From Nitrososphaerales archaeon (lineage in GTDB: Archaea; Thermoproteota; Nitrososphaeria; Nitrososphaerales; Gagatemarchaeaceae): a stretch of DNA of 47,096 nt. The stretch spans positions 1 through 47,096 of the forward strand of contig JASHUU010000055.1 of NCBI GenBank assembly GCA_030039795.1, read 5' to 3'. The stretch's first letter is position 1, and every line of letters starts with the position of its first letter. The position numbers and the translations under genes are program-made. A model generated the notes under the pieces. It saw nothing but the letters and a program-made list of their open reading frames with translations, made no database searches and was not told the DNA's origin. Positions 1 to 47,096 of the stretch are shown here, in pieces.

Positions 1-1275
1 GCCATCCCCAGCCAGTCGGTCGGGAGGGGCGTGGTCCTGTTGCAGGACAGGAGACGCGCGGTCATCTCCGACGATGGGACGGTGGCCTGCCAGCCCGGCC
101 TGGTAAAGGCAGACCTCAACGACCTGCTCGGCTCCTCCGGGAGGTGGATGCCCGTGGACCCCTCGAGTTACAGGAGCTGCACGGTCGGAGGGATGACCTC
201 TAACAACTCCTCGGGCATCAGGACCGCGAAGTACGGCTCCACCATAGACCACGTGACAGGGCTGAGGGTCGTCACTCCAGGCTCCCAGGTCATCGAGGTC
301 GGGGCTGTCCCGGTCCAGACCGCTCTCTCCTCCGACCCCAGAACCAGGAAGGTCGCCGAGCTGCTGCTCGACAACGAGCGCTCCATCAGGGAGGAGCGGC
401 CTCCTGTCACCAAGAACTCGTCTGGCTACAGGCTGGAGAGGGTCCTGCACGACGGGCTCTTCGACATGCGCAAGCTCTTCGTGGGATCCGAGGGCACGCT
501 GGGCGTGGTAACGGAAGTCTCCTTCCGGACTTCGGCGCGGCCGGAGAGCCGGCTGCTGCTCGTCGTCGAGGCCGAGCTCGGAGAACTCGGGCAGACTGTG
601 TCCGAGTTCAGAAGGCTGGGTCCGTCCGCCGTAGAGCTGGTGGACAAGACGGTGTTCAGGCAGGTCGGCCGAGAACGGATGGTGGCGCCCTACTCGCGGG
701 GCACAGGCGACTATCTCGTCTTCTCGGAGTTCGACGGAAGCTCAGGTCAGGTCCAGGAGAAGGCCGAGGAGGTCGCTTCGTCCCCCGTGGCAAAGTACGA
801 GCCTCTCGCGCTCACGGGCGCGGCAGAGGTCGCCCGGGCCTGGGAGGTCAGGAACGAGACCCTGAACGTTGCGCAAGAGATGAAGAACGGGGCCGAGGTC
901 CTCGTGCCCGGCGTCGAGGACCTGGTGGTCCCTCCCGACAGGCTCGCGGACCTGGTGTCACTTCTCCGGACGCAGTTCGAGAAAAGGGGCCTTACCTACA
1001 TCTCGTACGGGCACGCGGCGGACGCCAACCTTCACGCGAGGCCCCTGCTGGACCCCGGGTCGCCCCGCGACAGGCGGCTCCTCGAGGAGCTGATGGAGGA
1101 CTGCTTCGAGGCGGTGTGGAGGATGAAGGGCTCGATGACCGGGGAGCACGGCGACGGGATGCTCAGGGCGAGGTTCGTCGAACGGCAGTACCCGAAGACC
1201 TATCACGTGATGAAGGAAGTGAAGAGGCTCTTCGACCCGAAGGGAATGCTCAACCCCGGCGTGAAGGTCGCGTAG
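1..1275 (+). CDS. FAD-linked oxidase (glycolate oxidase GlcD / D-lactate dehydrogenase family), 5' end cut by the window
   Basis: The reading frame is open to base 1, so the N-terminus lies outside the window. The start of the visible part matches the FAD-binding PCMH domain: SQSVGRGVVL, then GGMTSNNSSG, which is the family's GG-x-ANNSSG FAD loop. The C-terminal FAD-oxidase domain carries HAADANLHARP and GEHGDGMLR, the usual substrate and metal region. The family oxidises 2-hydroxyacids such as glycolate or D-lactate using FAD, normally passing electrons to a quinone or a partner Fe-S subunit. No partner subunit is visible here. Its last 26 bases overlap the 3' end of the convergent DUF99 gene. 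The family is certain; the substrate cannot be told. Confidence 0.9.
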   Translation, partial: AIPSQSVGRGVVLLQDRRRAVISDDGTVACQPGLVKADLNDLLGSSGRWMPVDPSSYRSCTVGGMTSNNSSGIRTAKYGSTIDHVTGLRVVTPGSQVIEVGAVPVQTALSSDPRTRKVAELLLDNERSIREERPPVTKNSSGYRLERVLHDGLFDMRKLFVGSEGTLGVVTEVSFRTSARPESRLLLVVEAELGELGQTVSEFRRLGPSAVELVDKTVFRQVGRERMVAPYSRGTGDYLVFSEFDGSSGQVQEKAEEVASSPVAKYEPLALTGAAEVARAWEVRNETLNVAQEMKNGAEVLVPGVEDLVVPPDRLADLVSLLRTQFEKRGLTYISYGHAADANLHARPLLDPGSPRDRRLLEELMEDCFEAVWRMKGSMTGEHGDGMLRARFVERQYPKTYHVMKEVKRLFDPKGMLNPGVKVA

Positions 1276-1834
1276 CAGACACAGCCCTTGCGAGGAGCCG
1301 GGCGACGCGGACAGGCTCGGGGACTGAGCCCTGCAGCGAGAAGGCGTCGAGGACTGAGGCGGCCTCGGCATCTCCGACACCGGCAGTCCTGACGAACACG
1401 TCGTGACCGGAGGCGAGCCGGACCCTCTTACGCGCTCCCAGCGCCCTGTAGGCCGCGAGCTTCTCCTCCGAGGAGCCGGGGAAGTGCCGTCTGATCGCGT
1501 CCTCGATCCCGCGCGTCTCCTTGTAGGTGAGGCACACGACCGGGACCCTGACCCTCCTCGAGAGGCCGTCGACGTCGACGATGTTGTAGAGGCTGAGCAC
1601 GGCGCCTGACACCATGACCAGGTTGACATCGTTTCTCCGGAGCCTCCTGTAGAGCGCGACTATCGAGGACGTCGCGTCGTCGCCGCCCACCGAGGTCCTC
1701 CCTATGGCCACTCCGTCCACCACCATGTCTCGCCTCATGACAACGCCAGCTAGGACGGAACTCTTGCTCCCCTCCCTGAAGCTCTCCGCCACTCCCAGCG
1801 CCCTTATCCCGGGCTTGTTCATGTGGAGGCGCAC
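1250..1834 (-). CDS. DUF99 family protein (endonuclease V-like fold)
   Basis: The 194-aa protein matches archaeal DUF99 (UPF0215). It has KPGIRALGVAESF near the N-terminus, then SVLAGVVMRRDMVVDGV and GGDDAT, the acidic segment of the RNase H-like core. The family is common in archaea and structurally related to endonuclease V; its function is not established. ATG 1834 is used, and ATG 1822 (MNKPGIR) is an alternative that fits the family start equally well. It is divergent from the PPC-domain gene, and one A/T element at about 1866-1876 could serve both. Its 3' end overlaps the FAD oxidase gene tail to tail. Confidence 0.85.
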   Translation of the reverse strand: MRLHMNKPGIRALGVAESFREGSKSSVLAGVVMRRDMVVDGVAIGRTSVGGDDATSSIVALYRRLRRNDVNLVMVSGAVLSLYNIVDVDGLSRRVRVPVVCLTYKETRGIEDAIRRHFPGSSEEKLAAYRALGARKRVRLASGHDVFVRTAGVGDAEAASVLDAFSLQGSVPEPVRVARLLARAVSATRPSRRG

Positions 1835-1865
1835 GCCGACCGCCTACGCGTGGACGCGCTCCCTA

Positions 1866-1876
1866 TCCTTTTAACC
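1866..1876. promoter_or_regulatory. TATA element between divergent DUF99 and PPC-domain genes
   Basis: The A/T core TTTTAA lies about 26 nt before GTG 1897 on the plus strand, the spacing of a leaderless archaeal promoter. Read on the other strand it lies about 37 nt before ATG 1834, which would give a leader of about 11 nt. Confidence 0.55.
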
Positions 1877-1896
1877 ATTGGAGCCCCACGGGCCTC

Positions 1897-2301
1897 GTGG
1901 CAAAGATCTACTCCCTGAAGGCAGGCGTGCAGCTGCCCGAGGGGATACTCGACGTCGCGGCCCGGGAAGGTGTCAACACCGTGGGGGTGGAGGCAATCGG
2001 GGGGGTGGACAGACTCAAGCTGGCGTACTTCAACCACGAGTCAAAGAAGTACGAGGAGCACGAGTTCCAGGAGTTCATGGAGGTGACTTCGATGCTCGGC
2101 AACATCACCTCGAAGGACGGGAAGCCGTTCCTACACATCCACGGGACCTTCGGAAGGAGGGACCTCAGCACCGTGGGCGGCCACATCGTCTCGGCGCGCG
2201 TCATGCCCTTGCTGGAGGTCATCGTCTCTCCTACGGAGAACGCGGCCTTCAGGAGGTTCGACGAGGAGACGGGTCTCAACGTGGTGTACAGGACCGAATA
2301 G
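1897..2301 (+). CDS. PPC domain-containing (DUF296) protein
   Basis: This 134-aa protein is a single PPC/DUF296 domain. The hallmark segment HIHGTFGRRDLSTVGGHI is present, and the downstream acidic strand (PLLEVIVSP) closes the barrel. In plants the domain sits in AT-hook DNA-binding proteins, while in archaea and bacteria it occurs alone as a trimer with unproven DNA- or metal-binding roles. GTG 1897 is chosen because it gives the family N-terminus (MAKIYSLKAG) and sits about 26 nt after a TATA element. There is no operon partner; the downstream gene is convergent. Confidence 0.85.
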   Translation: MAKIYSLKAGVQLPEGILDVAAREGVNTVGVEAIGGVDRLKLAYFNHESKKYEEHEFQEFMEVTSMLGNITSKDGKPFLHIHGTFGRRDLSTVGGHIVSARVMPLLEVIVSPTENAAFRRFDEETGLNVVYRTE

Positions 2302-2312
2302 CGTCGAAGCAG

Positions 2313-2378
2313 CGAGGCTCAGTCTAATGCCTTCCGGTCATCTTGACCTAACCGTAACTCTGTAACATCACAGCCTCG
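2313..2378. repeat. Inverted-repeat structure in the convergent intergenic region
   Basis: A 7-base arm (CGAGGCT, 2313-2319) pairs with AGCCTCG (2372-2378). Between them lies a second hairpin, GGTCA (2336-2340) and TGACC (2344-2348) with a 3-nt loop. It sits between two genes whose stop codons face each other. It may act as a bidirectional 3'-end structure. There is no long U-run on either strand. Confidence 0.35.
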
Positions 2379-2399
2379 TCCCGACTTTGGCCGGGCCGA

Positions 2400-3359
2400 C
2401 TAAAAGTCCTTGCGGTTCGCTACCGCCCCCGTCCCCGACAGCGGGAGGTCGAGCACTGTGATCAGCCCCGGCCGGGCCTTCGCGACCCTCTCCGCGGCGT
2501 GGACAGCGACGGCCACCGTCGCCGAGTCGCCGAACACCCCGCCTTCGAACCTGAGCGTGATGTCGGGGTCCCCGCGCACCTCCACCAGGTCGAAGTCGGC
2601 GGAGGCCGTCGTCATCTCCAGGTCGAGCCTGACTCCGCAGGGTCCCGCCCTCCCTTCGGCGAACTGCTTCACCCCTGCTACGAGCCCCCGGGAGTCCATC
2701 ACCGGGGAGGTCGCCTGCCTTAGCTCCTCGAGCTCCCTCCCCAGAGACATCGCGATGAGGCGCGCAGACTCCCCCAGGCCTACGTGCCCCAGCGCGCCCT
2801 TGCGCAGGCCCTCCTCGAAGGCCGCTTCGGTCAGCCCTACGCCGGTCTTCGCCTGGAGCTGCCTGCGGCGCCTGCCCACGTTTACCGACCGCGTCACGTG
2901 AACGGTGGACGGGCTCCTAGACGCCGTGAGGACGAGGGCAGGGACCGCGTCCATGACGAACCCCGGGTTGACGCCCACCCCTACGACGGTCGTGCCCTTC
3001 TCCTTCGCGAGCGCGTCTATCCTGGCAGCCGCCTCCGGGTCCGCTGACCAGGGGAACGACATCTCCTCGGAAGTGGTCACCACGTCCAGGCCCATCGAGG
3101 TGGCTTCCAGCACGCCCTTGGCGACGTCGGCGAGCCTCGACTTCGTCGAAATCACTGCGACGTCCGCGTCCGCCGCCTCCTTTCCGATGGAGCTTGCCAC
3201 AGCGCACGGAACGGGCAGACCCGTGAGCTCAGCCAGCGTCCTTCCGCTCTTCGACGGGTCGCTGTCCACCGCGGCGACTATCGTGTGGGACCGTTCGACG
3301 AGGTACCGCGCGATCTCGGCGCCTATCCCGCCGATGCCGACCATCACGACCTTGACCAT
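2400..3359 (-). CDS. 2,4-diaminopentanoate dehydrogenase-like NAD(P)-dependent enzyme
   Basis: The 319-aa protein starts with a Rossmann fold (VGIGGIGAEIARYL). It then shows TTSEEMSFPW and GVGVNPGFVMD, motifs that resemble clostridial 2,4-diaminopentanoate dehydrogenase and the wider DapB-like reductase group. The C-terminal half carries GVGLTEAAFEEG and GHVGLGESARLI, as in the DAPDH C-terminal domain. A dehydrogenase or reductase acting on an amino or imino acid is likely; the true substrate is unknown, and no ornithine-fermentation partners are visible. ATG 3359 lies about 26 nt after a TATA element, so the mRNA is probably leaderless. Confidence 0.75.
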   Translation of the reverse strand: MVKVVMVGIGGIGAEIARYLVERSHTIVAAVDSDPSKSGRTLAELTGLPVPCAVASSIGKEAADADVAVISTKSRLADVAKGVLEATSMGLDVVTTSEEMSFPWSADPEAAARIDALAKEKGTTVVGVGVNPGFVMDAVPALVLTASRSPSTVHVTRSVNVGRRRRQLQAKTGVGLTEAAFEEGLRKGALGHVGLGESARLIAMSLGRELEELRQATSPVMDSRGLVAGVKQFAEGRAGPCGVRLDLEMTTASADFDLVEVRGDPDITLRFEGGVFGDSATVAVAVHAAERVAKARPGLITVLDLPLSGTGAVANRKDF

Positions 3360-3382
3360 GGTTTTCTGCCTCGCTCCAGCGG

Positions 3383-3390
3383 ATATTAAG
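3383..3390 (-). promoter_or_regulatory. TATA element for the diaminopentanoate dehydrogenase-like gene
   Basis: Minus-strand CTTAATAT is centred about 27 nt before ATG 3359, which predicts a leaderless transcript. Confidence 0.6.
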
Positions 3391-3408
3391 GGGAGCCTAG
3401 GCCCGCGT

Positions 3409-3990
3409 TCAGCACAGCTCGAGCATCCTGGTGTATGACTCGACGGACTGGACGAAGTTCGTGAGGGTCCTCACGGGCACGAGCGCCACGCCGTCCACGA
3501 ACCCCCCCTCGGGGGCCGAGAAGCTCAAGATGACTGAGGCGATGGGAGGGCCGCCCGCCATCCTTCGCTTGAGGATCAGGCTCCGCCTCTTCTGCGCGGC
3601 CGCGATGTCGGCCAAGGACGTGTTGGAGTGGGCCTTCGACCAGTGCTTGCAGTCTATGCTGAGGGTCATGGTCGGGCCCGACGCCACGATGTCGATCTGG
3701 ACCCTGGGCTTCGTTATCACCACGTTCTCTCTGACGACGTACCCCGACAGACGCAGGAGCCGAGCGCAGAACGACTCGAACTCCTTCCATCCTAGGTGCT
3801 TGGAGACCACCTCCGGCGCCACTCCGAGCCTGACCGCGGCGAGGGCCCTGACCACACGCTGCCCCTCCTCGTCGGCGGGGCTCGCCCCGGTCTCGGCCAT
3901 GACTGCGGCGAGCGCCCTCTCCGCCTTGGGCCCTCCCGGAGCCCCGCCGATGAAAGCGCCGACCTCGCCCTCTGAGACCATAGCCCCCAC
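3409..3990 (-). CDS. PD-(D/E)XK (Mrr-like) restriction-endonuclease-fold protein
   Basis: In this 193-aa protein the C-terminal two thirds look like an archaeal Mrr-type nuclease core. GWKEFESFCARLLRLSGY is the helix before the active site, VQIDIVA supplies the Asp, and SIDCKHW supplies the xCK pair; together they give D...(D)xK. The N-terminal third (about residues 1-60) is not recognised. The role could be a structure-specific DNA nuclease or a solitary restriction-like enzyme. No methyltransferase is nearby, so a classical restriction-modification pair is not supported. ATG 3990 and ATG 3981 are both possible starts, and I see no clear TATA element for it. Confidence 0.7.
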   Translation of the reverse strand: MGAMVSEGEVGAFIGGAPGGPKAERALAAVMAETGASPADEEGQRVVRALAAVRLGVAPEVVSKHLGWKEFESFCARLLRLSGYVVRENVVITKPRVQIDIVASGPTMTLSIDCKHWSKAHSNTSLADIAAAQKRRSLILKRRMAGGPPIASVILSFSAPEGGFVDGVALVPVRTLTNFVQSVESYTRMLELC

Positions 3991-4030
3991 TGCCTAGAAC
4001 CTTCTGAGCGAGTCTTCGTGCCGCCAAAGC

Positions 4031-4037
4031 GTAAATA
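4031..4037 (+). promoter_or_regulatory. TATA element for the small membrane protein gene
   Basis: The A/T core GTAAATA is centred about 28 nt before GTG 4062. This spacing is why GTG 4062 is preferred over the in-frame TTG at 4041, which would lie only 4 nt after the element. Confidence 0.5.
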
Positions 4038-4061
4038 GATTTGGGCGAGTCTGCGCCTCTT

Positions 4062-4247
4062 GTGGAGTCTGGCGCGAAGAAGATAGCCGTGGCCGTCGCG
4101 CTCATCCTCTCGGCTATGGCCCTGGACTTGACGTCAAGCTACTCCTCCTTTCCGATCGGCCAGCTCGTGGTCTCGTTCGTCTTGGCGATAGCAGGGGCCT
4201 TCGTAGGGTTCACTGGACTGGTCGACTTCCTCTCGACCAGGTTCTAG
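4062..4247 (+). CDS. Small two-helix membrane protein, unrecognised
   Basis: This 61-aa protein has two hydrophobic segments, about residues 8-22 and 31-55, and ends in a polar STRF tail. I do not recognise the family. GTG 4062 is chosen because a TATA element sits about 28 nt upstream. The stop codon overlaps by 4 nt the stop of the convergent ABC transporter ATPase gene. Confidence 0.55.
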   Translation: MESGAKKIAVAVALILSAMALDLTSSYSSFPIGQLVVSFVLAIAGAFVGFTGLVDFLSTRF

Positions 4248-5236
4248 TACAGCCAGCACGAGACGTAGTGGCCGTCCTCGACCTCTCTGAGTTCAGGCAC
4301 CTGGTCGGAGCACTTGGGCATGGCGAAGGGGCAGCGAGGATGGAACCTGCACCCTGACGGGTAGGCGGAAGCGTGGGGTATCTCCCCCTTGACGTTGACC
4401 GAGCGGGTGACCTCGCGGAGCGAGGGATCTATCGCAGGCGAGGCCTGGAGGAGGGCCTGCGTGTAGGGGTGCAGCGGCTTCGAGGCGATCGCCTCGGACG
4501 GGCCGAGCTCGACCAGGTTCCCGAGGTACATGACGGCTATCCTGTCGGAGATCACCTTCGCCACGGCCATCTCGTGGGTGATGAAGAGTATGCCCACCCC
4601 GAGCTCGTCAGCTATCGACCTCATTATCTTCAGTATGTCCCCTTTGAGCGAGACGTCAAGCATCGATACTGCCTCGTCCGCCACTATGAAGTCAGGGTTG
4701 AGAAGGAGCACCCTCGCTATGCTCACCCGCTGCCTCTGCCCCCCGGAGAGCTGGAAGACGAAGCTCGAGAGTATGTCGTTGGGCAGCCCTACGCGGCGGA
4801 AGACGTCTTCGACCGCGCTCTCTATCCTCTCCTTGCCCTTCACGCCGTGCGCCTGCAGGGGTATCTTCAGCACGTCGAAGACCCTCATGTTGGGGTCCAT
4901 GGACGAGAACGGGTCCTGGAATATTATCTGGAGGTGCTGTCGCAGTTGACGCCAGTCTCGCCCCTTCGCCGACTCCACGTCGGTCGAGGTCTCCCCTTGG
5001 GAGAAGACCACCTTCCCCGAGGTCACCCTCTGAAGGCCTATGGCGGCCCGGCCCAGGGTCGTCTTCCCGGAGCCGCTCTCCCCGACGAGCCCCACGACCT
5101 CGCCCCTCCCCACGTGGAGCGTGGCCCCGTCGACGGCCCTGACGACAGAGACAGGCCTGAGGAGCTTCTTCTTGGTGAAGAGGACGCTCACGTTGTCGAG
5201 CGCGATGACGGGCCGCTCAATAGAGCCAGCAGGCAA
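4244..5236 (-). CDS. dppF: Peptide ABC transporter ATPase, DppF/OppF-like (left operon)
   Basis: A 330-aa ABC ATPase. Walker A is GESGSGKTT, the signature is LSGGQRQRVSIAR, and the Walker B region reads FIVADEAVSMLDVS, where most relatives have DEPVSALD. The C-terminus is the oligopeptide-type extension with spaced Cys (CRFHPRCPFAMPKC and SCWLY). It supplies one of two nucleotide-binding subunits of a peptide importer. It is the last gene of the left operon and its TTG 5236 overlaps the end of the upstream ATPase gene by 20 nt, indicating translational coupling. A frame-matched ATT that overlaps the upstream stop is an alternative start. Confidence 0.9.
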   Translation of the reverse strand: MPAGSIERPVIALDNVSVLFTKKKLLRPVSVVRAVDGATLHVGRGEVVGLVGESGSGKTTLGRAAIGLQRVTSGKVVFSQGETSTDVESAKGRDWRQLRQHLQIIFQDPFSSMDPNMRVFDVLKIPLQAHGVKGKERIESAVEDVFRRVGLPNDILSSFVFQLSGGQRQRVSIARVLLLNPDFIVADEAVSMLDVSLKGDILKIMRSIADELGVGILFITHEMAVAKVISDRIAVMYLGNLVELGPSEAIASKPLHPYTQALLQASPAIDPSLREVTRSVNVKGEIPHASAYPSGCRFHPRCPFAMPKCSDQVPELREVEDGHYVSCWLY

Positions 5237-6152
5237 CGCTCTGCGCCTCCCTGACTCCTTTCAGCTGCGGCTCCTCCTTGGTGCACACCTCCATGGCGTA
5301 CGGGCAGCGCGGGGCGAACTTGCAGCCCGGCGGCAGGTTAGCCAGGTCGGGCATGAAGCCGGCTATCCCTTCTATCTTCGTGCTCTTGAGAGTGGGTATG
5401 GACGCGATGAGCCCCTTCGTGTAGGGGTGCTTCGGGTCCCTGAATATCTCCTCCGCCGTCCCCACTTCCGCCATCCGGCCCGCGTAGAGGATGTAGGCCC
5501 TGTCGACTATCTCGGAGAGGAGGGCGAGGTCGTGTGTTATGATGAGTATCGAGATGTGCTTCTCCTTCCTGAGCTTCTTGAGGAGGTTGATTATGCTGAC
5601 CTGGGTCACCACGTCGAGCGCTGTCGTGGGCTCGTCGGCTATGAGGAATGGCGGGTCCACCGCTAGCGCCATCGCTATGAAGGCTCGCTGCTTCTGCCCT
5701 CCGGAGAGCTCGTGGGGGAACCTCTCGGCTATCGAGGGGTCGAGCTCGACCATCCTCAGGAGCTCCCTGGTCCGCGCCGCAGGGTCCCCGCCGTAGCGGT
5801 GTATCTCCAGGACCTCCTCGATCTGGTCCCCGATCGTGAAGACGGGCGTGAACCCGTTCATCGAGCCTTGGAAGATCATGGCTATCTTCTTCCATCTGTA
5901 CGTCTCCCTGAACTGGGTGGCCGTCAGCTTCAGCACGTCGTTCCCTTCGAAGAGGATGCTCCCCGAGGCTATGCGCCCGGGCGGATATATCAGGCGCGAC
6001 ACGGCGAGGGACAGCGTGGTCTTCCCGCACCCGCTCTCGCCTGCCAGGCCGACGATCTCCCCCTCCGACACGTCGAGGCTGACTCCGTCCAGCGCCTTCA
6101 CCTCGCCCCTGGACGAGGAGAAGTAGACGCTGAGGTCCCTCACCGACAGCAT
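5217..6152 (-). CDS. dppD: Peptide ABC transporter ATPase, DppD/OppD-like (left operon)
   Basis: A 311-aa ABC ATPase with Walker A GESGCGKTTLS, signature LSGGQKQRAFIAM, Walker B FLIADEPTTALDV and switch His in IITHDLALL. The oligo/dipeptide C-terminal Cys-rich segment is CKFAPRCPYAMEVC. The frame is open for 36 codons upstream of ATG 6152, but that stretch lies inside the permease gene, and MLSVRDLSVYF is the normal start of the fold. The ATG overlaps the permease stop by one base (TGATG), a classic coupled junction. It pairs with the downstream DppF-like subunit. Confidence 0.93.
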   Translation of the reverse strand: MLSVRDLSVYFSSSRGEVKALDGVSLDVSEGEIVGLAGESGCGKTTLSLAVSRLIYPPGRIASGSILFEGNDVLKLTATQFRETYRWKKIAMIFQGSMNGFTPVFTIGDQIEEVLEIHRYGGDPAARTRELLRMVELDPSIAERFPHELSGGQKQRAFIAMALAVDPPFLIADEPTTALDVVTQVSIINLLKKLRKEKHISILIITHDLALLSEIVDRAYILYAGRMAEVGTAEEIFRDPKHPYTKGLIASIPTLKSTKIEGIAGFMPDLANLPPGCKFAPRCPYAMEVCTKEEPQLKGVREAQSVACWLY

Positions 6153-7537
6153 CACTTGGTCGACACCCTGGGCGCTATGATTCTCTCGAGCGCGAAGCCG
6201 AGGAGGACGAAGGGTATCGCGGAGATGATGATCATCAGCCCCGGAAAGATGACCCACCACCAGAACCCGAACACCGCGGCCTCGCTCGCGAACGCGCTGT
6301 CCAGTATCCCTCCCCAGGTCACGAGGTTCGCCGGCCCTATGCCGATGAAGTAGAGCGTCTCTGCGAGCAGTATGCCGCCTGGAATCCCCAGGACTGTGTA
6401 GGCGACCGTGACTGGGATGAGCCTAGGCATGAAGTGGCTCGAAAAGACGCGGTAGGACGGGACGCCCATCGCCTTGTCTGCCTCGACGAACGTCTGGGAC
6501 TTCACCGAGAGCGCCACGGTGCGGGCTATTATCGCGTAGAAGGGCCAGGAGAGGGCGGAGATTAGCAGGACCTCGACCCAGAGGTTCAGCCTCGTCGTGA
6601 ACGATATCACCACAAGGAAGGGCAGCGCCGGCATGGCGAGTATCACCAGAGCGACCCACTGCATGACTTCGTCCTTCTTCGCGCCGAAGTACCCCGACAG
6701 GCCGCCGAAGACGATCCCTACGATGACAGAGATTATCGCGACCAGAAAGCCCACCTCGAGGGCGTTTGGAAGCCCGGCCAGAAGCCCGAGGTCGATAGGC
6801 CTGCCCAGGTTGTCCGTGCCCATGAGCCCATACGAGGTCCCTATCACCACGACCAGAGACTTCGACATCTTTACGGGCGAGGACGCGAGGACCTGGACGC
6901 TCGCCTGGTATGTCCCTTTGAGCGTGGAGGACGAGAGGATGTTGGGCCCGGGCTGACCAAAGAAGGCGGAGACGACCTGCTGGCCAGTAGGCTGGGTGTC
7001 ATACTGGCCCGTCTGGTTGAGGAGGTACTGCGTCGTCGCGGAGACGAGCGACGGGCTCTGTGCCTCGTAGGCGGCTCCCGAGGCGGGCGAGGAGACGCTG
7101 ACGTCTATCGAGCCTCCACCCGGCTTGGTCCATGTGACTGTGATCGCGGACGGGCTCCCCTGAAAGACGGGGACGAAGGCAATGTTCTGTGGGAACACCT
7201 TACTCGACCATTTGAAAGACACAGAGGCGTAGTACTCGGTCAGGTTCTCCGTTCCTACGGAGATCGTCTGCTCGGTCCAGTGGCTCAAGCTGACGTTGAC
7301 CGTGGGAGCCTCAGGATAGCCGAAGGCGGTGACCCACTGCGGCGGCGCGTCGACGGGGTAGAGCACCCAGGCATCGCCGTTCTGCCACCTCTGGGAGAAG
7401 CTGGAAGGGAGGGCCGCGACGGAGTAGACCGTCAGCCCGCCCAGCACCAGCAGTATCGCGACCCCCACGAGCGCCGACTTCGACTTTGCTAGCTCCTTGA
7501 CCAGCGAGGGCCTGACCCTCTTCGTCTGGCTAGTCAC
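6152..7537 (-). CDS. dppC: Peptide ABC transporter permease, DppC-like, with large extracytoplasmic insertion (left operon)
   Basis: A 461-aa permease, far longer than the usual 280-310 aa. TM1 is about residues 22-44. The family motif GTDNLGRP comes only at about 240-247, so some 170 residues of beta-rich, Ser/Thr-rich sequence are inserted outside the membrane between TM1 and the transport core. The core then shows five more hydrophobic segments. The EAA loop that contacts the ATPases lies in the stretch around EADKAMGVPSYRVFSSHFMPRLIP. It overlaps the DppB-like gene by 8 nt and the DppD-like gene by 1 nt. Confidence 0.9.
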   Translation of the reverse strand: MTSQTKRVRPSLVKELAKSKSALVGVAILLVLGGLTVYSVAALPSSFSQRWQNGDAWVLYPVDAPPQWVTAFGYPEAPTVNVSLSHWTEQTISVGTENLTEYYASVSFKWSSKVFPQNIAFVPVFQGSPSAITVTWTKPGGGSIDVSVSSPASGAAYEAQSPSLVSATTQYLLNQTGQYDTQPTGQQVVSAFFGQPGPNILSSSTLKGTYQASVQVLASSPVKMSKSLVVVIGTSYGLMGTDNLGRPIDLGLLAGLPNALEVGFLVAIISVIVGIVFGGLSGYFGAKKDEVMQWVALVILAMPALPFLVVISFTTRLNLWVEVLLISALSWPFYAIIARTVALSVKSQTFVEADKAMGVPSYRVFSSHFMPRLIPVTVAYTVLGIPGGILLAETLYFIGIGPANLVTWGGILDSAFASEAAVFGFWWWVIFPGLMIIISAIPFVLLGFALERIIAPRVSTK

Positions 7538-8585
7538 CGGACACCCGTATCCTTGGGTCTAGGAGGCCGTAGACCAGCTCCCCGATGAACAGCCCTACCA
7601 GGAGGATTATCGTGAGGACGAAGACTATCCCGATGATCACGGGCAGGTCGTTGTCGAATATCGCCATGTACGTCAGGAGGCCTATCCCCGGCCAGTTGAA
7701 GACTATCTCTGTGACAAGGGCGCCACCGAAGGAGCCTGTTATCGCCAGTATGGCCTGCGTGGTTATCGCCGGAGAGGCGGCGCGCAGCACGTGCCTGAAC
7801 AGCACCCTCGACTCCGACAACCCCCGAGCCCTGGCTGTCAGGACGAAGTCCTCTCCCATGGTGCTTATGACGAGGCTCCGCACTATGTACGCGAAGCCCC
7901 CGAGGCCGACTATCAGGATCGAGAGGACCGGCAGCACCATGTGGTCGGCCACCCCGAGGTCTATCGCCAGCCACCCCTTCGGCGTGGGGACCGCGGTAAT
8001 TCCCGATGTGGGGAAGAGCTTCAGGTCGTAGCCGAGCCCAGCTATGAGGAGGAACCCGAGCCACCAGGCGGGAAGGCTGGAGTGGATTACGGCTATTATC
8101 GGGACCACCCTGTCCCACCCGCTCCCCGCAGACTTCGCCGCCAGCAGGCCTATGGCCGTGCCCAGGGCGATCAGGATCAGCGTCGCGGTCGTGAACAGAA
8201 GGATCGTGTTCGGGAGGTACCCCGCGATTATGGTGTTGACGTTCTGGGAACCGTTCCACTTCAGGACGTAGGACTGGCCGAAGTGCAGCGTCAGGAGCCT
8301 GTAGATCTGCACTGCGAACTTGACAGGGAGGGGCTGGTTGAAGGCGAACTGGGACAGGTAGCTCTTCTGATAGTCCTCTGTAAGGGTCTGGATCTGGGCG
8401 GGCGTGAGGCTCAGGTGGGTGCTCTTCAGGAGGTTTTGCCTGTACTCTATCGCGAGGGCTTCGGCTGAGCTCGTGATCACCTTCTGGATGACCGAGTAGG
8501 TCGCCAAGTAAAGGATGGAGACGGTGGCCATCAGGACGAGGAAGTAGGATACGGCCTTCGTCACCACGAACCTTCCGAATCCCAT
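7530..8585 (-). CDS. dppB: Peptide ABC transporter permease, DppB-like (left operon)
   Basis: A 351-aa permease with an N-terminal TM at about 12-32, an external loop, then a cluster of TMs. It carries the EAA-type loop (LTARARGLSESRVLFRHVLRAA) and the C-terminal LIGELVYGLLDPRIR typical of DppB. It forms a heterodimeric channel with the DppC-like subunit. The substrate is judged to be peptides from family identity only. ATG 8585 opens the gene, 135 nt after the binding-protein gene, where a further weak TATA element allows separate transcription of the membrane and ATPase genes. Confidence 0.92.
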   Translation of the reverse strand: MGFGRFVVTKAVSYFLVLMATVSILYLATYSVIQKVITSSAEALAIEYRQNLLKSTHLSLTPAQIQTLTEDYQKSYLSQFAFNQPLPVKFAVQIYRLLTLHFGQSYVLKWNGSQNVNTIIAGYLPNTILLFTTATLILIALGTAIGLLAAKSAGSGWDRVVPIIAVIHSSLPAWWLGFLLIAGLGYDLKLFPTSGITAVPTPKGWLAIDLGVADHMVLPVLSILIVGLGGFAYIVRSLVISTMGEDFVLTARARGLSESRVLFRHVLRAASPAITTQAILAITGSFGGALVTEIVFNWPGIGLLTYMAIFDNDLPVIIGIVFVLTIILLVGLFIGELVYGLLDPRIRVSGD

Positions 8586-8618
8586 GTCTCTCTTGACTCT
8601 CCTGAGCCGCGCCTCGCT

Positions 8619-8629
8619 TCAAAATAGGT
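8619..8629 (-). promoter_or_regulatory. Possible internal TATA element before dppB (left operon)
   Basis: Minus-strand ACCTATTTTGA lies 34-44 nt before ATG 8585 in the 135-bp gap after the binding-protein gene. It would give a leader of about 13 nt. The match is weak. Confidence 0.35.
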
Positions 8630-8720
8630 CGTCCGACGATTTATTCCTTCTTACCAGAGGACCTGAACCGTTCCCATGGTCGGTGCTGGCGCAGCGTACG
8701 GGAAGGTGCAGGCTCTTGGC

Positions 8721-11486
8721 TCAGGTCTGAGCGGGTTTCGAGGCAGGCTGGGAGCCGGCCTGCGGCGCCCCCCGTCTCCTCGTAACCAGAACCGCCAAGG
8801 CTGCGATCACGATCACCACTACGGCCGCCACCGCGATGTCGGTCGTGTATGTCGAGCTCGAGGTGCTGGTCGACGTCAGCGATGACGTCGGAGGGGTCAC
8901 AGCCGTCGAAGTGAAGGACGTCTTTGACGTGGTCGAGGAGATGACGAGCACGGAGTAAGACTGCGGGATGATCATCGTCGATGTGGGAGAAGAGGCATAG
9001 ACTGTCAGGGTGTAGGATCCGAGCGGGAGCGACTGCGGGACCACGAGGTCCGCGGTGCCGTCTGCCCCCGTGGTCAGCGTAACCTGGGCGACCACGCTGG
9101 TGCTGCTCACGAACTGGGCGACGATGTTCACCCCCGATGTCGGCGTCGCGGTGGTCTGCCCGATCGGAGTGGACAGCGACGTGAGCTCGATGGAGCTACC
9201 AGGTTGCACTGTGGAGGGGACCGTGGTGGACACAGAGATTCTGGTCGCCGGCGCGAAGAGTTGTGTCGCGAGGTACGGGGTCAGCTTGTAGTACGGATTC
9301 GCCGTCAGCACGGCATAGTTGGGGGTCGACGACGCTTGGAACGTGCTCACGTAGAACGGGCCGTACGAGATGAGCCCGTTGCCATATTCCTTCATGAAGT
9401 TCGCTGCGTCGGTGAACGCGGCCCCGGTGCTGGTGAGCCCCAGCGACACGCCGGAGAGCTTCTGGAGCTGCGTCAGCGACGACGGGACGTAGTTCTCCTT
9501 CGCCCGGGCCTGCAGGTCTGAGATCAGGTTGGCGATGTCCGTCGGGCTACCGTTGGGTCCCGAGCCCACCAGGGTCAGCTGCGGGATTCCGTCAGCGGCA
9601 GCCGTGACGGCAGACCACGCGTCGTCCTTCGCAGCCACCAGGTCGCTCATCGCCTGGTACATGGTCCACGGCATCTGCCCGTCCCTGTACGGCGCTATGT
9701 TGCTGACGGCCGTCATGACCTGCTCGACTGGGTCGAAGAAGTAGTACGACGAGTAGAGAGTGAAGGCGGTCGAGTTTATCATCTTGAATCCTGTGATAGT
9801 GTCGAACTCCAACTGGAAGGTCGGCGCGAGGGAAGAGTCGTACGTGCTGTCGGACGGGTTGGTGACGTTCATCCCCACCTCGTACGAGTAGAGGAGGTCG
9901 GCCAGGTTGAAGCTCTCGCCGTCCGCGTAGCCCGTGTGGTCGGCGATGTTCGCGAAGTTGAGGGTCACAGCCAGGCTCGCGGCCCCCGACGTGACGTTGT
10001 ACCACTCGCCGGTCGTGGAGTTGTAGTTGATGGCGCTCGATGGGACGGACAGGGCGTCAGATGAGCTCGTGCCAAGGACCTTGTAGGTCCAGCCGAACGG
10101 CCATGTGTAGCCTGTCCCCGGCCCGCTGTCTTCTAGGCCCGGAAAGACGCCGGCCAGAAGGTCAGCGCTGTAAGCATCGCCGTATCCACCGACCGGGTTC
10201 ATGTTGTACTGCGTGAGGTACCTTACCCCTATGTCGAGCGGGGACGAGCTCGTCGACATCATGTCCAGGTAGCTCTGGGTGTTCAGTATAGGAGACGTCG
10301 TGAAGCTGGCGACAAGGCCGGACACCTCGCTCGGGTTGTATGCGTAGACGTTCAGCCCTGTGGCGAGCCAGTCGTTGACGCCCATCTCTATCTCGAGCTC
10401 GGTGTAGTTGGTGAGGATCTGAGCCCTCTGGGCGAGAGAAGTGTAGGTCCCGGCCAGGATCTCGTCGTTGAGCTGGTCCAGCTTGTCCGAAAGCGCCACC
10501 ACGTCTGGCGGCGTCTGGGCCGTGGTGTTCCACTCTCCTTCCGCGAGGTCGCTCGAGGAGGCATTGTCGCTGTACGGCCCGGCCGCGCAGTTAGCCCCGT
10601 CGAAGCAGACCTGGAGGAGGTCCCCATAGTAGAGATAGACATTCGAGAACGCCCCGATGTAGATGTCCCAAGGCGTAGGGGGCGAGCCGCCCGTCCCGTT
10701 CACCGGGTCCTCTACGAACGCCGTCGTCTTGACCAGGGCGAGGTTCATCGGCTCCTCTATCACGTCGAAGCCCAGGTTGGTCAACTGGGTCGCGAGGAAC
10801 CCGGTGTACTCGGACCTGAACGGGTCGTCCGTCCTGTCGATTAGGTACACCGGAATCGGGTTGTCGTCGTAGACGTAGCGCCCGTCGTTGTACGATATCC
10901 CCTTCACCTTGATCAGGGCGTTGTAGATGGTCTGGTTGGCGAGCGCGGGGTTGTAGGTCAGGTAGCTCGCGAACGCAGCCGTTCCGTTGGCGACGGTCAG
11001 GCTGTCCGGCGCCACGCCGTACACGCTCAGGATCGGCACGCCGGCCCCGCCGAGGATGCTGTCGACGAAGTAGCTCCTGTCAAGCACGTAGTTCAGAGCG
11101 GCCCTCACCTGTGGATAGTAGAACGGGTTTGGAGAGTATGAAGTGACGCTCGACACCGCGGACCAGGTCGTGTTCTCGGGGTTCACCATGACTTCGTACA
11201 GGGAGTTTGGAACCGACACCTGAGAGAAGCCGGACGGGAGGCTTTCGGCCTCGACCGGCGTCAGCTCATAGTCATACGAGGAGATCTTGCCGGCGATTAG
11301 GTCTGATATCGCTGACTCGTCGTTCCCGTTGTAGCTGGTTATCGTTATGCTGCTGGAACACGGCGAAGACGTGCACGTGGTGGTCGACGAGGCGGCCACG
11401 AAGTCCACGCCGCCCGAAACGGCGGAGACCAAGAACGCCAGGACGATGACGACAGCCGCCACTTTCGTACTTCTCGAGCCGAGCAC
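8721..11486 (-). CDS. Extracellular peptide-binding protein, C-terminally membrane-anchored (left operon)
   Basis: A 921-aa secreted protein. Residues 1-32 form a signal peptide with a hydrophobic core and an Ala/Ser-rich cleavage region. The middle has the SBP_bac_5 pattern of peptide-binding proteins (NPENTTWSAV, PQVRAALNYVLDRSYFV) and appears expanded relative to bacterial DppA. About residues 770-860 look like an immunoglobulin-type strand domain (SIELTSLSTPIG, GADGTADLVVP, GSYTLTVYA). It ends in a Ser/Thr linker, a TM at about 882-901 and a basic tail. It therefore hangs from the membrane by its C-terminus, the opposite of the right operon's binding protein. It captures substrate for the downstream permease. 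Confidence 0.88.
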   Translation of the reverse strand: MLGSRSTKVAAVVIVLAFLVSAVSGGVDFVAASSTTTCTSSPCSSSITITSYNGNDESAISDLIAGKISSYDYELTPVEAESLPSGFSQVSVPNSLYEVMVNPENTTWSAVSSVTSYSPNPFYYPQVRAALNYVLDRSYFVDSILGGAGVPILSVYGVAPDSLTVANGTAAFASYLTYNPALANQTIYNALIKVKGISYNDGRYVYDDNPIPVYLIDRTDDPFRSEYTGFLATQLTNLGFDVIEEPMNLALVKTTAFVEDPVNGTGGSPPTPWDIYIGAFSNVYLYYGDLLQVCFDGANCAAGPYSDNASSSDLAEGEWNTTAQTPPDVVALSDKLDQLNDEILAGTYTSLAQRAQILTNYTELEIEMGVNDWLATGLNVYAYNPSEVSGLVASFTTSPILNTQSYLDMMSTSSSPLDIGVRYLTQYNMNPVGGYGDAYSADLLAGVFPGLEDSGPGTGYTWPFGWTYKVLGTSSSDALSVPSSAINYNSTTGEWYNVTSGAASLAVTLNFANIADHTGYADGESFNLADLLYSYEVGMNVTNPSDSTYDSSLAPTFQLEFDTITGFKMINSTAFTLYSSYYFFDPVEQVMTAVSNIAPYRDGQMPWTMYQAMSDLVAAKDDAWSAVTAAADGIPQLTLVGSGPNGSPTDIANLISDLQARAKENYVPSSLTQLQKLSGVSLGLTSTGAAFTDAANFMKEYGNGLISYGPFYVSTFQASSTPNYAVLTANPYYKLTPYLATQLFAPATRISVSTTVPSTVQPGSSIELTSLSTPIGQTTATPTSGVNIVAQFVSSTSVVAQVTLTTGADGTADLVVPQSLPLGSYTLTVYASSPTSTMIIPQSYSVLVISSTTSKTSFTSTAVTPPTSSLTSTSTSSSTYTTDIAVAAVVVIVIAALAVLVTRRRGAPQAGSQPASKPAQT

Positions 11487-11500
11487 CAGTCTCGAACTCC

Positions 11501-11520
11501 CCGCCCCAATTAGTGGGCGG
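11501..11520. repeat. Palindrome between TATA box and predicted transcription start (left operon)
   Basis: Perfect 6-base arms CCGCCC (11501-11506) and GGGCGG (11515-11520) are separated by 8 nt. It lies directly downstream of the left operon's TATA element and reaches the predicted transcription start, the position expected for a repressor operator. The regulator is unknown. Confidence 0.45.
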
Positions 11521-11521
11521 T

Positions 11522-11533
11522 CTCTTATAAGAA
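11522..11533 (-). promoter_or_regulatory. TATA element for left peptide-transporter operon
   Basis: The minus-strand A/T element TTCTTATAAG is centred about 41 nt before ATG 11486. This predicts a transcription start near 11501 and a leader of about 14 nt. Confidence 0.6.
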
Positions 11534-11742
11534 TTAGAAAGCGCTGCGGAAGTGGTTATCGCAGTAGTCCCCTCGGGCTCTAGTTGCGCTGGGCCCGGGG
11601 CACGCCCATCCCTGTGCCGCGACTCTGTATGGCCTGCTAGTCGCCCACCCCAGCGATAGCGATAGTCTTGTGACGCGCATCCCTGGAAGCGACGCGAGCC
11701 CACCTAGAAGACTTCAGGGTGTTTTGCAACATCGTTGACAAG

Positions 11743-11754
11743 ATTTATATAAAA
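11743..11754 (+). promoter_or_regulatory. Strong TATA element for right peptide-transporter operon
   Basis: TTTATATAAAAA is centred about 30 nt before ATG 11778 and is the best TATA consensus in the window. It predicts a very short leader and high expression. Confidence 0.75.
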
Positions 11755-11777
11755 AGGAAGACCATTTTCGCGCGGAA

Positions 11778-13871
11778 ATGAAAGTTAGCAACAGCTTTTC
11801 AAGAGTAGCAATCAGCAAAGGAGCTTCGGTAGGGATAATCGTAATCCTCATAGTTGCGGCAGGACTCGGAATCTACTACTATTCTACCCTCCCGACCAAG
11901 ACAACCACGACGCCCACCACCAGCAGTTCTAGCACCACCACCAGTACCTCCACGCTCTACTATGGTCCCAAGAACAGCAGCGTCCTAGTCGACGACGCGT
12001 GCCAGGTAGGTTGTGCCTCCCCGGACTCGCTCGACCCAGGAACGGCGTTCTTCGGGCAAGACGGCTCGTACCTTACGGCAGTCTTCCAGGACCTTGCGGG
12101 CATGAACGGTAGCAACGGTCTGGTGGCGCTGCCGGTCGAGTCCAGCGGCTGGACCGTAGGGAACAACTCGCAGCAGTACGTCTTCACCATCAGACCAGAC
12201 GTCTACTTCTCCAACGGAGACAACGTCACCGCCTACACCATTTGGTTCTCCTACGTGAGAGAGGTCTACATGAACGCCCCGTCTCTCGTGGCGCTGTCCA
12301 ACTGGAACGAGATAACAATCAACTCAGGCGACTACTTCTCGGCCGTATGCGGGAACCTCGCGCCCTTCGGCCTGATCGACGCGATCTCGAGCGTCGAGGG
12401 CTGGGCGCAGACATCCTCCAACTGCGGCGAGTTCACGACCTTCCTCAACAGCATGCTGTCCAACTACGACCCCGCGACAAACGCGACCCAGAGGGATGTA
12501 GTGTCCTATCCAGACCAGGCCTACGTGGCCAACAGCTCCATGTCATACGTCATCAACACCCTGAGGCCCTATGGAGACGTCGTCCTCGACTTAGCAGGAT
12601 TCTCCGGGACGCACACCGTCGACCCGGCGTTCGTCGACGCCCACGGCGGAGTGCAGAACAACACAAACAACCTGTATCTGGCTTCTAACTGCGAACCCGG
12701 CACCGGGCCGTACATTTGCGCATCCACAGAGGGACCTGCAGGAGCACTGACAGAGGTGATCCTGGAGGCCAACCCGCACTACTGGGCAAAGGGATCCGGC
12801 GCCAACGGACTGAAGCCTAGCCTGAAGGCTGAGTGGTTCATCGCGCCTCCAAAGATCCCGATAGTCGAGATCGAATATGGCATCGACTCCAACCCTACCT
12901 TGCAGTACAGCAACTTCGGGTCCAACATAGCGCAGATCTCTGGATTCACAGACAACGGAATCTCTCAGTGGAACTCGATGTGGGCAGCCTTCCAAGAGAA
13001 ACAGTACTTCACCTTCGACCAGATCGTGAAGGATTACGGACCTGGAGACTTCTCGTTCTACCTTGGCATGGACACCCAGAGATTCCCGACAAACAACACC
13101 GACTTCAGACTCGCCGTAGTGAACGTGATGAACTACACGGCGCTCGCAGAGACTGAGCTGGACTTCAACGGCACATCGTATGGCAGCCAGGTCGTAGGAC
13201 CGGGCATCCCACCATACGGCGCGCTCTACAACCCCCTGAACCTCCCATTGCAGACTCAGGACATCAACAAGGCAGCCACCTACCTCAATGAAGCGGGAAT
13301 CCAGGATGGATTCTACACCATCATGCCGAACGGCACCAAGCTAGGAGACACCTCAGGGACGCAGCTGGGCACTCAGGATCTCTACTACATCGTCCCCGCC
13401 ACGCCGGCGCAGACCTTGCAGCTGGAGATCTACGAAGAGAGCTTGGCCCTGATCGGAATCAACGCGCAGCCCGTCGGAGTCACCTCCGCGGTCTTCGACA
13501 GCCTCTCCGCCAATCCGCTCACAGCCCCCGCGTTCAACAACATCGCGTGGGGAATCGACTACCCCGACCCGTTCTACAACCAGTACCTCTGCTTCTACAC
13601 CACCGACTGCGGAATAACGACATACATCAACAACGCGACGCTGGCCTCGCTCGTCACCGAGGCGAGCTTCAGCGGCAACTCGACCTTCAGAATGCAGGTC
13701 GACGAGTATCTGTACAAGCTCTCTGCGCAAGAAGGATACTACGTCTGGCTTCCATACCCAGACCTAGTCGACTGGGTGCAGCCGTATCTGCAGGGAGTCG
13801 TCCAGAACATCTACGTCAGCTACTATTACAACCTGATGTACTACTCTCCCGTACCATTGAAGAGTTCCTAG
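11778..13871 (+). CDS. Extracellular peptide-binding protein, N-terminally anchored (right operon)
   Basis: A 697-aa solute-binding protein. Residues about 15-36 form one hydrophobic segment, followed at once by a Thr/Ser linker (about 38-60). The protein is therefore probably an N-terminally anchored or cleaved surface protein on an O-glycosylated stalk. The body carries SBP_bac_5 features: WTVGNNSQQYVFTIRPDVYF, FSNGDNVTAYT, and WGIDYPDPFYN near the C-terminus. Third codon positions use more A and T than neighbouring genes (for example GGA, GCA, ACA), which fits very high expression or a different history. It starts the right operon with a strong TATA element and is followed by a T-rich terminator, so it may be made in excess of the permease. 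Confidence 0.9.
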   Translation: MKVSNSFSRVAISKGASVGIIVILIVAAGLGIYYYSTLPTKTTTTPTTSSSSTTTSTSTLYYGPKNSSVLVDDACQVGCASPDSLDPGTAFFGQDGSYLTAVFQDLAGMNGSNGLVALPVESSGWTVGNNSQQYVFTIRPDVYFSNGDNVTAYTIWFSYVREVYMNAPSLVALSNWNEITINSGDYFSAVCGNLAPFGLIDAISSVEGWAQTSSNCGEFTTFLNSMLSNYDPATNATQRDVVSYPDQAYVANSSMSYVINTLRPYGDVVLDLAGFSGTHTVDPAFVDAHGGVQNNTNNLYLASNCEPGTGPYICASTEGPAGALTEVILEANPHYWAKGSGANGLKPSLKAEWFIAPPKIPIVEIEYGIDSNPTLQYSNFGSNIAQISGFTDNGISQWNSMWAAFQEKQYFTFDQIVKDYGPGDFSFYLGMDTQRFPTNNTDFRLAVVNVMNYTALAETELDFNGTSYGSQVVGPGIPPYGALYNPLNLPLQTQDINKAATYLNEAGIQDGFYTIMPNGTKLGDTSGTQLGTQDLYYIVPATPAQTLQLEIYEESLALIGINAQPVGVTSAVFDSLSANPLTAPAFNNIAWGIDYPDPFYNQYLCFYTTDCGITTYINNATLASLVTEASFSGNSTFRMQVDEYLYKLSAQEGYYVWLPYPDLVDWVQPYLQGVVQNIYVSYYYNLMYYSPVPLKSS

Positions 13872-13892
13872 ACCATGTCTAGGACTCTCCCC

Positions 13893-13897
13893 TTTTT
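13893..13897 (+). terminator. T-run terminator after the binding-protein gene
   Basis: CCTTTTTGTC follows the stop codon by about 21 nt. Archaeal RNA polymerase terminates at such U-runs. Partial termination here would separate the abundant binding protein from the permease genes. Confidence 0.5.
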
Positions 13898-13997
13898 GTC
13901 CCGCCCCCCTCTAAAGACCCGTACCGGACGGAAGGGACGCCTCTCCGCCTCGTTTTGGGGACTCGCCAAGATGACGTAGGAAGAGGCGCTAAATTGC

Positions 13998-15026
13998 GTG
14001 GCGGGCTTTGTAGCTTTTCTCATCCGCAGGGTCGCGAACGCCTTCGTCACGATCGTCCTGATGATCTTCCTGGTATTCATCCTCGTGCACGTGGTGGCCC
14101 CGACGCCCATAGACATGGCGAAGCTCGTCTCCCCCAACCCCAGGGCCAGCATGCAAGACCTGGAGAACATAGCGAGGGACCACGGGTTCTACGAGCCCAT
14201 CTACATTCAGTTCGTCCACTACGTTGAGCAGGTCCTCACAGGCAACCTGGGGACTGACCTCCAGCAGGGCGTCCCCGAGGTGGACCTCATCGCCCAGTAC
14301 CTTCCAATCTCGTTCGAGATGGTGCTCGCCGGGAGCATCCTCGCGGTCCTCGTGGGGCTGTACACCGGCGCGGTCTCCGCCTCCAACAGGGGAGGGGCGA
14401 CGGACTACGCGGTCAAGGGCCTCTACCTCGTGACATGGGCGGCGCCGATATTCGTCGTAGCCGTCATCGTCCAGCTTGTCTTCGCCTTCTGGCTCAAGCT
14501 CCTCCCCGCCAGCGGGATAGCCAACCCTCTCCTCGCGACCCCGACGAGGGTCACGGGGTTCCCGCTCTTAGACGGCATCATAGCCGGCGACTGGGCGTAC
14601 TCGTGGAGCGTCGTCCAGCACATGATCCTGCCCGCGCTCACGCTCGGGCTCGCTAGCTTCGGGGTAGTGACAAGACTGACCAGGGCGACGATGGTGGACG
14701 CGCTCGACAAGGACTACGTCAAGCTGGCCTACATGAAGGGCCTCCCCAAGCGCAAGGTCGTCTATGGGACCGCCCTCAGGAACGCCATGATCCCGATAGT
14801 GACCCTCATCGCGCTCATCTTCGGGACCGCAGTCGGCGGCGCGGTCGTCATCGAGGAGCTCTTCAACTATCGCGGCCTAGGCTACTTCGCGGTCGCCTCG
14901 GTGTACAACCTGAACTACGTGGCAATACTCGCGATCACGATAGTGCTGGGGATCTCCGTGATCGTCGCCAACTTCATAGCGGACGTACTCTACGGCGTCA
15001 TAGACCCGAGGGTGAGGCTCTCCTGA
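13998..15026 (+). CDS. dppB: Peptide ABC transporter permease, DppB-like (right operon)
   Basis: A 342-aa permease. The N-terminal TM is about 8-30. An external loop contains LTGNLGTDL, the family's G-D/N-LG motif, then come TMs, the EAA-type loop (KLAYMKGLPKRKVVYGTALRNA) and the end VLYGVIDPRVRLS. GTG 13998 starts the protein. It lies 126 nt after the binding-protein gene, beyond a T-rich terminator. Only a weak A/T element is visible upstream, so expression is probably by read-through. Confidence 0.92.
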   Translation: MAGFVAFLIRRVANAFVTIVLMIFLVFILVHVVAPTPIDMAKLVSPNPRASMQDLENIARDHGFYEPIYIQFVHYVEQVLTGNLGTDLQQGVPEVDLIAQYLPISFEMVLAGSILAVLVGLYTGAVSASNRGGATDYAVKGLYLVTWAAPIFVVAVIVQLVFAFWLKLLPASGIANPLLATPTRVTGFPLLDGIIAGDWAYSWSVVQHMILPALTLGLASFGVVTRLTRATMVDALDKDYVKLAYMKGLPKRKVVYGTALRNAMIPIVTLIALIFGTAVGGAVVIEELFNYRGLGYFAVASVYNLNYVAILAITIVLGISVIVANFIADVLYGVIDPRVRLS

Positions 15027-15115
15027 GCGGCGCTCTCGACGGACTACGACGCGTCTTCCTAGGCGACAGGATATTCAAGTCCCGCGGGAGCACGCGGGCG
15101 CAGGCACCCACCGGC

Positions 15116-16039
15116 GTGGAGAACGAGGTCCCGCTGTCAGGCCAGAGCGGGTGGAGGTTCACCGTGAGGTTCCTTGTGCACGACAGGGCGGCCCTGGCTG
15201 GGCTCGTCATAATCGGGCTCTTCCTCGGCTGGGGGCTAGTCGAGGGGGTGATGCAGTACATCGCCTCGTACACCCACGTGGCGAGCTGGGGCTGGAAGCT
15301 CCTGCCTTCAGACCCGATATCGCTCAGCCTCAAGAACTCTCTGGCCGCCCCGACCCTTTCGAACCTGAACAACCTGTTCGGCGCCAACTACGAGGGGCAG
15401 AGCGTCCTCTCGCAGCTCCTGTACGCGACGCCCCATGACGCCACAGCCTCGGTCCTGGTCGTGGCCTCGGCCATAGCGATCGGGATGATGATTGGCATCC
15501 CCGCCGGGTACATCGGCGGGTGGACGGACGAGATACTGATGCGCATCACCGACGCCTTCCTCGCATTCCCTTACCTGGTGCTGGCGATAGCCTTCTCTGT
15601 GCTCCTGGGCGAAGGGTTCACGACCGTGCTGCTGGCCCTGGTCCTGATATGGTGGCCGACGTACGCGAGGTACTTCAGGGCGCAGGCGATCTCTCTCAAG
15701 AACAGGAACTTCGTGGAGGCGTCCAAGCTCAGCGGCGTGGGCCCGCTCAAGATAATGCTCAGGCACATCTTCCCCAACTCCATAGACCCGGTGATAGCTC
15801 AGGCGACTTTGGACTTCGGGAGCGTGATACTCCTCTACTCCACCCTGGCCTTCCTCGGCATCGGGCTCGAACTGAACTACCCCGAGTGGGGGAGCATGAG
15901 CTCCCTTGGGGTTTCGTACTTCCCGGCCTCGTGGTGGCTCGTGCTGGTCCCCGGGGCGACCATTATGGTGATAGTGGTCGCATTCTCGCTGATTGGGGAC
16001 AGGCTGCAGGATCTGGTCGCGGGCAGGCTGACCTACTAG
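15116..16039 (+). CDS. dppC: Peptide ABC transporter permease, DppC-like (right operon)
   Basis: This is 307 aa from GTG 15116, the normal DppC length, without the huge insertion of the left operon's copy. TM1 is about residues 24-42, and the EAA loop is at FVEASKLSGVGPLKIMLRHIFPN. The frame is open upstream back to the previous gene's stop and encodes a plausible basic, amphipathic N-terminus (LDGLRRVFLGDRIF). The only candidate start there is CTG 15023, which overlaps the dppB stop as CTGA. GTG 15116 is the conventional start, but the longer form is possible. Confidence 0.9.
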   Translation: MENEVPLSGQSGWRFTVRFLVHDRAALAGLVIIGLFLGWGLVEGVMQYIASYTHVASWGWKLLPSDPISLSLKNSLAAPTLSNLNNLFGANYEGQSVLSQLLYATPHDATASVLVVASAIAIGMMIGIPAGYIGGWTDEILMRITDAFLAFPYLVLAIAFSVLLGEGFTTVLLALVLIWWPTYARYFRAQAISLKNRNFVEASKLSGVGPLKIMLRHIFPNSIDPVIAQATLDFGSVILLYSTLAFLGIGLELNYPEWGSMSSLGVSYFPASWWLVLVPGATIMVIVVAFSLIGDRLQDLVAGRLTY

Positions 16040-17020
16040 ATGCTCCTCCAGGTGGAGGACCTCCACGTCACCTACGACACGGTCTACGGCACGCTGAACG
16101 CCTTGAACGGCGTCAACCTGTCGATCGAGGAGGGGGAGACCGTCGCGCTCGTGGGCGAGAGCGGGTCCGGGAAGTCGACGCTGGGGCTCTCGATAGTAAG
16201 GCTCCTCCCCCCCAACGGGAGGTACTCCAAGGGCTCGATAGTGCTCAACGGGAAGAACGTCGTCTCGCTGAGCGGGAGCGAGGTGAGGAGGATGAGGGGG
16301 ACGGACGTGTTCATGGTCTTCCAGGACCCGCTGAACACGCTAAACCCGGTCAAGAGGGTCAGCACGCAGGTCCTCGAGGCCCTCGCCGTCAGGGCGAAGA
16401 AGGAGAACAAGGCGTTCGACCAGCGCGAGGGGATCTCCGAAGCGATAGAGAAGTTCAAGGACGTGAGGCTGCCCGACCCCGAGGTCCTGATTCACAGGTA
16501 CCCGCACCAGCTCTCCGGCGGGCAGATACAGAGGGTGGTCATAGCCATCGGACTGCTGCTGAAGCCCAAGCTGTTCATCGCGGACGAGCCGACGTCTGCG
16601 CTCGACGTGACGATTCAGGCACAGGTGCTGAAGCTCCTGAACAGCCTGAAGTCAGAGTACAAGATGTCGGTAATCTTCATCACCCACGACATAAGCGTCG
16701 CCTACGTGATAGCTGACAGGTTCGCCGTCCTCTACGGCGGCGAGGTGTCGGAGATAGGAGAGGTGTCGAAGGTCGTGAAGTCCCCGCTCCACCCCTACAC
16801 AAAGGCCCTCATAGAGAGCATCCCCAAGAGGTCCAGAAAGGAAGGAGAGCTCGTAGCCATCCCCGGCTCCCCGCCGAACATGCTTTCGCCTCCGACCGGC
16901 TGCAAGTTCCACCCGAGGTGCCCCTACGTGATGGACGTGTGCAGGACGGAGAACCCCCCGTATACCGAGGCCGACGAAAGGACCCTGAGGTGCTGGTTGT
17001 ACGAGCGACCCCCTACTTGA
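16040..17020 (+). CDS. dppD: Peptide ABC transporter ATPase, DppD-like (right operon)
   Basis: A 326-aa ABC ATPase starting at the ATG that directly abuts the dppC stop (TAGATG). Walker A is GESGSGKSTLG, the signature is LSGGQIQRVVIAI, Walker B is FIADEPTSALDV and the switch His is in FITHDISVA. The C-terminal peptide-transporter extension has the Cys pattern CKFHPRCPYVMDVC. It couples ATP hydrolysis to peptide import with the DppF-like partner that follows. Confidence 0.94.
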   Translation: MLLQVEDLHVTYDTVYGTLNALNGVNLSIEEGETVALVGESGSGKSTLGLSIVRLLPPNGRYSKGSIVLNGKNVVSLSGSEVRRMRGTDVFMVFQDPLNTLNPVKRVSTQVLEALAVRAKKENKAFDQREGISEAIEKFKDVRLPDPEVLIHRYPHQLSGGQIQRVVIAIGLLLKPKLFIADEPTSALDVTIQAQVLKLLNSLKSEYKMSVIFITHDISVAYVIADRFAVLYGGEVSEIGEVSKVVKSPLHPYTKALIESIPKRSRKEGELVAIPGSPPNMLSPPTGCKFHPRCPYVMDVCRTENPPYTEADERTLRCWLYERPPT

Positions 17021-17966
17021 GGTCAAGGGTCTGGAGAAGCACTTCTTCGCGGTGAAGAAGGGCCTCCTGGACTCCATCCTCAGGACCAAGGTGCCTATCA
17101 TCAGGGCGGTCGAGGTGCCTCACCTGGCCATAGCGGGGGGCGAGGTCCTCGCCCTGGTCGGCGAGAGCGGGTCGGGGAAGACGACGCTCGGCAGGCTGCT
17201 CGTCACCTTGGAGAAGCCCACCTCCGGAGAGATCTACTTCCACGGCGAGAGGGTCAAGGGGAGGAGGGCGGTGATGGGGCTGAGGAGGAAGGTCCAGATG
17301 GTCTTTCAGAACCCGGCCGACTCGCTCGACCCCAGGATGTCGGTCAAGGGCATAGTCACCGAGCCCCTGACCACGAAGGGCCTGTCAAGGCGCGAGAGAG
17401 AGGGCCAGTTCGAGTCGGCGCTCAGCCTGGTGGGCCTGGACTCGTCGACGTTCGCCGAGCGGAGGTCGAGAGACCTGTCCGGAGGGCAGAGGCAGAGGGT
17501 CGCGGTCGCGCGGGCCATCATCTCGAGCCCGGAGTTCGTGGTCCTCGACGAGCCCACCTCCGCGCTCGACGCGTCTGTGCAGAGCCAGGTCCTGAACCTC
17601 CTCGCCAGGATACACGACCAGCTCGGGTTCACGTACCTGTTCATCACCCACAACATAGCCATAGCGAGATACATCGCCGACACCGTGGCGGTGATGTACG
17701 CCGGACAGATCGTGGAGATCGGGCCGGCCCAGCAGGTCCTGTCCAAGCCCAAGCACCCCTACACGCAGGCGCTCTTCAGCTCGGTCCCCTCCCTCGACAG
17801 GAAGGAGGTGGCACCCCCGACGGGGGAGGTCCCCAGCCTCGTGAACCTCCCCAAGGGGTGCAGGTTCAACCCGAGGTGCCCCTACGCGATGGAGGTGTGC
17901 AGGACCACCGACCCTCCATTCTTCGACGTCGACGGCGAGCAGGCTGCGTGTTGGCTCTACAAGTGA
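17001..17966 (+). CDS. dppF: Peptide ABC transporter ATPase, DppF-like, probable ACG start (right operon)
   Basis: An ABC ATPase with Walker A GESGSGKTTLG, signature LSGGQRQRVAVAR, Walker B VVLDEPTSALDA and the Cys-rich tail CRFNPRCPYAMEVC. The first conventional start is GTG 17052, but that would remove the first strand of the fold. The frame upstream encodes SDPLLEVKGLEKHF, which matches DppF N-termini, and contains no ATG, GTG or TTG back to the in-frame stop at 16986. ACG 17001 would give exactly MSDPLLEV. The coordinates use it; a conservative annotation would start at 17052 (304 aa). The gene overlaps the dppD end in a different frame. Confidence 0.85.
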   Translation, partial: TSDPLLEVKGLEKHFFAVKKGLLDSILRTKVPIIRAVEVPHLAIAGGEVLALVGESGSGKTTLGRLLVTLEKPTSGEIYFHGERVKGRRAVMGLRRKVQMVFQNPADSLDPRMSVKGIVTEPLTTKGLSRREREGQFESALSLVGLDSSTFAERRSRDLSGGQRQRVAVARAIISSPEFVVLDEPTSALDASVQSQVLNLLARIHDQLGFTYLFITHNIAIARYIADTVAVMYAGQIVEIGPAQQVLSKPKHPYTQALFSSVPSLDRKEVAPPTGEVPSLVNLPKGCRFNPRCPYAMEVCRTTDPPFFDVDGEQAACWLYK

Positions 17967-18436
17967 GCCCGGCAGGGTTCGTGAGGCTCAGGCCCCAGGT
18001 GAGGAAGACACTCCTGAAGGGGACCATACTCGTCGCGGTCTTCTCGCTCTTCCTCGACATCAACCCCTCGACGTTCGTGAACTACCTCGTGTTCCTGGGC
18101 CTCTCGGTCGCGGCCATCTCCATCTTCGCGCTCGTGAAGCGCTCGTCGTCCTTCGAGATGGGCGAAGACGAGATAGTGGTCCGCCGGTTTCTGTCCAAAG
18201 AGAAGCGGATACTGTACCCTGACATCGTGGACGTCTCCATCGCCCAGGGGATGCTGGCGAAGAGGTTCGGGTGCGGCTCGGTCTTTCTTGTCCTGAAGAG
18301 CGGGAAGGGCAACACCAGGATAATGGGAGGAGGGACGGCGGAGAAGCTGGACGACGTCCCCGACCCGGACGCGGTCAGGGAGTTTGTCGTCGAAAGGCTT
18401 TCTCCCTTCCCGGGGCCGTCGGAGCCTGGTGCCTAG
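17963..18436 (+). CDS. PH-domain-like membrane protein
   Basis: A 157-aa protein starting at GTG 17963, which overlaps the DppF stop (GTGA). The frame is open further upstream, but that part lies inside dppF. The N-terminus has two hydrophobic segments, about residues 17-30 and 36-54. A small beta domain follows with YPDIVDVSIAQGMLAKRFGCGSV (seen in two parts, YPDIVDVSIAQG and LAKRFGCG), the pattern of bacterial-type PH (bPH, YdbS/DUF304) domains. Such proteins sit in the membrane with the PH fold in the cytoplasm; their functions are mostly unknown. Coupling to the transporter operon suggests co-expression, not necessarily a transport role. Confidence 0.7.
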   Translation: MSPAGFVRLRPQVRKTLLKGTILVAVFSLFLDINPSTFVNYLVFLGLSVAAISIFALVKRSSSFEMGEDEIVVRRFLSKEKRILYPDIVDVSIAQGMLAKRFGCGSVFLVLKSGKGNTRIMGGGTAEKLDDVPDPDAVREFVVERLSPFPGPSEPGA

Positions 18437-18777
18437 GCCTGCGGACCCTGAGGCGCCGCGCTGCGCCTGGAGCGGACGAGGGCATAGACGTACCAGGCGT
18501 TGAGCACCACCAAGGCGGCGACAAGCACCTGGACCCAGTCGAGCGTCGGCGGGCTCTGCAGCGTCTGCACGGGGATGCCGGGGATCCTGTCGCTCGTCAT
18601 CGAGAAGGTCAGCGTGAAGAGCGAGTATGAGAAGTGCGGGCTGGAGCGGGCGGTGCAGTCGGCCGCTGCGGTGCCGAGGGCGCACCTAAGCCTCCAGGTC
18701 CTGTCGTCCAGAACGAGGTAGACTGCGAGCAACAGCAGGACGTCGGCGACCAGGACTGACAAAGCGCTTCTGGCCAA
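18433..18777 (-). CDS. Small membrane protein, unrecognised
   Basis: A 114-aa protein with hydrophobic segments at about 5-23 and 80-97 and, between them, a loop with two Cys (LRCALGTAAADC) that could form an external disulfide. The tail is basic. The start is TTG 18777, about 26 nt after a TATA element. I do not recognise the family. Its 3' end overlaps the PH-domain gene's end by 4 nt in the convergent direction. Confidence 0.55.
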   Translation of the reverse strand: MARSALSVLVADVLLLLAVYLVLDDRTWRLRCALGTAAADCTARSSPHFSYSLFTLTFSMTSDRIPGIPVQTLQSPPTLDWVQVLVAALVVLNAWYVYALVRSRRSAAPQGPQA

Positions 18778-18799
18778 TGCGGCGGCCCGCGAGTCGGCA

Positions 18800-18833
18800 A
18801 TTTAAAAGTCCGATTTCTCTCAAATGTTTAACC
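18800..18833. promoter_or_regulatory. Two TATA elements for divergent genes at 18777 and 18859
   Basis: Minus-strand ACTTTTAAA (18800-18808) lies about 26 nt before TTG 18777. Plus-strand ATGTTTAACC (18824-18833) lies about 30 nt before TTG 18859. Both predict leaderless transcripts with TTG start codons. Confidence 0.55.
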
Positions 18834-18858
18834 GCCTAACTGGCGCAGGGGGCCTCCG

Positions 18859-19455
18859 TTGAAGCTGCCGAAGACCTCGACCACGGCGTACGTCGTAGCC
18901 TTCGTCGTGCTTCTCGTCGTATTCGCATACCTGGAGCTCACCTACACCCGCAGGGTCGAGAGCACGAGCATGCTCCCGACGCTCGAGCCGGGGGACCTGG
19001 TGGTCATAGTGAAGATCCCCTTCGACCACCTCAAGGTCGGTGACATCATCGTCTACAGCCCACCGTGCTCGCTTACGGGCGCCTCGGTCATACACAGGAT
19101 CATAGAGAACGAAAGCGGTTCCAGCTGCAGCAACGGACAGGTCTGCTACCTGACGAAGGGCGACAACAACCCGTACACAGATGTGCAGGGAGGGATTGCG
19201 AGTGGCCCCATAACTCAAGGCTGCTACGTGGGCACGGTGGTCTTCATAGTCCCGTACATCGAAAGGCTCGCCACGCTCCCATACGACGGCAACTACATCC
19301 TGGTCGCGCTCATATTCCTCGCCGTAGTCTATCTAGAGATGACCAGCAGCAAGCCGGAGAGGGAGGAGAGCGCGGCGGCCGGAGGGTCGGACAACCCTCG
19401 AGCTGGCGAGACGAAGGCTGGCTCCGCCGAAGAAACGCCTCCCGGTCAGGAGTGA
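18859..19455 (+). CDS. Signal peptidase I, archaeal type (S26B)
   Basis: This 198-aa membrane protease removes signal peptides from exported proteins such as the peptide-binding proteins of this window. TM1 is about residues 10-28. The catalytic Ser is in STSMLPT (about residue 37). The VIHRI motif supplies His (about residue 79) in place of the bacterial Lys, as in SEC11-type enzymes. TKGDNN carries the conserved Asp. A second TM lies at about 145-163, followed by a long polar Glu/Ser-rich tail of some 35 residues that is not part of the catalytic domain. TTG 18859 is supported by a TATA element about 30 nt upstream. Confidence 0.92.
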   Translation: MKLPKTSTTAYVVAFVVLLVVFAYLELTYTRRVESTSMLPTLEPGDLVVIVKIPFDHLKVGDIIVYSPPCSLTGASVIHRIIENESGSSCSNGQVCYLTKGDNNPYTDVQGGIASGPITQGCYVGTVVFIVPYIERLATLPYDGNYILVALIFLAVVYLEMTSSKPEREESAAAGGSDNPRAGETKAGSAEETPPGQE

Positions 19456-19580
19456 TACCAGCCGACCACCGAGTGACGCGAACCAAGCTCCGATGGCTCT
19501 GCGGCGAGAAGCGTCCTCTGGTCCCGCGCCGGCACTCTCACCCTGTCTCGGGGAGAATGCTCGGTTCCGAAGCGTAACCG

Positions 19581-19599
19581 TTTATAAGTCCTTTATATA
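19581..19599 (+). promoter_or_regulatory. Tandem TATA elements for the TBP gene
   Basis: Two elements, TTTATAAG (19581-19588) and CTTTATATA (19591-19599), stand in tandem. The second is about 31 nt before ATG 19626. Two strong boxes in front of the gene for the TATA-binding protein could allow self-regulation, which is an inference. Confidence 0.6.
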
Positions 19600-19625
19600 C
19601 TACTACCCGGCGCCCACCCCGAGAG

Positions 19626-20183
19626 ATGCCGCAGACAAAGGCCATCGTGAGCATAGAGAACGTGGTCGCGTCAGCGTCAATCAACCAGACCGTGGACCTC
19701 AACCTGATCACGAAGAACTTCGTCACGGTCGAGTACCACCCCGACCAGTTTCCCGGCCTCGTGTTCAGGCTGCGCAACCCCAAGACGGCGACGCTGATAT
19801 TCAGCTCCGGGAAGATGGTCTGCACCGGCGCCAAGTCCGAGGAGCAGGCCAGGAAGGCGGTCGAGGAGGTCGTCAGACAGCTGAAGAAGGGCAAGATACC
19901 GATAAAGAACGAGGCCGTCGTAGAGATCCAGAACATAGTCGCCTCCGCCAGCCTGGGGGGCAAGGTCCACCTCGAAGAGGCCGCCCGCGTGCTACCGAAG
20001 TCGATGTACGAGCCTGAGCAGTTCCCCGGCCTCATCCACAGGATGGCCGACCCCAAGACGGTGATACTGCTGTTCGCCTCGGGCAAGTTGGTCTGCACGG
20101 GAGCGAAGAAGGAGAGCGAAGTGTACAGGGCCGTGAACAACCTGCACGTTACGCTAGAAGAAAAGAACCTGATGGTCTACTAG
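19626..20183 (+). CDS. tbp: TATA-box-binding protein
   Basis: A 185-aa protein made of the two direct repeats of the TBP saddle. Repeat 1 runs about residues 6-85 (ENVVASAS, PDQFPGLVFRLRNPK, SSGKMVCTGAKS). Repeat 2 runs about 95-176 (IQNIVASASLG, PEQFPGLIHRMADPK, ASGKLVCTGAKK). It binds TATA boxes and, with TFB, recruits RNA polymerase. The length and motifs are normal. Its stop overlaps the pyrE stop by 4 nt in the convergent direction. Confidence 0.97.
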   Translation: MPQTKAIVSIENVVASASINQTVDLNLITKNFVTVEYHPDQFPGLVFRLRNPKTATLIFSSGKMVCTGAKSEEQARKAVEEVVRQLKKGKIPIKNEAVVEIQNIVASASLGGKVHLEEAARVLPKSMYEPEQFPGLIHRMADPKTVILLFASGKLVCTGAKKESEVYRAVNNLHVTLEEKNLMVY

Positions 20184-20794
20184 CGCGACTTCACTGACCT
20201 CGTGACCGCATCCAAGTGCTCGTTGGTTATCAGCTCCATCGAGTGTAGCGTCTCCGCGAGCTCCAGGACGTCGGTGACCGCGTTCAGCGCCACGCCCGCG
20301 CCCTTCAGCCTCCCGGCCGCTCCCTCGAGCCTGTCGATCAGGACGAAGGCGTGCGTCACCTCCCCGCCCTCCTGCTCCAAGGCCTTCACGGAAGCCAGCG
20401 CGGACCTGCCGGTGTCCGTGATGTCGTCAACCACGGCGATGTTCCACCCAGGCCTCACCTCCCCTTCCATCACCCTGCCTTCCGAGTCCTTCTGGGTGCG
20501 GGCGTAGATCAGAGGCTTCTTCAGCGCCAGCGCCACCGGAGATGCTATGGTGAGCCCTGTCAGCGGAATCCCGAACAGGGCGTCGGCCTTCGGGGTCTTC
20601 TTGGACACCAGCCCGGCCACCGCGTCGACAACCAGCCTGTAGGCCCCCGGATAGCTCGGCAGCGCCCGCAGGTTGACATAGTACGAGCTCTCCTTCCCTC
20701 CCGGCAGGCTGAACGTCCCGAACTGAAGGGCGCCGGCCTTCACAAGCCCCTCCGCCAGGTCGCGCAGGCCCCGCTGGCCCCCCTTCCACGACAT
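20180..20794 (-). CDS. pyrE: Orotate phosphoribosyltransferase
   Basis: A 204-aa type I phosphoribosyltransferase. The PRPP-binding motif is VVDDITDTGRSA. The N-terminal FGTFSLPGGKESSYYVNLR is the PyrE substrate hood, and ARTQKDSEG corresponds to the flexible loop. It converts orotate and PRPP to OMP in pyrimidine synthesis. ATG 20794 follows a TATA element by about 28 nt. No other pyrimidine genes are in the window. Confidence 0.93.
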   Translation of the reverse strand: MSWKGGQRGLRDLAEGLVKAGALQFGTFSLPGGKESSYYVNLRALPSYPGAYRLVVDAVAGLVSKKTPKADALFGIPLTGLTIASPVALALKKPLIYARTQKDSEGRVMEGEVRPGWNIAVVDDITDTGRSALASVKALEQEGGEVTHAFVLIDRLEGAAGRLKGAGVALNAVTDVLELAETLHSMELITNEHLDAVTRSVKSR

Positions 20795-20817
20795 GGGAGG
20801 CCTGTCGCCCGTTCGAG

Positions 20818-20827
20818 CTTAAAAACC
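20818..20827. promoter_or_regulatory. Shared TATA element between pyrE and the LarA-like gene
   Basis: CTTAAAAACC lies about 28 nt from both ATG 20794 (minus strand) and TTG 20850 (plus strand). One short A/T stretch therefore appears to serve two leaderless divergent genes. Confidence 0.6.
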
Positions 20828-20849
20828 AACTTCAACGCTCGGCTGATGT

Positions 20850-21950
20850 TTGACCGAGCTCTGGATACCCTATGGCGCAGTCGAGACGCTCGTCACGATC
20901 CAGGCCGAGAACCTAGGCGAGGTGGTGGAACCCCAGCCCCCTAGTTCCCAGCTCGAGAGCGAGGGAGCGGCCGAAGTGACCAGGAAGGCCGGGGTCCTCT
21001 TCGTATGCGACATCCTCCCGCCCACGCTCGAGCTGCTCAAGGCCCTCTCGGAGTCCATCGTCTCGACCGCCTCCATGAGGGTGGTCGCGGCCGCGCCCAG
21101 GGCCGTGGAGTCCGCCATCCCCGAGCTGAAGGGAAGGGTCGCCACGCTCCCGCCGCCGATGCCGCAGGACGACGGGTCGCCCACCTACTCCCCCGAGCTG
21201 GTCGCCGGCGGGAAGAAGGCGTTCATAGCCACGGCGAGGCCCGACCCGCTCTACGGCGTCATGGACGCGAAGGTCGAGGCCTGCCTGAACTGGATCTCAG
21301 GGGCGGGCTCGCGCGCCGCTGCGGCCAGACCGGACGTGGAGCCGACGCCCTTCATGAGGACGGACTCTTACGAGAAGGCAGACGAGCTCGCCGCCGGGGT
21401 CGCCGACGCCGAGTTCCTGACGGTAGTCCCGAGAGGCGGGAGGGCCGCGAGCGTGCTGCACAACCCCCCCTTCGACGTCGTCAGCGGGGCTTTTCTCGAC
21501 GCCCAACTCCCGAGGGCGAAGGGACTGGTGCTCGGCGCAGGAGGGAGAGGCTACGACGACACGCTCTCGTCGGCCGTCAGGGCGGCGTGGGGAGCGGTCT
21601 CCGTCCTCAGGCCCTCGGGTACCCTTCTCTTGGTGGCTGAGTGCTCCGCGGGGCTAGGGTCGACGGCGCTGGAAATGCTCGCCACAGGAAGGATGTCCGC
21701 CGACTCGGGGAAGAAGAAGGAGAGGCGCGTAGAGGGGGCAGAGGAGGTGTTCTACCTCAGCAAGCTCAAGGAAGAGTACGACGTCATGATGCTGACCGGA
21801 CTCCCCGACGTCTATGCGAAGGGCAGGCTCGGCATACCCACCGCCAGGGGGTCGGGCGAGGCGGTCGGGAGGCTGCTTGACAGGGTGGGCAGGTCGGGGA
21901 AGGTAAACGTCCTGACCAGGGCGCCCGAGTGCAGGGTCGAGGCCTCATAG
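20850..21950 (+). CDS. LarA-like (DUF2088) protein, degenerate active site
   Basis: A 366-aa protein with the outline of the nickel-dependent lactate racemase family. It has IPYG near the start, CDILPPTLELLKAL where LarA has the DxTRPxP segment, and a C-terminal domain with VVSGAFLDAQLPRAKGLVL and LLLVAECSAGLGSTAL. The Arg of DxTRP is replaced by Leu, and I cannot find the His and Lys residues that bind the nickel-pincer cofactor, so racemase activity is doubtful. The start is TTG 20850, about 28 nt after the shared TATA element. It could be a regulatory or structural relative. The name is an inference from weak motifs. Confidence 0.6.
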   Translation: MTELWIPYGAVETLVTIQAENLGEVVEPQPPSSQLESEGAAEVTRKAGVLFVCDILPPTLELLKALSESIVSTASMRVVAAAPRAVESAIPELKGRVATLPPPMPQDDGSPTYSPELVAGGKKAFIATARPDPLYGVMDAKVEACLNWISGAGSRAAAARPDVEPTPFMRTDSYEKADELAAGVADAEFLTVVPRGGRAASVLHNPPFDVVSGAFLDAQLPRAKGLVLGAGGRGYDDTLSSAVRAAWGAVSVLRPSGTLLLVAECSAGLGSTALEMLATGRMSADSGKKKERRVEGAEEVFYLSKLKEEYDVMMLTGLPDVYAKGRLGIPTARGSGEAVGRLLDRVGRSGKVNVLTRAPECRVEAS

Positions 21951-23057
21951 AGGCACGGTAGCCAAGTTCTGCGGTATCGGCACGCACATGAAGGCGATCA
22001 CGATGGCAACAAGGTAGATCAGCCTCCTGTTCTTCGACAGCGCGGACACCTCGTCGAGGACCTGCACCTGGACCGGCCTGCCTGCCAGGAGGAGCACGAC
22101 TATGGCCACTCCCCAGTAGAAGGGCGTGTCCAACAATATCAGCACAAGCACGCTCAGATAGGTGGCGGCCCTGGCCCCCTTGGACCCCCATGCCGCGCTC
22201 GAGAGGTGGCCGCCGTCGAAGGCCGCCATCGGGAGCACCCCCACGAACACCAAGAGGAAGGCAACGGTGGCCGCGTCCCCGACCGGGGAGAGCAGGGTCC
22301 CCCCAGAGGCGCTCGGAGCGACGAGTGCCAGCGCCCGGTCCAGGCCCGCCTGGAATATGCTGGGGTTGAGCGGGCAGACGGTGACGAAGGAGTTGACCGC
22401 GGTGCACGCGGACAGCTGCACCGACGTGGCGTAGGCGGCGACCCCCTTCGCCACCTCGAGTACGACGGCCGCGGCCAGTGTCACGAATGGCCCCACGAGC
22501 ATCACGTCGAAGTACCTGTCCCTGTTGACCGCAGGACTTCGCTGGACGGAGAGGAAGCCGAGAGTTGGGAGCACCGCGGTCACGCCGGGGATGCCGGGGA
22601 CCGCGAGAGAGGAGTTCGCCCCCGATCCCGCCCGTCTCGCTGCGAGCCTGTGCGCCAGCTCTCTCGCGACCAGCACACCTCCCACGCACGCGCCATACGC
22701 GAGGGCCACGGCGTATCCTGGCGCCGAGGGGACGAGCGACCCGACCTCGTCCCACTCCAGAAGGGACGCGGCCACGACCGCGGCAAGCGTCAGCAGGGCG
22801 AGCACTATCGGGATCCTCGACCTGCCCTGGGGAAGCGGGGCCTCCTTCGCCACCGTCAGCGCGCACTCCTCCTTCGTCCCGGCGAGCCTCGGCACGAGCC
22901 CCTCCTTGCTGAGGGCGGTCTGAAGGGCGACGAACTTGTCCTTCGAATCGGGCGCGTACTCCACTCTGTACTCGACGTTGCCTTCCGGGAGCGCGAACCT
23001 GTCCTTCACGGTGAAGTTGGCCCTGACCAACTCCTCGACCTCAGAGTCCGAAGCCAA
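21945..23057 (-). CDS. Site-2 protease (M50)-like membrane protein with altered zinc motif
   Basis: A 370-aa polytopic protein. An N-terminal cytoplasmic domain (about 1-80) precedes at least six hydrophobic segments. The expected HExxH zinc motif reads RELAH at residues 132-136 (ARELAHRLAAR), so the first His ligand is Arg. The third-ligand region is kept as FDGGHL. M50 enzymes cut transmembrane regulators inside the membrane; with RELAH this copy is probably inactive or uses an unusual site. Overall layout and topology match archaeal M50 proteins. Its end overlaps the LarA-like gene by 6 nt. The start is ATG 23057. Confidence 0.8.
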   Translation of the reverse strand: MASDSEVEELVRANFTVKDRFALPEGNVEYRVEYAPDSKDKFVALQTALSKEGLVPRLAGTKEECALTVAKEAPLPQGRSRIPIVLALLTLAAVVAASLLEWDEVGSLVPSAPGYAVALAYGACVGGVLVARELAHRLAARRAGSGANSSLAVPGIPGVTAVLPTLGFLSVQRSPAVNRDRYFDVMLVGPFVTLAAAVVLEVAKGVAAYATSVQLSACTAVNSFVTVCPLNPSIFQAGLDRALALVAPSASGGTLLSPVGDAATVAFLLVFVGVLPMAAFDGGHLSSAAWGSKGARAATYLSVLVLILLDTPFYWGVAIVVLLLAGRPVQVQVLDEVSALSKNRRLIYLVAIVIAFMCVPIPQNLATVPL

Positions 23058-23110
23058 GTGTGCCTCCGACCCGGCCCTTCCGATAATAAGCTATCATCAG
23101 CGCCCAGCAA

Positions 23111-23120
23111 GACTTAACCG
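23111..23120 (+). promoter_or_regulatory. TATA element for the acetyltransferase-ligase operon
   Basis: GACTTAACCG is centred about 30 nt before TTG 23146. Confidence 0.5.
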
Positions 23121-23145
23121 GCACCGGCACGGAACATCTCTCACC

Positions 23146-23649
23146 TTGCAGAAGGCCGTCGTGGCGAAGGTGGGCGACTACACGGTGCGCAGGTGCGAGC
23201 CGGGCGACGTGCCGGTCGTGATGAACATCAACATGACCACTCTGCCCGAGCACTACACTGACAGTTTCTACTACGACATCCTGCGCGAGTTCCCCGAGAT
23301 GTTCCTGGTCGCTGAGCTCGGCGGCGAGGTCGTCGGATACGTCATGAACAGGATAGAGTACGGGTTCTCCTACCTGCGCAGGCTGGGCCTCGCGAGGCGG
23401 GGCCACATAGTCTCGATAGCGGTCAAGGACGAGCACAGGGGCAAGGGCATCGGGACCGCGCTGGTCCTGGCTTCGCACGAGGAGGTGGCGAGGAAGTCGG
23501 CGACCGAGTGCTACCTCGAGGTGAGAGTCTCCAACGAAGGCGCCATCCGGCTCTACGAGAAGCTCGGATACAGGAAGACCGGGACGCTGGAGGCCTATTA
23601 CAGGGACGGCGAGGCTGCGTTCGTGATGGCCACTCGGATCGCGCGATGA
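23146..23649 (+). CDS. rimI: GNAT N-acetyltransferase, RimI / archaeal Ard1-like
   Basis: A 167-aa GNAT enzyme. Motif A for acetyl-CoA is VSIAVKDEHRGKGIGTAL, followed by ECYLEVRVSNEGAIRLYEKL and a C-terminal AYYRDGEAAFVM, the archaeal protein N-alpha-acetyltransferase pattern. It acetylates protein N-termini. TTG 23146 fits the TATA element; GTG 23161 is an alternative that removes five residues. The frame is open upstream, but that part is antisense to the M50 gene. The stop overlaps the ligase ATG (ATGA), so the two genes form one operon. Confidence 0.9.
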   Translation: MQKAVVAKVGDYTVRRCEPGDVPVVMNINMTTLPEHYTDSFYYDILREFPEMFLVAELGGEVVGYVMNRIEYGFSYLRRLGLARRGHIVSIAVKDEHRGKGIGTALVLASHEEVARKSATECYLEVRVSNEGAIRLYEKLGYRKTGTLEAYYRDGEAAFVMATRIAR

Positions 23650-25310
23650 GACAGGCCGCCAAACTGCGCGACCTGGCCGAGGTCCTGGAGGCCGTCGGCG
23701 CCACAAAGAGCAAGAAGGCGAAGGTCGCGCTGCTCGCGACGTACCTCCGGGGCCTGGGCCCAGACGACGCCGAGTTCGCCGCGAGAGTGGCGGCGGGGAG
23801 GTCGTCCCAGAGAGGGAGCGCGGACGAGGCGCGCGTAGGGTACTCGACCCTGCTTGACGTGATAATGGAGCTGACCGGCGCCAAGCAGGGGGACGTCTCT
23901 GACTCGTACCTCCGACACGGAGACCTCGGGGAGGTCGCGGAGGAGCTCCTCGCCAAGAAGCGGGTGCAGACGCTCTTCCAAGAGCCTCTCTCGCTCAGCG
24001 ACCTCAGGGAGGGCTTCGACAAGCTGAGGTCGACGAAAGGGAAGGGGTCGTCAGAGACTCGCTTTGAGGTCGCGAAGTCGCTCCTCCTGATGTCGTCGCC
24101 CTTGGAGAGCAAGTACATCGTGAAGGCGCTCACCGGTGAGATGAGGACAGGCATCGTCGAAGGTCTCCTCGAGGAGGCGATAGCCGAGGCGTTCTCCGTC
24201 CCGAAGGGGCAGGCGGCAAAGGCGCACATGGCCGTCGGGGACATAGGGGCCCTCGCCAGGGCGGCGTCAACGGGAGAGGTCGGCGCGATAAGGATCGCCC
24301 CCTTCCGCCCGGTGAACTTCATGCTCGCCGAGCCACTCGGCACCCCGGGAGAAGTGGCCTCGCACTTCGGGAAGACGGCGTATGCGGAGTACAAGTACGA
24401 CGGGGTGCGCGCACAGGTCCACAGGCACGGGGGAGAGGTCAGGCTCTACTCGAGGCGGCTGGAGGAGATAACCGCCAGCTTCCCCGAGGTGGTCGGCGCG
24501 TTCCCCGCGAGCGGAGACGACTTCATCCTGGACGGAGAAGTGGTGGCGTACGCATCCGAGCGCCCGCTCCCCTTCCAGCTGCTCCAGAGGAGGCTCAGGA
24601 GGCTGGACGGGTTCGACGAGGCGGCGAGGGAGGCGCCCGTGGTCTTCTTCGCCTTCGACATCCTCCTCCGCGGAGAGGAGGAGACGGTCGAGCTTCCCCT
24701 GCGGGAAAGGCGGCGCATGCTTGACGCCGCGCTGGGCTCCTCGGGCGCGAGAAGGGCCCGCTCGGAGGACGTGACCACCGAGGAGGATGTGGGCGTGGCA
24801 TTCAGGAGGAGCCGCGACCTCGGATACGAAGGGCTGGTTGTCAAGGACCCGGACAGCACGTACTGCATGGGGAAGCGCGGGTCCGGGTGGGTCAAGCTGA
24901 AGGAGGAGCTCGACACCATAGACGCAGTGATAGTCGCAGCCGAGTACGGCCACGGGAAGAGGGTGGGCGTCATATCCGACTACACCTTCGCGGTGCGCGA
25001 CGGGGAGGCCCTGAAGACCGTGGGGAAGGCCTACAGCGGCCTGACAGACTCGGAGATCGAGGAGATGACCAAGAGGCTGAAGGAAACGACGGTGAAGGAC
25101 ATGGGCTACAGGAGGCTGGTCAGGCCTGAGATCGTCGTGGAGGTGGCCTTCGACAGCGTCCAGAAGAGCGGCCGCCACGACAGCGGATACGCCCTCCGCT
25201 TTCCCAGGATCAAGAGGATAAGGACAGACAAGTCCGCCTCGGACGTCGACACGCTCGACAGGGTCAGAGAGATCTTCTCCAGGCAGAAGCTGAAGGTGGA
25301 AGGAAGGTAG
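23646..25310 (+). CDS. lig: ATP-dependent DNA ligase
   Basis: A 554-aa replicative-type archaeal ligase. The N-terminal DNA-binding domain is about residues 1-200. The nucleotidyltransferase motif I is EYKYDGVRAQ with the AMP-accepting Lys at about residue 250. Later motifs are SRRLEEIT, FILDGEVVAY, GLVVKDPDSTY and GWVKLKEE. The C-terminal OB domain ends near RFPRIKRIR. It seals Okazaki fragments and repair nicks. ATG 23646 overlaps the rimI stop, and the start matches normal ligase length. No PCNA or other replication genes are adjacent. Confidence 0.96.
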   Translation: MRQAAKLRDLAEVLEAVGATKSKKAKVALLATYLRGLGPDDAEFAARVAAGRSSQRGSADEARVGYSTLLDVIMELTGAKQGDVSDSYLRHGDLGEVAEELLAKKRVQTLFQEPLSLSDLREGFDKLRSTKGKGSSETRFEVAKSLLLMSSPLESKYIVKALTGEMRTGIVEGLLEEAIAEAFSVPKGQAAKAHMAVGDIGALARAASTGEVGAIRIAPFRPVNFMLAEPLGTPGEVASHFGKTAYAEYKYDGVRAQVHRHGGEVRLYSRRLEEITASFPEVVGAFPASGDDFILDGEVVAYASERPLPFQLLQRRLRRLDGFDEAAREAPVVFFAFDILLRGEEETVELPLRERRRMLDAALGSSGARRARSEDVTTEEDVGVAFRRSRDLGYEGLVVKDPDSTYCMGKRGSGWVKLKEELDTIDAVIVAAEYGHGKRVGVISDYTFAVRDGEALKTVGKAYSGLTDSEIEEMTKRLKETTVKDMGYRRLVRPEIVVEVAFDSVQKSGRHDSGYALRFPRIKRIRTDKSASDVDTLDRVREIFSRQKLKVEGR

Positions 25311-25324
25311 AGCCGCCCCCGGGG

Positions 25325-25331
25325 CTTATAT
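25325..25331 (+). promoter_or_regulatory. TATA element for the prepilin peptidase gene
   Basis: CTTATAT is centred about 29 nt before TTG 25357. Confidence 0.55.
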
Positions 25332-25356
25332 CGTCCGCCAGCCGTTCCTCTCGCGC

Positions 25357-25974
25357 TTGTACGCGCAGATCCTGATCGCAGCCTCCTTCTGCGTCGCGGC
25401 GTACCAGGACGTGAAGGACAGGGCCGTGAGCGACCTCGTCTGGATCCCGGCTCTCGGCGGTGTGGCCTACATCCTCTACTCGATGGTGACATCCTCGAAC
25501 CCCCCGGTGGAGTACGAGCTGGTCAAGGTCGTCCTCATAGGAGGAGTGGCGCTCGCGGCCGCATACTTCGGCTTCGTAGGGGAGGCGGACGCCATCGCGC
25601 TGGCGTTCGTGGCAGCGGACCCCTACCGGCTGTCGCCGATCGTCCCCCTCGTCTTCGGCTCGGCGGTGGCGCTCGTCCACATAGGGTACGAGTTCGCGAA
25701 CGGCAACGCGAGGGGCACCCGCACGATCCCGATGGAGAAGTTCCTGCGCGAGCAGAGGTGGATCCCCAAGGCGGTCCTGCACGACGGGTCGAGGACGGAG
25801 GTCAGCGGCGACGTCAACGTAGCCAGGGACGAAGTCGAAGCGAGCCAGACGCCCGACGCGATGGTCGAGGTCAGCTACGGGGTCCCCACCGTGGCCTACC
25901 TGGGAGTCGGCTACGTCGCGTTCATCATCTTCCTGGCCTTCTTCAGCCCCTCCGTGTTCGCCTCCCTTCCCTAG
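25357..25974 (+). CDS. A24 family prepilin / preflagellin peptidase
   Basis: A 205-aa membrane aspartyl protease. The first catalytic Asp region is AYQDVKDRAVSD just after TM1, and the second is the GxAD-type motif in FVGEADAIAL. Hydrophobic segments fill residues about 25-45, 55-70, 85-100 and 180-200. A long soluble loop (about 115-170) lies before the last TM. It cleaves class III signal peptides of pilins and archaellins. None are encoded nearby, so its substrates are elsewhere. The start is TTG 25357 with a TATA element about 29 nt upstream. Confidence 0.8.
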   Translation: MYAQILIAASFCVAAYQDVKDRAVSDLVWIPALGGVAYILYSMVTSSNPPVEYELVKVVLIGGVALAAAYFGFVGEADAIALAFVAADPYRLSPIVPLVFGSAVALVHIGYEFANGNARGTRTIPMEKFLREQRWIPKAVLHDGSRTEVSGDVNVARDEVEASQTPDAMVEVSYGVPTVAYLGVGYVAFIIFLAFFSPSVFASLP

Positions 25975-25987
25975 TCCGTCTCCTCTA

Positions 25988-25995
25988 GGTTAAAT
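25988..25995 (+). promoter_or_regulatory. TATA element for the P-loop kinase gene
   Basis: GGTTAAAT is centred about 28 nt before TTG 26020. Confidence 0.5.
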
Positions 25996-26019
25996 CGGGA
26001 CGCCCGCAAGAGGGCGCAA

Positions 26020-26610
26020 TTGACCTTCGTGGTCCTCGAAGGATTCTCCGGCAGCGGGAAGACGACTCTGGCCCTGGAGATGGAGAAGAGAGGGTGGGTC
26101 AGGCTCCCGGAGTCGGCGCACGTCGTCCCGAGGTCGGTGCCGGTGGCGGACAGGGCCGACACCTTCTCTGACTACTGCCTCTTCGGGGCGACCATGGGGT
26201 TCAGCAGCGCGATAGCGAAGTCCAGGGAGAGAGGCCGGGTGGTGTCCGAGGGCTACCTGCTTGGGGACCTCGCGTACGCGAAGATCAGGTTCGAACTGAA
26301 GAAGAGCGACGCCTACCCGGTGCTGCTACGCCTCTGCAAGGACATGCTGAGCGACCCCAGGATGAGGCCCGACCTCTACGTCCGGCTCGAGGCCGGGGGC
26401 GACACGATTGGCAGCAGGCAGGCGCGGAAGGGCGAGAGGGAGAGGAACGTCGACGGATACTTCAAGGAGAGGTTCTACCCGGCTCTCGGCGAAGTGCATA
26501 CGGAGCTGGGCGAATCCGAGGTCGAGAGAGTCAGGACCGACTCGGACAAGTCGGCGACCCTGGAGCGGGTCCTGGCCGCCCTGGAGAGGAGGGGCGCGTG
26601 GCGGCCCTGA
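26020..26610 (+). CDS. P-loop kinase, thymidylate/deoxynucleoside kinase-like
   Basis: A 196-aa protein beginning with a P-loop (LEGFSGSGKTTLA). A later SEGYLLGDLAYAK is in the place of the substrate DR-x segment of thymidylate kinase-like enzymes. RQARKGERERN is a likely Arg-rich lid. It probably phosphorylates a nucleotide or nucleoside. The exact substrate cannot be told, and it is not a canonical Tmk. TTG 26020 fits the TATA element. Its 3' end overlaps the next gene by 13 nt, so the two are co-transcribed. Confidence 0.65.
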   Translation: MTFVVLEGFSGSGKTTLALEMEKRGWVRLPESAHVVPRSVPVADRADTFSDYCLFGATMGFSSAIAKSRERGRVVSEGYLLGDLAYAKIRFELKKSDAYPVLLRLCKDMLSDPRMRPDLYVRLEAGGDTIGSRQARKGERERNVDGYFKERFYPALGEVHTELGESEVERVRTDSDKSATLERVLAALERRGAWRP

Positions 26611-27452
26611 GCGCCGGCGGGACGCGCTGGAGGGGGTTGCTAGAGCGTGCGTCGCTGGACGCCCAGCGAGCGGTCGAGCGGGTGGCCGCAGACGGAAAGA
26701 GGTCGACGTACGTGGGGACCGGGGCGTCAGGCGACCGCACCCTCCTGGCCGACAAGAGAGCCGAGGAGGCCATCCTCGGAGGCATGTCCGGCGTCCCGGG
26801 CCTTCGGATACTGAGCGAGGAGGCGGGGGAGAGCGGGCCCGCCGACCCGGAGTTCCTGGCCATCGTGGACCCGCTTGACGGGTCGTCGAACTACAGCCAC
26901 GGAATACCGTTCTATTGCGCGTCCGTGGGGGTCCTCGACGGAAGGGGACTCGCGTCCCTGCGGGTGGCGCTCGTGAGGAACCTGGTCAACGGGGACGTGT
27001 ATTACGCAGAGAGGGGCAAGGGAGCCACAAAGAACGGCCTGAGGATCTCGACGAGCCGCGTGGCGGACATCCACGCAGCCGTCGCAGGCGTAGACCTCAG
27101 CAGGACCTCGCGGCGGAGAGTCGAGAAGCACGCGAGGCTGGTGCCATCCGTCGCCAGGCAGGTGCACCTCGGCGCGAACGCACTCGAGCTCTGCTTGCTG
27201 GCGGAAGGGGCGATAGACCTGGTGGTGGACTCGCGCGGAAGGGCCAGGGTCGTGGACTTCGCTGGCGGCGGCCTCATCGCAAAGGAGGCGGGCGCCGTCA
27301 TCACGACCCCTCAGGGAGGGGCCCTAGCGCCTCCGATATCGATGGCCAGCAGGTTCGACTTCGTGGCGTCGGCGAACCCTGAGCTGCACAGGAAGGCGCT
27401 GTCCGCGCTGGGGTCCTGGGCGGAGCGGAGGAGAGGGCAACCCGCCGGGTAG
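26598..27452 (+). CDS. Inositol monophosphatase / archaeal fructose-1,6-bisphosphatase family enzyme
   Basis: A 284-aa metal-dependent phosphatase. The metal sites are ILSEEAGE and IVDPLDGSSNY, the family's DP-(I/L)-DG-(T/S) motif. The C-terminal VVDFAGGGLIAKEAGA supplies the last Asp. Archaeal members hydrolyse inositol-1-phosphate and fructose-1,6-bisphosphate. GTG 26598 overlaps the kinase gene by 13 nt. Whether this copy serves gluconeogenesis or inositol lipid synthesis cannot be decided here. Confidence 0.9.
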   Translation: MAALSAGGTRWRGLLERASLDAQRAVERVAADGKRSTYVGTGASGDRTLLADKRAEEAILGGMSGVPGLRILSEEAGESGPADPEFLAIVDPLDGSSNYSHGIPFYCASVGVLDGRGLASLRVALVRNLVNGDVYYAERGKGATKNGLRISTSRVADIHAAVAGVDLSRTSRRRVEKHARLVPSVARQVHLGANALELCLLAEGAIDLVVDSRGRARVVDFAGGGLIAKEAGAVITTPQGGALAPPISMASRFDFVASANPELHRKALSALGSWAERRRGQPAG

Positions 27453-27455
27453 GCG

Positions 27456-28613
27456 CTAACCCAGCTTCTTCTTCAGTTCCTCGGTCCGGTCCGTCTTCTC
27501 CCAGGTGAAGTCGCTGTCTTCCCTGCCGAAGTGGCCGTAGCACGCGGTCTTCCTGTAGATCGGGCGCAACAGGTCGAGGTTCTGTATTATCATCCCCGGG
27601 CGCATGTCGAAGACCTCCTCGGCGGCCTTCGTTATCCTCTCGTCGGCAGCCTTCCCGGTGCCGAGGGTGTCCACCATGAAGGAGACTGGCTTGGCCACGC
27701 CAATCGCGTACGCTATCTGGACCTGGCACTTCTCCGCCAGCCCTGCCGCAACTATGTTCTTCGCGATGTACCTCGCCATGTAGTTCCCAGACCTGTCCAC
27801 CTTCGAAGGGTCCTTCCCCGAGAAGCAGCCGCCGCCGTGCGAGCCCACGCCGCCGTATGTGTCCACGATTATCTTCCTCCCTGTCAGCCCGGAGTCGGCC
27901 AAGGTCCCGCCCACCACGAACCTCCCTGTAGAGTTGATGAGCATCCTCGTGCGGCCGTCCAAGAGCTCCTTTGGTATCACCTGCTTGACCACCTTCTCGA
28001 TGACATCCTGCTCCGTCTTCTTCTCGTCTACGTCCTCCCGGTGCTGAGCCGCGACGACCACCGTGTCCACCCTCACAGGTTTGCCGCCGTCGTACTCCAC
28101 GGTCACCTGGGACTTGCCGTCGGGCCTGAGGTAAGGCACGACCCCCTGCTTCCTGACCTCGGCGAGCCTCCGCACCACCCCGTGCGCCAGCATTATCGGG
28201 AGAGGCATCATCTGCTTGGTCTCCTTCGTCGCGTAGCCGAACATCATGCCCTGGTCTCCCGCGCCCATGGCCTCGGGCCGCCCGGTCACGCCCCTGGAGA
28301 TGTCGGGCGACTGCTCTTCGATTGAGACGAGCACGCCGCACGTCTCCCAGTCCAGACCGTCCTTCGCGTTGTTGAAGCCTATGTCTCTCAGCACCTCGCG
28401 GACGACCTGCTTGATGTTGACGTAGGCGGAGGTCGTTATCTGACCGGTGACTATGACCGTGCCCTGCATTATCAGGGTCTCGCAGTCGACCCTCGCCGTC
28501 TTGTCCTTCGAGACTATGGCGTCCAGGACCGAGTCGGATATCTGGTCCGCGCACTTGTCGGGGTGGCCCTCGGCCACGCTTTCGGAGGTGAACAGGTGCC
28601 TGCCTGCGGGCAT
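27456..28613 (-). CDS. metK: S-adenosylmethionine synthetase, bacterial/eukaryotic type
   Basis: A 385-aa enzyme that makes SAM from ATP and methionine. It is the bacterial MetK type, not the divergent archaeal MAT type. [20 protein letters not shown] opens the protein, signature 1 is [12 protein letters not shown] and signature 2 is [16 protein letters not shown], where Cys replaces the usual Ala. ATG 28613 gives the normal N-terminus. A TATA element near 28700 leaves a G+C-rich leader of about 60 nt containing a GAGGGGAG Shine-Dalgarno-like stretch, unlike the leaderless neighbours. It is divergent from an HTH-CBS regulator. Confidence 0.96.
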
Positions 28614-28696
28614 CTGCTATGCGCTCCCCTCGGCGCGGCCCGCCCAGACGGGTGGAACGTCTCCCCTGCGATTCACGCGCCGCCCTCCTTGTAATA

Positions 28697-28706
28697 CTTT
28701 ATATTG
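28697..28706. promoter_or_regulatory. A/T element shared by metK and the HTH-CBS gene
   Basis: ACTTTATATT reads as a TATA box on both strands. It lies about 37 nt before GTG 28739 (leader about 10 nt) and about 90 nt before ATG 28613 (leader about 60 nt). An imperfect inverted repeat, ATTC (28722-28725) and GAAT (28732-28735), covers the predicted start of the HTH-CBS transcript. Confidence 0.5.
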
Positions 28707-28738
28707 GTTATTGACCTTACTATTCTACTAGGAATATC

Positions 28739-29302
28739 GTGTCCGGCCAGGTGGTGGACCCCAGTCAGCTGAAGAGGATACGGGTGCAGCTCGGGTACAC
28801 GCAGGCGGCCCTGGCCCAGGCGGCCGGCGTTTCGCAGTCTGTGATAGCCAAGATCGAGGCGGGCAAGGTCGACCCCACCTACCGCACGATCTCGGAGATT
28901 TCGAGGGCGCTCTTCTCCAGGATGGCGAAGAAGAGCAAGCGCGCCTCCGACGTGATGAGCTCCCCCGTGATCGGCGTCCAGGAGTCAGTGGTCCTCTCCG
29001 AGTGCGTCGAAGTGATGAAGAGGAACTCCATCTCCCAGATGCCCGTATTCTCGGGAAGGAGGATGGCGGGGACGATAACAGAGGGGCAGATCATGGCGAC
29101 CGTGTCCGAGGCCGCCGACCCGGCTGCGGTCCTCGGCCAGAGGGTGAAGGACCATGTCCTTCCAGCGTTCGCCATAGTAGGCAAGGACACCCCGGTCGAA
29201 GCCCTCATGTCGCTGTTCAGACTCCTTCCGGCGGTGCTGGTGTCGTCAGGGGACGAGATAGTGGGGATAGTGACGAAGATCGACGTCCTCTCGGCCGCCT
29301 GA
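28739..29302 (+). CDS. HTH-CBS transcriptional regulator
   Basis: A 187-aa protein. Residues about 9-58 form a Cro/XRE-type helix-turn-helix (RIRVQLGYTQAALAQAAGVS, IAKIEAGKVDP). Residues about 66-185 form a pair of CBS domains (ASDVMSSPVIGV, RMAGTITEGQIM, EIVGIVTKIDVL). CBS pairs bind adenosyl ligands such as AMP, ATP or SAM. The protein is therefore probably a ligand-sensing DNA-binding regulator. It is transcribed away from metK and shares its promoter region, so SAM is a natural candidate ligand (inference). GTG 28739 is the start. Confidence 0.88.
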   Translation: MSGQVVDPSQLKRIRVQLGYTQAALAQAAGVSQSVIAKIEAGKVDPTYRTISEISRALFSRMAKKSKRASDVMSSPVIGVQESVVLSECVEVMKRNSISQMPVFSGRRMAGTITEGQIMATVSEAADPAAVLGQRVKDHVLPAFAIVGKDTPVEALMSLFRLLPAVLVSSGDEIVGIVTKIDVLSAA

Positions 29303-29364
29303 GACCGCGCCTGGGTCGCACTTCCCACTCGCTTCCGCGGACGGCTGAGACAACCGGGCCGTCG

Positions 29365-30210
29365 TCACGACCCGCCCGGGCCCGACTTCCGGGGCGTCCT
29401 CAGGAGCCTGCTCCTCGCCTTCCCCAGCAGGCGCCCCCTCTGCCACCGCCTCACCCACCCCGAGATGTCTGACCTTTCGGCGTCGCCATGCGCGAAGTAG
29501 CCCACCAGCGTCTTGAGGGCCGCCGCGGGCTGCGACGGGAAGTTCGCCGCGACCCTCCCCATCGCGTAGACCGGGTCGTATCCCAGCGCGTACATGGCCC
29601 TCCCGTCGGGGATGCCCTTCAGGCGGGTCCCCCTGCTGACGCCCGACACGATGTCTGCGTACACTGTCACCTTGTATCCATGCTGGACCAGCTTAAGCCT
29701 GAGCCATGCCTCATACCCGTACATCAGCGGATACCTCATGCCGTTGAGGCCCCGCCAGGCTGCTGTCTTCACGGCGAAGCCGGTGTTCCTTGGCATCTCC
29801 TCGTCCACCGGCTCCCCCACGATGGCGCCGCTCGCGGCTGCCACTAGGCTGTCTCGTCGCATCCTCGACGTCAGGTCCGCCATGTACGCCGGAGGCAGCG
29901 GGTTGTCGGCGTCGACGATCACGACGAACTCGGCGGCCTCCGAAACGCGCGCGAGGCCCGCGTTGATGACCGCAGCCAACTGCGGGCGGCCCAGGTAGCT
30001 CTGACTATGCCGGGGCAGCCTCACGAGCTCGCAGCCGTACCGGGAGGCTACCTCGGACGTGCCGTCCTCCGAGCCGTCGTCCACCACGACCATCTTCGAG
30101 GGCCTCAGGGTCTGCAGCGTCAGCGCGTCCAGGGTGGAACCTATGCGGGGAGCCTCGTCCCTGGCTATGGTCACGGTCTCGTAGGCGGGACGGGCCTGCG
30201 AGCCTTGCAT
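29365..30210 (-). CDS. Family 2 glycosyltransferase
   Basis: A 281-aa GT-A fold enzyme. It has an N-terminal nucleotide-binding strand (VTIARDEAPRIGSTLDAL), VVVDDGSEDGT, the metal-binding region VIVDADNPLPPAYM and a C-terminal acceptor region (GYEAWLRLKLVQHGYKV). No TM segment is evident, so it probably acts at the inner face of the membrane on lipid-linked glycan. ATG 30210 is about 26 nt after a TATA element (GCTTAAACG on the minus strand, 30232-30240). It stands at the edge of the polysaccharide and sulfate region. Confidence 0.85.
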   Translation of the reverse strand: MQGSQARPAYETVTIARDEAPRIGSTLDALTLQTLRPSKMVVVDDGSEDGTSEVASRYGCELVRLPRHSQSYLGRPQLAAVINAGLARVSEAAEFVVIVDADNPLPPAYMADLTSRMRRDSLVAAASGAIVGEPVDEEMPRNTGFAVKTAAWRGLNGMRYPLMYGYEAWLRLKLVQHGYKVTVYADIVSGVSRGTRLKGIPDGRAMYALGYDPVYAMGRVAANFPSQPAAALKTLVGYFAHGDAERSDISGWVRRWQRGRLLGKARSRLLRTPRKSGPGGS

Positions 30211-30231
30211 GGGCCCAGCTGGCCCGACGCC

Positions 30232-30240
30232 CGTTTAAGC
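30232..30240 (-). promoter_or_regulatory. TATA element for the glycosyltransferase gene
   Basis: Minus-strand GCTTAAACG is centred about 26 nt before ATG 30210. Confidence 0.55.
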
Positions 30241-30283
30241 TTCAGGGTGTGATGACCGACTTACTGTGCTGCTCGACTTCCAA

Positions 30284-30362
30284 CAAAAGCGGGGGGCATC
30301 TCGCGCCCTCCGCACAGAGGCTCGAAGGCATCGCCCAGGACAGAACTGGCGAATTCTAACAC
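30284..30362 (-). ncRNA. Candidate small RNA in the 311-bp intergenic region
   Basis: A minus-strand TATA element GTTTAATTATACG (30379-30391) has no gene behind it at the right spacing and predicts a start near 30358. The following sequence has a hairpin, CGCCAG and CTGGGCG around a 7-nt loop, then a second one, CCTC and GAGG. It reaches GCTTTTG, a short U-run (30283-30286). The rest of 30211-30521 holds only the promoters of the flanking genes. No known RNA family is recognised. Confidence 0.25.
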
Positions 30363-30489
30363 CCTAGGGTTGCAATCACGTATAATTAAACTTGTGCCAG
30401 ACCTCAGTCTTCGTCCTCAAGCCACCGGGGCGCAGCTCCCCCCGGGCGCATCTCTACGGCCGCCGGTTGGCAGAGGACGGGCGGGTTCT

Positions 30490-30510
30490 GTTAGTTAATT
30501 ATATATAATA
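30490..30510 (+). promoter_or_regulatory. A/T-rich promoter of the RHH-sat operon
   Basis: TTAGTTAATTATATATAATA contains two overlapping TATA-like boxes. The left box is about 26 nt before TTG 30522, and the right one about 29 nt before the in-frame TTG 30534. Either codon could be the true start. Confidence 0.65.
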
Positions 30511-30521
30511 CAGCGTCCGGC

Positions 30522-30755
30522 TTGGGCAAGACTTTGCCAACGAAGTATACGACAGTTTCAATTCCGAAGACACTCCACGCGAGGCTCGAGAAACTCATCT
30601 CGACAAAGACCGGCTTCAAGTCGGTCTCCGACTACGTCACGTTCGTGCTCAGGGAAGTCGTGACGATGCACGAGACGTCGCAGAGCCCCGACCCGTTCTC
30701 CAGCAAGGACATCGAGGAGATCAAGGCCCGCCTGAAGGCGCTCGGCTACCTGTAG
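30522..30755 (+). CDS. Small ribbon-helix-helix-like protein preceding ATP sulfurylase
   Basis: A 77-aa protein whose N-terminal half reads as an RHH strand and helices (YTTVSIPKTLHARLEKLI, then KSVSDYVTFVLREVV). The C-terminus IEEIKARLKALGYL is a separate short helix that recurs in the small protein at 35257 (AIEDRLKSLGYF). It could regulate the sat operon that follows or bind a partner protein. TTG 30522 is given; TTG 30534 is possible. The next gene begins within 10 nt of its stop, so the two are one operon. Confidence 0.75.
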   Translation: MGKTLPTKYTTVSIPKTLHARLEKLISTKTGFKSVSDYVTFVLREVVTMHETSQSPDPFSSKDIEEIKARLKALGYL

Positions 30756-30764
30756 GTGTGGAAG

Positions 30765-31907
30765 ATGGTCAGCGCACCTCACGGAGGCAAGCTGGTACAG
30801 ATAGGCCAGCGGGTCAACCGCGACGCCTTCGCCGGCTTCAAGGCAGCCCAGACAGTCACGATAGGAGAGGAGACCAAGAGCGTCGTGAAGGACATCGCCA
30901 GCGGCGTGTTCAGCCCCATCGAGGGGTTCATGGGCGAGAACGACTACCTCGGAGTCATCGAGCAGATGCGGCTGGAGAGCGACGTGCCGTGGACCATCCC
31001 CGTGCTCCTGCCCGTGGAGGACGATGTGAAGCTGGCGGCCGGAGATGAGGCTCTCCTTGCCGACAAGGAGGGCGCACCCGTCGCGGTCATGGAGTGCGGA
31101 GAGACGTTCCAGGTGTCGAAGAAGGAGTACGCGATGAAGGTCTTCGGGACCGAGGACCAGGCGCACCCCGGCGTGTCCAAGGTCTACGACCGGCCCTCTA
31201 GGGCCATGGCGGGCAAGCTGAAGGCCGTCGCCAGGGTCGACCACGGGCGGTTCGCCGACTGCACGCTCTCGCCGAAGGAGACCAGGGTCCTCTTTACCGA
31301 GAGGGGCTGGAACAGCGTGGTGGCCTTCCAGACGCGCAACGCCCCCCACATCAACCACGAGTACCTGCAGAAGAGCGCGCTCGCGCTCGTGGACGGCCTG
31401 TTCGTCAACCCGGTCGTGGGGAAGAAGAAGCCAGGCGACTTCAAGGACGAGGTAATCGTCGACGCGTACAAGGCGCTCATCGACAACTACTACCCGAAGA
31501 GCTCCGTCGTGCTGAGCGTACTCCACTACGAGATGCAGTACGCCGGCCCGAAGGAGGCGATAATGCACGCGATAATGAGGAAGAACTTCGGCTGCACCCA
31601 CATCACCATAGGGCGGGACCACGCGGGCGTGGGGAACTACTACGGCCCGTACGCCGCGCAGGACATCTTCAAGGAGTTCCCAGACCTGGGCATAACCCCG
31701 TTCTTCTTCAAGGAGTTCTTCTACTGCAGGCGGTGCGCCGGGATAGCAAGCGAGAAGACCTGCCCGCATCCTGAGGAGGAGAGGCTCAGCTTCAGCGGGA
31801 CGAAGCTGAGGAAGATGTTCGCGGACGGACAGGTCCCCCCCAAGGAGTTCATGAGGCCGGAGGTCGCGCACGTGATAGCCGAGTCGAAGGCCCCGTTCGT
31901 GGAGTGA
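30765..31907 (+). CDS. sat: Sulfate adenylyltransferase (ATP sulfurylase)
   Basis: A 380-aa enzyme that makes APS from ATP and sulfate. The N-terminus (SAPHGGKLV) and active-site region QTRNAPHINHEYLQK are diagnostic. The second ATP-binding region is IGRDHAGVG. A Cys-rich stretch, YCRRCAGIASEKTCPH, is the zinc-like site of archaeal enzymes. ATG 30765 is preferred, with a GGTG Shine-Dalgarno-like sequence just upstream; GTG 30756 in frame is possible. It stands with cysC in a PAPS-forming operon. No PAPS reductase is in the window. Confidence 0.95.
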   Translation: MVSAPHGGKLVQIGQRVNRDAFAGFKAAQTVTIGEETKSVVKDIASGVFSPIEGFMGENDYLGVIEQMRLESDVPWTIPVLLPVEDDVKLAAGDEALLADKEGAPVAVMECGETFQVSKKEYAMKVFGTEDQAHPGVSKVYDRPSRAMAGKLKAVARVDHGRFADCTLSPKETRVLFTERGWNSVVAFQTRNAPHINHEYLQKSALALVDGLFVNPVVGKKKPGDFKDEVIVDAYKALIDNYYPKSSVVLSVLHYEMQYAGPKEAIMHAIMRKNFGCTHITIGRDHAGVGNYYGPYAAQDIFKEFPDLGITPFFFKEFFYCRRCAGIASEKTCPHPEEERLSFSGTKLRKMFADGQVPPKEFMRPEVAHVIAESKAPFVE

Positions 31908-33319
31908 CCAGGATGAGGAAGGTCGCAGTGATTGGGCTGGACTCGGTCCCTCCAGAGCTCCTCTATGACAAGCTGCTCGACAGGCTGCCGAACATAAGAC
32001 GCATGTACGAGAAGGGCGTCCACGGGAAGCTGCGGTCGTGCGACCCGCCCATCACGGTCCCGGCGTGGATGGTGATGATGACGGGCAAGGACCCGGGGCA
32101 ACTGGGCATCTACGGGTTCAGGCACAGGAAGGGGCCGTCGTACGGCGAGGGGTACATAGTCAACTCGACGCACGTCAAGGAGAGGACCGTCTGGGAGATC
32201 TTGTCTTCCCACGGCAAGAAGTCCGTGGTCCTGGGGGTCCCGCCCGGCTACCCGCCGAAGCCTGTCAGGGACGCCCTCATAGTCTCCTGCTTCATCACGC
32301 CGAGCGCCGACAGGCCGTTCACCTATCCCTCCCAGCTCAAGGAGGAGGTGCTGAAGGCGGCCGGAGGGAAGTACATCTTCGACGTGACGTTCAGGACGGA
32401 GAACAGGGACGCCATAAGGGAGGAGCTATTCGACATGACGAGGCGGCGCTTCGACGTCGCGGAGCACCTCGCAAAGGAGCACGAGTGGGACTTCTTCATC
32501 ATGCACGAGATAGGGTTCGACAGGCTGCACCACGCATTCTGGAAGTTCTTCGACCCCCAGCACCCGAAGTACGTGCGAGGGAACAAGTACGAGAAGATCG
32601 ACGAAGAGTACTACGAGATGGTGGACGGCAGGATCGGGAGGCTCCTCGAGATATTCGGCGAGGACTGCCTCACGTTCATACTCTCCGACCACGGCTCGAA
32701 GGCGATGAAGGGAGGGTTCTGCATAAACCAGTGGCTCGAGAAGGAGGGGTACCTGGCCTTCAAGACCGACCCGACTTCGGTGACGGACATCGACAAGGCC
32801 GAGGTCGACTGGGGCAGGACGAAGGCGTGGGGATGGGGCGGGTACTACGCGCGCGTATTCTTCAACGTGAAGGGGAGGGAGGCGCAGGGAGTCCTGGGGC
32901 CGTCTGCCCTCGCCTCGGAGAAGAAGCGCCTGACTGAGAGGGTCCTCAAGATACGCGACGACGCGGGGAAGCGGATGGGCAACCAGGTCTTCGAGCCTGA
33001 AAAACTGTACAAGAGCACCCTCGGCGACAAGCCCGACCTGATGGTGTACTTCGGGAACCTCGACTGGAGGTCCGCGGGGACCGTGGGGCACCAGGGCATG
33101 TACCTCTCGGAGAATGACACGGGCCCCGACGACTCGGTCCACTCGATGGACGGCGTGATGATGATGTACGACCCGCGCAGGAGCCTCAAGGGCGCAGAGG
33201 TCCGGGGCGCGGAAATCAGCCAGGTGGCGCCCCTGCTGCTGCGCGCCTTCGGGCTCGACCCTGCGAAGGAGGGGATAGAGGTCCGCCCTCCGGACGGGAT
33301 GGTGGAGCGCGTCGCCTGA
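31904..33319 (+). CDS. Type I phosphodiesterase / nucleotide pyrophosphatase family protein (alkaline phosphatase superfamily)
   Basis: A 471-aa cytoplasmic metal enzyme. The first metal Asp is in VIGLDSVPPELL, and the nucleophile Thr is in DPPITVPAWMVMMTG. Later metal ligands are in HEIGFDRLHHAFW and LSDHGSKAMKGGF. The C-terminal HSMDGVMMM completes the fold. It hydrolyses or transfers a phosphate or sulfate ester; the substrate is unknown. GTG 31904 overlaps the sat stop, and ATG 31913 in frame has a better Shine-Dalgarno-like context. Its place between sat and cysC suggests a task tied to APS, PAPS or a sulfated product (inference). Confidence 0.85.
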   Translation: MTRMRKVAVIGLDSVPPELLYDKLLDRLPNIRRMYEKGVHGKLRSCDPPITVPAWMVMMTGKDPGQLGIYGFRHRKGPSYGEGYIVNSTHVKERTVWEILSSHGKKSVVLGVPPGYPPKPVRDALIVSCFITPSADRPFTYPSQLKEEVLKAAGGKYIFDVTFRTENRDAIREELFDMTRRRFDVAEHLAKEHEWDFFIMHEIGFDRLHHAFWKFFDPQHPKYVRGNKYEKIDEEYYEMVDGRIGRLLEIFGEDCLTFILSDHGSKAMKGGFCINQWLEKEGYLAFKTDPTSVTDIDKAEVDWGRTKAWGWGGYYARVFFNVKGREAQGVLGPSALASEKKRLTERVLKIRDDAGKRMGNQVFEPEKLYKSTLGDKPDLMVYFGNLDWRSAGTVGHQGMYLSENDTGPDDSVHSMDGVMMMYDPRRSLKGAEVRGAEISQVAPLLLRAFGLDPAKEGIEVRPPDGMVERVA

Positions 33320-33356
33320 GTCCGAGAGCCCCGCAAGGAAGGGGTTCACCATATGG

Positions 33357-33866
33357 ATGACCGGCCTGCCCGGCTCGGGCAAGTCGACCATCGCCCTGCT
33401 GCTGAAGAAGAGGCTGGAGGAGGGCTACGGGAGGTTCGTCGAGGTCCTGGACGGCGACGAGATAAGGAAGGGGCTCTCGCGCGACCTCGGCCTCTCGAAG
33501 GAGGACAGGGAAGAGCACGCGAGGCGCGTGTCCTATCTGGCCAAGGTGCTCTCGAGGAACGGCGTGATCTCGGTCGTCGCGCTGATATCCCCCTACAGGG
33601 CGTCGAGGGAGTCCGCGCGGGAGACTATCGGGCCGGACAGGTTCGTCGAGGTGTACGTCAAGGCTTCGCTGGCGACATGCGAGAAGAGGGACCCCAAGGG
33701 ACTGTACGCGAAGGCGCGCAAGGGAGAGATCAACAACATGACCGGGATACAAGACCCGTACGAAGCCCCGCCCTCCCCTCAGATCGTGGTGGACACCGAG
33801 GCAGGGTCGCCGGAGAGGTCCGTGGAAGACCTCCTTACGGGCCTCAAGCGCCTGGGCTTTCTCTGA
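33357..33866 (+). CDS. cysC: Adenylylsulfate kinase (APS kinase), start unclear
   Basis: A P-loop kinase that phosphorylates APS to PAPS. P-loop GLPGSGKSTIA, LDGDEIRKGLS, the switch region ARRVSYLAKVLSRNGVISVVA and the family's DPKGLYAKARKGEI and GIQDPYEAP are all present. From ATG 33357 the protein lacks the first strand of the fold. The frame just upstream encodes ARKGFTIW, which matches APS kinase N-termini, but has no ATG, GTG or TTG back to the stop at 33276. An AAGGAAGGGG Shine-Dalgarno-like stretch lies at 33335-33344, 6 nt before ATA 33351. The true start is therefore probably non-canonical. Confidence 0.9.
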   Translation: MTGLPGSGKSTIALLLKKRLEEGYGRFVEVLDGDEIRKGLSRDLGLSKEDREEHARRVSYLAKVLSRNGVISVVALISPYRASRESARETIGPDRFVEVYVKASLATCEKRDPKGLYAKARKGEINNMTGIQDPYEAPPSPQIVVDTEAGSPERSVEDLLTGLKRLGFL

Positions 33867-33898
33867 ACGAGCGCCAGGCTCCGCTGAGAGGGCACATC

Positions 33899-33908
33899 GC
33901 TTAAAGAA
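33899..33908 (+). promoter_or_regulatory. TATA element for the sulfatase-like gene
   Basis: CGCTTAAAGA is centred about 40 nt before TTG 33943, predicting a leader of about 13 nt. Confidence 0.45.
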
Positions 33909-33942
33909 GTCGTGCGGTCGGCTCGGGACGGTCCTGACCAAG

Positions 33943-35202
33943 TTGCGCTTCAACGTCGTCTTCATGGTGCTCGACACCCTGAGGGAGGACTACGCCTCGG
34001 GGCTAGGGAAGCTCGAAGGCATGGGCTTCGTCAAGTACGAGAACGCGATAGCGCCATCGAACTGGACCATCCCTTCACACGTCTCCATGTTCACCGGCAG
34101 GCTCCCCTCATCCCACGGGATGCACGAGGACAGGGACACCCACGCATCGAACTTCGGGAAGCTCAGCGCCGCAAACCTCGCGGTGGAGAGGAAGGGCGTC
34201 CTCGGCGAGCTCCGGGACAGAGGATACGCCGTCCAGGCCTTCACGGCGAACCCCCTCGTCTCGCCAGTCTTCGGGTTCCCGTTCCCCGAGTGCGACGTGT
34301 TCGACGAGGCGGGGGAGGTCACGGAGGTGAGGAGATACGTCCGCAAGGCCGGCGGGAACTGGCCGAGGGGGGCGATGAAGATGGTCCGGGACGGGAAGAC
34401 GGGGGCGCTGGTGAGGAGGACCTACAAGGCAGTGAAGAGGAGGGCGCCCAGGCTCCTCGACCGCTCCCCGCTGGAGAAGGGGAGCAGGTACATCATCGAC
34501 TCGCTGGAGTCATGGAAGGTCAGGGAGCCTTTCATGCTCTTCATCAACGTCATGGAGGCCCACCAGCCGTACTCGTGGAACGACGGCAAGCCCGGAGCCG
34601 AGGCCACGTACTGCTACCTCACGGGCAAGCCATACCGCCTGAAGCTCGACTGGGGGAGCAAGTACCGGAAGCATGCGGAGCTGGCGACCTCCCGGGCCGT
34701 GGACATCGCCGAGTCTGCGGCACGCCTTCCCAAGAACACGCTCTTTGTGGTGACCTCTGACCACGGCCAACTCCTCGGGGACCAGGGGAAGTACGACCAC
34801 GGCTACTTCCTCGACGACGCCCTCCTCAGGGTGCCGCTCTACGTGAAGTACCCGGAAGGCGTGAAGCCCTTCAGCCAGCGTGAGGGCCACGTCAGCACGT
34901 CCGAGATCCCGTTCCTGATCGAGAGCGTCCTCTACGGGGCACGCGCGGAGCTCGGCTCGGCGTGCGTCGCCGCGGAGAGCTTCGGGCCGCAGTGGCCCGT
35001 CATGGACTTTGCGAAGGACGACGGCGAGAGGCGCGCGCTGGCCCCCGCCTACAGGCACAAGGTGAAGATCTACACCCACGGGGGCGACTTCACTCTGGAC
35101 GCGTCCACCGGGGCGATAGAGGACAGGAAGGACGGCGTGACGGACAAGGACGTGGCTGCCTGCCTGAAGTCCCTCCCCCTCGGCGGCGCGCGCCCGGCCT
35201 GA
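33943..35202 (+). CDS. Sulfatase-like alkaline phosphatase superfamily hydrolase, Thr nucleophile
   Basis: This 419-aa protein has the sulfatase fold: metal Asp in MVLDTLREDY (residue 11), the nucleophile loop NWTIPSHVSMFTG and the second metal site VTSDHGQLLGD. The catalytic loop has Thr (about residue 42) where true sulfatases have the Cys/Ser that becomes formylglycine (C/S-x-P-x-R), so it is better seen as a phospho-transferase or phosphodiesterase-like member. No signal peptide is seen. TTG 33943 gives the normal start. It may remodel a glycan or lipid made by the nearby polysaccharide genes (inference). Confidence 0.8.
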   Translation: MRFNVVFMVLDTLREDYASGLGKLEGMGFVKYENAIAPSNWTIPSHVSMFTGRLPSSHGMHEDRDTHASNFGKLSAANLAVERKGVLGELRDRGYAVQAFTANPLVSPVFGFPFPECDVFDEAGEVTEVRRYVRKAGGNWPRGAMKMVRDGKTGALVRRTYKAVKRRAPRLLDRSPLEKGSRYIIDSLESWKVREPFMLFINVMEAHQPYSWNDGKPGAEATYCYLTGKPYRLKLDWGSKYRKHAELATSRAVDIAESAARLPKNTLFVVTSDHGQLLGDQGKYDHGYFLDDALLRVPLYVKYPEGVKPFSQREGHVSTSEIPFLIESVLYGARAELGSACVAAESFGPQWPVMDFAKDDGERRALAPAYRHKVKIYTHGGDFTLDASTGAIEDRKDGVTDKDVAACLKSLPLGGARPA

Positions 35203-35222
35203 AGAGGGCCGACAGGCGCGGA

Positions 35223-35232
35223 AACATAATAA
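35223..35232 (+). promoter_or_regulatory. TATA element for the second small RHH-like gene
   Basis: AACATAATAAG is centred about 29 nt before ATG 35257. Confidence 0.5.
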
Positions 35233-35256
35233 GCGGCCGCACGGGGTTCGGGGCGC

Positions 35257-35478
35257 ATGGGAGAGGACGAGGTCGTGGCCGTGAAGCTCCCCAAGGAGTT
35301 GGTGGGAAGGATAGACAGGGCGGTGGGGCAGCGGTTCGCCTCCGTCGACGACTCCGTGGTCTTCCTGCTCGAGCGCGCGCTCAAGGGAGAGTCCGACTCC
35401 TCGGCGCCGCAGGCCGAGTTCTCGAGCGATGAGAAGAAGGCCATCGAGGACCGATTGAAGTCCCTGGGGTACTTCTGA
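35257..35478 (+). CDS. Small RHH-like protein with LGYF tail
   Basis: A 73-aa protein related in layout to the one at 30522. The N-terminal strand and helix are VVAVKLPKELVGRIDRAV, the second helix is SVDDSVVFLLERAL, and the C-terminal helix AIEDRLKSLGYF mirrors ARLKALGYL of the other copy. The N-terminal half looks like a ribbon-helix-helix DNA-binding domain. It has its own TATA element and stands alone after the sulfatase-like gene. Its stop faces the rmlA stop 2 nt away. Confidence 0.7.
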   Translation: MGEDEVVAVKLPKELVGRIDRAVGQRFASVDDSVVFLLERALKGESDSSAPQAEFSSDEKKAIEDRLKSLGYF

Positions 35479-35480
35479 CC

Positions 35481-36548
35481 TCAGACCTGCACGAAGGACC
35501 GCTCTCCGAGTATCAGCTTGTACCCCTTGGGCATCCTCTTCTCCCCGTCGGCTATGGTGGAGTTGCTCCCTATCAGTGAGTCGACGATCCGCCTCCCCGT
35601 CTCTATGGCGCAGTCCTTCATCACGATGGAGTTCTCCATCTCCACGTTCCTTATCTTGCAGCCGTCACCGATGGACGTGTAGGGGCCTATGAAGACGTCC
35701 GGGCCTATCACGCAGTTCGCGCCGACTATCGCGGGGCCGCTTATCCTCACCGTCCCGACCGTCTTGGACCCCGGCCCCATGGACAGGTTCCCGGTCAGAG
35801 AGGTCTCCCCCGACAGCTCGCCCTTCACGTCGCTCTGCATGTCGGCGAGGACGAGCTGGTTGGCCTCGAGCAGGTCCTCAGGCTTGCCCGTGTCCTTCCA
35901 CCAGCCCTTGACGTGCTCCACCTCCACCTTCTTCCCCTCCGCGAGGAGGAACTGGATCGCGTCGGTTATCTCCAGCTCGTTCCTCCAGCTGGGCTTTATC
36001 GACTTCACGGCCCTGAAGATGGAGTTGCTGAAGACGTACACCCCCACCAGGGCGAGGTTGCTCGAAGAGGCCTTCGGCTTCTCCACCAGTCTCTTCGGCC
36101 GCCCGCCCTCGAACTCGACTATGCCATAGCGGGACACGTCAGTCACCGGGCAGACTCCGACTACGCAGTCGGCCCGCTTCCGCTCGAAGACGCCGACGAA
36201 GTCCTTGACCCCCTGCCTCAGCAGGTTGTCCCCGAGGTACATCACGAAGGGCTCTCCCTGCATGAAGTCCTCCGAGATCAGGACGGCGTGCGCCAGACCT
36301 TTGGGCTCGGGCTGGCTGATGTACGTGACCTTGAGGCCGAACTTCGACCCATCCCCGACTATCTCGGTCACCCCCTCCCGTATCGGGCCCAAGACGATCC
36401 CCACCTCCTCGATGCCCGCGTTCTTGAGGTGCTCCAGGCCGTAGAGCAGCATTGGCTTGTTGGCTATCGGGAGGACGTGCTTGTTCCCTGTGTACGTGAG
36501 GGGCCTCAGGCGCGTCCCGTGCCCGCCTGCGAGGAGGAGGCCCTTCAA
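35481..36548 (-). CDS. rmlA: Glucose-1-phosphate thymidylyltransferase, long archaeal form
   Basis: A 355-aa protein. The N-terminal nucleotidyltransferase domain has GLLLAGGHGTRLRPLT, NKHVLPIANKPML, YLGDNLL and EKPK. From about residue 245 a left-handed beta-helix of hexapeptide repeats follows (GANCVIGPDVFIGPYTSIGD), as in long archaeal RmlA and GlmU-like enzymes. It makes dTDP-glucose (or UDP-glucose). The frame is open far upstream, but that part lies in rmlD. TTG 36548 overlaps the rmlD stop (TTGA) and gives the normal start. Confidence 0.92.
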   Translation of the reverse strand: MKGLLLAGGHGTRLRPLTYTGNKHVLPIANKPMLLYGLEHLKNAGIEEVGIVLGPIREGVTEIVGDGSKFGLKVTYISQPEPKGLAHAVLISEDFMQGEPFVMYLGDNLLRQGVKDFVGVFERKRADCVVGVCPVTDVSRYGIVEFEGGRPKRLVEKPKASSSNLALVGVYVFSNSIFRAVKSIKPSWRNELEITDAIQFLLAEGKKVEVEHVKGWWKDTGKPEDLLEANQLVLADMQSDVKGELSGETSLTGNLSMGPGSKTVGTVRISGPAIVGANCVIGPDVFIGPYTSIGDGCKIRNVEMENSIVMKDCAIETGRRIVDSLIGSNSTIADGEKRMPKGYKLILGERSFVQV

Positions 36549-37483
36549 GGCCCGCGCCCTCCCGCCGCCCGTGCGAAGGCTTCGAGGGCCCGGTCTATCG
36601 GCATCATGGCCCGCCCTGTCTCCCTGGCCACCTTGTCGGACACCAGGCTGCTGTTGGGCGGGCGCTTCGCCGTCTGCTTGAGCTTCGACGAGGTGGTCGG
36701 GCGGACGAGTGCCGCGTCCAGGCCGAGCTTCTTGGCTACGAGGAGGGAGAAGTCGTATCGGCTCAGGGGCGTCGCGCCCGCCGTGTGGAACAGGCCCGTC
36801 TTCCTCGCCTTTACTATGGCGATTATCGCGCCTGCAAGGTCGTCGGCGAGGGTGGGCGAAGCGACCTGGTCGCTCACTATCTCGACTGACTTTCCCGCGC
36901 CCAGCTGGGAGACCAGCCACGCCGCGAAGTTCAGCGGCTTCCCCGACGCGGATCCCTGAGACAGCTTCGCAGAGGGAACCCAGCTGTATATCACCGAAGG
37001 CCTCACCACGACGTTCCCCGCCCTCGCCAGGGCGTTCCTTTCGCCCTGGGCCTTGCTCGCCGCGTACACGCTGATGGGGTTGGGTTCGGCCTCCTCGGAG
37101 TACGGCGCGCCGACCCCGTCGAAGACAAAGTCGGTGGAGACGTAGACAAGGCTGGCGCCGACCCTCGCGCACTCCTCCGCCAGCGTGGCCGTGCCCGTCG
37201 CGTTGACGGCCATGGCCTCGTCGGGATGGGCCTCGCAGTAGTCTACGTTGTGCATGGCGCCCGTGTCGACCACGACGTCTGGCCTGAATGACGATAGGGC
37301 GGCCGACACCGACGCCCTGTCTCTTTTGTCGAACGGGACGCTGCGGCGCACGCCGTCGCCCCAGGGGCGGGACACATGACCGCCTCCGACGTCGAACCCG
37401 TCTGCGACCGCGGCCTCAGCCAGCTTGCCCCCCAACTGGCCCCCGATGCCGGATACGAACACCCTCGTCGGCGTCGGCACCAA
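36545..37483 (-). CDS. rmlD: dTDP-4-dehydrorhamnose reductase
   Basis: A 312-aa extended SDR. The NAD(P)-binding motif is SGIGGQLGG, then VVDTGAMHNVDYCE, STDFVFDG and the catalytic YAASK. PSVIYSW and the C-terminal TTSSKLKQTAKRPPNSSL are typical of RmlD. It reduces dTDP-4-dehydro-L-rhamnose to dTDP-L-rhamnose. The start is TTG 37483, with GTG 37480 next in frame. It is 3 nt after the rmlC stop and overlaps rmlA, so the operon runs SDR-rmlC-rmlD-rmlA. Confidence 0.9.
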   Translation of the reverse strand: MVPTPTRVFVSGIGGQLGGKLAEAAVADGFDVGGGHVSRPWGDGVRRSVPFDKRDRASVSAALSSFRPDVVVDTGAMHNVDYCEAHPDEAMAVNATGTATLAEECARVGASLVYVSTDFVFDGVGAPYSEEAEPNPISVYAASKAQGERNALARAGNVVVRPSVIYSWVPSAKLSQGSASGKPLNFAAWLVSQLGAGKSVEIVSDQVASPTLADDLAGAIIAIVKARKTGLFHTAGATPLSRYDFSLLVAKKLGLDAALVRPTTSSKLKQTAKRPPNSSLVSDKVARETGRAMMPIDRALEAFARAAGGRGP

Positions 37484-37486
37484 GCC

Positions 37487-37978
37487 TCACTTGTGGGGCG
37501 GCTTGTTCCAGTCGAACGGCGCCTTCGTCCTTGGGTCGACGACGCCCTGGTCGTTCCAGGGCCGCCTCTCCTCGTCGGGGTTCTTCGAGTCGTAGAGCCT
37601 GTTGACCGCGTAGACTGTCAGGGAGGGCTCGAAGCCCAGAGTCTTCGTCCCGTGCCAGTACTTTCCGTTTATCCTCACTACCTGGAGCTTCTCGGAGGAG
37701 GCCACTACCTCGTCCAGCTGGCCCCTCGTCGTGGAGCCGGGCTCGTCGTCATACGCGCATATCTTCATGGCCCCCCTGACAACGATGAAGTAGTCGTCCT
37801 GGCCGCGAGCGTGCCTGTGCCAGGCGCGGATCATCCCGGGATAGCTGTACGAGAGGTTCGCCTGGACGACCCTGTCGCCCTCCAGGAGGTCCTGCCAGTC
37901 GTCCCTGATGGCCTCCGCGAAGAAGCCGCGCTCGTCCGGCAGCTTCTTGATGTCGAAGACCTTGTTCCCGGGTAGCAG
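37487..37978 (-). CDS. rmlC: dTDP-4-dehydrorhamnose 3,5-epimerase-like cupin, probable CTG start
   Basis: A cupin-fold epimerase. The first ATG in frame (37834) would keep only 115 residues and lose the N-terminal strands. The frame upstream clearly encodes the RmlC N-terminus: VFDIKKLPDERGFFAEAIRD and VQANLSYSYPGMIRAWHRH. There is no ATG, GTG or TTG before the in-frame stop at 37985-37987; CTG 37978 is the only near-cognate start that keeps the full domain (163 aa). The HxH site is WHRH in place of the more usual LHYQ, so it is a divergent member. It converts dTDP-4-keto-6-deoxyglucose to the rhamno form. Confidence 0.82.
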   Translation of the reverse strand: MLPGNKVFDIKKLPDERGFFAEAIRDDWQDLLEGDRVVQANLSYSYPGMIRAWHRHARGQDDYFIVVRGAMKICAYDDEPGSTTRGQLDEVVASSEKLQVVRINGKYWHGTKTLGFEPSLTVYAVNRLYDSKNPDEERRPWNDQGVVDPRTKAPFDWNKPPHK

Positions 37979-37994
37979 CGCGAATCAGAACGCT

Positions 37995-39011
37995 CTAGAG
38001 GACTACGCCTCTTAAGCTTACCTTCGCTCCGGCGGCCTGATCGGCAAGCAGGTGCTTGTACCACTCCACGGTCTTGGTCTGGATCGAGTCGGTGACCTCG
38101 CCCGCGGCCAGCGCCCTCTCTATCTCCCTCGCCGCGTCGGCGGGGGTGGACCGCGCCTCGAATCCGAGCACCTCCTTCGCCTTCCTGAAGCTCACCCGGT
38201 AGGAGCGCGTGTCCGGCGCCCCGTACCACTCTATCTGCGGGCGGTCCTTCAGCGAGTCGGCGACGAGCTCGGCCAGCGGCCTGATCTGGTAGTTCTGCGA
38301 GTCCGACCCTATGTTGAAGAGCTCCCCGCTCACACGGCCGCCGTCGGCCGCGAGCACGAGCGACACCGCGCGCGCGATGTCCTTCACGTGGACGAATGGC
38401 CTCCACTGCGTCCCGTCCTTCATCACAGGTATCTTCTTGTTCACGACGCCGCCGAGCGCCATCCCGTTGACCGCGAGGTCGAACCGCATCCTGTGCGAGA
38501 GGCCGTATGCCGTCGCTAGCCTGACTGCGACCGGGACGAAGCCCTTCGAGGCGAGCCGAAGGTTGTCCTGCTCTGCGAGCAGGTTCGCGCTGGCGTACGT
38601 CGTCAGAGGGTTGGTGGGAGACTCCTCGGTCAGCACCCCTTCCTGGAAGCCGTAGATGCTGCACGAGGACACGAGGAGGTACCTCGGGACGCCCGCGTCC
38701 TTGGCCACCCTGGCCACGCGCGACCTCCCCAGGTGGTTGATGTCCATCGTCTTCCATCTGTCGAGCTCGCCCGCCGGATCGTTGGAGAGGGCGGCCATGT
38801 CGACGACCGCGTCGAAGCCCTTGAGGGCTCTGCCGTCGAACCACCTGACGTCGTCCCTGAGCAGCGACAGCCGACCGTCGCCGAGAGACTCGAGGTACTC
38901 CATGCCGAAGAAGAATCGGTCCAAGACAGTAACCTCGTGCCCCTCCTGCAGGAGGTGCGGGACCAAGGTCGAGCCGATGTATCCTGCCCCCCCGGTGACG
39001 AAGATCCTCAA
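37995..39011 (-). CDS. NAD-dependent sugar-nucleotide epimerase/dehydratase (SDR) with YxxxN
   Basis: A 338-aa extended SDR. The Rossmann motif is VTGGAGYIGS; DMAALSNDPAGE, VSSCSIYG and WRPFVHVKDIARA are conserved. The catalytic YxxxK reads YASAN (Tyr 139, Asn 143), so the Lys is missing. It probably acts on, or once acted on, a nucleotide sugar and occupies the RmlB position in the operon, though it is more epimerase-like than RmlB-like. TTG 39011 is preceded by a clear Shine-Dalgarno sequence (GGAGG) at about 8 nt. The frame is open upstream, but that part is antisense to a glycosyltransferase. Confidence 0.85.
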   Translation of the reverse strand: MRIFVTGGAGYIGSTLVPHLLQEGHEVTVLDRFFFGMEYLESLGDGRLSLLRDDVRWFDGRALKGFDAVVDMAALSNDPAGELDRWKTMDINHLGRSRVARVAKDAGVPRYLLVSSCSIYGFQEGVLTEESPTNPLTTYASANLLAEQDNLRLASKGFVPVAVRLATAYGLSHRMRFDLAVNGMALGGVVNKKIPVMKDGTQWRPFVHVKDIARAVSLVLAADGGRVSGELFNIGSDSQNYQIRPLAELVADSLKDRPQIEWYGAPDTRSYRVSFRKAKEVLGFEARSTPADAAREIERALAAGEVTDSIQTKTVEWYKHLLADQAAGAKVSLRGVVL

Positions 39012-39054
39012 GCCGCGTCCTCCGGGGCCATTTCGGCTCGCGAGCGCCCGGTAG

Positions 39055-39064
39055 GGCTTATAAC
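39055..39064. promoter_or_regulatory. TATA element between divergent SDR and glycosyltransferase genes
   Basis: GGCTTATAAC is about 28 nt before TTG 39088 (plus strand, leaderless). On the minus strand it lies about 49 nt before TTG 39011, giving a leader of about 23 nt that carries a Shine-Dalgarno sequence. Confidence 0.6.
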
Positions 39065-39087
39065 CACAGCGACGCCGAAATCCCACG

Positions 39088-39783
39088 TTGAAGGTGTCCG
39101 TGATAGTCCTGACGGCGGACCCGACGAAGCCCATGGCCCAGTCGGCGATGAAGGCCGTCATGGAGACCGTCCCAAAGCCCTTTGAGCTCGTGGTGGACCA
39201 CGTCTCAGGGCCGGAGTTCGGGTTCTCAAACGGGGTCAACAGGATGGCGAGGGCCTCCAGGGGAGAGAACCTGATCCTCGTCAACGACGACTGCATCCCC
39301 TCTCCGGGATGGGTGGAGAAGCTCCTGGCTGCTGCGGAGGACCCGAAGGTCGGCGTAGTGGGCGGCCTCCCCGAGGGGGCTTCCGACAGGTATGTCTCCT
39401 TCGGGCTCGTCCTGATCAAGGCCGAGGCCTTCAGGCGCGTAGGCGGGCTCGACGAGAGGTACAGGCTCGGCCATGAAGACGAGGACTTCTGCCTGCGCGC
39501 GGTGAAGGCGGGATACTCAATCAGGAGCGTGGACGTCGGGGCGTCGCACCTGAAGAACGCGTCGTCGAGGACCCTGAGGGCGACGGGCCTTCATGTGAAG
39601 GGCGCGGTCATCTTCGGGGTCGACCACGAGCAGCCGCCGCTGAGGGTCGTCGCAAAGGCGCTCTGGGCGCTCAGCTACAACCTGAGGTTCGCAGCCAAGG
39701 ACCTGCCCCCCGCCGCGGTGGTGAGGAACCTGTTTCACAAGGCGCGGAGACCGGAAGGAAGAAGATACCGGAACGGATTCTGA
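39088..39783 (+). CDS. Family 2 glycosyltransferase, short
   Basis: A 231-aa GT-A protein. It has an N-terminal strand VSVIVLTADPTKP, the DxD-like region ILVNDDCIPSPGWV, GLDERYRLGHEDEDFCLR (the ED acceptor-base motif of rhamnosyl/galactofuranosyl-type GT2) and a basic C-terminus. The ED motif and the nearby dTDP-rhamnose genes make a rhamnosyl-type transfer plausible. TTG 39088 follows the TATA element. Its end is 16 nt from the stop of the convergent EF-1alpha gene. Confidence 0.85.
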   Translation: MKVSVIVLTADPTKPMAQSAMKAVMETVPKPFELVVDHVSGPEFGFSNGVNRMARASRGENLILVNDDCIPSPGWVEKLLAAAEDPKVGVVGGLPEGASDRYVSFGLVLIKAEAFRRVGGLDERYRLGHEDEDFCLRAVKAGYSIRSVDVGASHLKNASSRTLRATGLHVKGAVIFGVDHEQPPLRVVAKALWALSYNLRFAAKDLPPAAVVRNLFHKARRPEGRRYRNGF

Positions 39784-39799
39784 CGCTGGCCCGGCCGGC

Positions 39800-41125
39800 T
39801 TACGCCTTCGCCGCGACCTTCTCTACTTGGCCCTTCTGTGTGATCTCTCTGACGATCCCTGCGGCCACCGTGGACCCGGAGTCTCTCAGTGCGAAGCGGC
39901 CGAGCTCGGGGAAGTCCTTGAACGTCTCCAGGACGATCGGCCTTAGCGGCGTAATCTTCACGATCGCCGAGTCTCCCGTCTTGATGGTCTTCGGCTTCTC
40001 TTCCATTGGCTGGCCCGTCCTCGGGTCTATCTTCGCGATGATCTCGGATATCGTCGCCGCCACCTGGGCGGTATGGGCGTGCAGCACGGGCGTGTAGCCT
40101 GCCGCTATCGCCGTCGGGTGGAAGACGACTATGATCTGGGCCTGGAACTCCTTCGCGATCGTCGGTGGATTGTTGTTCGGGCCGAGTACCGAACCACGGC
40201 GGAAATCCGACTTCGACACGCCCCTAAGGTTGATGCCGATGTTGTCGCCGGAGATCGCCTCCTGCATCGCAGTGTGGTGGGTCTCTATCGACTTCACTTC
40301 GGCCGTGAGTCCCTCGGGCATTATCGTTATCGGGTCGCCGACCTTCAGCTTCCCCGTCTCTATCCTTCCCACCGGTACGGTCCCTACGCCCTGGATGGTG
40401 TAGACGTCCTGCACGGGCATCCTGAGAGGCTTGTCGATGGGCTTCGGGGGCTCGACGAAGGTGTCGAGCGCCTGTAGCAGGGTCGGGCCCTTGTACCAAG
40501 GCATGTTCGTTGAGGGTTTCACGAGGTTCTCGCCGGTCCACCCTGACACCGGGATGAAGTTTAGCTTCTTCACGTCGTACCCCACGGTCTTCAGGAGGTT
40601 CTCCACGTCCTGCCTCGCCTCGTTGTACCTCTGCTCGGAGTACTTCACCGTCTGGTCGTCCATCTTGTTTATGCAGACCACTAGCTGGTTCACGCCCAGC
40701 GTCCTCAGCAGGAACGCGTGCTCCCTCGCCTGCCCTCCGGGACCGAGCGCGACGTCGGACTCACCCTTCTTCGCGGAGACGACGAGGACCGCGGCGTCGG
40801 CCTCCGAGGCCCCTGTAATCATGTTCTTGATGAAGTCGCGATGCCCGGGAGCGTCTATCAGGGTGTAGAAGTACTTCGGAGTCTCGAACCTCTGGAATGC
40901 GAGGTCGATTGTGACTCCTCTCTCCCTCTCGTCCTTCAGCTGGTCGAGCACCCACGCGTACTTGAACGAGTCGCCTGCGCCGGTCTTCTCCGACTCCTTG
41001 GCGAACTCTTCTATCATCCTCTGGTCGACTACTCCCAGGTCGAACAGGAAGTGTCCCATCGACGTGCTCTTGCCGTGGTCGACGTGACCACAGACTATGA
41101 GGTTCAGGTGCGCCTTATTAGCCAC
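39800..41125 (-). CDS. tuf: Translation elongation factor EF-1alpha
   Basis: A 441-aa GTPase that brings aminoacyl-tRNA to the ribosome. G1 is GHVDHGKS, G3 is DAPGHRDFIKNMITG, G4 is NKMD, and domains 2 and 3 follow with GVGTVPVGRIETG and ETHHTAMQEA. The sequence around MGHFLFDLGVVD and SEADAAVLVVSAKKGE resembles Nitrososphaerota EF-1alpha. GTG 41125 is the start. A strong TATA element lies about 42 nt upstream, with a short A/T-rich leader. Confidence 0.98.
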   Translation of the reverse strand: MANKAHLNLIVCGHVDHGKSTSMGHFLFDLGVVDQRMIEEFAKESEKTGAGDSFKYAWVLDQLKDERERGVTIDLAFQRFETPKYFYTLIDAPGHRDFIKNMITGASEADAAVLVVSAKKGESDVALGPGGQAREHAFLLRTLGVNQLVVCINKMDDQTVKYSEQRYNEARQDVENLLKTVGYDVKKLNFIPVSGWTGENLVKPSTNMPWYKGPTLLQALDTFVEPPKPIDKPLRMPVQDVYTIQGVGTVPVGRIETGKLKVGDPITIMPEGLTAEVKSIETHHTAMQEAISGDNIGINLRGVSKSDFRRGSVLGPNNNPPTIAKEFQAQIIVVFHPTAIAAGYTPVLHAHTAQVAATISEIIAKIDPRTGQPMEEKPKTIKTGDSAIVKITPLRPIVLETFKDFPELGRFALRDSGSTVAAGIVREITQKGQVEKVAAKA

Positions 41126-41160
41126 AGTAGCTCACTCGTTACAAGAAATCGACCCCTTCC

Positions 41161-41173
41161 AAGTATATTTAAG
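41161..41173 (-). promoter_or_regulatory. TATA element for the EF-1alpha gene
   Basis: Minus-strand CTTAAATATACTT is centred about 42 nt before GTG 41125 and predicts a leader of about 16 nt. Confidence 0.6.
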
Positions 41174-41319
41174 CATAGTGGGACGCTTCGTCTGCTAACT
41201 TGTATCAAATTGGTCCGCATACGTACGTGGAGACGGGCGAAGGCAACGGCCGGGGTGGCTCTCCTCGGAAGGACCAGCACGACCGAAACCACGCAGGCGC
41301 CCGGACTGGCTGAGGCGCA

Positions 41320-41625
41320 ATGACATTGAGGTGGTCCTCTTTGGTCTCTGCGAGCGGCACTCTCCTAGGCCTAGCGCTGCTCATCCTTGGAGGAGAGGGC
41401 GAATTCAGTACGGTTAGCTGTGGTCACTTGGGGAGTCCGATCGCCCCACTCTGCGTGAAAGATCCCGAATACAATCTGTTAGCGGTCGTCGTTGGCCTTG
41501 CTCTGCTCTTTACCGGGTCTACGAAGTTGCTCGCTGATGTACGGAGGAAGCAAGACTGGTTGAGTCGGTTCCTGCCACATCGGGTGGCAACCGGTTCCCA
41601 AGCGAAGGCGTGGTCTTGGGACTGA
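41320..41625 (+). CDS. Small two-TM membrane protein, unrecognised
   Basis: A 101-aa protein with hydrophobic segments at about 8-24 and 52-70, two Cys in the loop between them (SCGHLG and PLCVKD) and a basic tail. Codon use has more A and T than the neighbours. The ORF begins at ATG 41320 just after an in-frame stop. I see no TATA element at the usual spacing in the 194 bp before it; that stretch otherwise holds only the EF-1alpha promoter. It may be a real lineage-specific gene, but it is not certain. Confidence 0.45.
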   Translation: MTLRWSSLVSASGTLLGLALLILGGEGEFSTVSCGHLGSPIAPLCVKDPEYNLLAVVVGLALLFTGSTKLLADVRRKQDWLSRFLPHRVATGSQAKAWSWD

Positions 41626-41644
41626 GGGGACAACACCCCTCCGC

Positions 41645-42592
41645 TCAGTTAGGGGAAGACACCAAGCTGGCCGCAGCCTCTTCGATGTGAGAGGAGGTGA
41701 GTCCATACTTCCTCAGGAGCTCGCCCGCCTCGCCGCTCTCGCCGAACGTGTCCATGACTCCGACCCTCCGCATGGGGACAGGCATCACCTCCCCGAGGAC
41801 CTCCGCGACGGCGGACCCCATCCCACCAACCACGTTGTGCTCCTCGGCGGTCACTATCCTGCCGCACTTCTTTGCGAACGCGACCACGGTCTTCGAGTCT
41901 ATCGGCTTGACCGTGTGCATGTCGACCACCGCGGCCGACACGCCCTTCGCATCCAGCGACTCGGCGGCCTTGAGGGCCTCCGGGACCATGATGCCGCACG
42001 CGATTATGGCGACGTCGCCGCCGTCCTTCACCACCGCCGCCTGCCCCTGTCTGTACTCGAAGCCCGCCTCGTGCACGACGGCAGTGGACGGCCTCGCGAG
42101 CCTGATGTAGAAGGGTCCGGGGATCGCCGCGGCGGCTTTCACGATCGCCTTCGTGGAGACCGCGTCGGCGGGAACGACGACCCTCATCTTGGGTATCGAC
42201 CTCATTATCGCGATGTCCTCGACCTGCTGGTGGGAGGCCCCGTCAGGCCCGACCGAGATGCCGCCGTGCGAGCAGACAAGCTTCACGTCTAGGCCGGGAT
42301 AGGCTATGTTGTTGCGGACCTGGTCGACGCACTTCCCTGGCACGAAGATCGCGTAGGTCCCCGCGAAAGCGACCTTCCCCGCGAGGGCGAAGCCTGCGGC
42401 CACGGAGACAAGGTTCTGTTCGGCTATCCCGACGTTGAAGAAGCGCTCGGGGTACTTCGATGCGAAGACCCCGGACTTCAGCGAACCCGTGGTGTCCGCG
42501 CCCAGGACGACGACCCGGCTGTTCGTAGCGCCGAGCTCGACCAACGCCTCGCCGTAGGCGTCCCTCATCGCCGCCAGCCTCTCGGGTTTCAC
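41645..42592 (-). CDS. Transketolase, C-terminal subunit
   Basis: A 315-aa protein covering the pyrimidine-binding and C-terminal domains of transketolase. FNVGIAEQNLVSVAAGFA carries the Glu that activates thiamine diphosphate. CSHGGISVGPDGASHQ and ARPSTAVVH follow, then the C-terminal domain (VVDMHTVKPID, TAEEHNVVGGMGS). It works with the N-terminal subunit at 43280-44098. It overlaps the rpe stop by 4 nt, so the order is tktN-rpe-tktC in one operon. Confidence 0.93.
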   Translation of the reverse strand: MKPERLAAMRDAYGEALVELGATNSRVVVLGADTTGSLKSGVFASKYPERFFNVGIAEQNLVSVAAGFALAGKVAFAGTYAIFVPGKCVDQVRNNIAYPGLDVKLVCSHGGISVGPDGASHQQVEDIAIMRSIPKMRVVVPADAVSTKAIVKAAAAIPGPFYIRLARPSTAVVHEAGFEYRQGQAAVVKDGGDVAIIACGIMVPEALKAAESLDAKGVSAAVVDMHTVKPIDSKTVVAFAKKCGRIVTAEEHNVVGGMGSAVAEVLGEVMPVPMRRVGVMDTFGESGEAGELLRKYGLTSSHIEEAAASLVSSPN

Positions 42593-43275
42593 TCTCCGTC
42601 CTCCGCCACCCGCGCGCGCTCCCGCAGCGCGCCTATGGCCTTGACAGGGTCTCCCTTCGCGAAGACCCCCGCTCCGGCCACCAAGACGTTGCCTCCGCGC
42701 GCGACGACCTGCGCGACGTTCTCGGGCTCCACTCCTCCGTCAATCTCGATGTCGGTGGCGAGCCCCCTGTCTCTGACGATAGCGGACACCGACTCTAGCT
42801 TGGGCATCACCGACATGTCCATCGTCTGCCCGCTGAACCCTGGGTTGACGGTCATTACAACTAGGGATGACACTTCATCGAGGCGCTCCAGCGTCCAGCC
42901 TGGGAGGGGGGTCGACGGCTTCAGCGCGATCCCCATCTCCTTGCCGCTTTTCTTCAGGGTCGAGCGGAGCTCGTCGAACGATGAGGGGGTGAGCACTTCC
43001 GCGTGGAAGGTCAGGAGGTCCGACCCGGCCTCCGCAAACTTCTCCGCGTAGCGCTGCGGCTCGTCTATCATCAGGTGCGTGTCGAACTTCAGGTCGCAGC
43101 GCCGCCTGAGGGCCCTGACCGTCCCCGGCCCGAAGGTGATGTTCGGGGCGAAGTGGCCGTCTATGACGTCGAGATGCACCTGGTCGGCGCCCCCCTCCAC
43201 GCACATGTCCACCGCGCCGCCGAGGTCTCCTAGGTCCCAAGCGAGGATCGACGGAGCTATCCTGATGTCCCTCAA
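42589..43275 (-). CDS. rpe: Ribulose-phosphate 3-epimerase
   Basis: A 228-aa TIM barrel enzyme that interconverts ribulose-5-phosphate and xylulose-5-phosphate. IAPSILAWD, VHLDVIDGHFAPNITFGP, THLMIDEP, VMTVNPGFSGQ and EIDGGV are the family landmarks with the metal-binding His and Asp. It starts at TTG 43275 just after the transketolase N-subunit stop and overlaps the C-subunit gene. Position inside a split transketolase operon matches its role of supplying xylulose-5-phosphate. Confidence 0.95.
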   Translation of the reverse strand: MRDIRIAPSILAWDLGDLGGAVDMCVEGGADQVHLDVIDGHFAPNITFGPGTVRALRRRCDLKFDTHLMIDEPQRYAEKFAEAGSDLLTFHAEVLTPSSFDELRSTLKKSGKEMGIALKPSTPLPGWTLERLDEVSSLVVMTVNPGFSGQTMDMSVMPKLESVSAIVRDRGLATDIEIDGGVEPENVAQVVARGGNVLVAGAGVFAKGDPVKAIGALRERARVAEDGE

Positions 43276-43279
43276 CCCA

Positions 43280-44098
43280 TCACTTCAGCTCGCTCAGGAC
43301 GTCGGACAGGTTGTCCTTCGAAGGCGGAGTCCCGTGGTAGTGGGGGGACCACTCCATGAAGGATATGCCCTTGCCCTTCACCGTGTGCGCTACCACGACT
43401 GTGGGCCGGTTGCGCGTGTTCGCGGCGAGGTCGAACCCGTCGAGGAGCTGCGAGAAGTCGTACCCGTCGACCTCTATGACGTTCCAGTTGAACGCCCTCC
43501 ACTTCGCCGCGAGAGGCTCTAGCGGCATTATCTGCTCGGTGAGCCCGTCCTGCTGTATCCCGTTCCTGTCTATGATCGCGGTCAGGTTGTCCAGCCTGTA
43601 CTTCGAGGCGCTCATGGCCGCCTCCCATACCTGCCCTTCCTGCTGCTCGCCGTCCCCCATCAGCACGTACGTCCTGGACGTCCTCCTGTCCAGCTTCGCC
43701 GCCAAGGAGACGCCCACGCCGAGGGAGAGACCGATGCCTTCGGAGCCCGCAGGGGCTTCGACGCCGGGGACGCCCATGTGCGGGTGGCCCTGCAGCCTCG
43801 ACCCGAGCTTCCTGAGCGTCATCAGCTCCTCCACGGGGAAGTACCCAGCCTGAGCTAGTATGGCGTAGAGCAGGGGGGCCGCGTGCCCCTTGCTCAGGAA
43901 GAACCTGTCCCTCTCGGGCCACGAAGGGTCCTTCGGGTCGTGGCGCATCACGTGGAAGTAGAGGGCGACGAGGAGCTCCACGGCCGAGAGGGAGCCCCCA
44001 GGGTGGCCCGACCCCGCCTCGGCCAGGCTCTCCAGGATCAGCTTCCTGGTGTTCCTCGCGACCTCCTTGAGCCTGACGACCTCCTGCACGTTCTCCAC
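43280..44098 (-). CDS. Transketolase, N-terminal subunit
   Basis: A 272-aa thiamine-diphosphate-binding half. GSGHPGGSLSAVELLVALYF (His for substrate), HPHMGVPGVEAPAGSEGIGL split by the active loop, and the TPP/Mg motif GDGEQQEGQVWEAAMSAS are present. RNGIQQDG closes the domain. With the C-terminal subunit it transfers two-carbon units, linking pentose, erythrose and sedoheptulose phosphates. ATG 44098 follows the kinase gene's stop by 2 nt. Confidence 0.94.
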   Translation of the reverse strand: MENVQEVVRLKEVARNTRKLILESLAEAGSGHPGGSLSAVELLVALYFHVMRHDPKDPSWPERDRFFLSKGHAAPLLYAILAQAGYFPVEELMTLRKLGSRLQGHPHMGVPGVEAPAGSEGIGLSLGVGVSLAAKLDRRTSRTYVLMGDGEQQEGQVWEAAMSASKYRLDNLTAIIDRNGIQQDGLTEQIMPLEPLAAKWRAFNWNVIEVDGYDFSQLLDGFDLAANTRNRPTVVVAHTVKGKGISFMEWSPHYHGTPPSKDNLSDVLSELK

Positions 44099-44100
44099 GG

Positions 44101-45141
44101 CTATCTCCTCACGGGCACCTGGATGATCCTCTGGACGAAGTCGTCGGCCGCCCTGGCCCTGGCCTCCAGGTCCTGGAAAGAGAGGGTCGCGTTCCTCGGC
44201 AGGGCGCTCCTCGCCTCCCCCGCGACGTTGCTCAGCACGGAGGCCTGGTAGGCGTTGCCGCCCGAGGCGACGGCGAGCGCGAACACCCCCGTCATGGCGT
44301 CCCTGACCCCGACCTTGCTGAAGAGGTTCTTCTTCCCGCCGACCGGAGGGAACATCGTCACGTTGGCTGCGTCGAAGAGGGTGAGCCCCTGCTCACCCCG
44401 TGTAATCAGGATAGCCTTGCAGTCCAGCCTGCTGAGGAGGTTGACTCCCATGTTCCTAAGGCTTGTCTCGTTCACCATGGCCATCCCCGTCGCGTGACCT
44501 GCCTCCTCCATGTTTGACTTCACGTACGTCACGCCCGAGAAGTCCAGATAGTGGTGCATCTTGGGCTGTCCGACGACTATCTTCCCCGCCGCGTGGGCCG
44601 CGTCGGTCACGCCGTTGATCAGGTAGCTGGTTATCGCGCCGCGGTCGTAGTCTGAGATGATCACGCAGTCCACGTCCTTGATGGACGGCTCGGCCGCCGA
44701 GAGCAGCCTCTTCGACATCGCCGGCGGGACGTCCCTCCTGTCCTCCCTGTCTATCCTCAGCATATGAAAGGTGTTGACCATGATCCAGGTCCTGAGAGAG
44801 GTCGGCCGCGTGGGATCTGTGACCACCCCTTCGTGGGCGATTCCGTACTTTGCGAACTCCGTCTTCAGCCAGCCTCCGTACTCGTCCGAGCCTATGAGCC
44901 CTACCAGGCTCACGGAGGCTCCAAGCGACACGAGCTCTCTCGACAGGTTGGCCGCCCCGCCGGGCAGGAACGTCTCGCCCACGTAGTCGCCCGCGGGGAC
45001 CGGCGCCTCTCTGGCGAGCTTGCGCGCCGCGACCTCCACGAACCTGCTGACTATGAGGTCGCCAATCACCAGGACCTTCCTTCCTCGGAAGCGCCGCAGG
45101 AGGTCAACCAGCTTCTCCTTGTCGACCGTCTCGAGCGGCAT
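44101..45141 (-). CDS. PfkB family kinase, HldE/RfaE N-domain-like (heptose-7-phosphate kinase-like)
   Basis: A 346-aa ribokinase-fold protein. VLVIGDLIVSRFVE, REAPVPAGDYVGETFLPGGAANLSRELVSLGA resembles the D-glycero-beta-D-manno-heptose-7-phosphate kinase domain of HldE (seen here as EAPVPAGDY and LPGGAANLSREL). CVIISDYDRGAI is conserved. The catalytic GAGD motif reads GVRDAMTG, keeping the Asp. The sugar is likely a heptose or other C6/C7 phosphate (inference). ATG 45141 is 28 nt after a TATA element and starts the kinase-tktN-rpe-tktC operon. The frame is open for 26 more codons upstream but crosses the promoter. Confidence 0.82.
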   Translation of the reverse strand: MPLETVDKEKLVDLLRRFRGRKVLVIGDLIVSRFVEVAARKLAREAPVPAGDYVGETFLPGGAANLSRELVSLGASVSLVGLIGSDEYGGWLKTEFAKYGIAHEGVVTDPTRPTSLRTWIMVNTFHMLRIDREDRRDVPPAMSKRLLSAAEPSIKDVDCVIISDYDRGAITSYLINGVTDAAHAAGKIVVGQPKMHHYLDFSGVTYVKSNMEEAGHATGMAMVNETSLRNMGVNLLSRLDCKAILITRGEQGLTLFDAANVTMFPPVGGKKNLFSKVGVRDAMTGVFALAVASGGNAYQASVLSNVAGEARSALPRNATLSFQDLEARARAADDFVQRIIQVPVRR

Positions 45142-45163
45142 CCTTCTGTCGCTGCGGCCTCTT

Positions 45164-45173
45164 GCCCTTTTTA
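45164..45173 (-). promoter_or_regulatory. TATA element for the PfkB-transketolase operon
   Basis: Minus-strand ACTTAAAAAG is centred about 28 nt before ATG 45141. It overlaps the end of the upstream HTH gene. Confidence 0.6.
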
Positions 45174-45671
45174 AGTTTCGGAGGACATTTTCGTCGCCCG
45201 GCCGCCGGACTCCTTCCACTTCTCCTCGAGCAGCACGCCTATCTTCTCCACCGCCTTCCTGACCTCCCTCTCGAGGGCGAGCGGGTCGTATCCCTTGGGC
45301 GCCGGATAGTCGAGGAACCTCTGGCTGGGGTCTGAGCCGAGGAAGTCCTTGCTCGACTCGTACGCGGACATCAGTGTGGGGCCGTCGAGGCGCCTGAGCT
45401 CAGACATCCAAGAGTGGTGGAAACCCTTGTCCGAGACGAAGGTGAGCTTCACGTCGCCTTCGGACTCCTTCTTGACGCCCTCCCAGAACGCCCTGCCGAA
45501 CTCGTCGGGCGCCACCTTCCCGGACTTCAGCTTCGAAGCGTAGGCCTTCGCGAGCCTCGACGCCTTCGCGCTGGTGATTTCGAGGCGCGAAGCGACCTGG
45601 GCGCTGGTCAGGCCCAACTCCTGCAGGTAGTAGCAGGCTTCCTCGAGCACCTCGCCGCTGATCTCCTCCAA
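45171..45671 (-). CDS. HTH-containing protein, unrecognised family
   Basis: A 166-aa protein. Residues about 10-45 form a helix-turn-helix-like region (LGLTSAQVASRLEITSAKAS). The middle has FVSDKGFHHSWMSEL, and the C-terminus is a charged helical stretch with basic residues. It may be a transcription regulator that acts on the operon directly downstream, whose promoter lies over its stop codon. The start is ATG 45671 with a TATA-like element (CTTTATC on the minus strand, 45699-45705) about 31 nt upstream. Confidence 0.6.
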   Translation of the reverse strand: MEEISGEVLEEACYYLQELGLTSAQVASRLEITSAKASRLAKAYASKLKSGKVAPDEFGRAFWEGVKKESEGDVKLTFVSDKGFHHSWMSELRRLDGPTLMSAYESSKDFLGSDPSQRFLDYPAPKGYDPLALEREVRKAVEKIGVLLEEKWKESGGRATKMSSET

Positions 45672-45698
45672 GGGGTTGGCCCCGGCGCTCCGCCTGCC

Positions 45699-45705
45699 GA
45701 TAAAG
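45699..45705 (-). promoter_or_regulatory. TATA-like element for the HTH protein gene
   Basis: Minus-strand CTTTATC lies about 31 nt before ATG 45671. Confidence 0.45.
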
Positions 45706-45743
45706 TGTCGGCCCGCGCGTCCGCGCCGCCGAGTGGCACAGGC

Positions 45744-46055
45744 CTACCTCTTTCTGACGAAGAGGAACCCGCCCTCTTCCTTGACCTCGTACAGTGGCTC
45801 GTCCTCGAGGGGCTCGTCGAAGACGGCTCTGCCCGTCCTCAGGTCCCAGACCGACCCGTGCCCCGCGCAGGTGACCGCGGTGCCGTCCATCGACCCCTCC
45901 GAGAGGTCCCACTGCTCATGGGTGCAGATCGCGCCCATCCCGAAGTACTCGCCGTCCACGTTGGCCAGGAGGATCGACTCGCCCCCCGCCTCGACCGTGA
46001 GCATCGAGCCAGGCGGCACCCTGGACGACTCCACAGTCTTGACGAACTCGGCCAC
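45744..46055 (-). CDS. Rieske [2Fe-2S] ferredoxin-like protein
   Basis: A 103-aa single Rieske domain, similar in size to NirD-type ferredoxins. The cluster ligands are CTHEQWDL (Cys-x-His) and CAGHGSVWDL (Cys-x-x-His), and the ends match the family fold. It carries electrons to an unidentified oxygenase or reductase. No partner is adjacent. ATG 46055 is about 29 nt after a TATA element. Confidence 0.92.
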   Translation of the reverse strand: MAEFVKTVESSRVPPGSMLTVEAGGESILLANVDGEYFGMGAICTHEQWDLSEGSMDGTAVTCAGHGSVWDLRTGRAVFDEPLEDEPLYEVKEEGGFLFVRKR

Positions 46056-46078
46056 ACTTGCGGAGCCCTGCGCATCCC

Positions 46079-46088
46079 GAATAAACTC
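46079..46088 (-). promoter_or_regulatory. TATA element for the Rieske protein gene
   Basis: Minus-strand GAGTTTATTC is centred about 29 nt before ATG 46055. It lies just before the stop of the nucleotidyltransferase gene (46094). Confidence 0.55.
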
Positions 46089-46093
46089 TTCGT

Positions 46094-46783
46094 CTACGCG
46101 GAGGGCTTTACCTCTGCCTCAAGCTCCTTCAGGTCCTTGAGAGAGTCCATGAAGCGCCACTCGCCGTAGTGAGGGAACGAGAGGAGCTCGCCGTGGCTCA
46201 CGAGCTTCGGGAACGTCTCCCTCTCGATGTCTCCCTTTTCCGGGAGGTACTTGAGGAGCCTCTTTGCGTTTAGCACGTAGACCCCGCCGTTGATCCAGAC
46301 GTCTGGGAACGCGGGCTTCTCGTCGAAGCCCCTCACCATCCTTAGCTTGTCGATTTTGACGACGCCGAAGCGCGAGCGGTACGGCACGACGAGCATCGAA
46401 GCGGTCATCTCGCCGGACTGCCTGTGCGCGGAGACCATCTTGGCTAGCGGGAGGTCGGTGAGGATGTCGCTGTTCATCGCCACCACGAGCTCGTCCGACT
46501 TCGCGAGCGCCTTCCTTATCGCCCCGCCCGTGCCCAATGGCTCCCCCTCGACCGAGTAGTCTATCGTCATCCCCTTGAAGCCCGTCCCGAAGTGCTCCCT
46601 CAGCTTCTCCCACTTGTACCCGCAGGCGAAAGTCACCTCGTCGATCTCCCCGACGCCGGAGAGCCACTCGAGCTGGTACTCCGAGATAGGCTTGCCCGAG
46701 ACGTGTATCAAGGCCTGCGGCCTGTCCTCAGTGAGCGGGCGCAGGCGCATGCCGAGCCCCCCAGCTAGGATTATCGCCCTCGT
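46094..46783 (-). CDS. Sugar-1-phosphate nucleotidyltransferase (HddC / mannose-1-phosphate guanylyltransferase-like), probable ACG start
   Basis: The first ATG (46750) would remove the first strand and most of the nucleotide-binding loop. The frame upstream encodes RAIILAGGLG directly before MRLRPLT, the universal start of this family, and ACG 46783 would give exactly MRAIILAGG. No ATG, GTG or TTG lies in that stretch. With ACG the protein has 229 aa. Further motifs are VAMNSDILTD (metal Asp), GVVKID and GEWRFMDS. The conserved Lys after RPLT is Gln (RPQALI). It activates a sugar phosphate; a heptose or mannose substrate is suggested by the neighbouring HldE-like kinase and transketolase. 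Confidence 0.85.
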   Translation of the reverse strand, partial: TRAIILAGGLGMRLRPLTEDRPQALIHVSGKPISEYQLEWLSGVGEIDEVTFACGYKWEKLREHFGTGFKGMTIDYSVEGEPLGTGGAIRKALAKSDELVVAMNSDILTDLPLAKMVSAHRQSGEMTASMLVVPYRSRFGVVKIDKLRMVRGFDEKPAFPDVWINGGVYVLNAKRLLKYLPEKGDIERETFPKLVSHGELLSFPHYGEWRFMDSLKDLKELEAEVKPSA

Positions 46784-46818
46784 GCTCTCAGCCTTTCGCC
46801 TCCGCGCCGACTATCCGT

Positions 46819-46825
46819 CATAAGG
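46819..46825 (-). promoter_or_regulatory. TATA-like element for the nucleotidyltransferase gene
   Basis: Minus-strand CCTTATG is centred about 39 nt before ACG 46783 and about 72 nt before ATG 46750. The spacing favours the upstream start with a leader of about 13 nt. Confidence 0.45.
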
Positions 46826-46910
46826 GTTTTGATGCGGACCCCGGCGGACCGCGAGACCAAGGCGCGGAGCGATGTGCGACGGTCCTGAGCTTACGCTGGG
46901 CTAGAGAATC

Positions 46911-46945
46911 AAAAAAGGGAGAGAAAGCCGTCCGCTTAGGACAGC
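46911..46945 (-). terminator. Hairpin and U-run terminator overlapping a stop codon
   Basis: On the minus strand AGCTGTCC and GGACGGCT form an imperfect stem around TAAGC, which includes the stop codon of the edge gene. A pyrimidine-rich tract follows, ending in TTTTTT (46911-46916). Confidence 0.5.
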
Positions 46946-47096
46946 TTTCTGACTAATATTGCTAGCTCAAGAACTAGTGTGATCGCTGCGAGTACGGCTA
47001 CGACCAAGACGTATGTCTGGGCCGTGCTTATACCCGACGAGTTGCTGGTGGTGTTCGAAGCAGCCTGAGTCGCCGCACTGGCTGCCGTAGACGCGT
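46936..47096 (-). CDS. C-terminus of a membrane-anchored secreted protein, start beyond the window
   Basis: Minus-strand frame open from the window edge to TAA at 46936-46938, giving 53 codons. It encodes an Ala/Ser/Thr/Asn-rich linker (SAATQAASNTTSNSSG), one hydrophobic helix of about 24 residues (YVLVVAVLAAITLVLELAIL) and a short basic end (VRKLS). This is the tail of a surface protein anchored by its C-terminus on a likely O-glycosylated stalk, like the left operon's binding protein. The identity of the missing part is unknown. Confidence 0.75.
   Translation of the reverse strand, partial: ASTAASAATQAASNTTSNSSGISTAQTYVLVVAVLAAITLVLELAILVRKLS

Follow-up and report, generated by a model that had tools for sequence, protein, structure and literature searches.

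Every cell uses S-adenosylmethionine (SAM) as methyl donor, and the bacterial supply of SAM is under well-known regulators and riboswitches. One of these regulators, MetR, activates metE from a site common to its own gene, and this arrangement is the closest in logic to the one described here, in which the gene of an HTH-CBS protein lies divergent from the SAM synthetase gene metK; MetJ, MetR, SahR and SamR are not known to have a CBS domain. Similar to our regulator, MJ0100 (HcyBio-CBS) of Methanocaldococcus jannaschii (structures 3kpb, 3kpc and 3kpd) is an archaeal protein whose CBS pair is tied to methionine synthesis, but it is an enzyme fusion not known to have an HTH, whereas the CBS pair of the regulator is fused to a DNA-binding domain instead. 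The regulatory domain of human cystathionine beta-synthase (4uuu) also consists of a CBS pair with GVVTAID-like and xxQ SAM-pocket motifs, as in the regulator; this protein is, however, an enzyme and not a transcription regulator, and its Asp444 corresponds to Ser99 here. CcpN, a bacterial HTH-CBS or CBS regulator, controls gluconeogenesis. CcpN and BCARR are likewise DNA-binding regulators with CBS domains, but both work at bacterial promoters and neither controls methionine/SAM; BCARR, in the part of the source considered here (PMC3795697), controls branched-chain amino acids.

The nearest work found in the open-access literature is a study of proteobacterial methionine/SAM regulons (PMC4239095); in the part considered here, MetJ, MetR, SahR and SamR serve the same pathway and the same targets (metK, metE, metF, and metX), but they are bacterial and belong to other protein families (SahR is ArsR-type). 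On the archaeal side, the activators TFB-RF1, Ptr2 and EarA have their sites just upstream of BRE and TATA, as here, and the TFB-RF1 site is palindromic and at a conserved distance; the differences, as far as the relevant parts of PMC5937170 and PMC5512572 go, are that TFB-RF1 recognizes TCTG-N5-CAGA, that the three have other targets, and that activation in our case is deduced from position. No archaeal methionine or SAM regulator was found in the open-access literature (preprints, and most subscription papers, lie outside it), and what we describe is a candidate for a new type of pathway regulator for methionine/SAM in archaea, with a new operator.

The regulator gene and the region it shares with metK

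The window (the whole 47,096-nucleotide stretch that was analysed) comes from a genome assembly of 1,287,344 bases that is 79% complete. A sequence-only reading of it had described an XRE-type HTH and a CBS pair in one protein, encoded divergently from a SAM synthetase gene with which it shares its promoter region, and both descriptions are borne out. The regulator gene is an ORF with a GTG start (28739-29302, forward strand; 187 amino acids), and its product has the domain order of HTH-CBS regulators, with an N-terminal HTH_3 (XRE-type) DNA-binding domain (residues 11-59; 28769-28915, forward strand; Pfam, 1.5e-14) followed by a pair of CBS repeats (residues 69-187; 28943-29299, forward strand; Pfam, 2.9e-13). 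On the other side lies metK (27456-28613, reverse strand), the proposed target, which encodes a bacterial-type S-adenosylmethionine synthetase (TIGR01034, 574 bits) and is intact and intein-free; the gap between the two genes is 125 bp, and the interval 28614-29302, whose first position adjoins the metK start codon, holds the common intergenic region and the regulator gene. An AlphaFold model of the regulator (from 27 sequences) has a mean pLDDT of 90.2 and contains both the HTH and the CBS folds, and in its recognition helix S32, Q33, A37, K38, and E40 are invariant across 27 orthologues. The protein does not group with MetJ, MetR, SahR or SamR, since its Pfam matches are to HTH and CBS only; all of its NCBIfam matches are far under their cut-offs, and none of them names these four regulators.

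The same reading had noted an inverted repeat, ATTC/GAAT, over the predicted start of the regulator transcript (28722-28735). This repeat is exact and forms the core of a longer palindrome, TATTC-N6-GAATA (28721-28736; TATTC-TACTAG-GAATA, TATTCTACTAGGAATA), hereafter the operator, which is conserved across relatives and is therefore not a product of chance. The window holds two matches to it with at most one mismatch, where 0.26 are expected, and the one at 28721-28736 is the sole exact match both there and in the entire assembly. On the regulator side the operator covers the predicted transcript start, and it often abuts the start codon. On the metK strand it is followed by GTAAGG, a TCA element (28712-28714, reverse strand; 6-8 nt from the operator), ATAACC, and a TATA box, AATATAAA, 15 nt from the operator; this box (28698-28705), which reads TTTATATT on the forward strand, can serve the metK and the regulator directions alike. 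Elsewhere in the window, a 71-amino-acid protein with a KYTTVSIPxxLHxRLEKL-like sequence and no Pfam match is encoded just before the sulfate adenylyltransferase gene (30540-30755, forward strand), and relatives of it are found near the HTH-CBS gene at three other loci (L100, L101, and L105).

Possible ligand of the CBS pair and proposed mode of action

The regulator model matches many CBS pairs, including ST2348, AcuB, human cystathionine beta-synthase, DarB, and MJ0100, and it shares the CBS-pair fold of the SAM-sensing pairs among these (MJ0100 and the human enzyme). The matched structures carry AMP, ADP, ATP or Ap4A (AcuB), AMP or c-di-AMP (DarB), SAM (the human enzyme), and MTA and SAM (MJ0100, 3kpb); by profile, MJ1225 is one of the best matches of solved structure, and MJ0100 scores an E-value of 4.5e-16. 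The SAM pocket of the human enzyme uses FDQ and GVVTAID motifs (PMC4276868, in the part considered here), to which we matched ISQ (residues 98-100) and GIVTKID (176-182) of the regulator by eye. S99, Q100, G176, and D182 are invariant in 27 orthologues and T179 nearly so; D182 corresponds to the ribose-binding aspartate of the GhhTxxD motif, a role taken from the same part of PMC4276868. The equivalent of FDQ is ISQ in the window and FSQ in many relatives, so that the glutamine is kept and the aspartate is replaced by serine; SQ and the GhhTxxD aspartate are also kept in HTH-CBS paralogues found beside an aRF1-like gene. The pocket residues thus appear compatible with SAM yet do not single it out, and SAM is a plausible ligand on this evidence. 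A ligand with an adenosyl group is likely; that it is one from the methionine cycle is the reading we favor slightly.

A lesser but real possibility is that the CBS pair senses the AMP/ATP energy state or another nucleotide, and that the methionine/SAM genes follow energy supply rather than SAM. AcuB and DarB, with their adenine nucleotides, are among the best structural matches and MJ1225 is the best sequence match, as this reading would have it, but MJ0100 and the human enzyme, with SAM/MTA and SAM, are likewise among the matches, and the [IF]SQ and GIVTKID motifs resemble the SAM pocket of the latter. In addition, the targets (see below) are confined to one pathway, as expected for a sensor of its end product.

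The distance between the operator and the promoter of its target is nearly fixed. In a first set of 30 promoters already judged to be targets, the best TATA box is 12-17 nt away from the operator in the target direction in 26 (shuffled sequences gave a mean of 3.3 and a maximum of 9 in 300 runs), the other four being off this spacing; in a second set of such promoters, picked by gene before the spacing was inspected, all 12 have the TATA box at 12-17 nt (shuffled mean 1.36, maximum 7; 2,000 runs). A CA dinucleotide, usually as TCA, stands 7-8 nt past the operator in 32 out of 39 target promoters, where 2.2 are expected; this count omits G044 cysK, L243, and G044 MAT (the archaeal-type SAM synthetase gene), three of the first 30 that are all spacing misfits. 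The operator sites at G044 cysK and at the MAT genes of G044 and G058 fit the TATA spacing poorly, so we gave them less weight.

Archaeal activators bind upstream of BRE/TATA, and repressors within or downstream of these elements, in the parts of PMC5937170 and PMC5512572 considered here. The operator, just upstream of BRE/TATA at a conserved distance, has the position of archaeal activators that recruit TFB or TBP. That it directly precedes the metK TATA box, with a fixed spacing, points to activation of metK; that it covers the regulator's own start points to autorepression. The simplest reading of these positions would be that the targets are activated while the regulator's own gene is repressed. 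We consider activation of the target genes rather probable on this basis.

The same regulator with the same regulon could instead be a classical repressor of its own gene and of the methionine/SAM genes, with SAM as co-repressor as in the logic of MetJ, which we regard as possible but rather unlikely; the operator spans the regulator's own predicted start, at the targets it is close enough to BRE that it could hinder TFB, and feedback repression by SAM is frequent in bacteria. Bacterial regulons of this pathway are described in the part of PMC4239095 considered here. What counts against the repressor is the fixed distance to the target TATA box in both promoter sets, since plain steric repression needs none, together with a site that lies upstream of BRE, as for archaeal activators. 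Under activation of the targets, the regulator would bind TATTC-N6-GAATA specifically and as a dimer, and it would repress itself by covering the point where its own transcript, leaderless or with a short leader, begins; the CBS pair would most likely sense SAM or a close adenosyl product, and plentiful SAM would switch activation off, which is the least certain step.

The pair, the operator, and the proposed targets in other genomes

Within the family (a sample of 37 genomes, G000-G036), 20 genomes have a clear HTH-CBS orthologue (E-value 4.5e-50 or better) and 13 have the bacterial-type metK; all 13 of the latter also have the HTH-CBS gene, and the 17 genomes that lack a clear orthologue all lack this metK too. 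HTH-CBS and metK are neighbors in 10 of the 13, nine of them with a gap of about 70 to 340 bp; in the remaining one of these (G027) a methionine synthase gene sits between metK and the HTH-CBS gene. Methionine synthase and MTHFR-like genes come after metK in several relatives. The genes are 4.7 kb apart in G004 and 29 kb apart in G022, and in G012 they are on different contigs; each of these three genomes nevertheless keeps a 9/10 operator upstream of metK, at a distance of about 316-343 bp, and a TATA box follows it after 15 nt. In total, an operator with 9-10 of the 10 letters is found upstream of metK or its operon in 13 of the 13 genomes. The idea that the regulator controls metK through the common promoter, raised from the window alone together with a proposal to check the pair in relatives, thus gains in silico support, since metK retains the operator also in genomes that have the regulator at another place; the pair itself is conserved, and is met in divergent arrangement again in DPANN (see below). 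The outcome named in advance as speaking against the idea, a regulator unlinked to metK in every relative, is therefore not what the genomes show. Upstream of the archaeal MAT of those family genomes that have one, we looked for the operator and did not find it. We looked in the source organism's own incomplete assembly for a counterpart of the G001 methionine synthase and found none; the regulon of this organism may therefore comprise only metK and the regulator.

Four metK genes of the family carry an in-frame intein (L104:2147-4651 in G027, L092:2527-5031 in G029, L105:2329-5025 in G015, and L139:3142-5682 in G009), for which the two copies that were scanned gave LAGLIDADG_3 matches and weak Intein_splicing matches; it interrupts the active-site loop, and in L139 it was read to follow GGGCY and precede SGKD. 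Separately, a region of G003 (G003:C1:236279-259153, in part L123), a genome without bacterial-type metK, contains HTH-CBS pieces, some with stop codons; this is apparently decay of the regulator where its target is missing.

Beyond the family, we examined 80 loci. Apart from the window, they come from a scan with the recognition-helix pattern, of which the best 80 of 433 were kept and 79 used (L225 was dropped because its upstream sequence is missing). An exact TATTC-N6-GAATA is found between -170 and +20 of the HTH-CBS start in 43 of the 80 loci, some of which are near copies of one another, where the remaining sequence of these loci predicts 0.18; reversed, 5-spacer and 7-spacer control patterns are found in none of the 80. 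With one-mismatch sites (23 loci) included, 66 of the 80 have 9 or 10 of the 10 letters, against 0.72% of 4,000 random windows; the 80 loci span Nitrososphaerota, Bathyarchaeota, and DPANN (Pace-, Woese-, Nano- and Micrarchaeota). The 14 loci without a site of 9/10 or better include several Nitrososphaerales orthologues that have no met neighbor. Named relatives returned by the scan (best 80 of 433) include Ca. Gagatemarchaeum, which places the window with a relative of such acid-soil Nitrososphaerales; near relatives of the window's genome may be outside that collection. In Bathyarchaeota there are often two operator sites, 26-28 bp apart. A paralogous HTH-CBS group with the recognition helix STS[ML]INQIESG occurs in other families of the order (L140, L141, L151, L156, L160, and L162), where it adjoins the aRF1-like gene, named so by eye.

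A bacterial-type metK divergent from the regulator recurs in DPANN (L240, L257, and L258, and with insertions in L259 and L265). The DPANN and the Nitrososphaerota regulators form separate supported groups, as do their MetK proteins, in trees that were midpoint-rooted and without a bacterial MetK outgroup; a single recent transfer of the metK-regulator pair from DPANN is thus unsupported. At four loci (L144, L225, L228, and L274) the HTH-CBS gene immediately precedes, in the same orientation, the gene of the unrelated archaeal-type SAM synthetase (MAT).

The operator also precedes other genes of the pathway. Exact copies are found before asd-aspartate kinase and before metY-metX-metW in G023, before methionine synthase and before a MoeZ/SAMP-like and cystathionine gamma-synthase gene group in G031, and before metY-metX (G029), metE-metK-metF (G027), and thrC (G051). 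In Bathyarchaeota it lies between the HTH-CBS gene and divergent HcyBio+CBS genes (the MJ0100 family), which it precedes, and before two MetE-like genes with MTHFR. In a further test, 35 sites were taken by motif and the genes read afterwards: 14 of 52 exact sites (12 genomes), two from a strict-motif scan, and 19 of 82 (20 genomes), with the known site L381 kept outside the 35 as a control. Twelve of the 35 precede methionine/SAM or thrC-like genes, which is not an unbiased rate, since the sites were picked by eye with a bias to consensus-like spacers. These twelve are a cystathionine synthase-like gene, MetA, MetH, HcyBio, archaeal MAT, and a thrC-like gene, followed by metK (Micrarchaeota), metK (Woesearchaeota), archaeal MAT, metY, a cystathionine synthase-like gene, and a thrC-like gene; the thrC-like genes (L340 and L380) were named from their likeness to G051 thrC and match only PALP in Pfam. 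One further site precedes another HTH-CBS gene (L341), and the other 22 are within coding sequence or before genes without an evident role in methionine metabolism. L265 and L329 are one identical site, which we excluded as a metK match owing to a homing-endonuclease-like ORF between site and metK. The strict motif, TATTCC-N4-GGAATA, has matches in 70 of 300 genomes of the class; we take most of these for background, since many are in families with other HTH-CBS paralogues, and the two new ones that were read (G288 and G162) are both relevant. Sites in L120, L121, L124, L126, L127, L128, L129, and L131 are inside ORFs and were set aside as without promoter meaning.

Some sites precede genes of other kinds. 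In G013, an exact operator with a fitting TATA box precedes an ECF-transporter S component (L093:3615-4289; PF07155), a possible importer of methionine or of a methionine precursor; in a Woesearchaeota locus, an operator is followed after 46 bp by a methyltransferase-like gene (L327:1305-2072) that has no Pfam match and is possibly a new regulon member. In L265 (4299-5117, between operator and metK) and L371 (1023-1961), the operator is closely followed by a homing-endonuclease-like ORF, and the two ORFs are alike by eye.

Judged by its sites, the HTH-CBS protein seems to regulate the methionine/SAM pathway as a whole, the unrelated archaeal-type SAM synthetase included. It is very improbable that the regulator controls itself only and that metK is a chance neighbor: the window's single exact site is nearest the regulator and some orthologues have no met gene nearby, but this reading is largely refuted by conserved sites at metK in all 13 family genomes, also where it is unlinked, and at many unlinked methionine genes in distant archaea. 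Control of metK by a structured RNA, such as a SAM riboswitch, that would include the palindrome, common as riboswitch control of metK is in bacteria (PMC4239095, in the part considered here), has a negligible chance and was rejected, with zero Rfam families at gathering score in the window and the palindrome upstream of the metK TATA box and so outside the predicted transcript.

A proposed control of methionine and SAM synthesis in archaea

Control of metK by the HTH-CBS regulator is well supported in silico, and that an HTH-CBS methionine/SAM regulon exists is in our judgment very likely. The best overall explanation, and a likely one, is that the HTH-CBS protein is the transcription regulator of methionine/SAM genes in this organism and, beyond it, in a large group of archaea. 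A wider proposal, to which we give an even chance, is that one SAM-responsive activator family and one composite promoter code (TATTC-N6-GAATA, N6, TCA, BRE, and TATA) have run methionine/SAM synthesis across Nitrososphaerota, Bathyarchaeota, and DPANN, either since an early ancestor or via wide transfer, capturing the two unrelated SAM synthetase types and a number of alternative homocysteine/methionine routes as these came and went.

If true, this would be a founding archaeal methionine/SAM regulon. A regulator, its operator, and predicted targets in three archaeal groups make archaeal SAM control simply testable; they also offer a marker for naming methionine genes in uncultured archaea, and the fixed composite promoter would be a clean model for archaeal activation.
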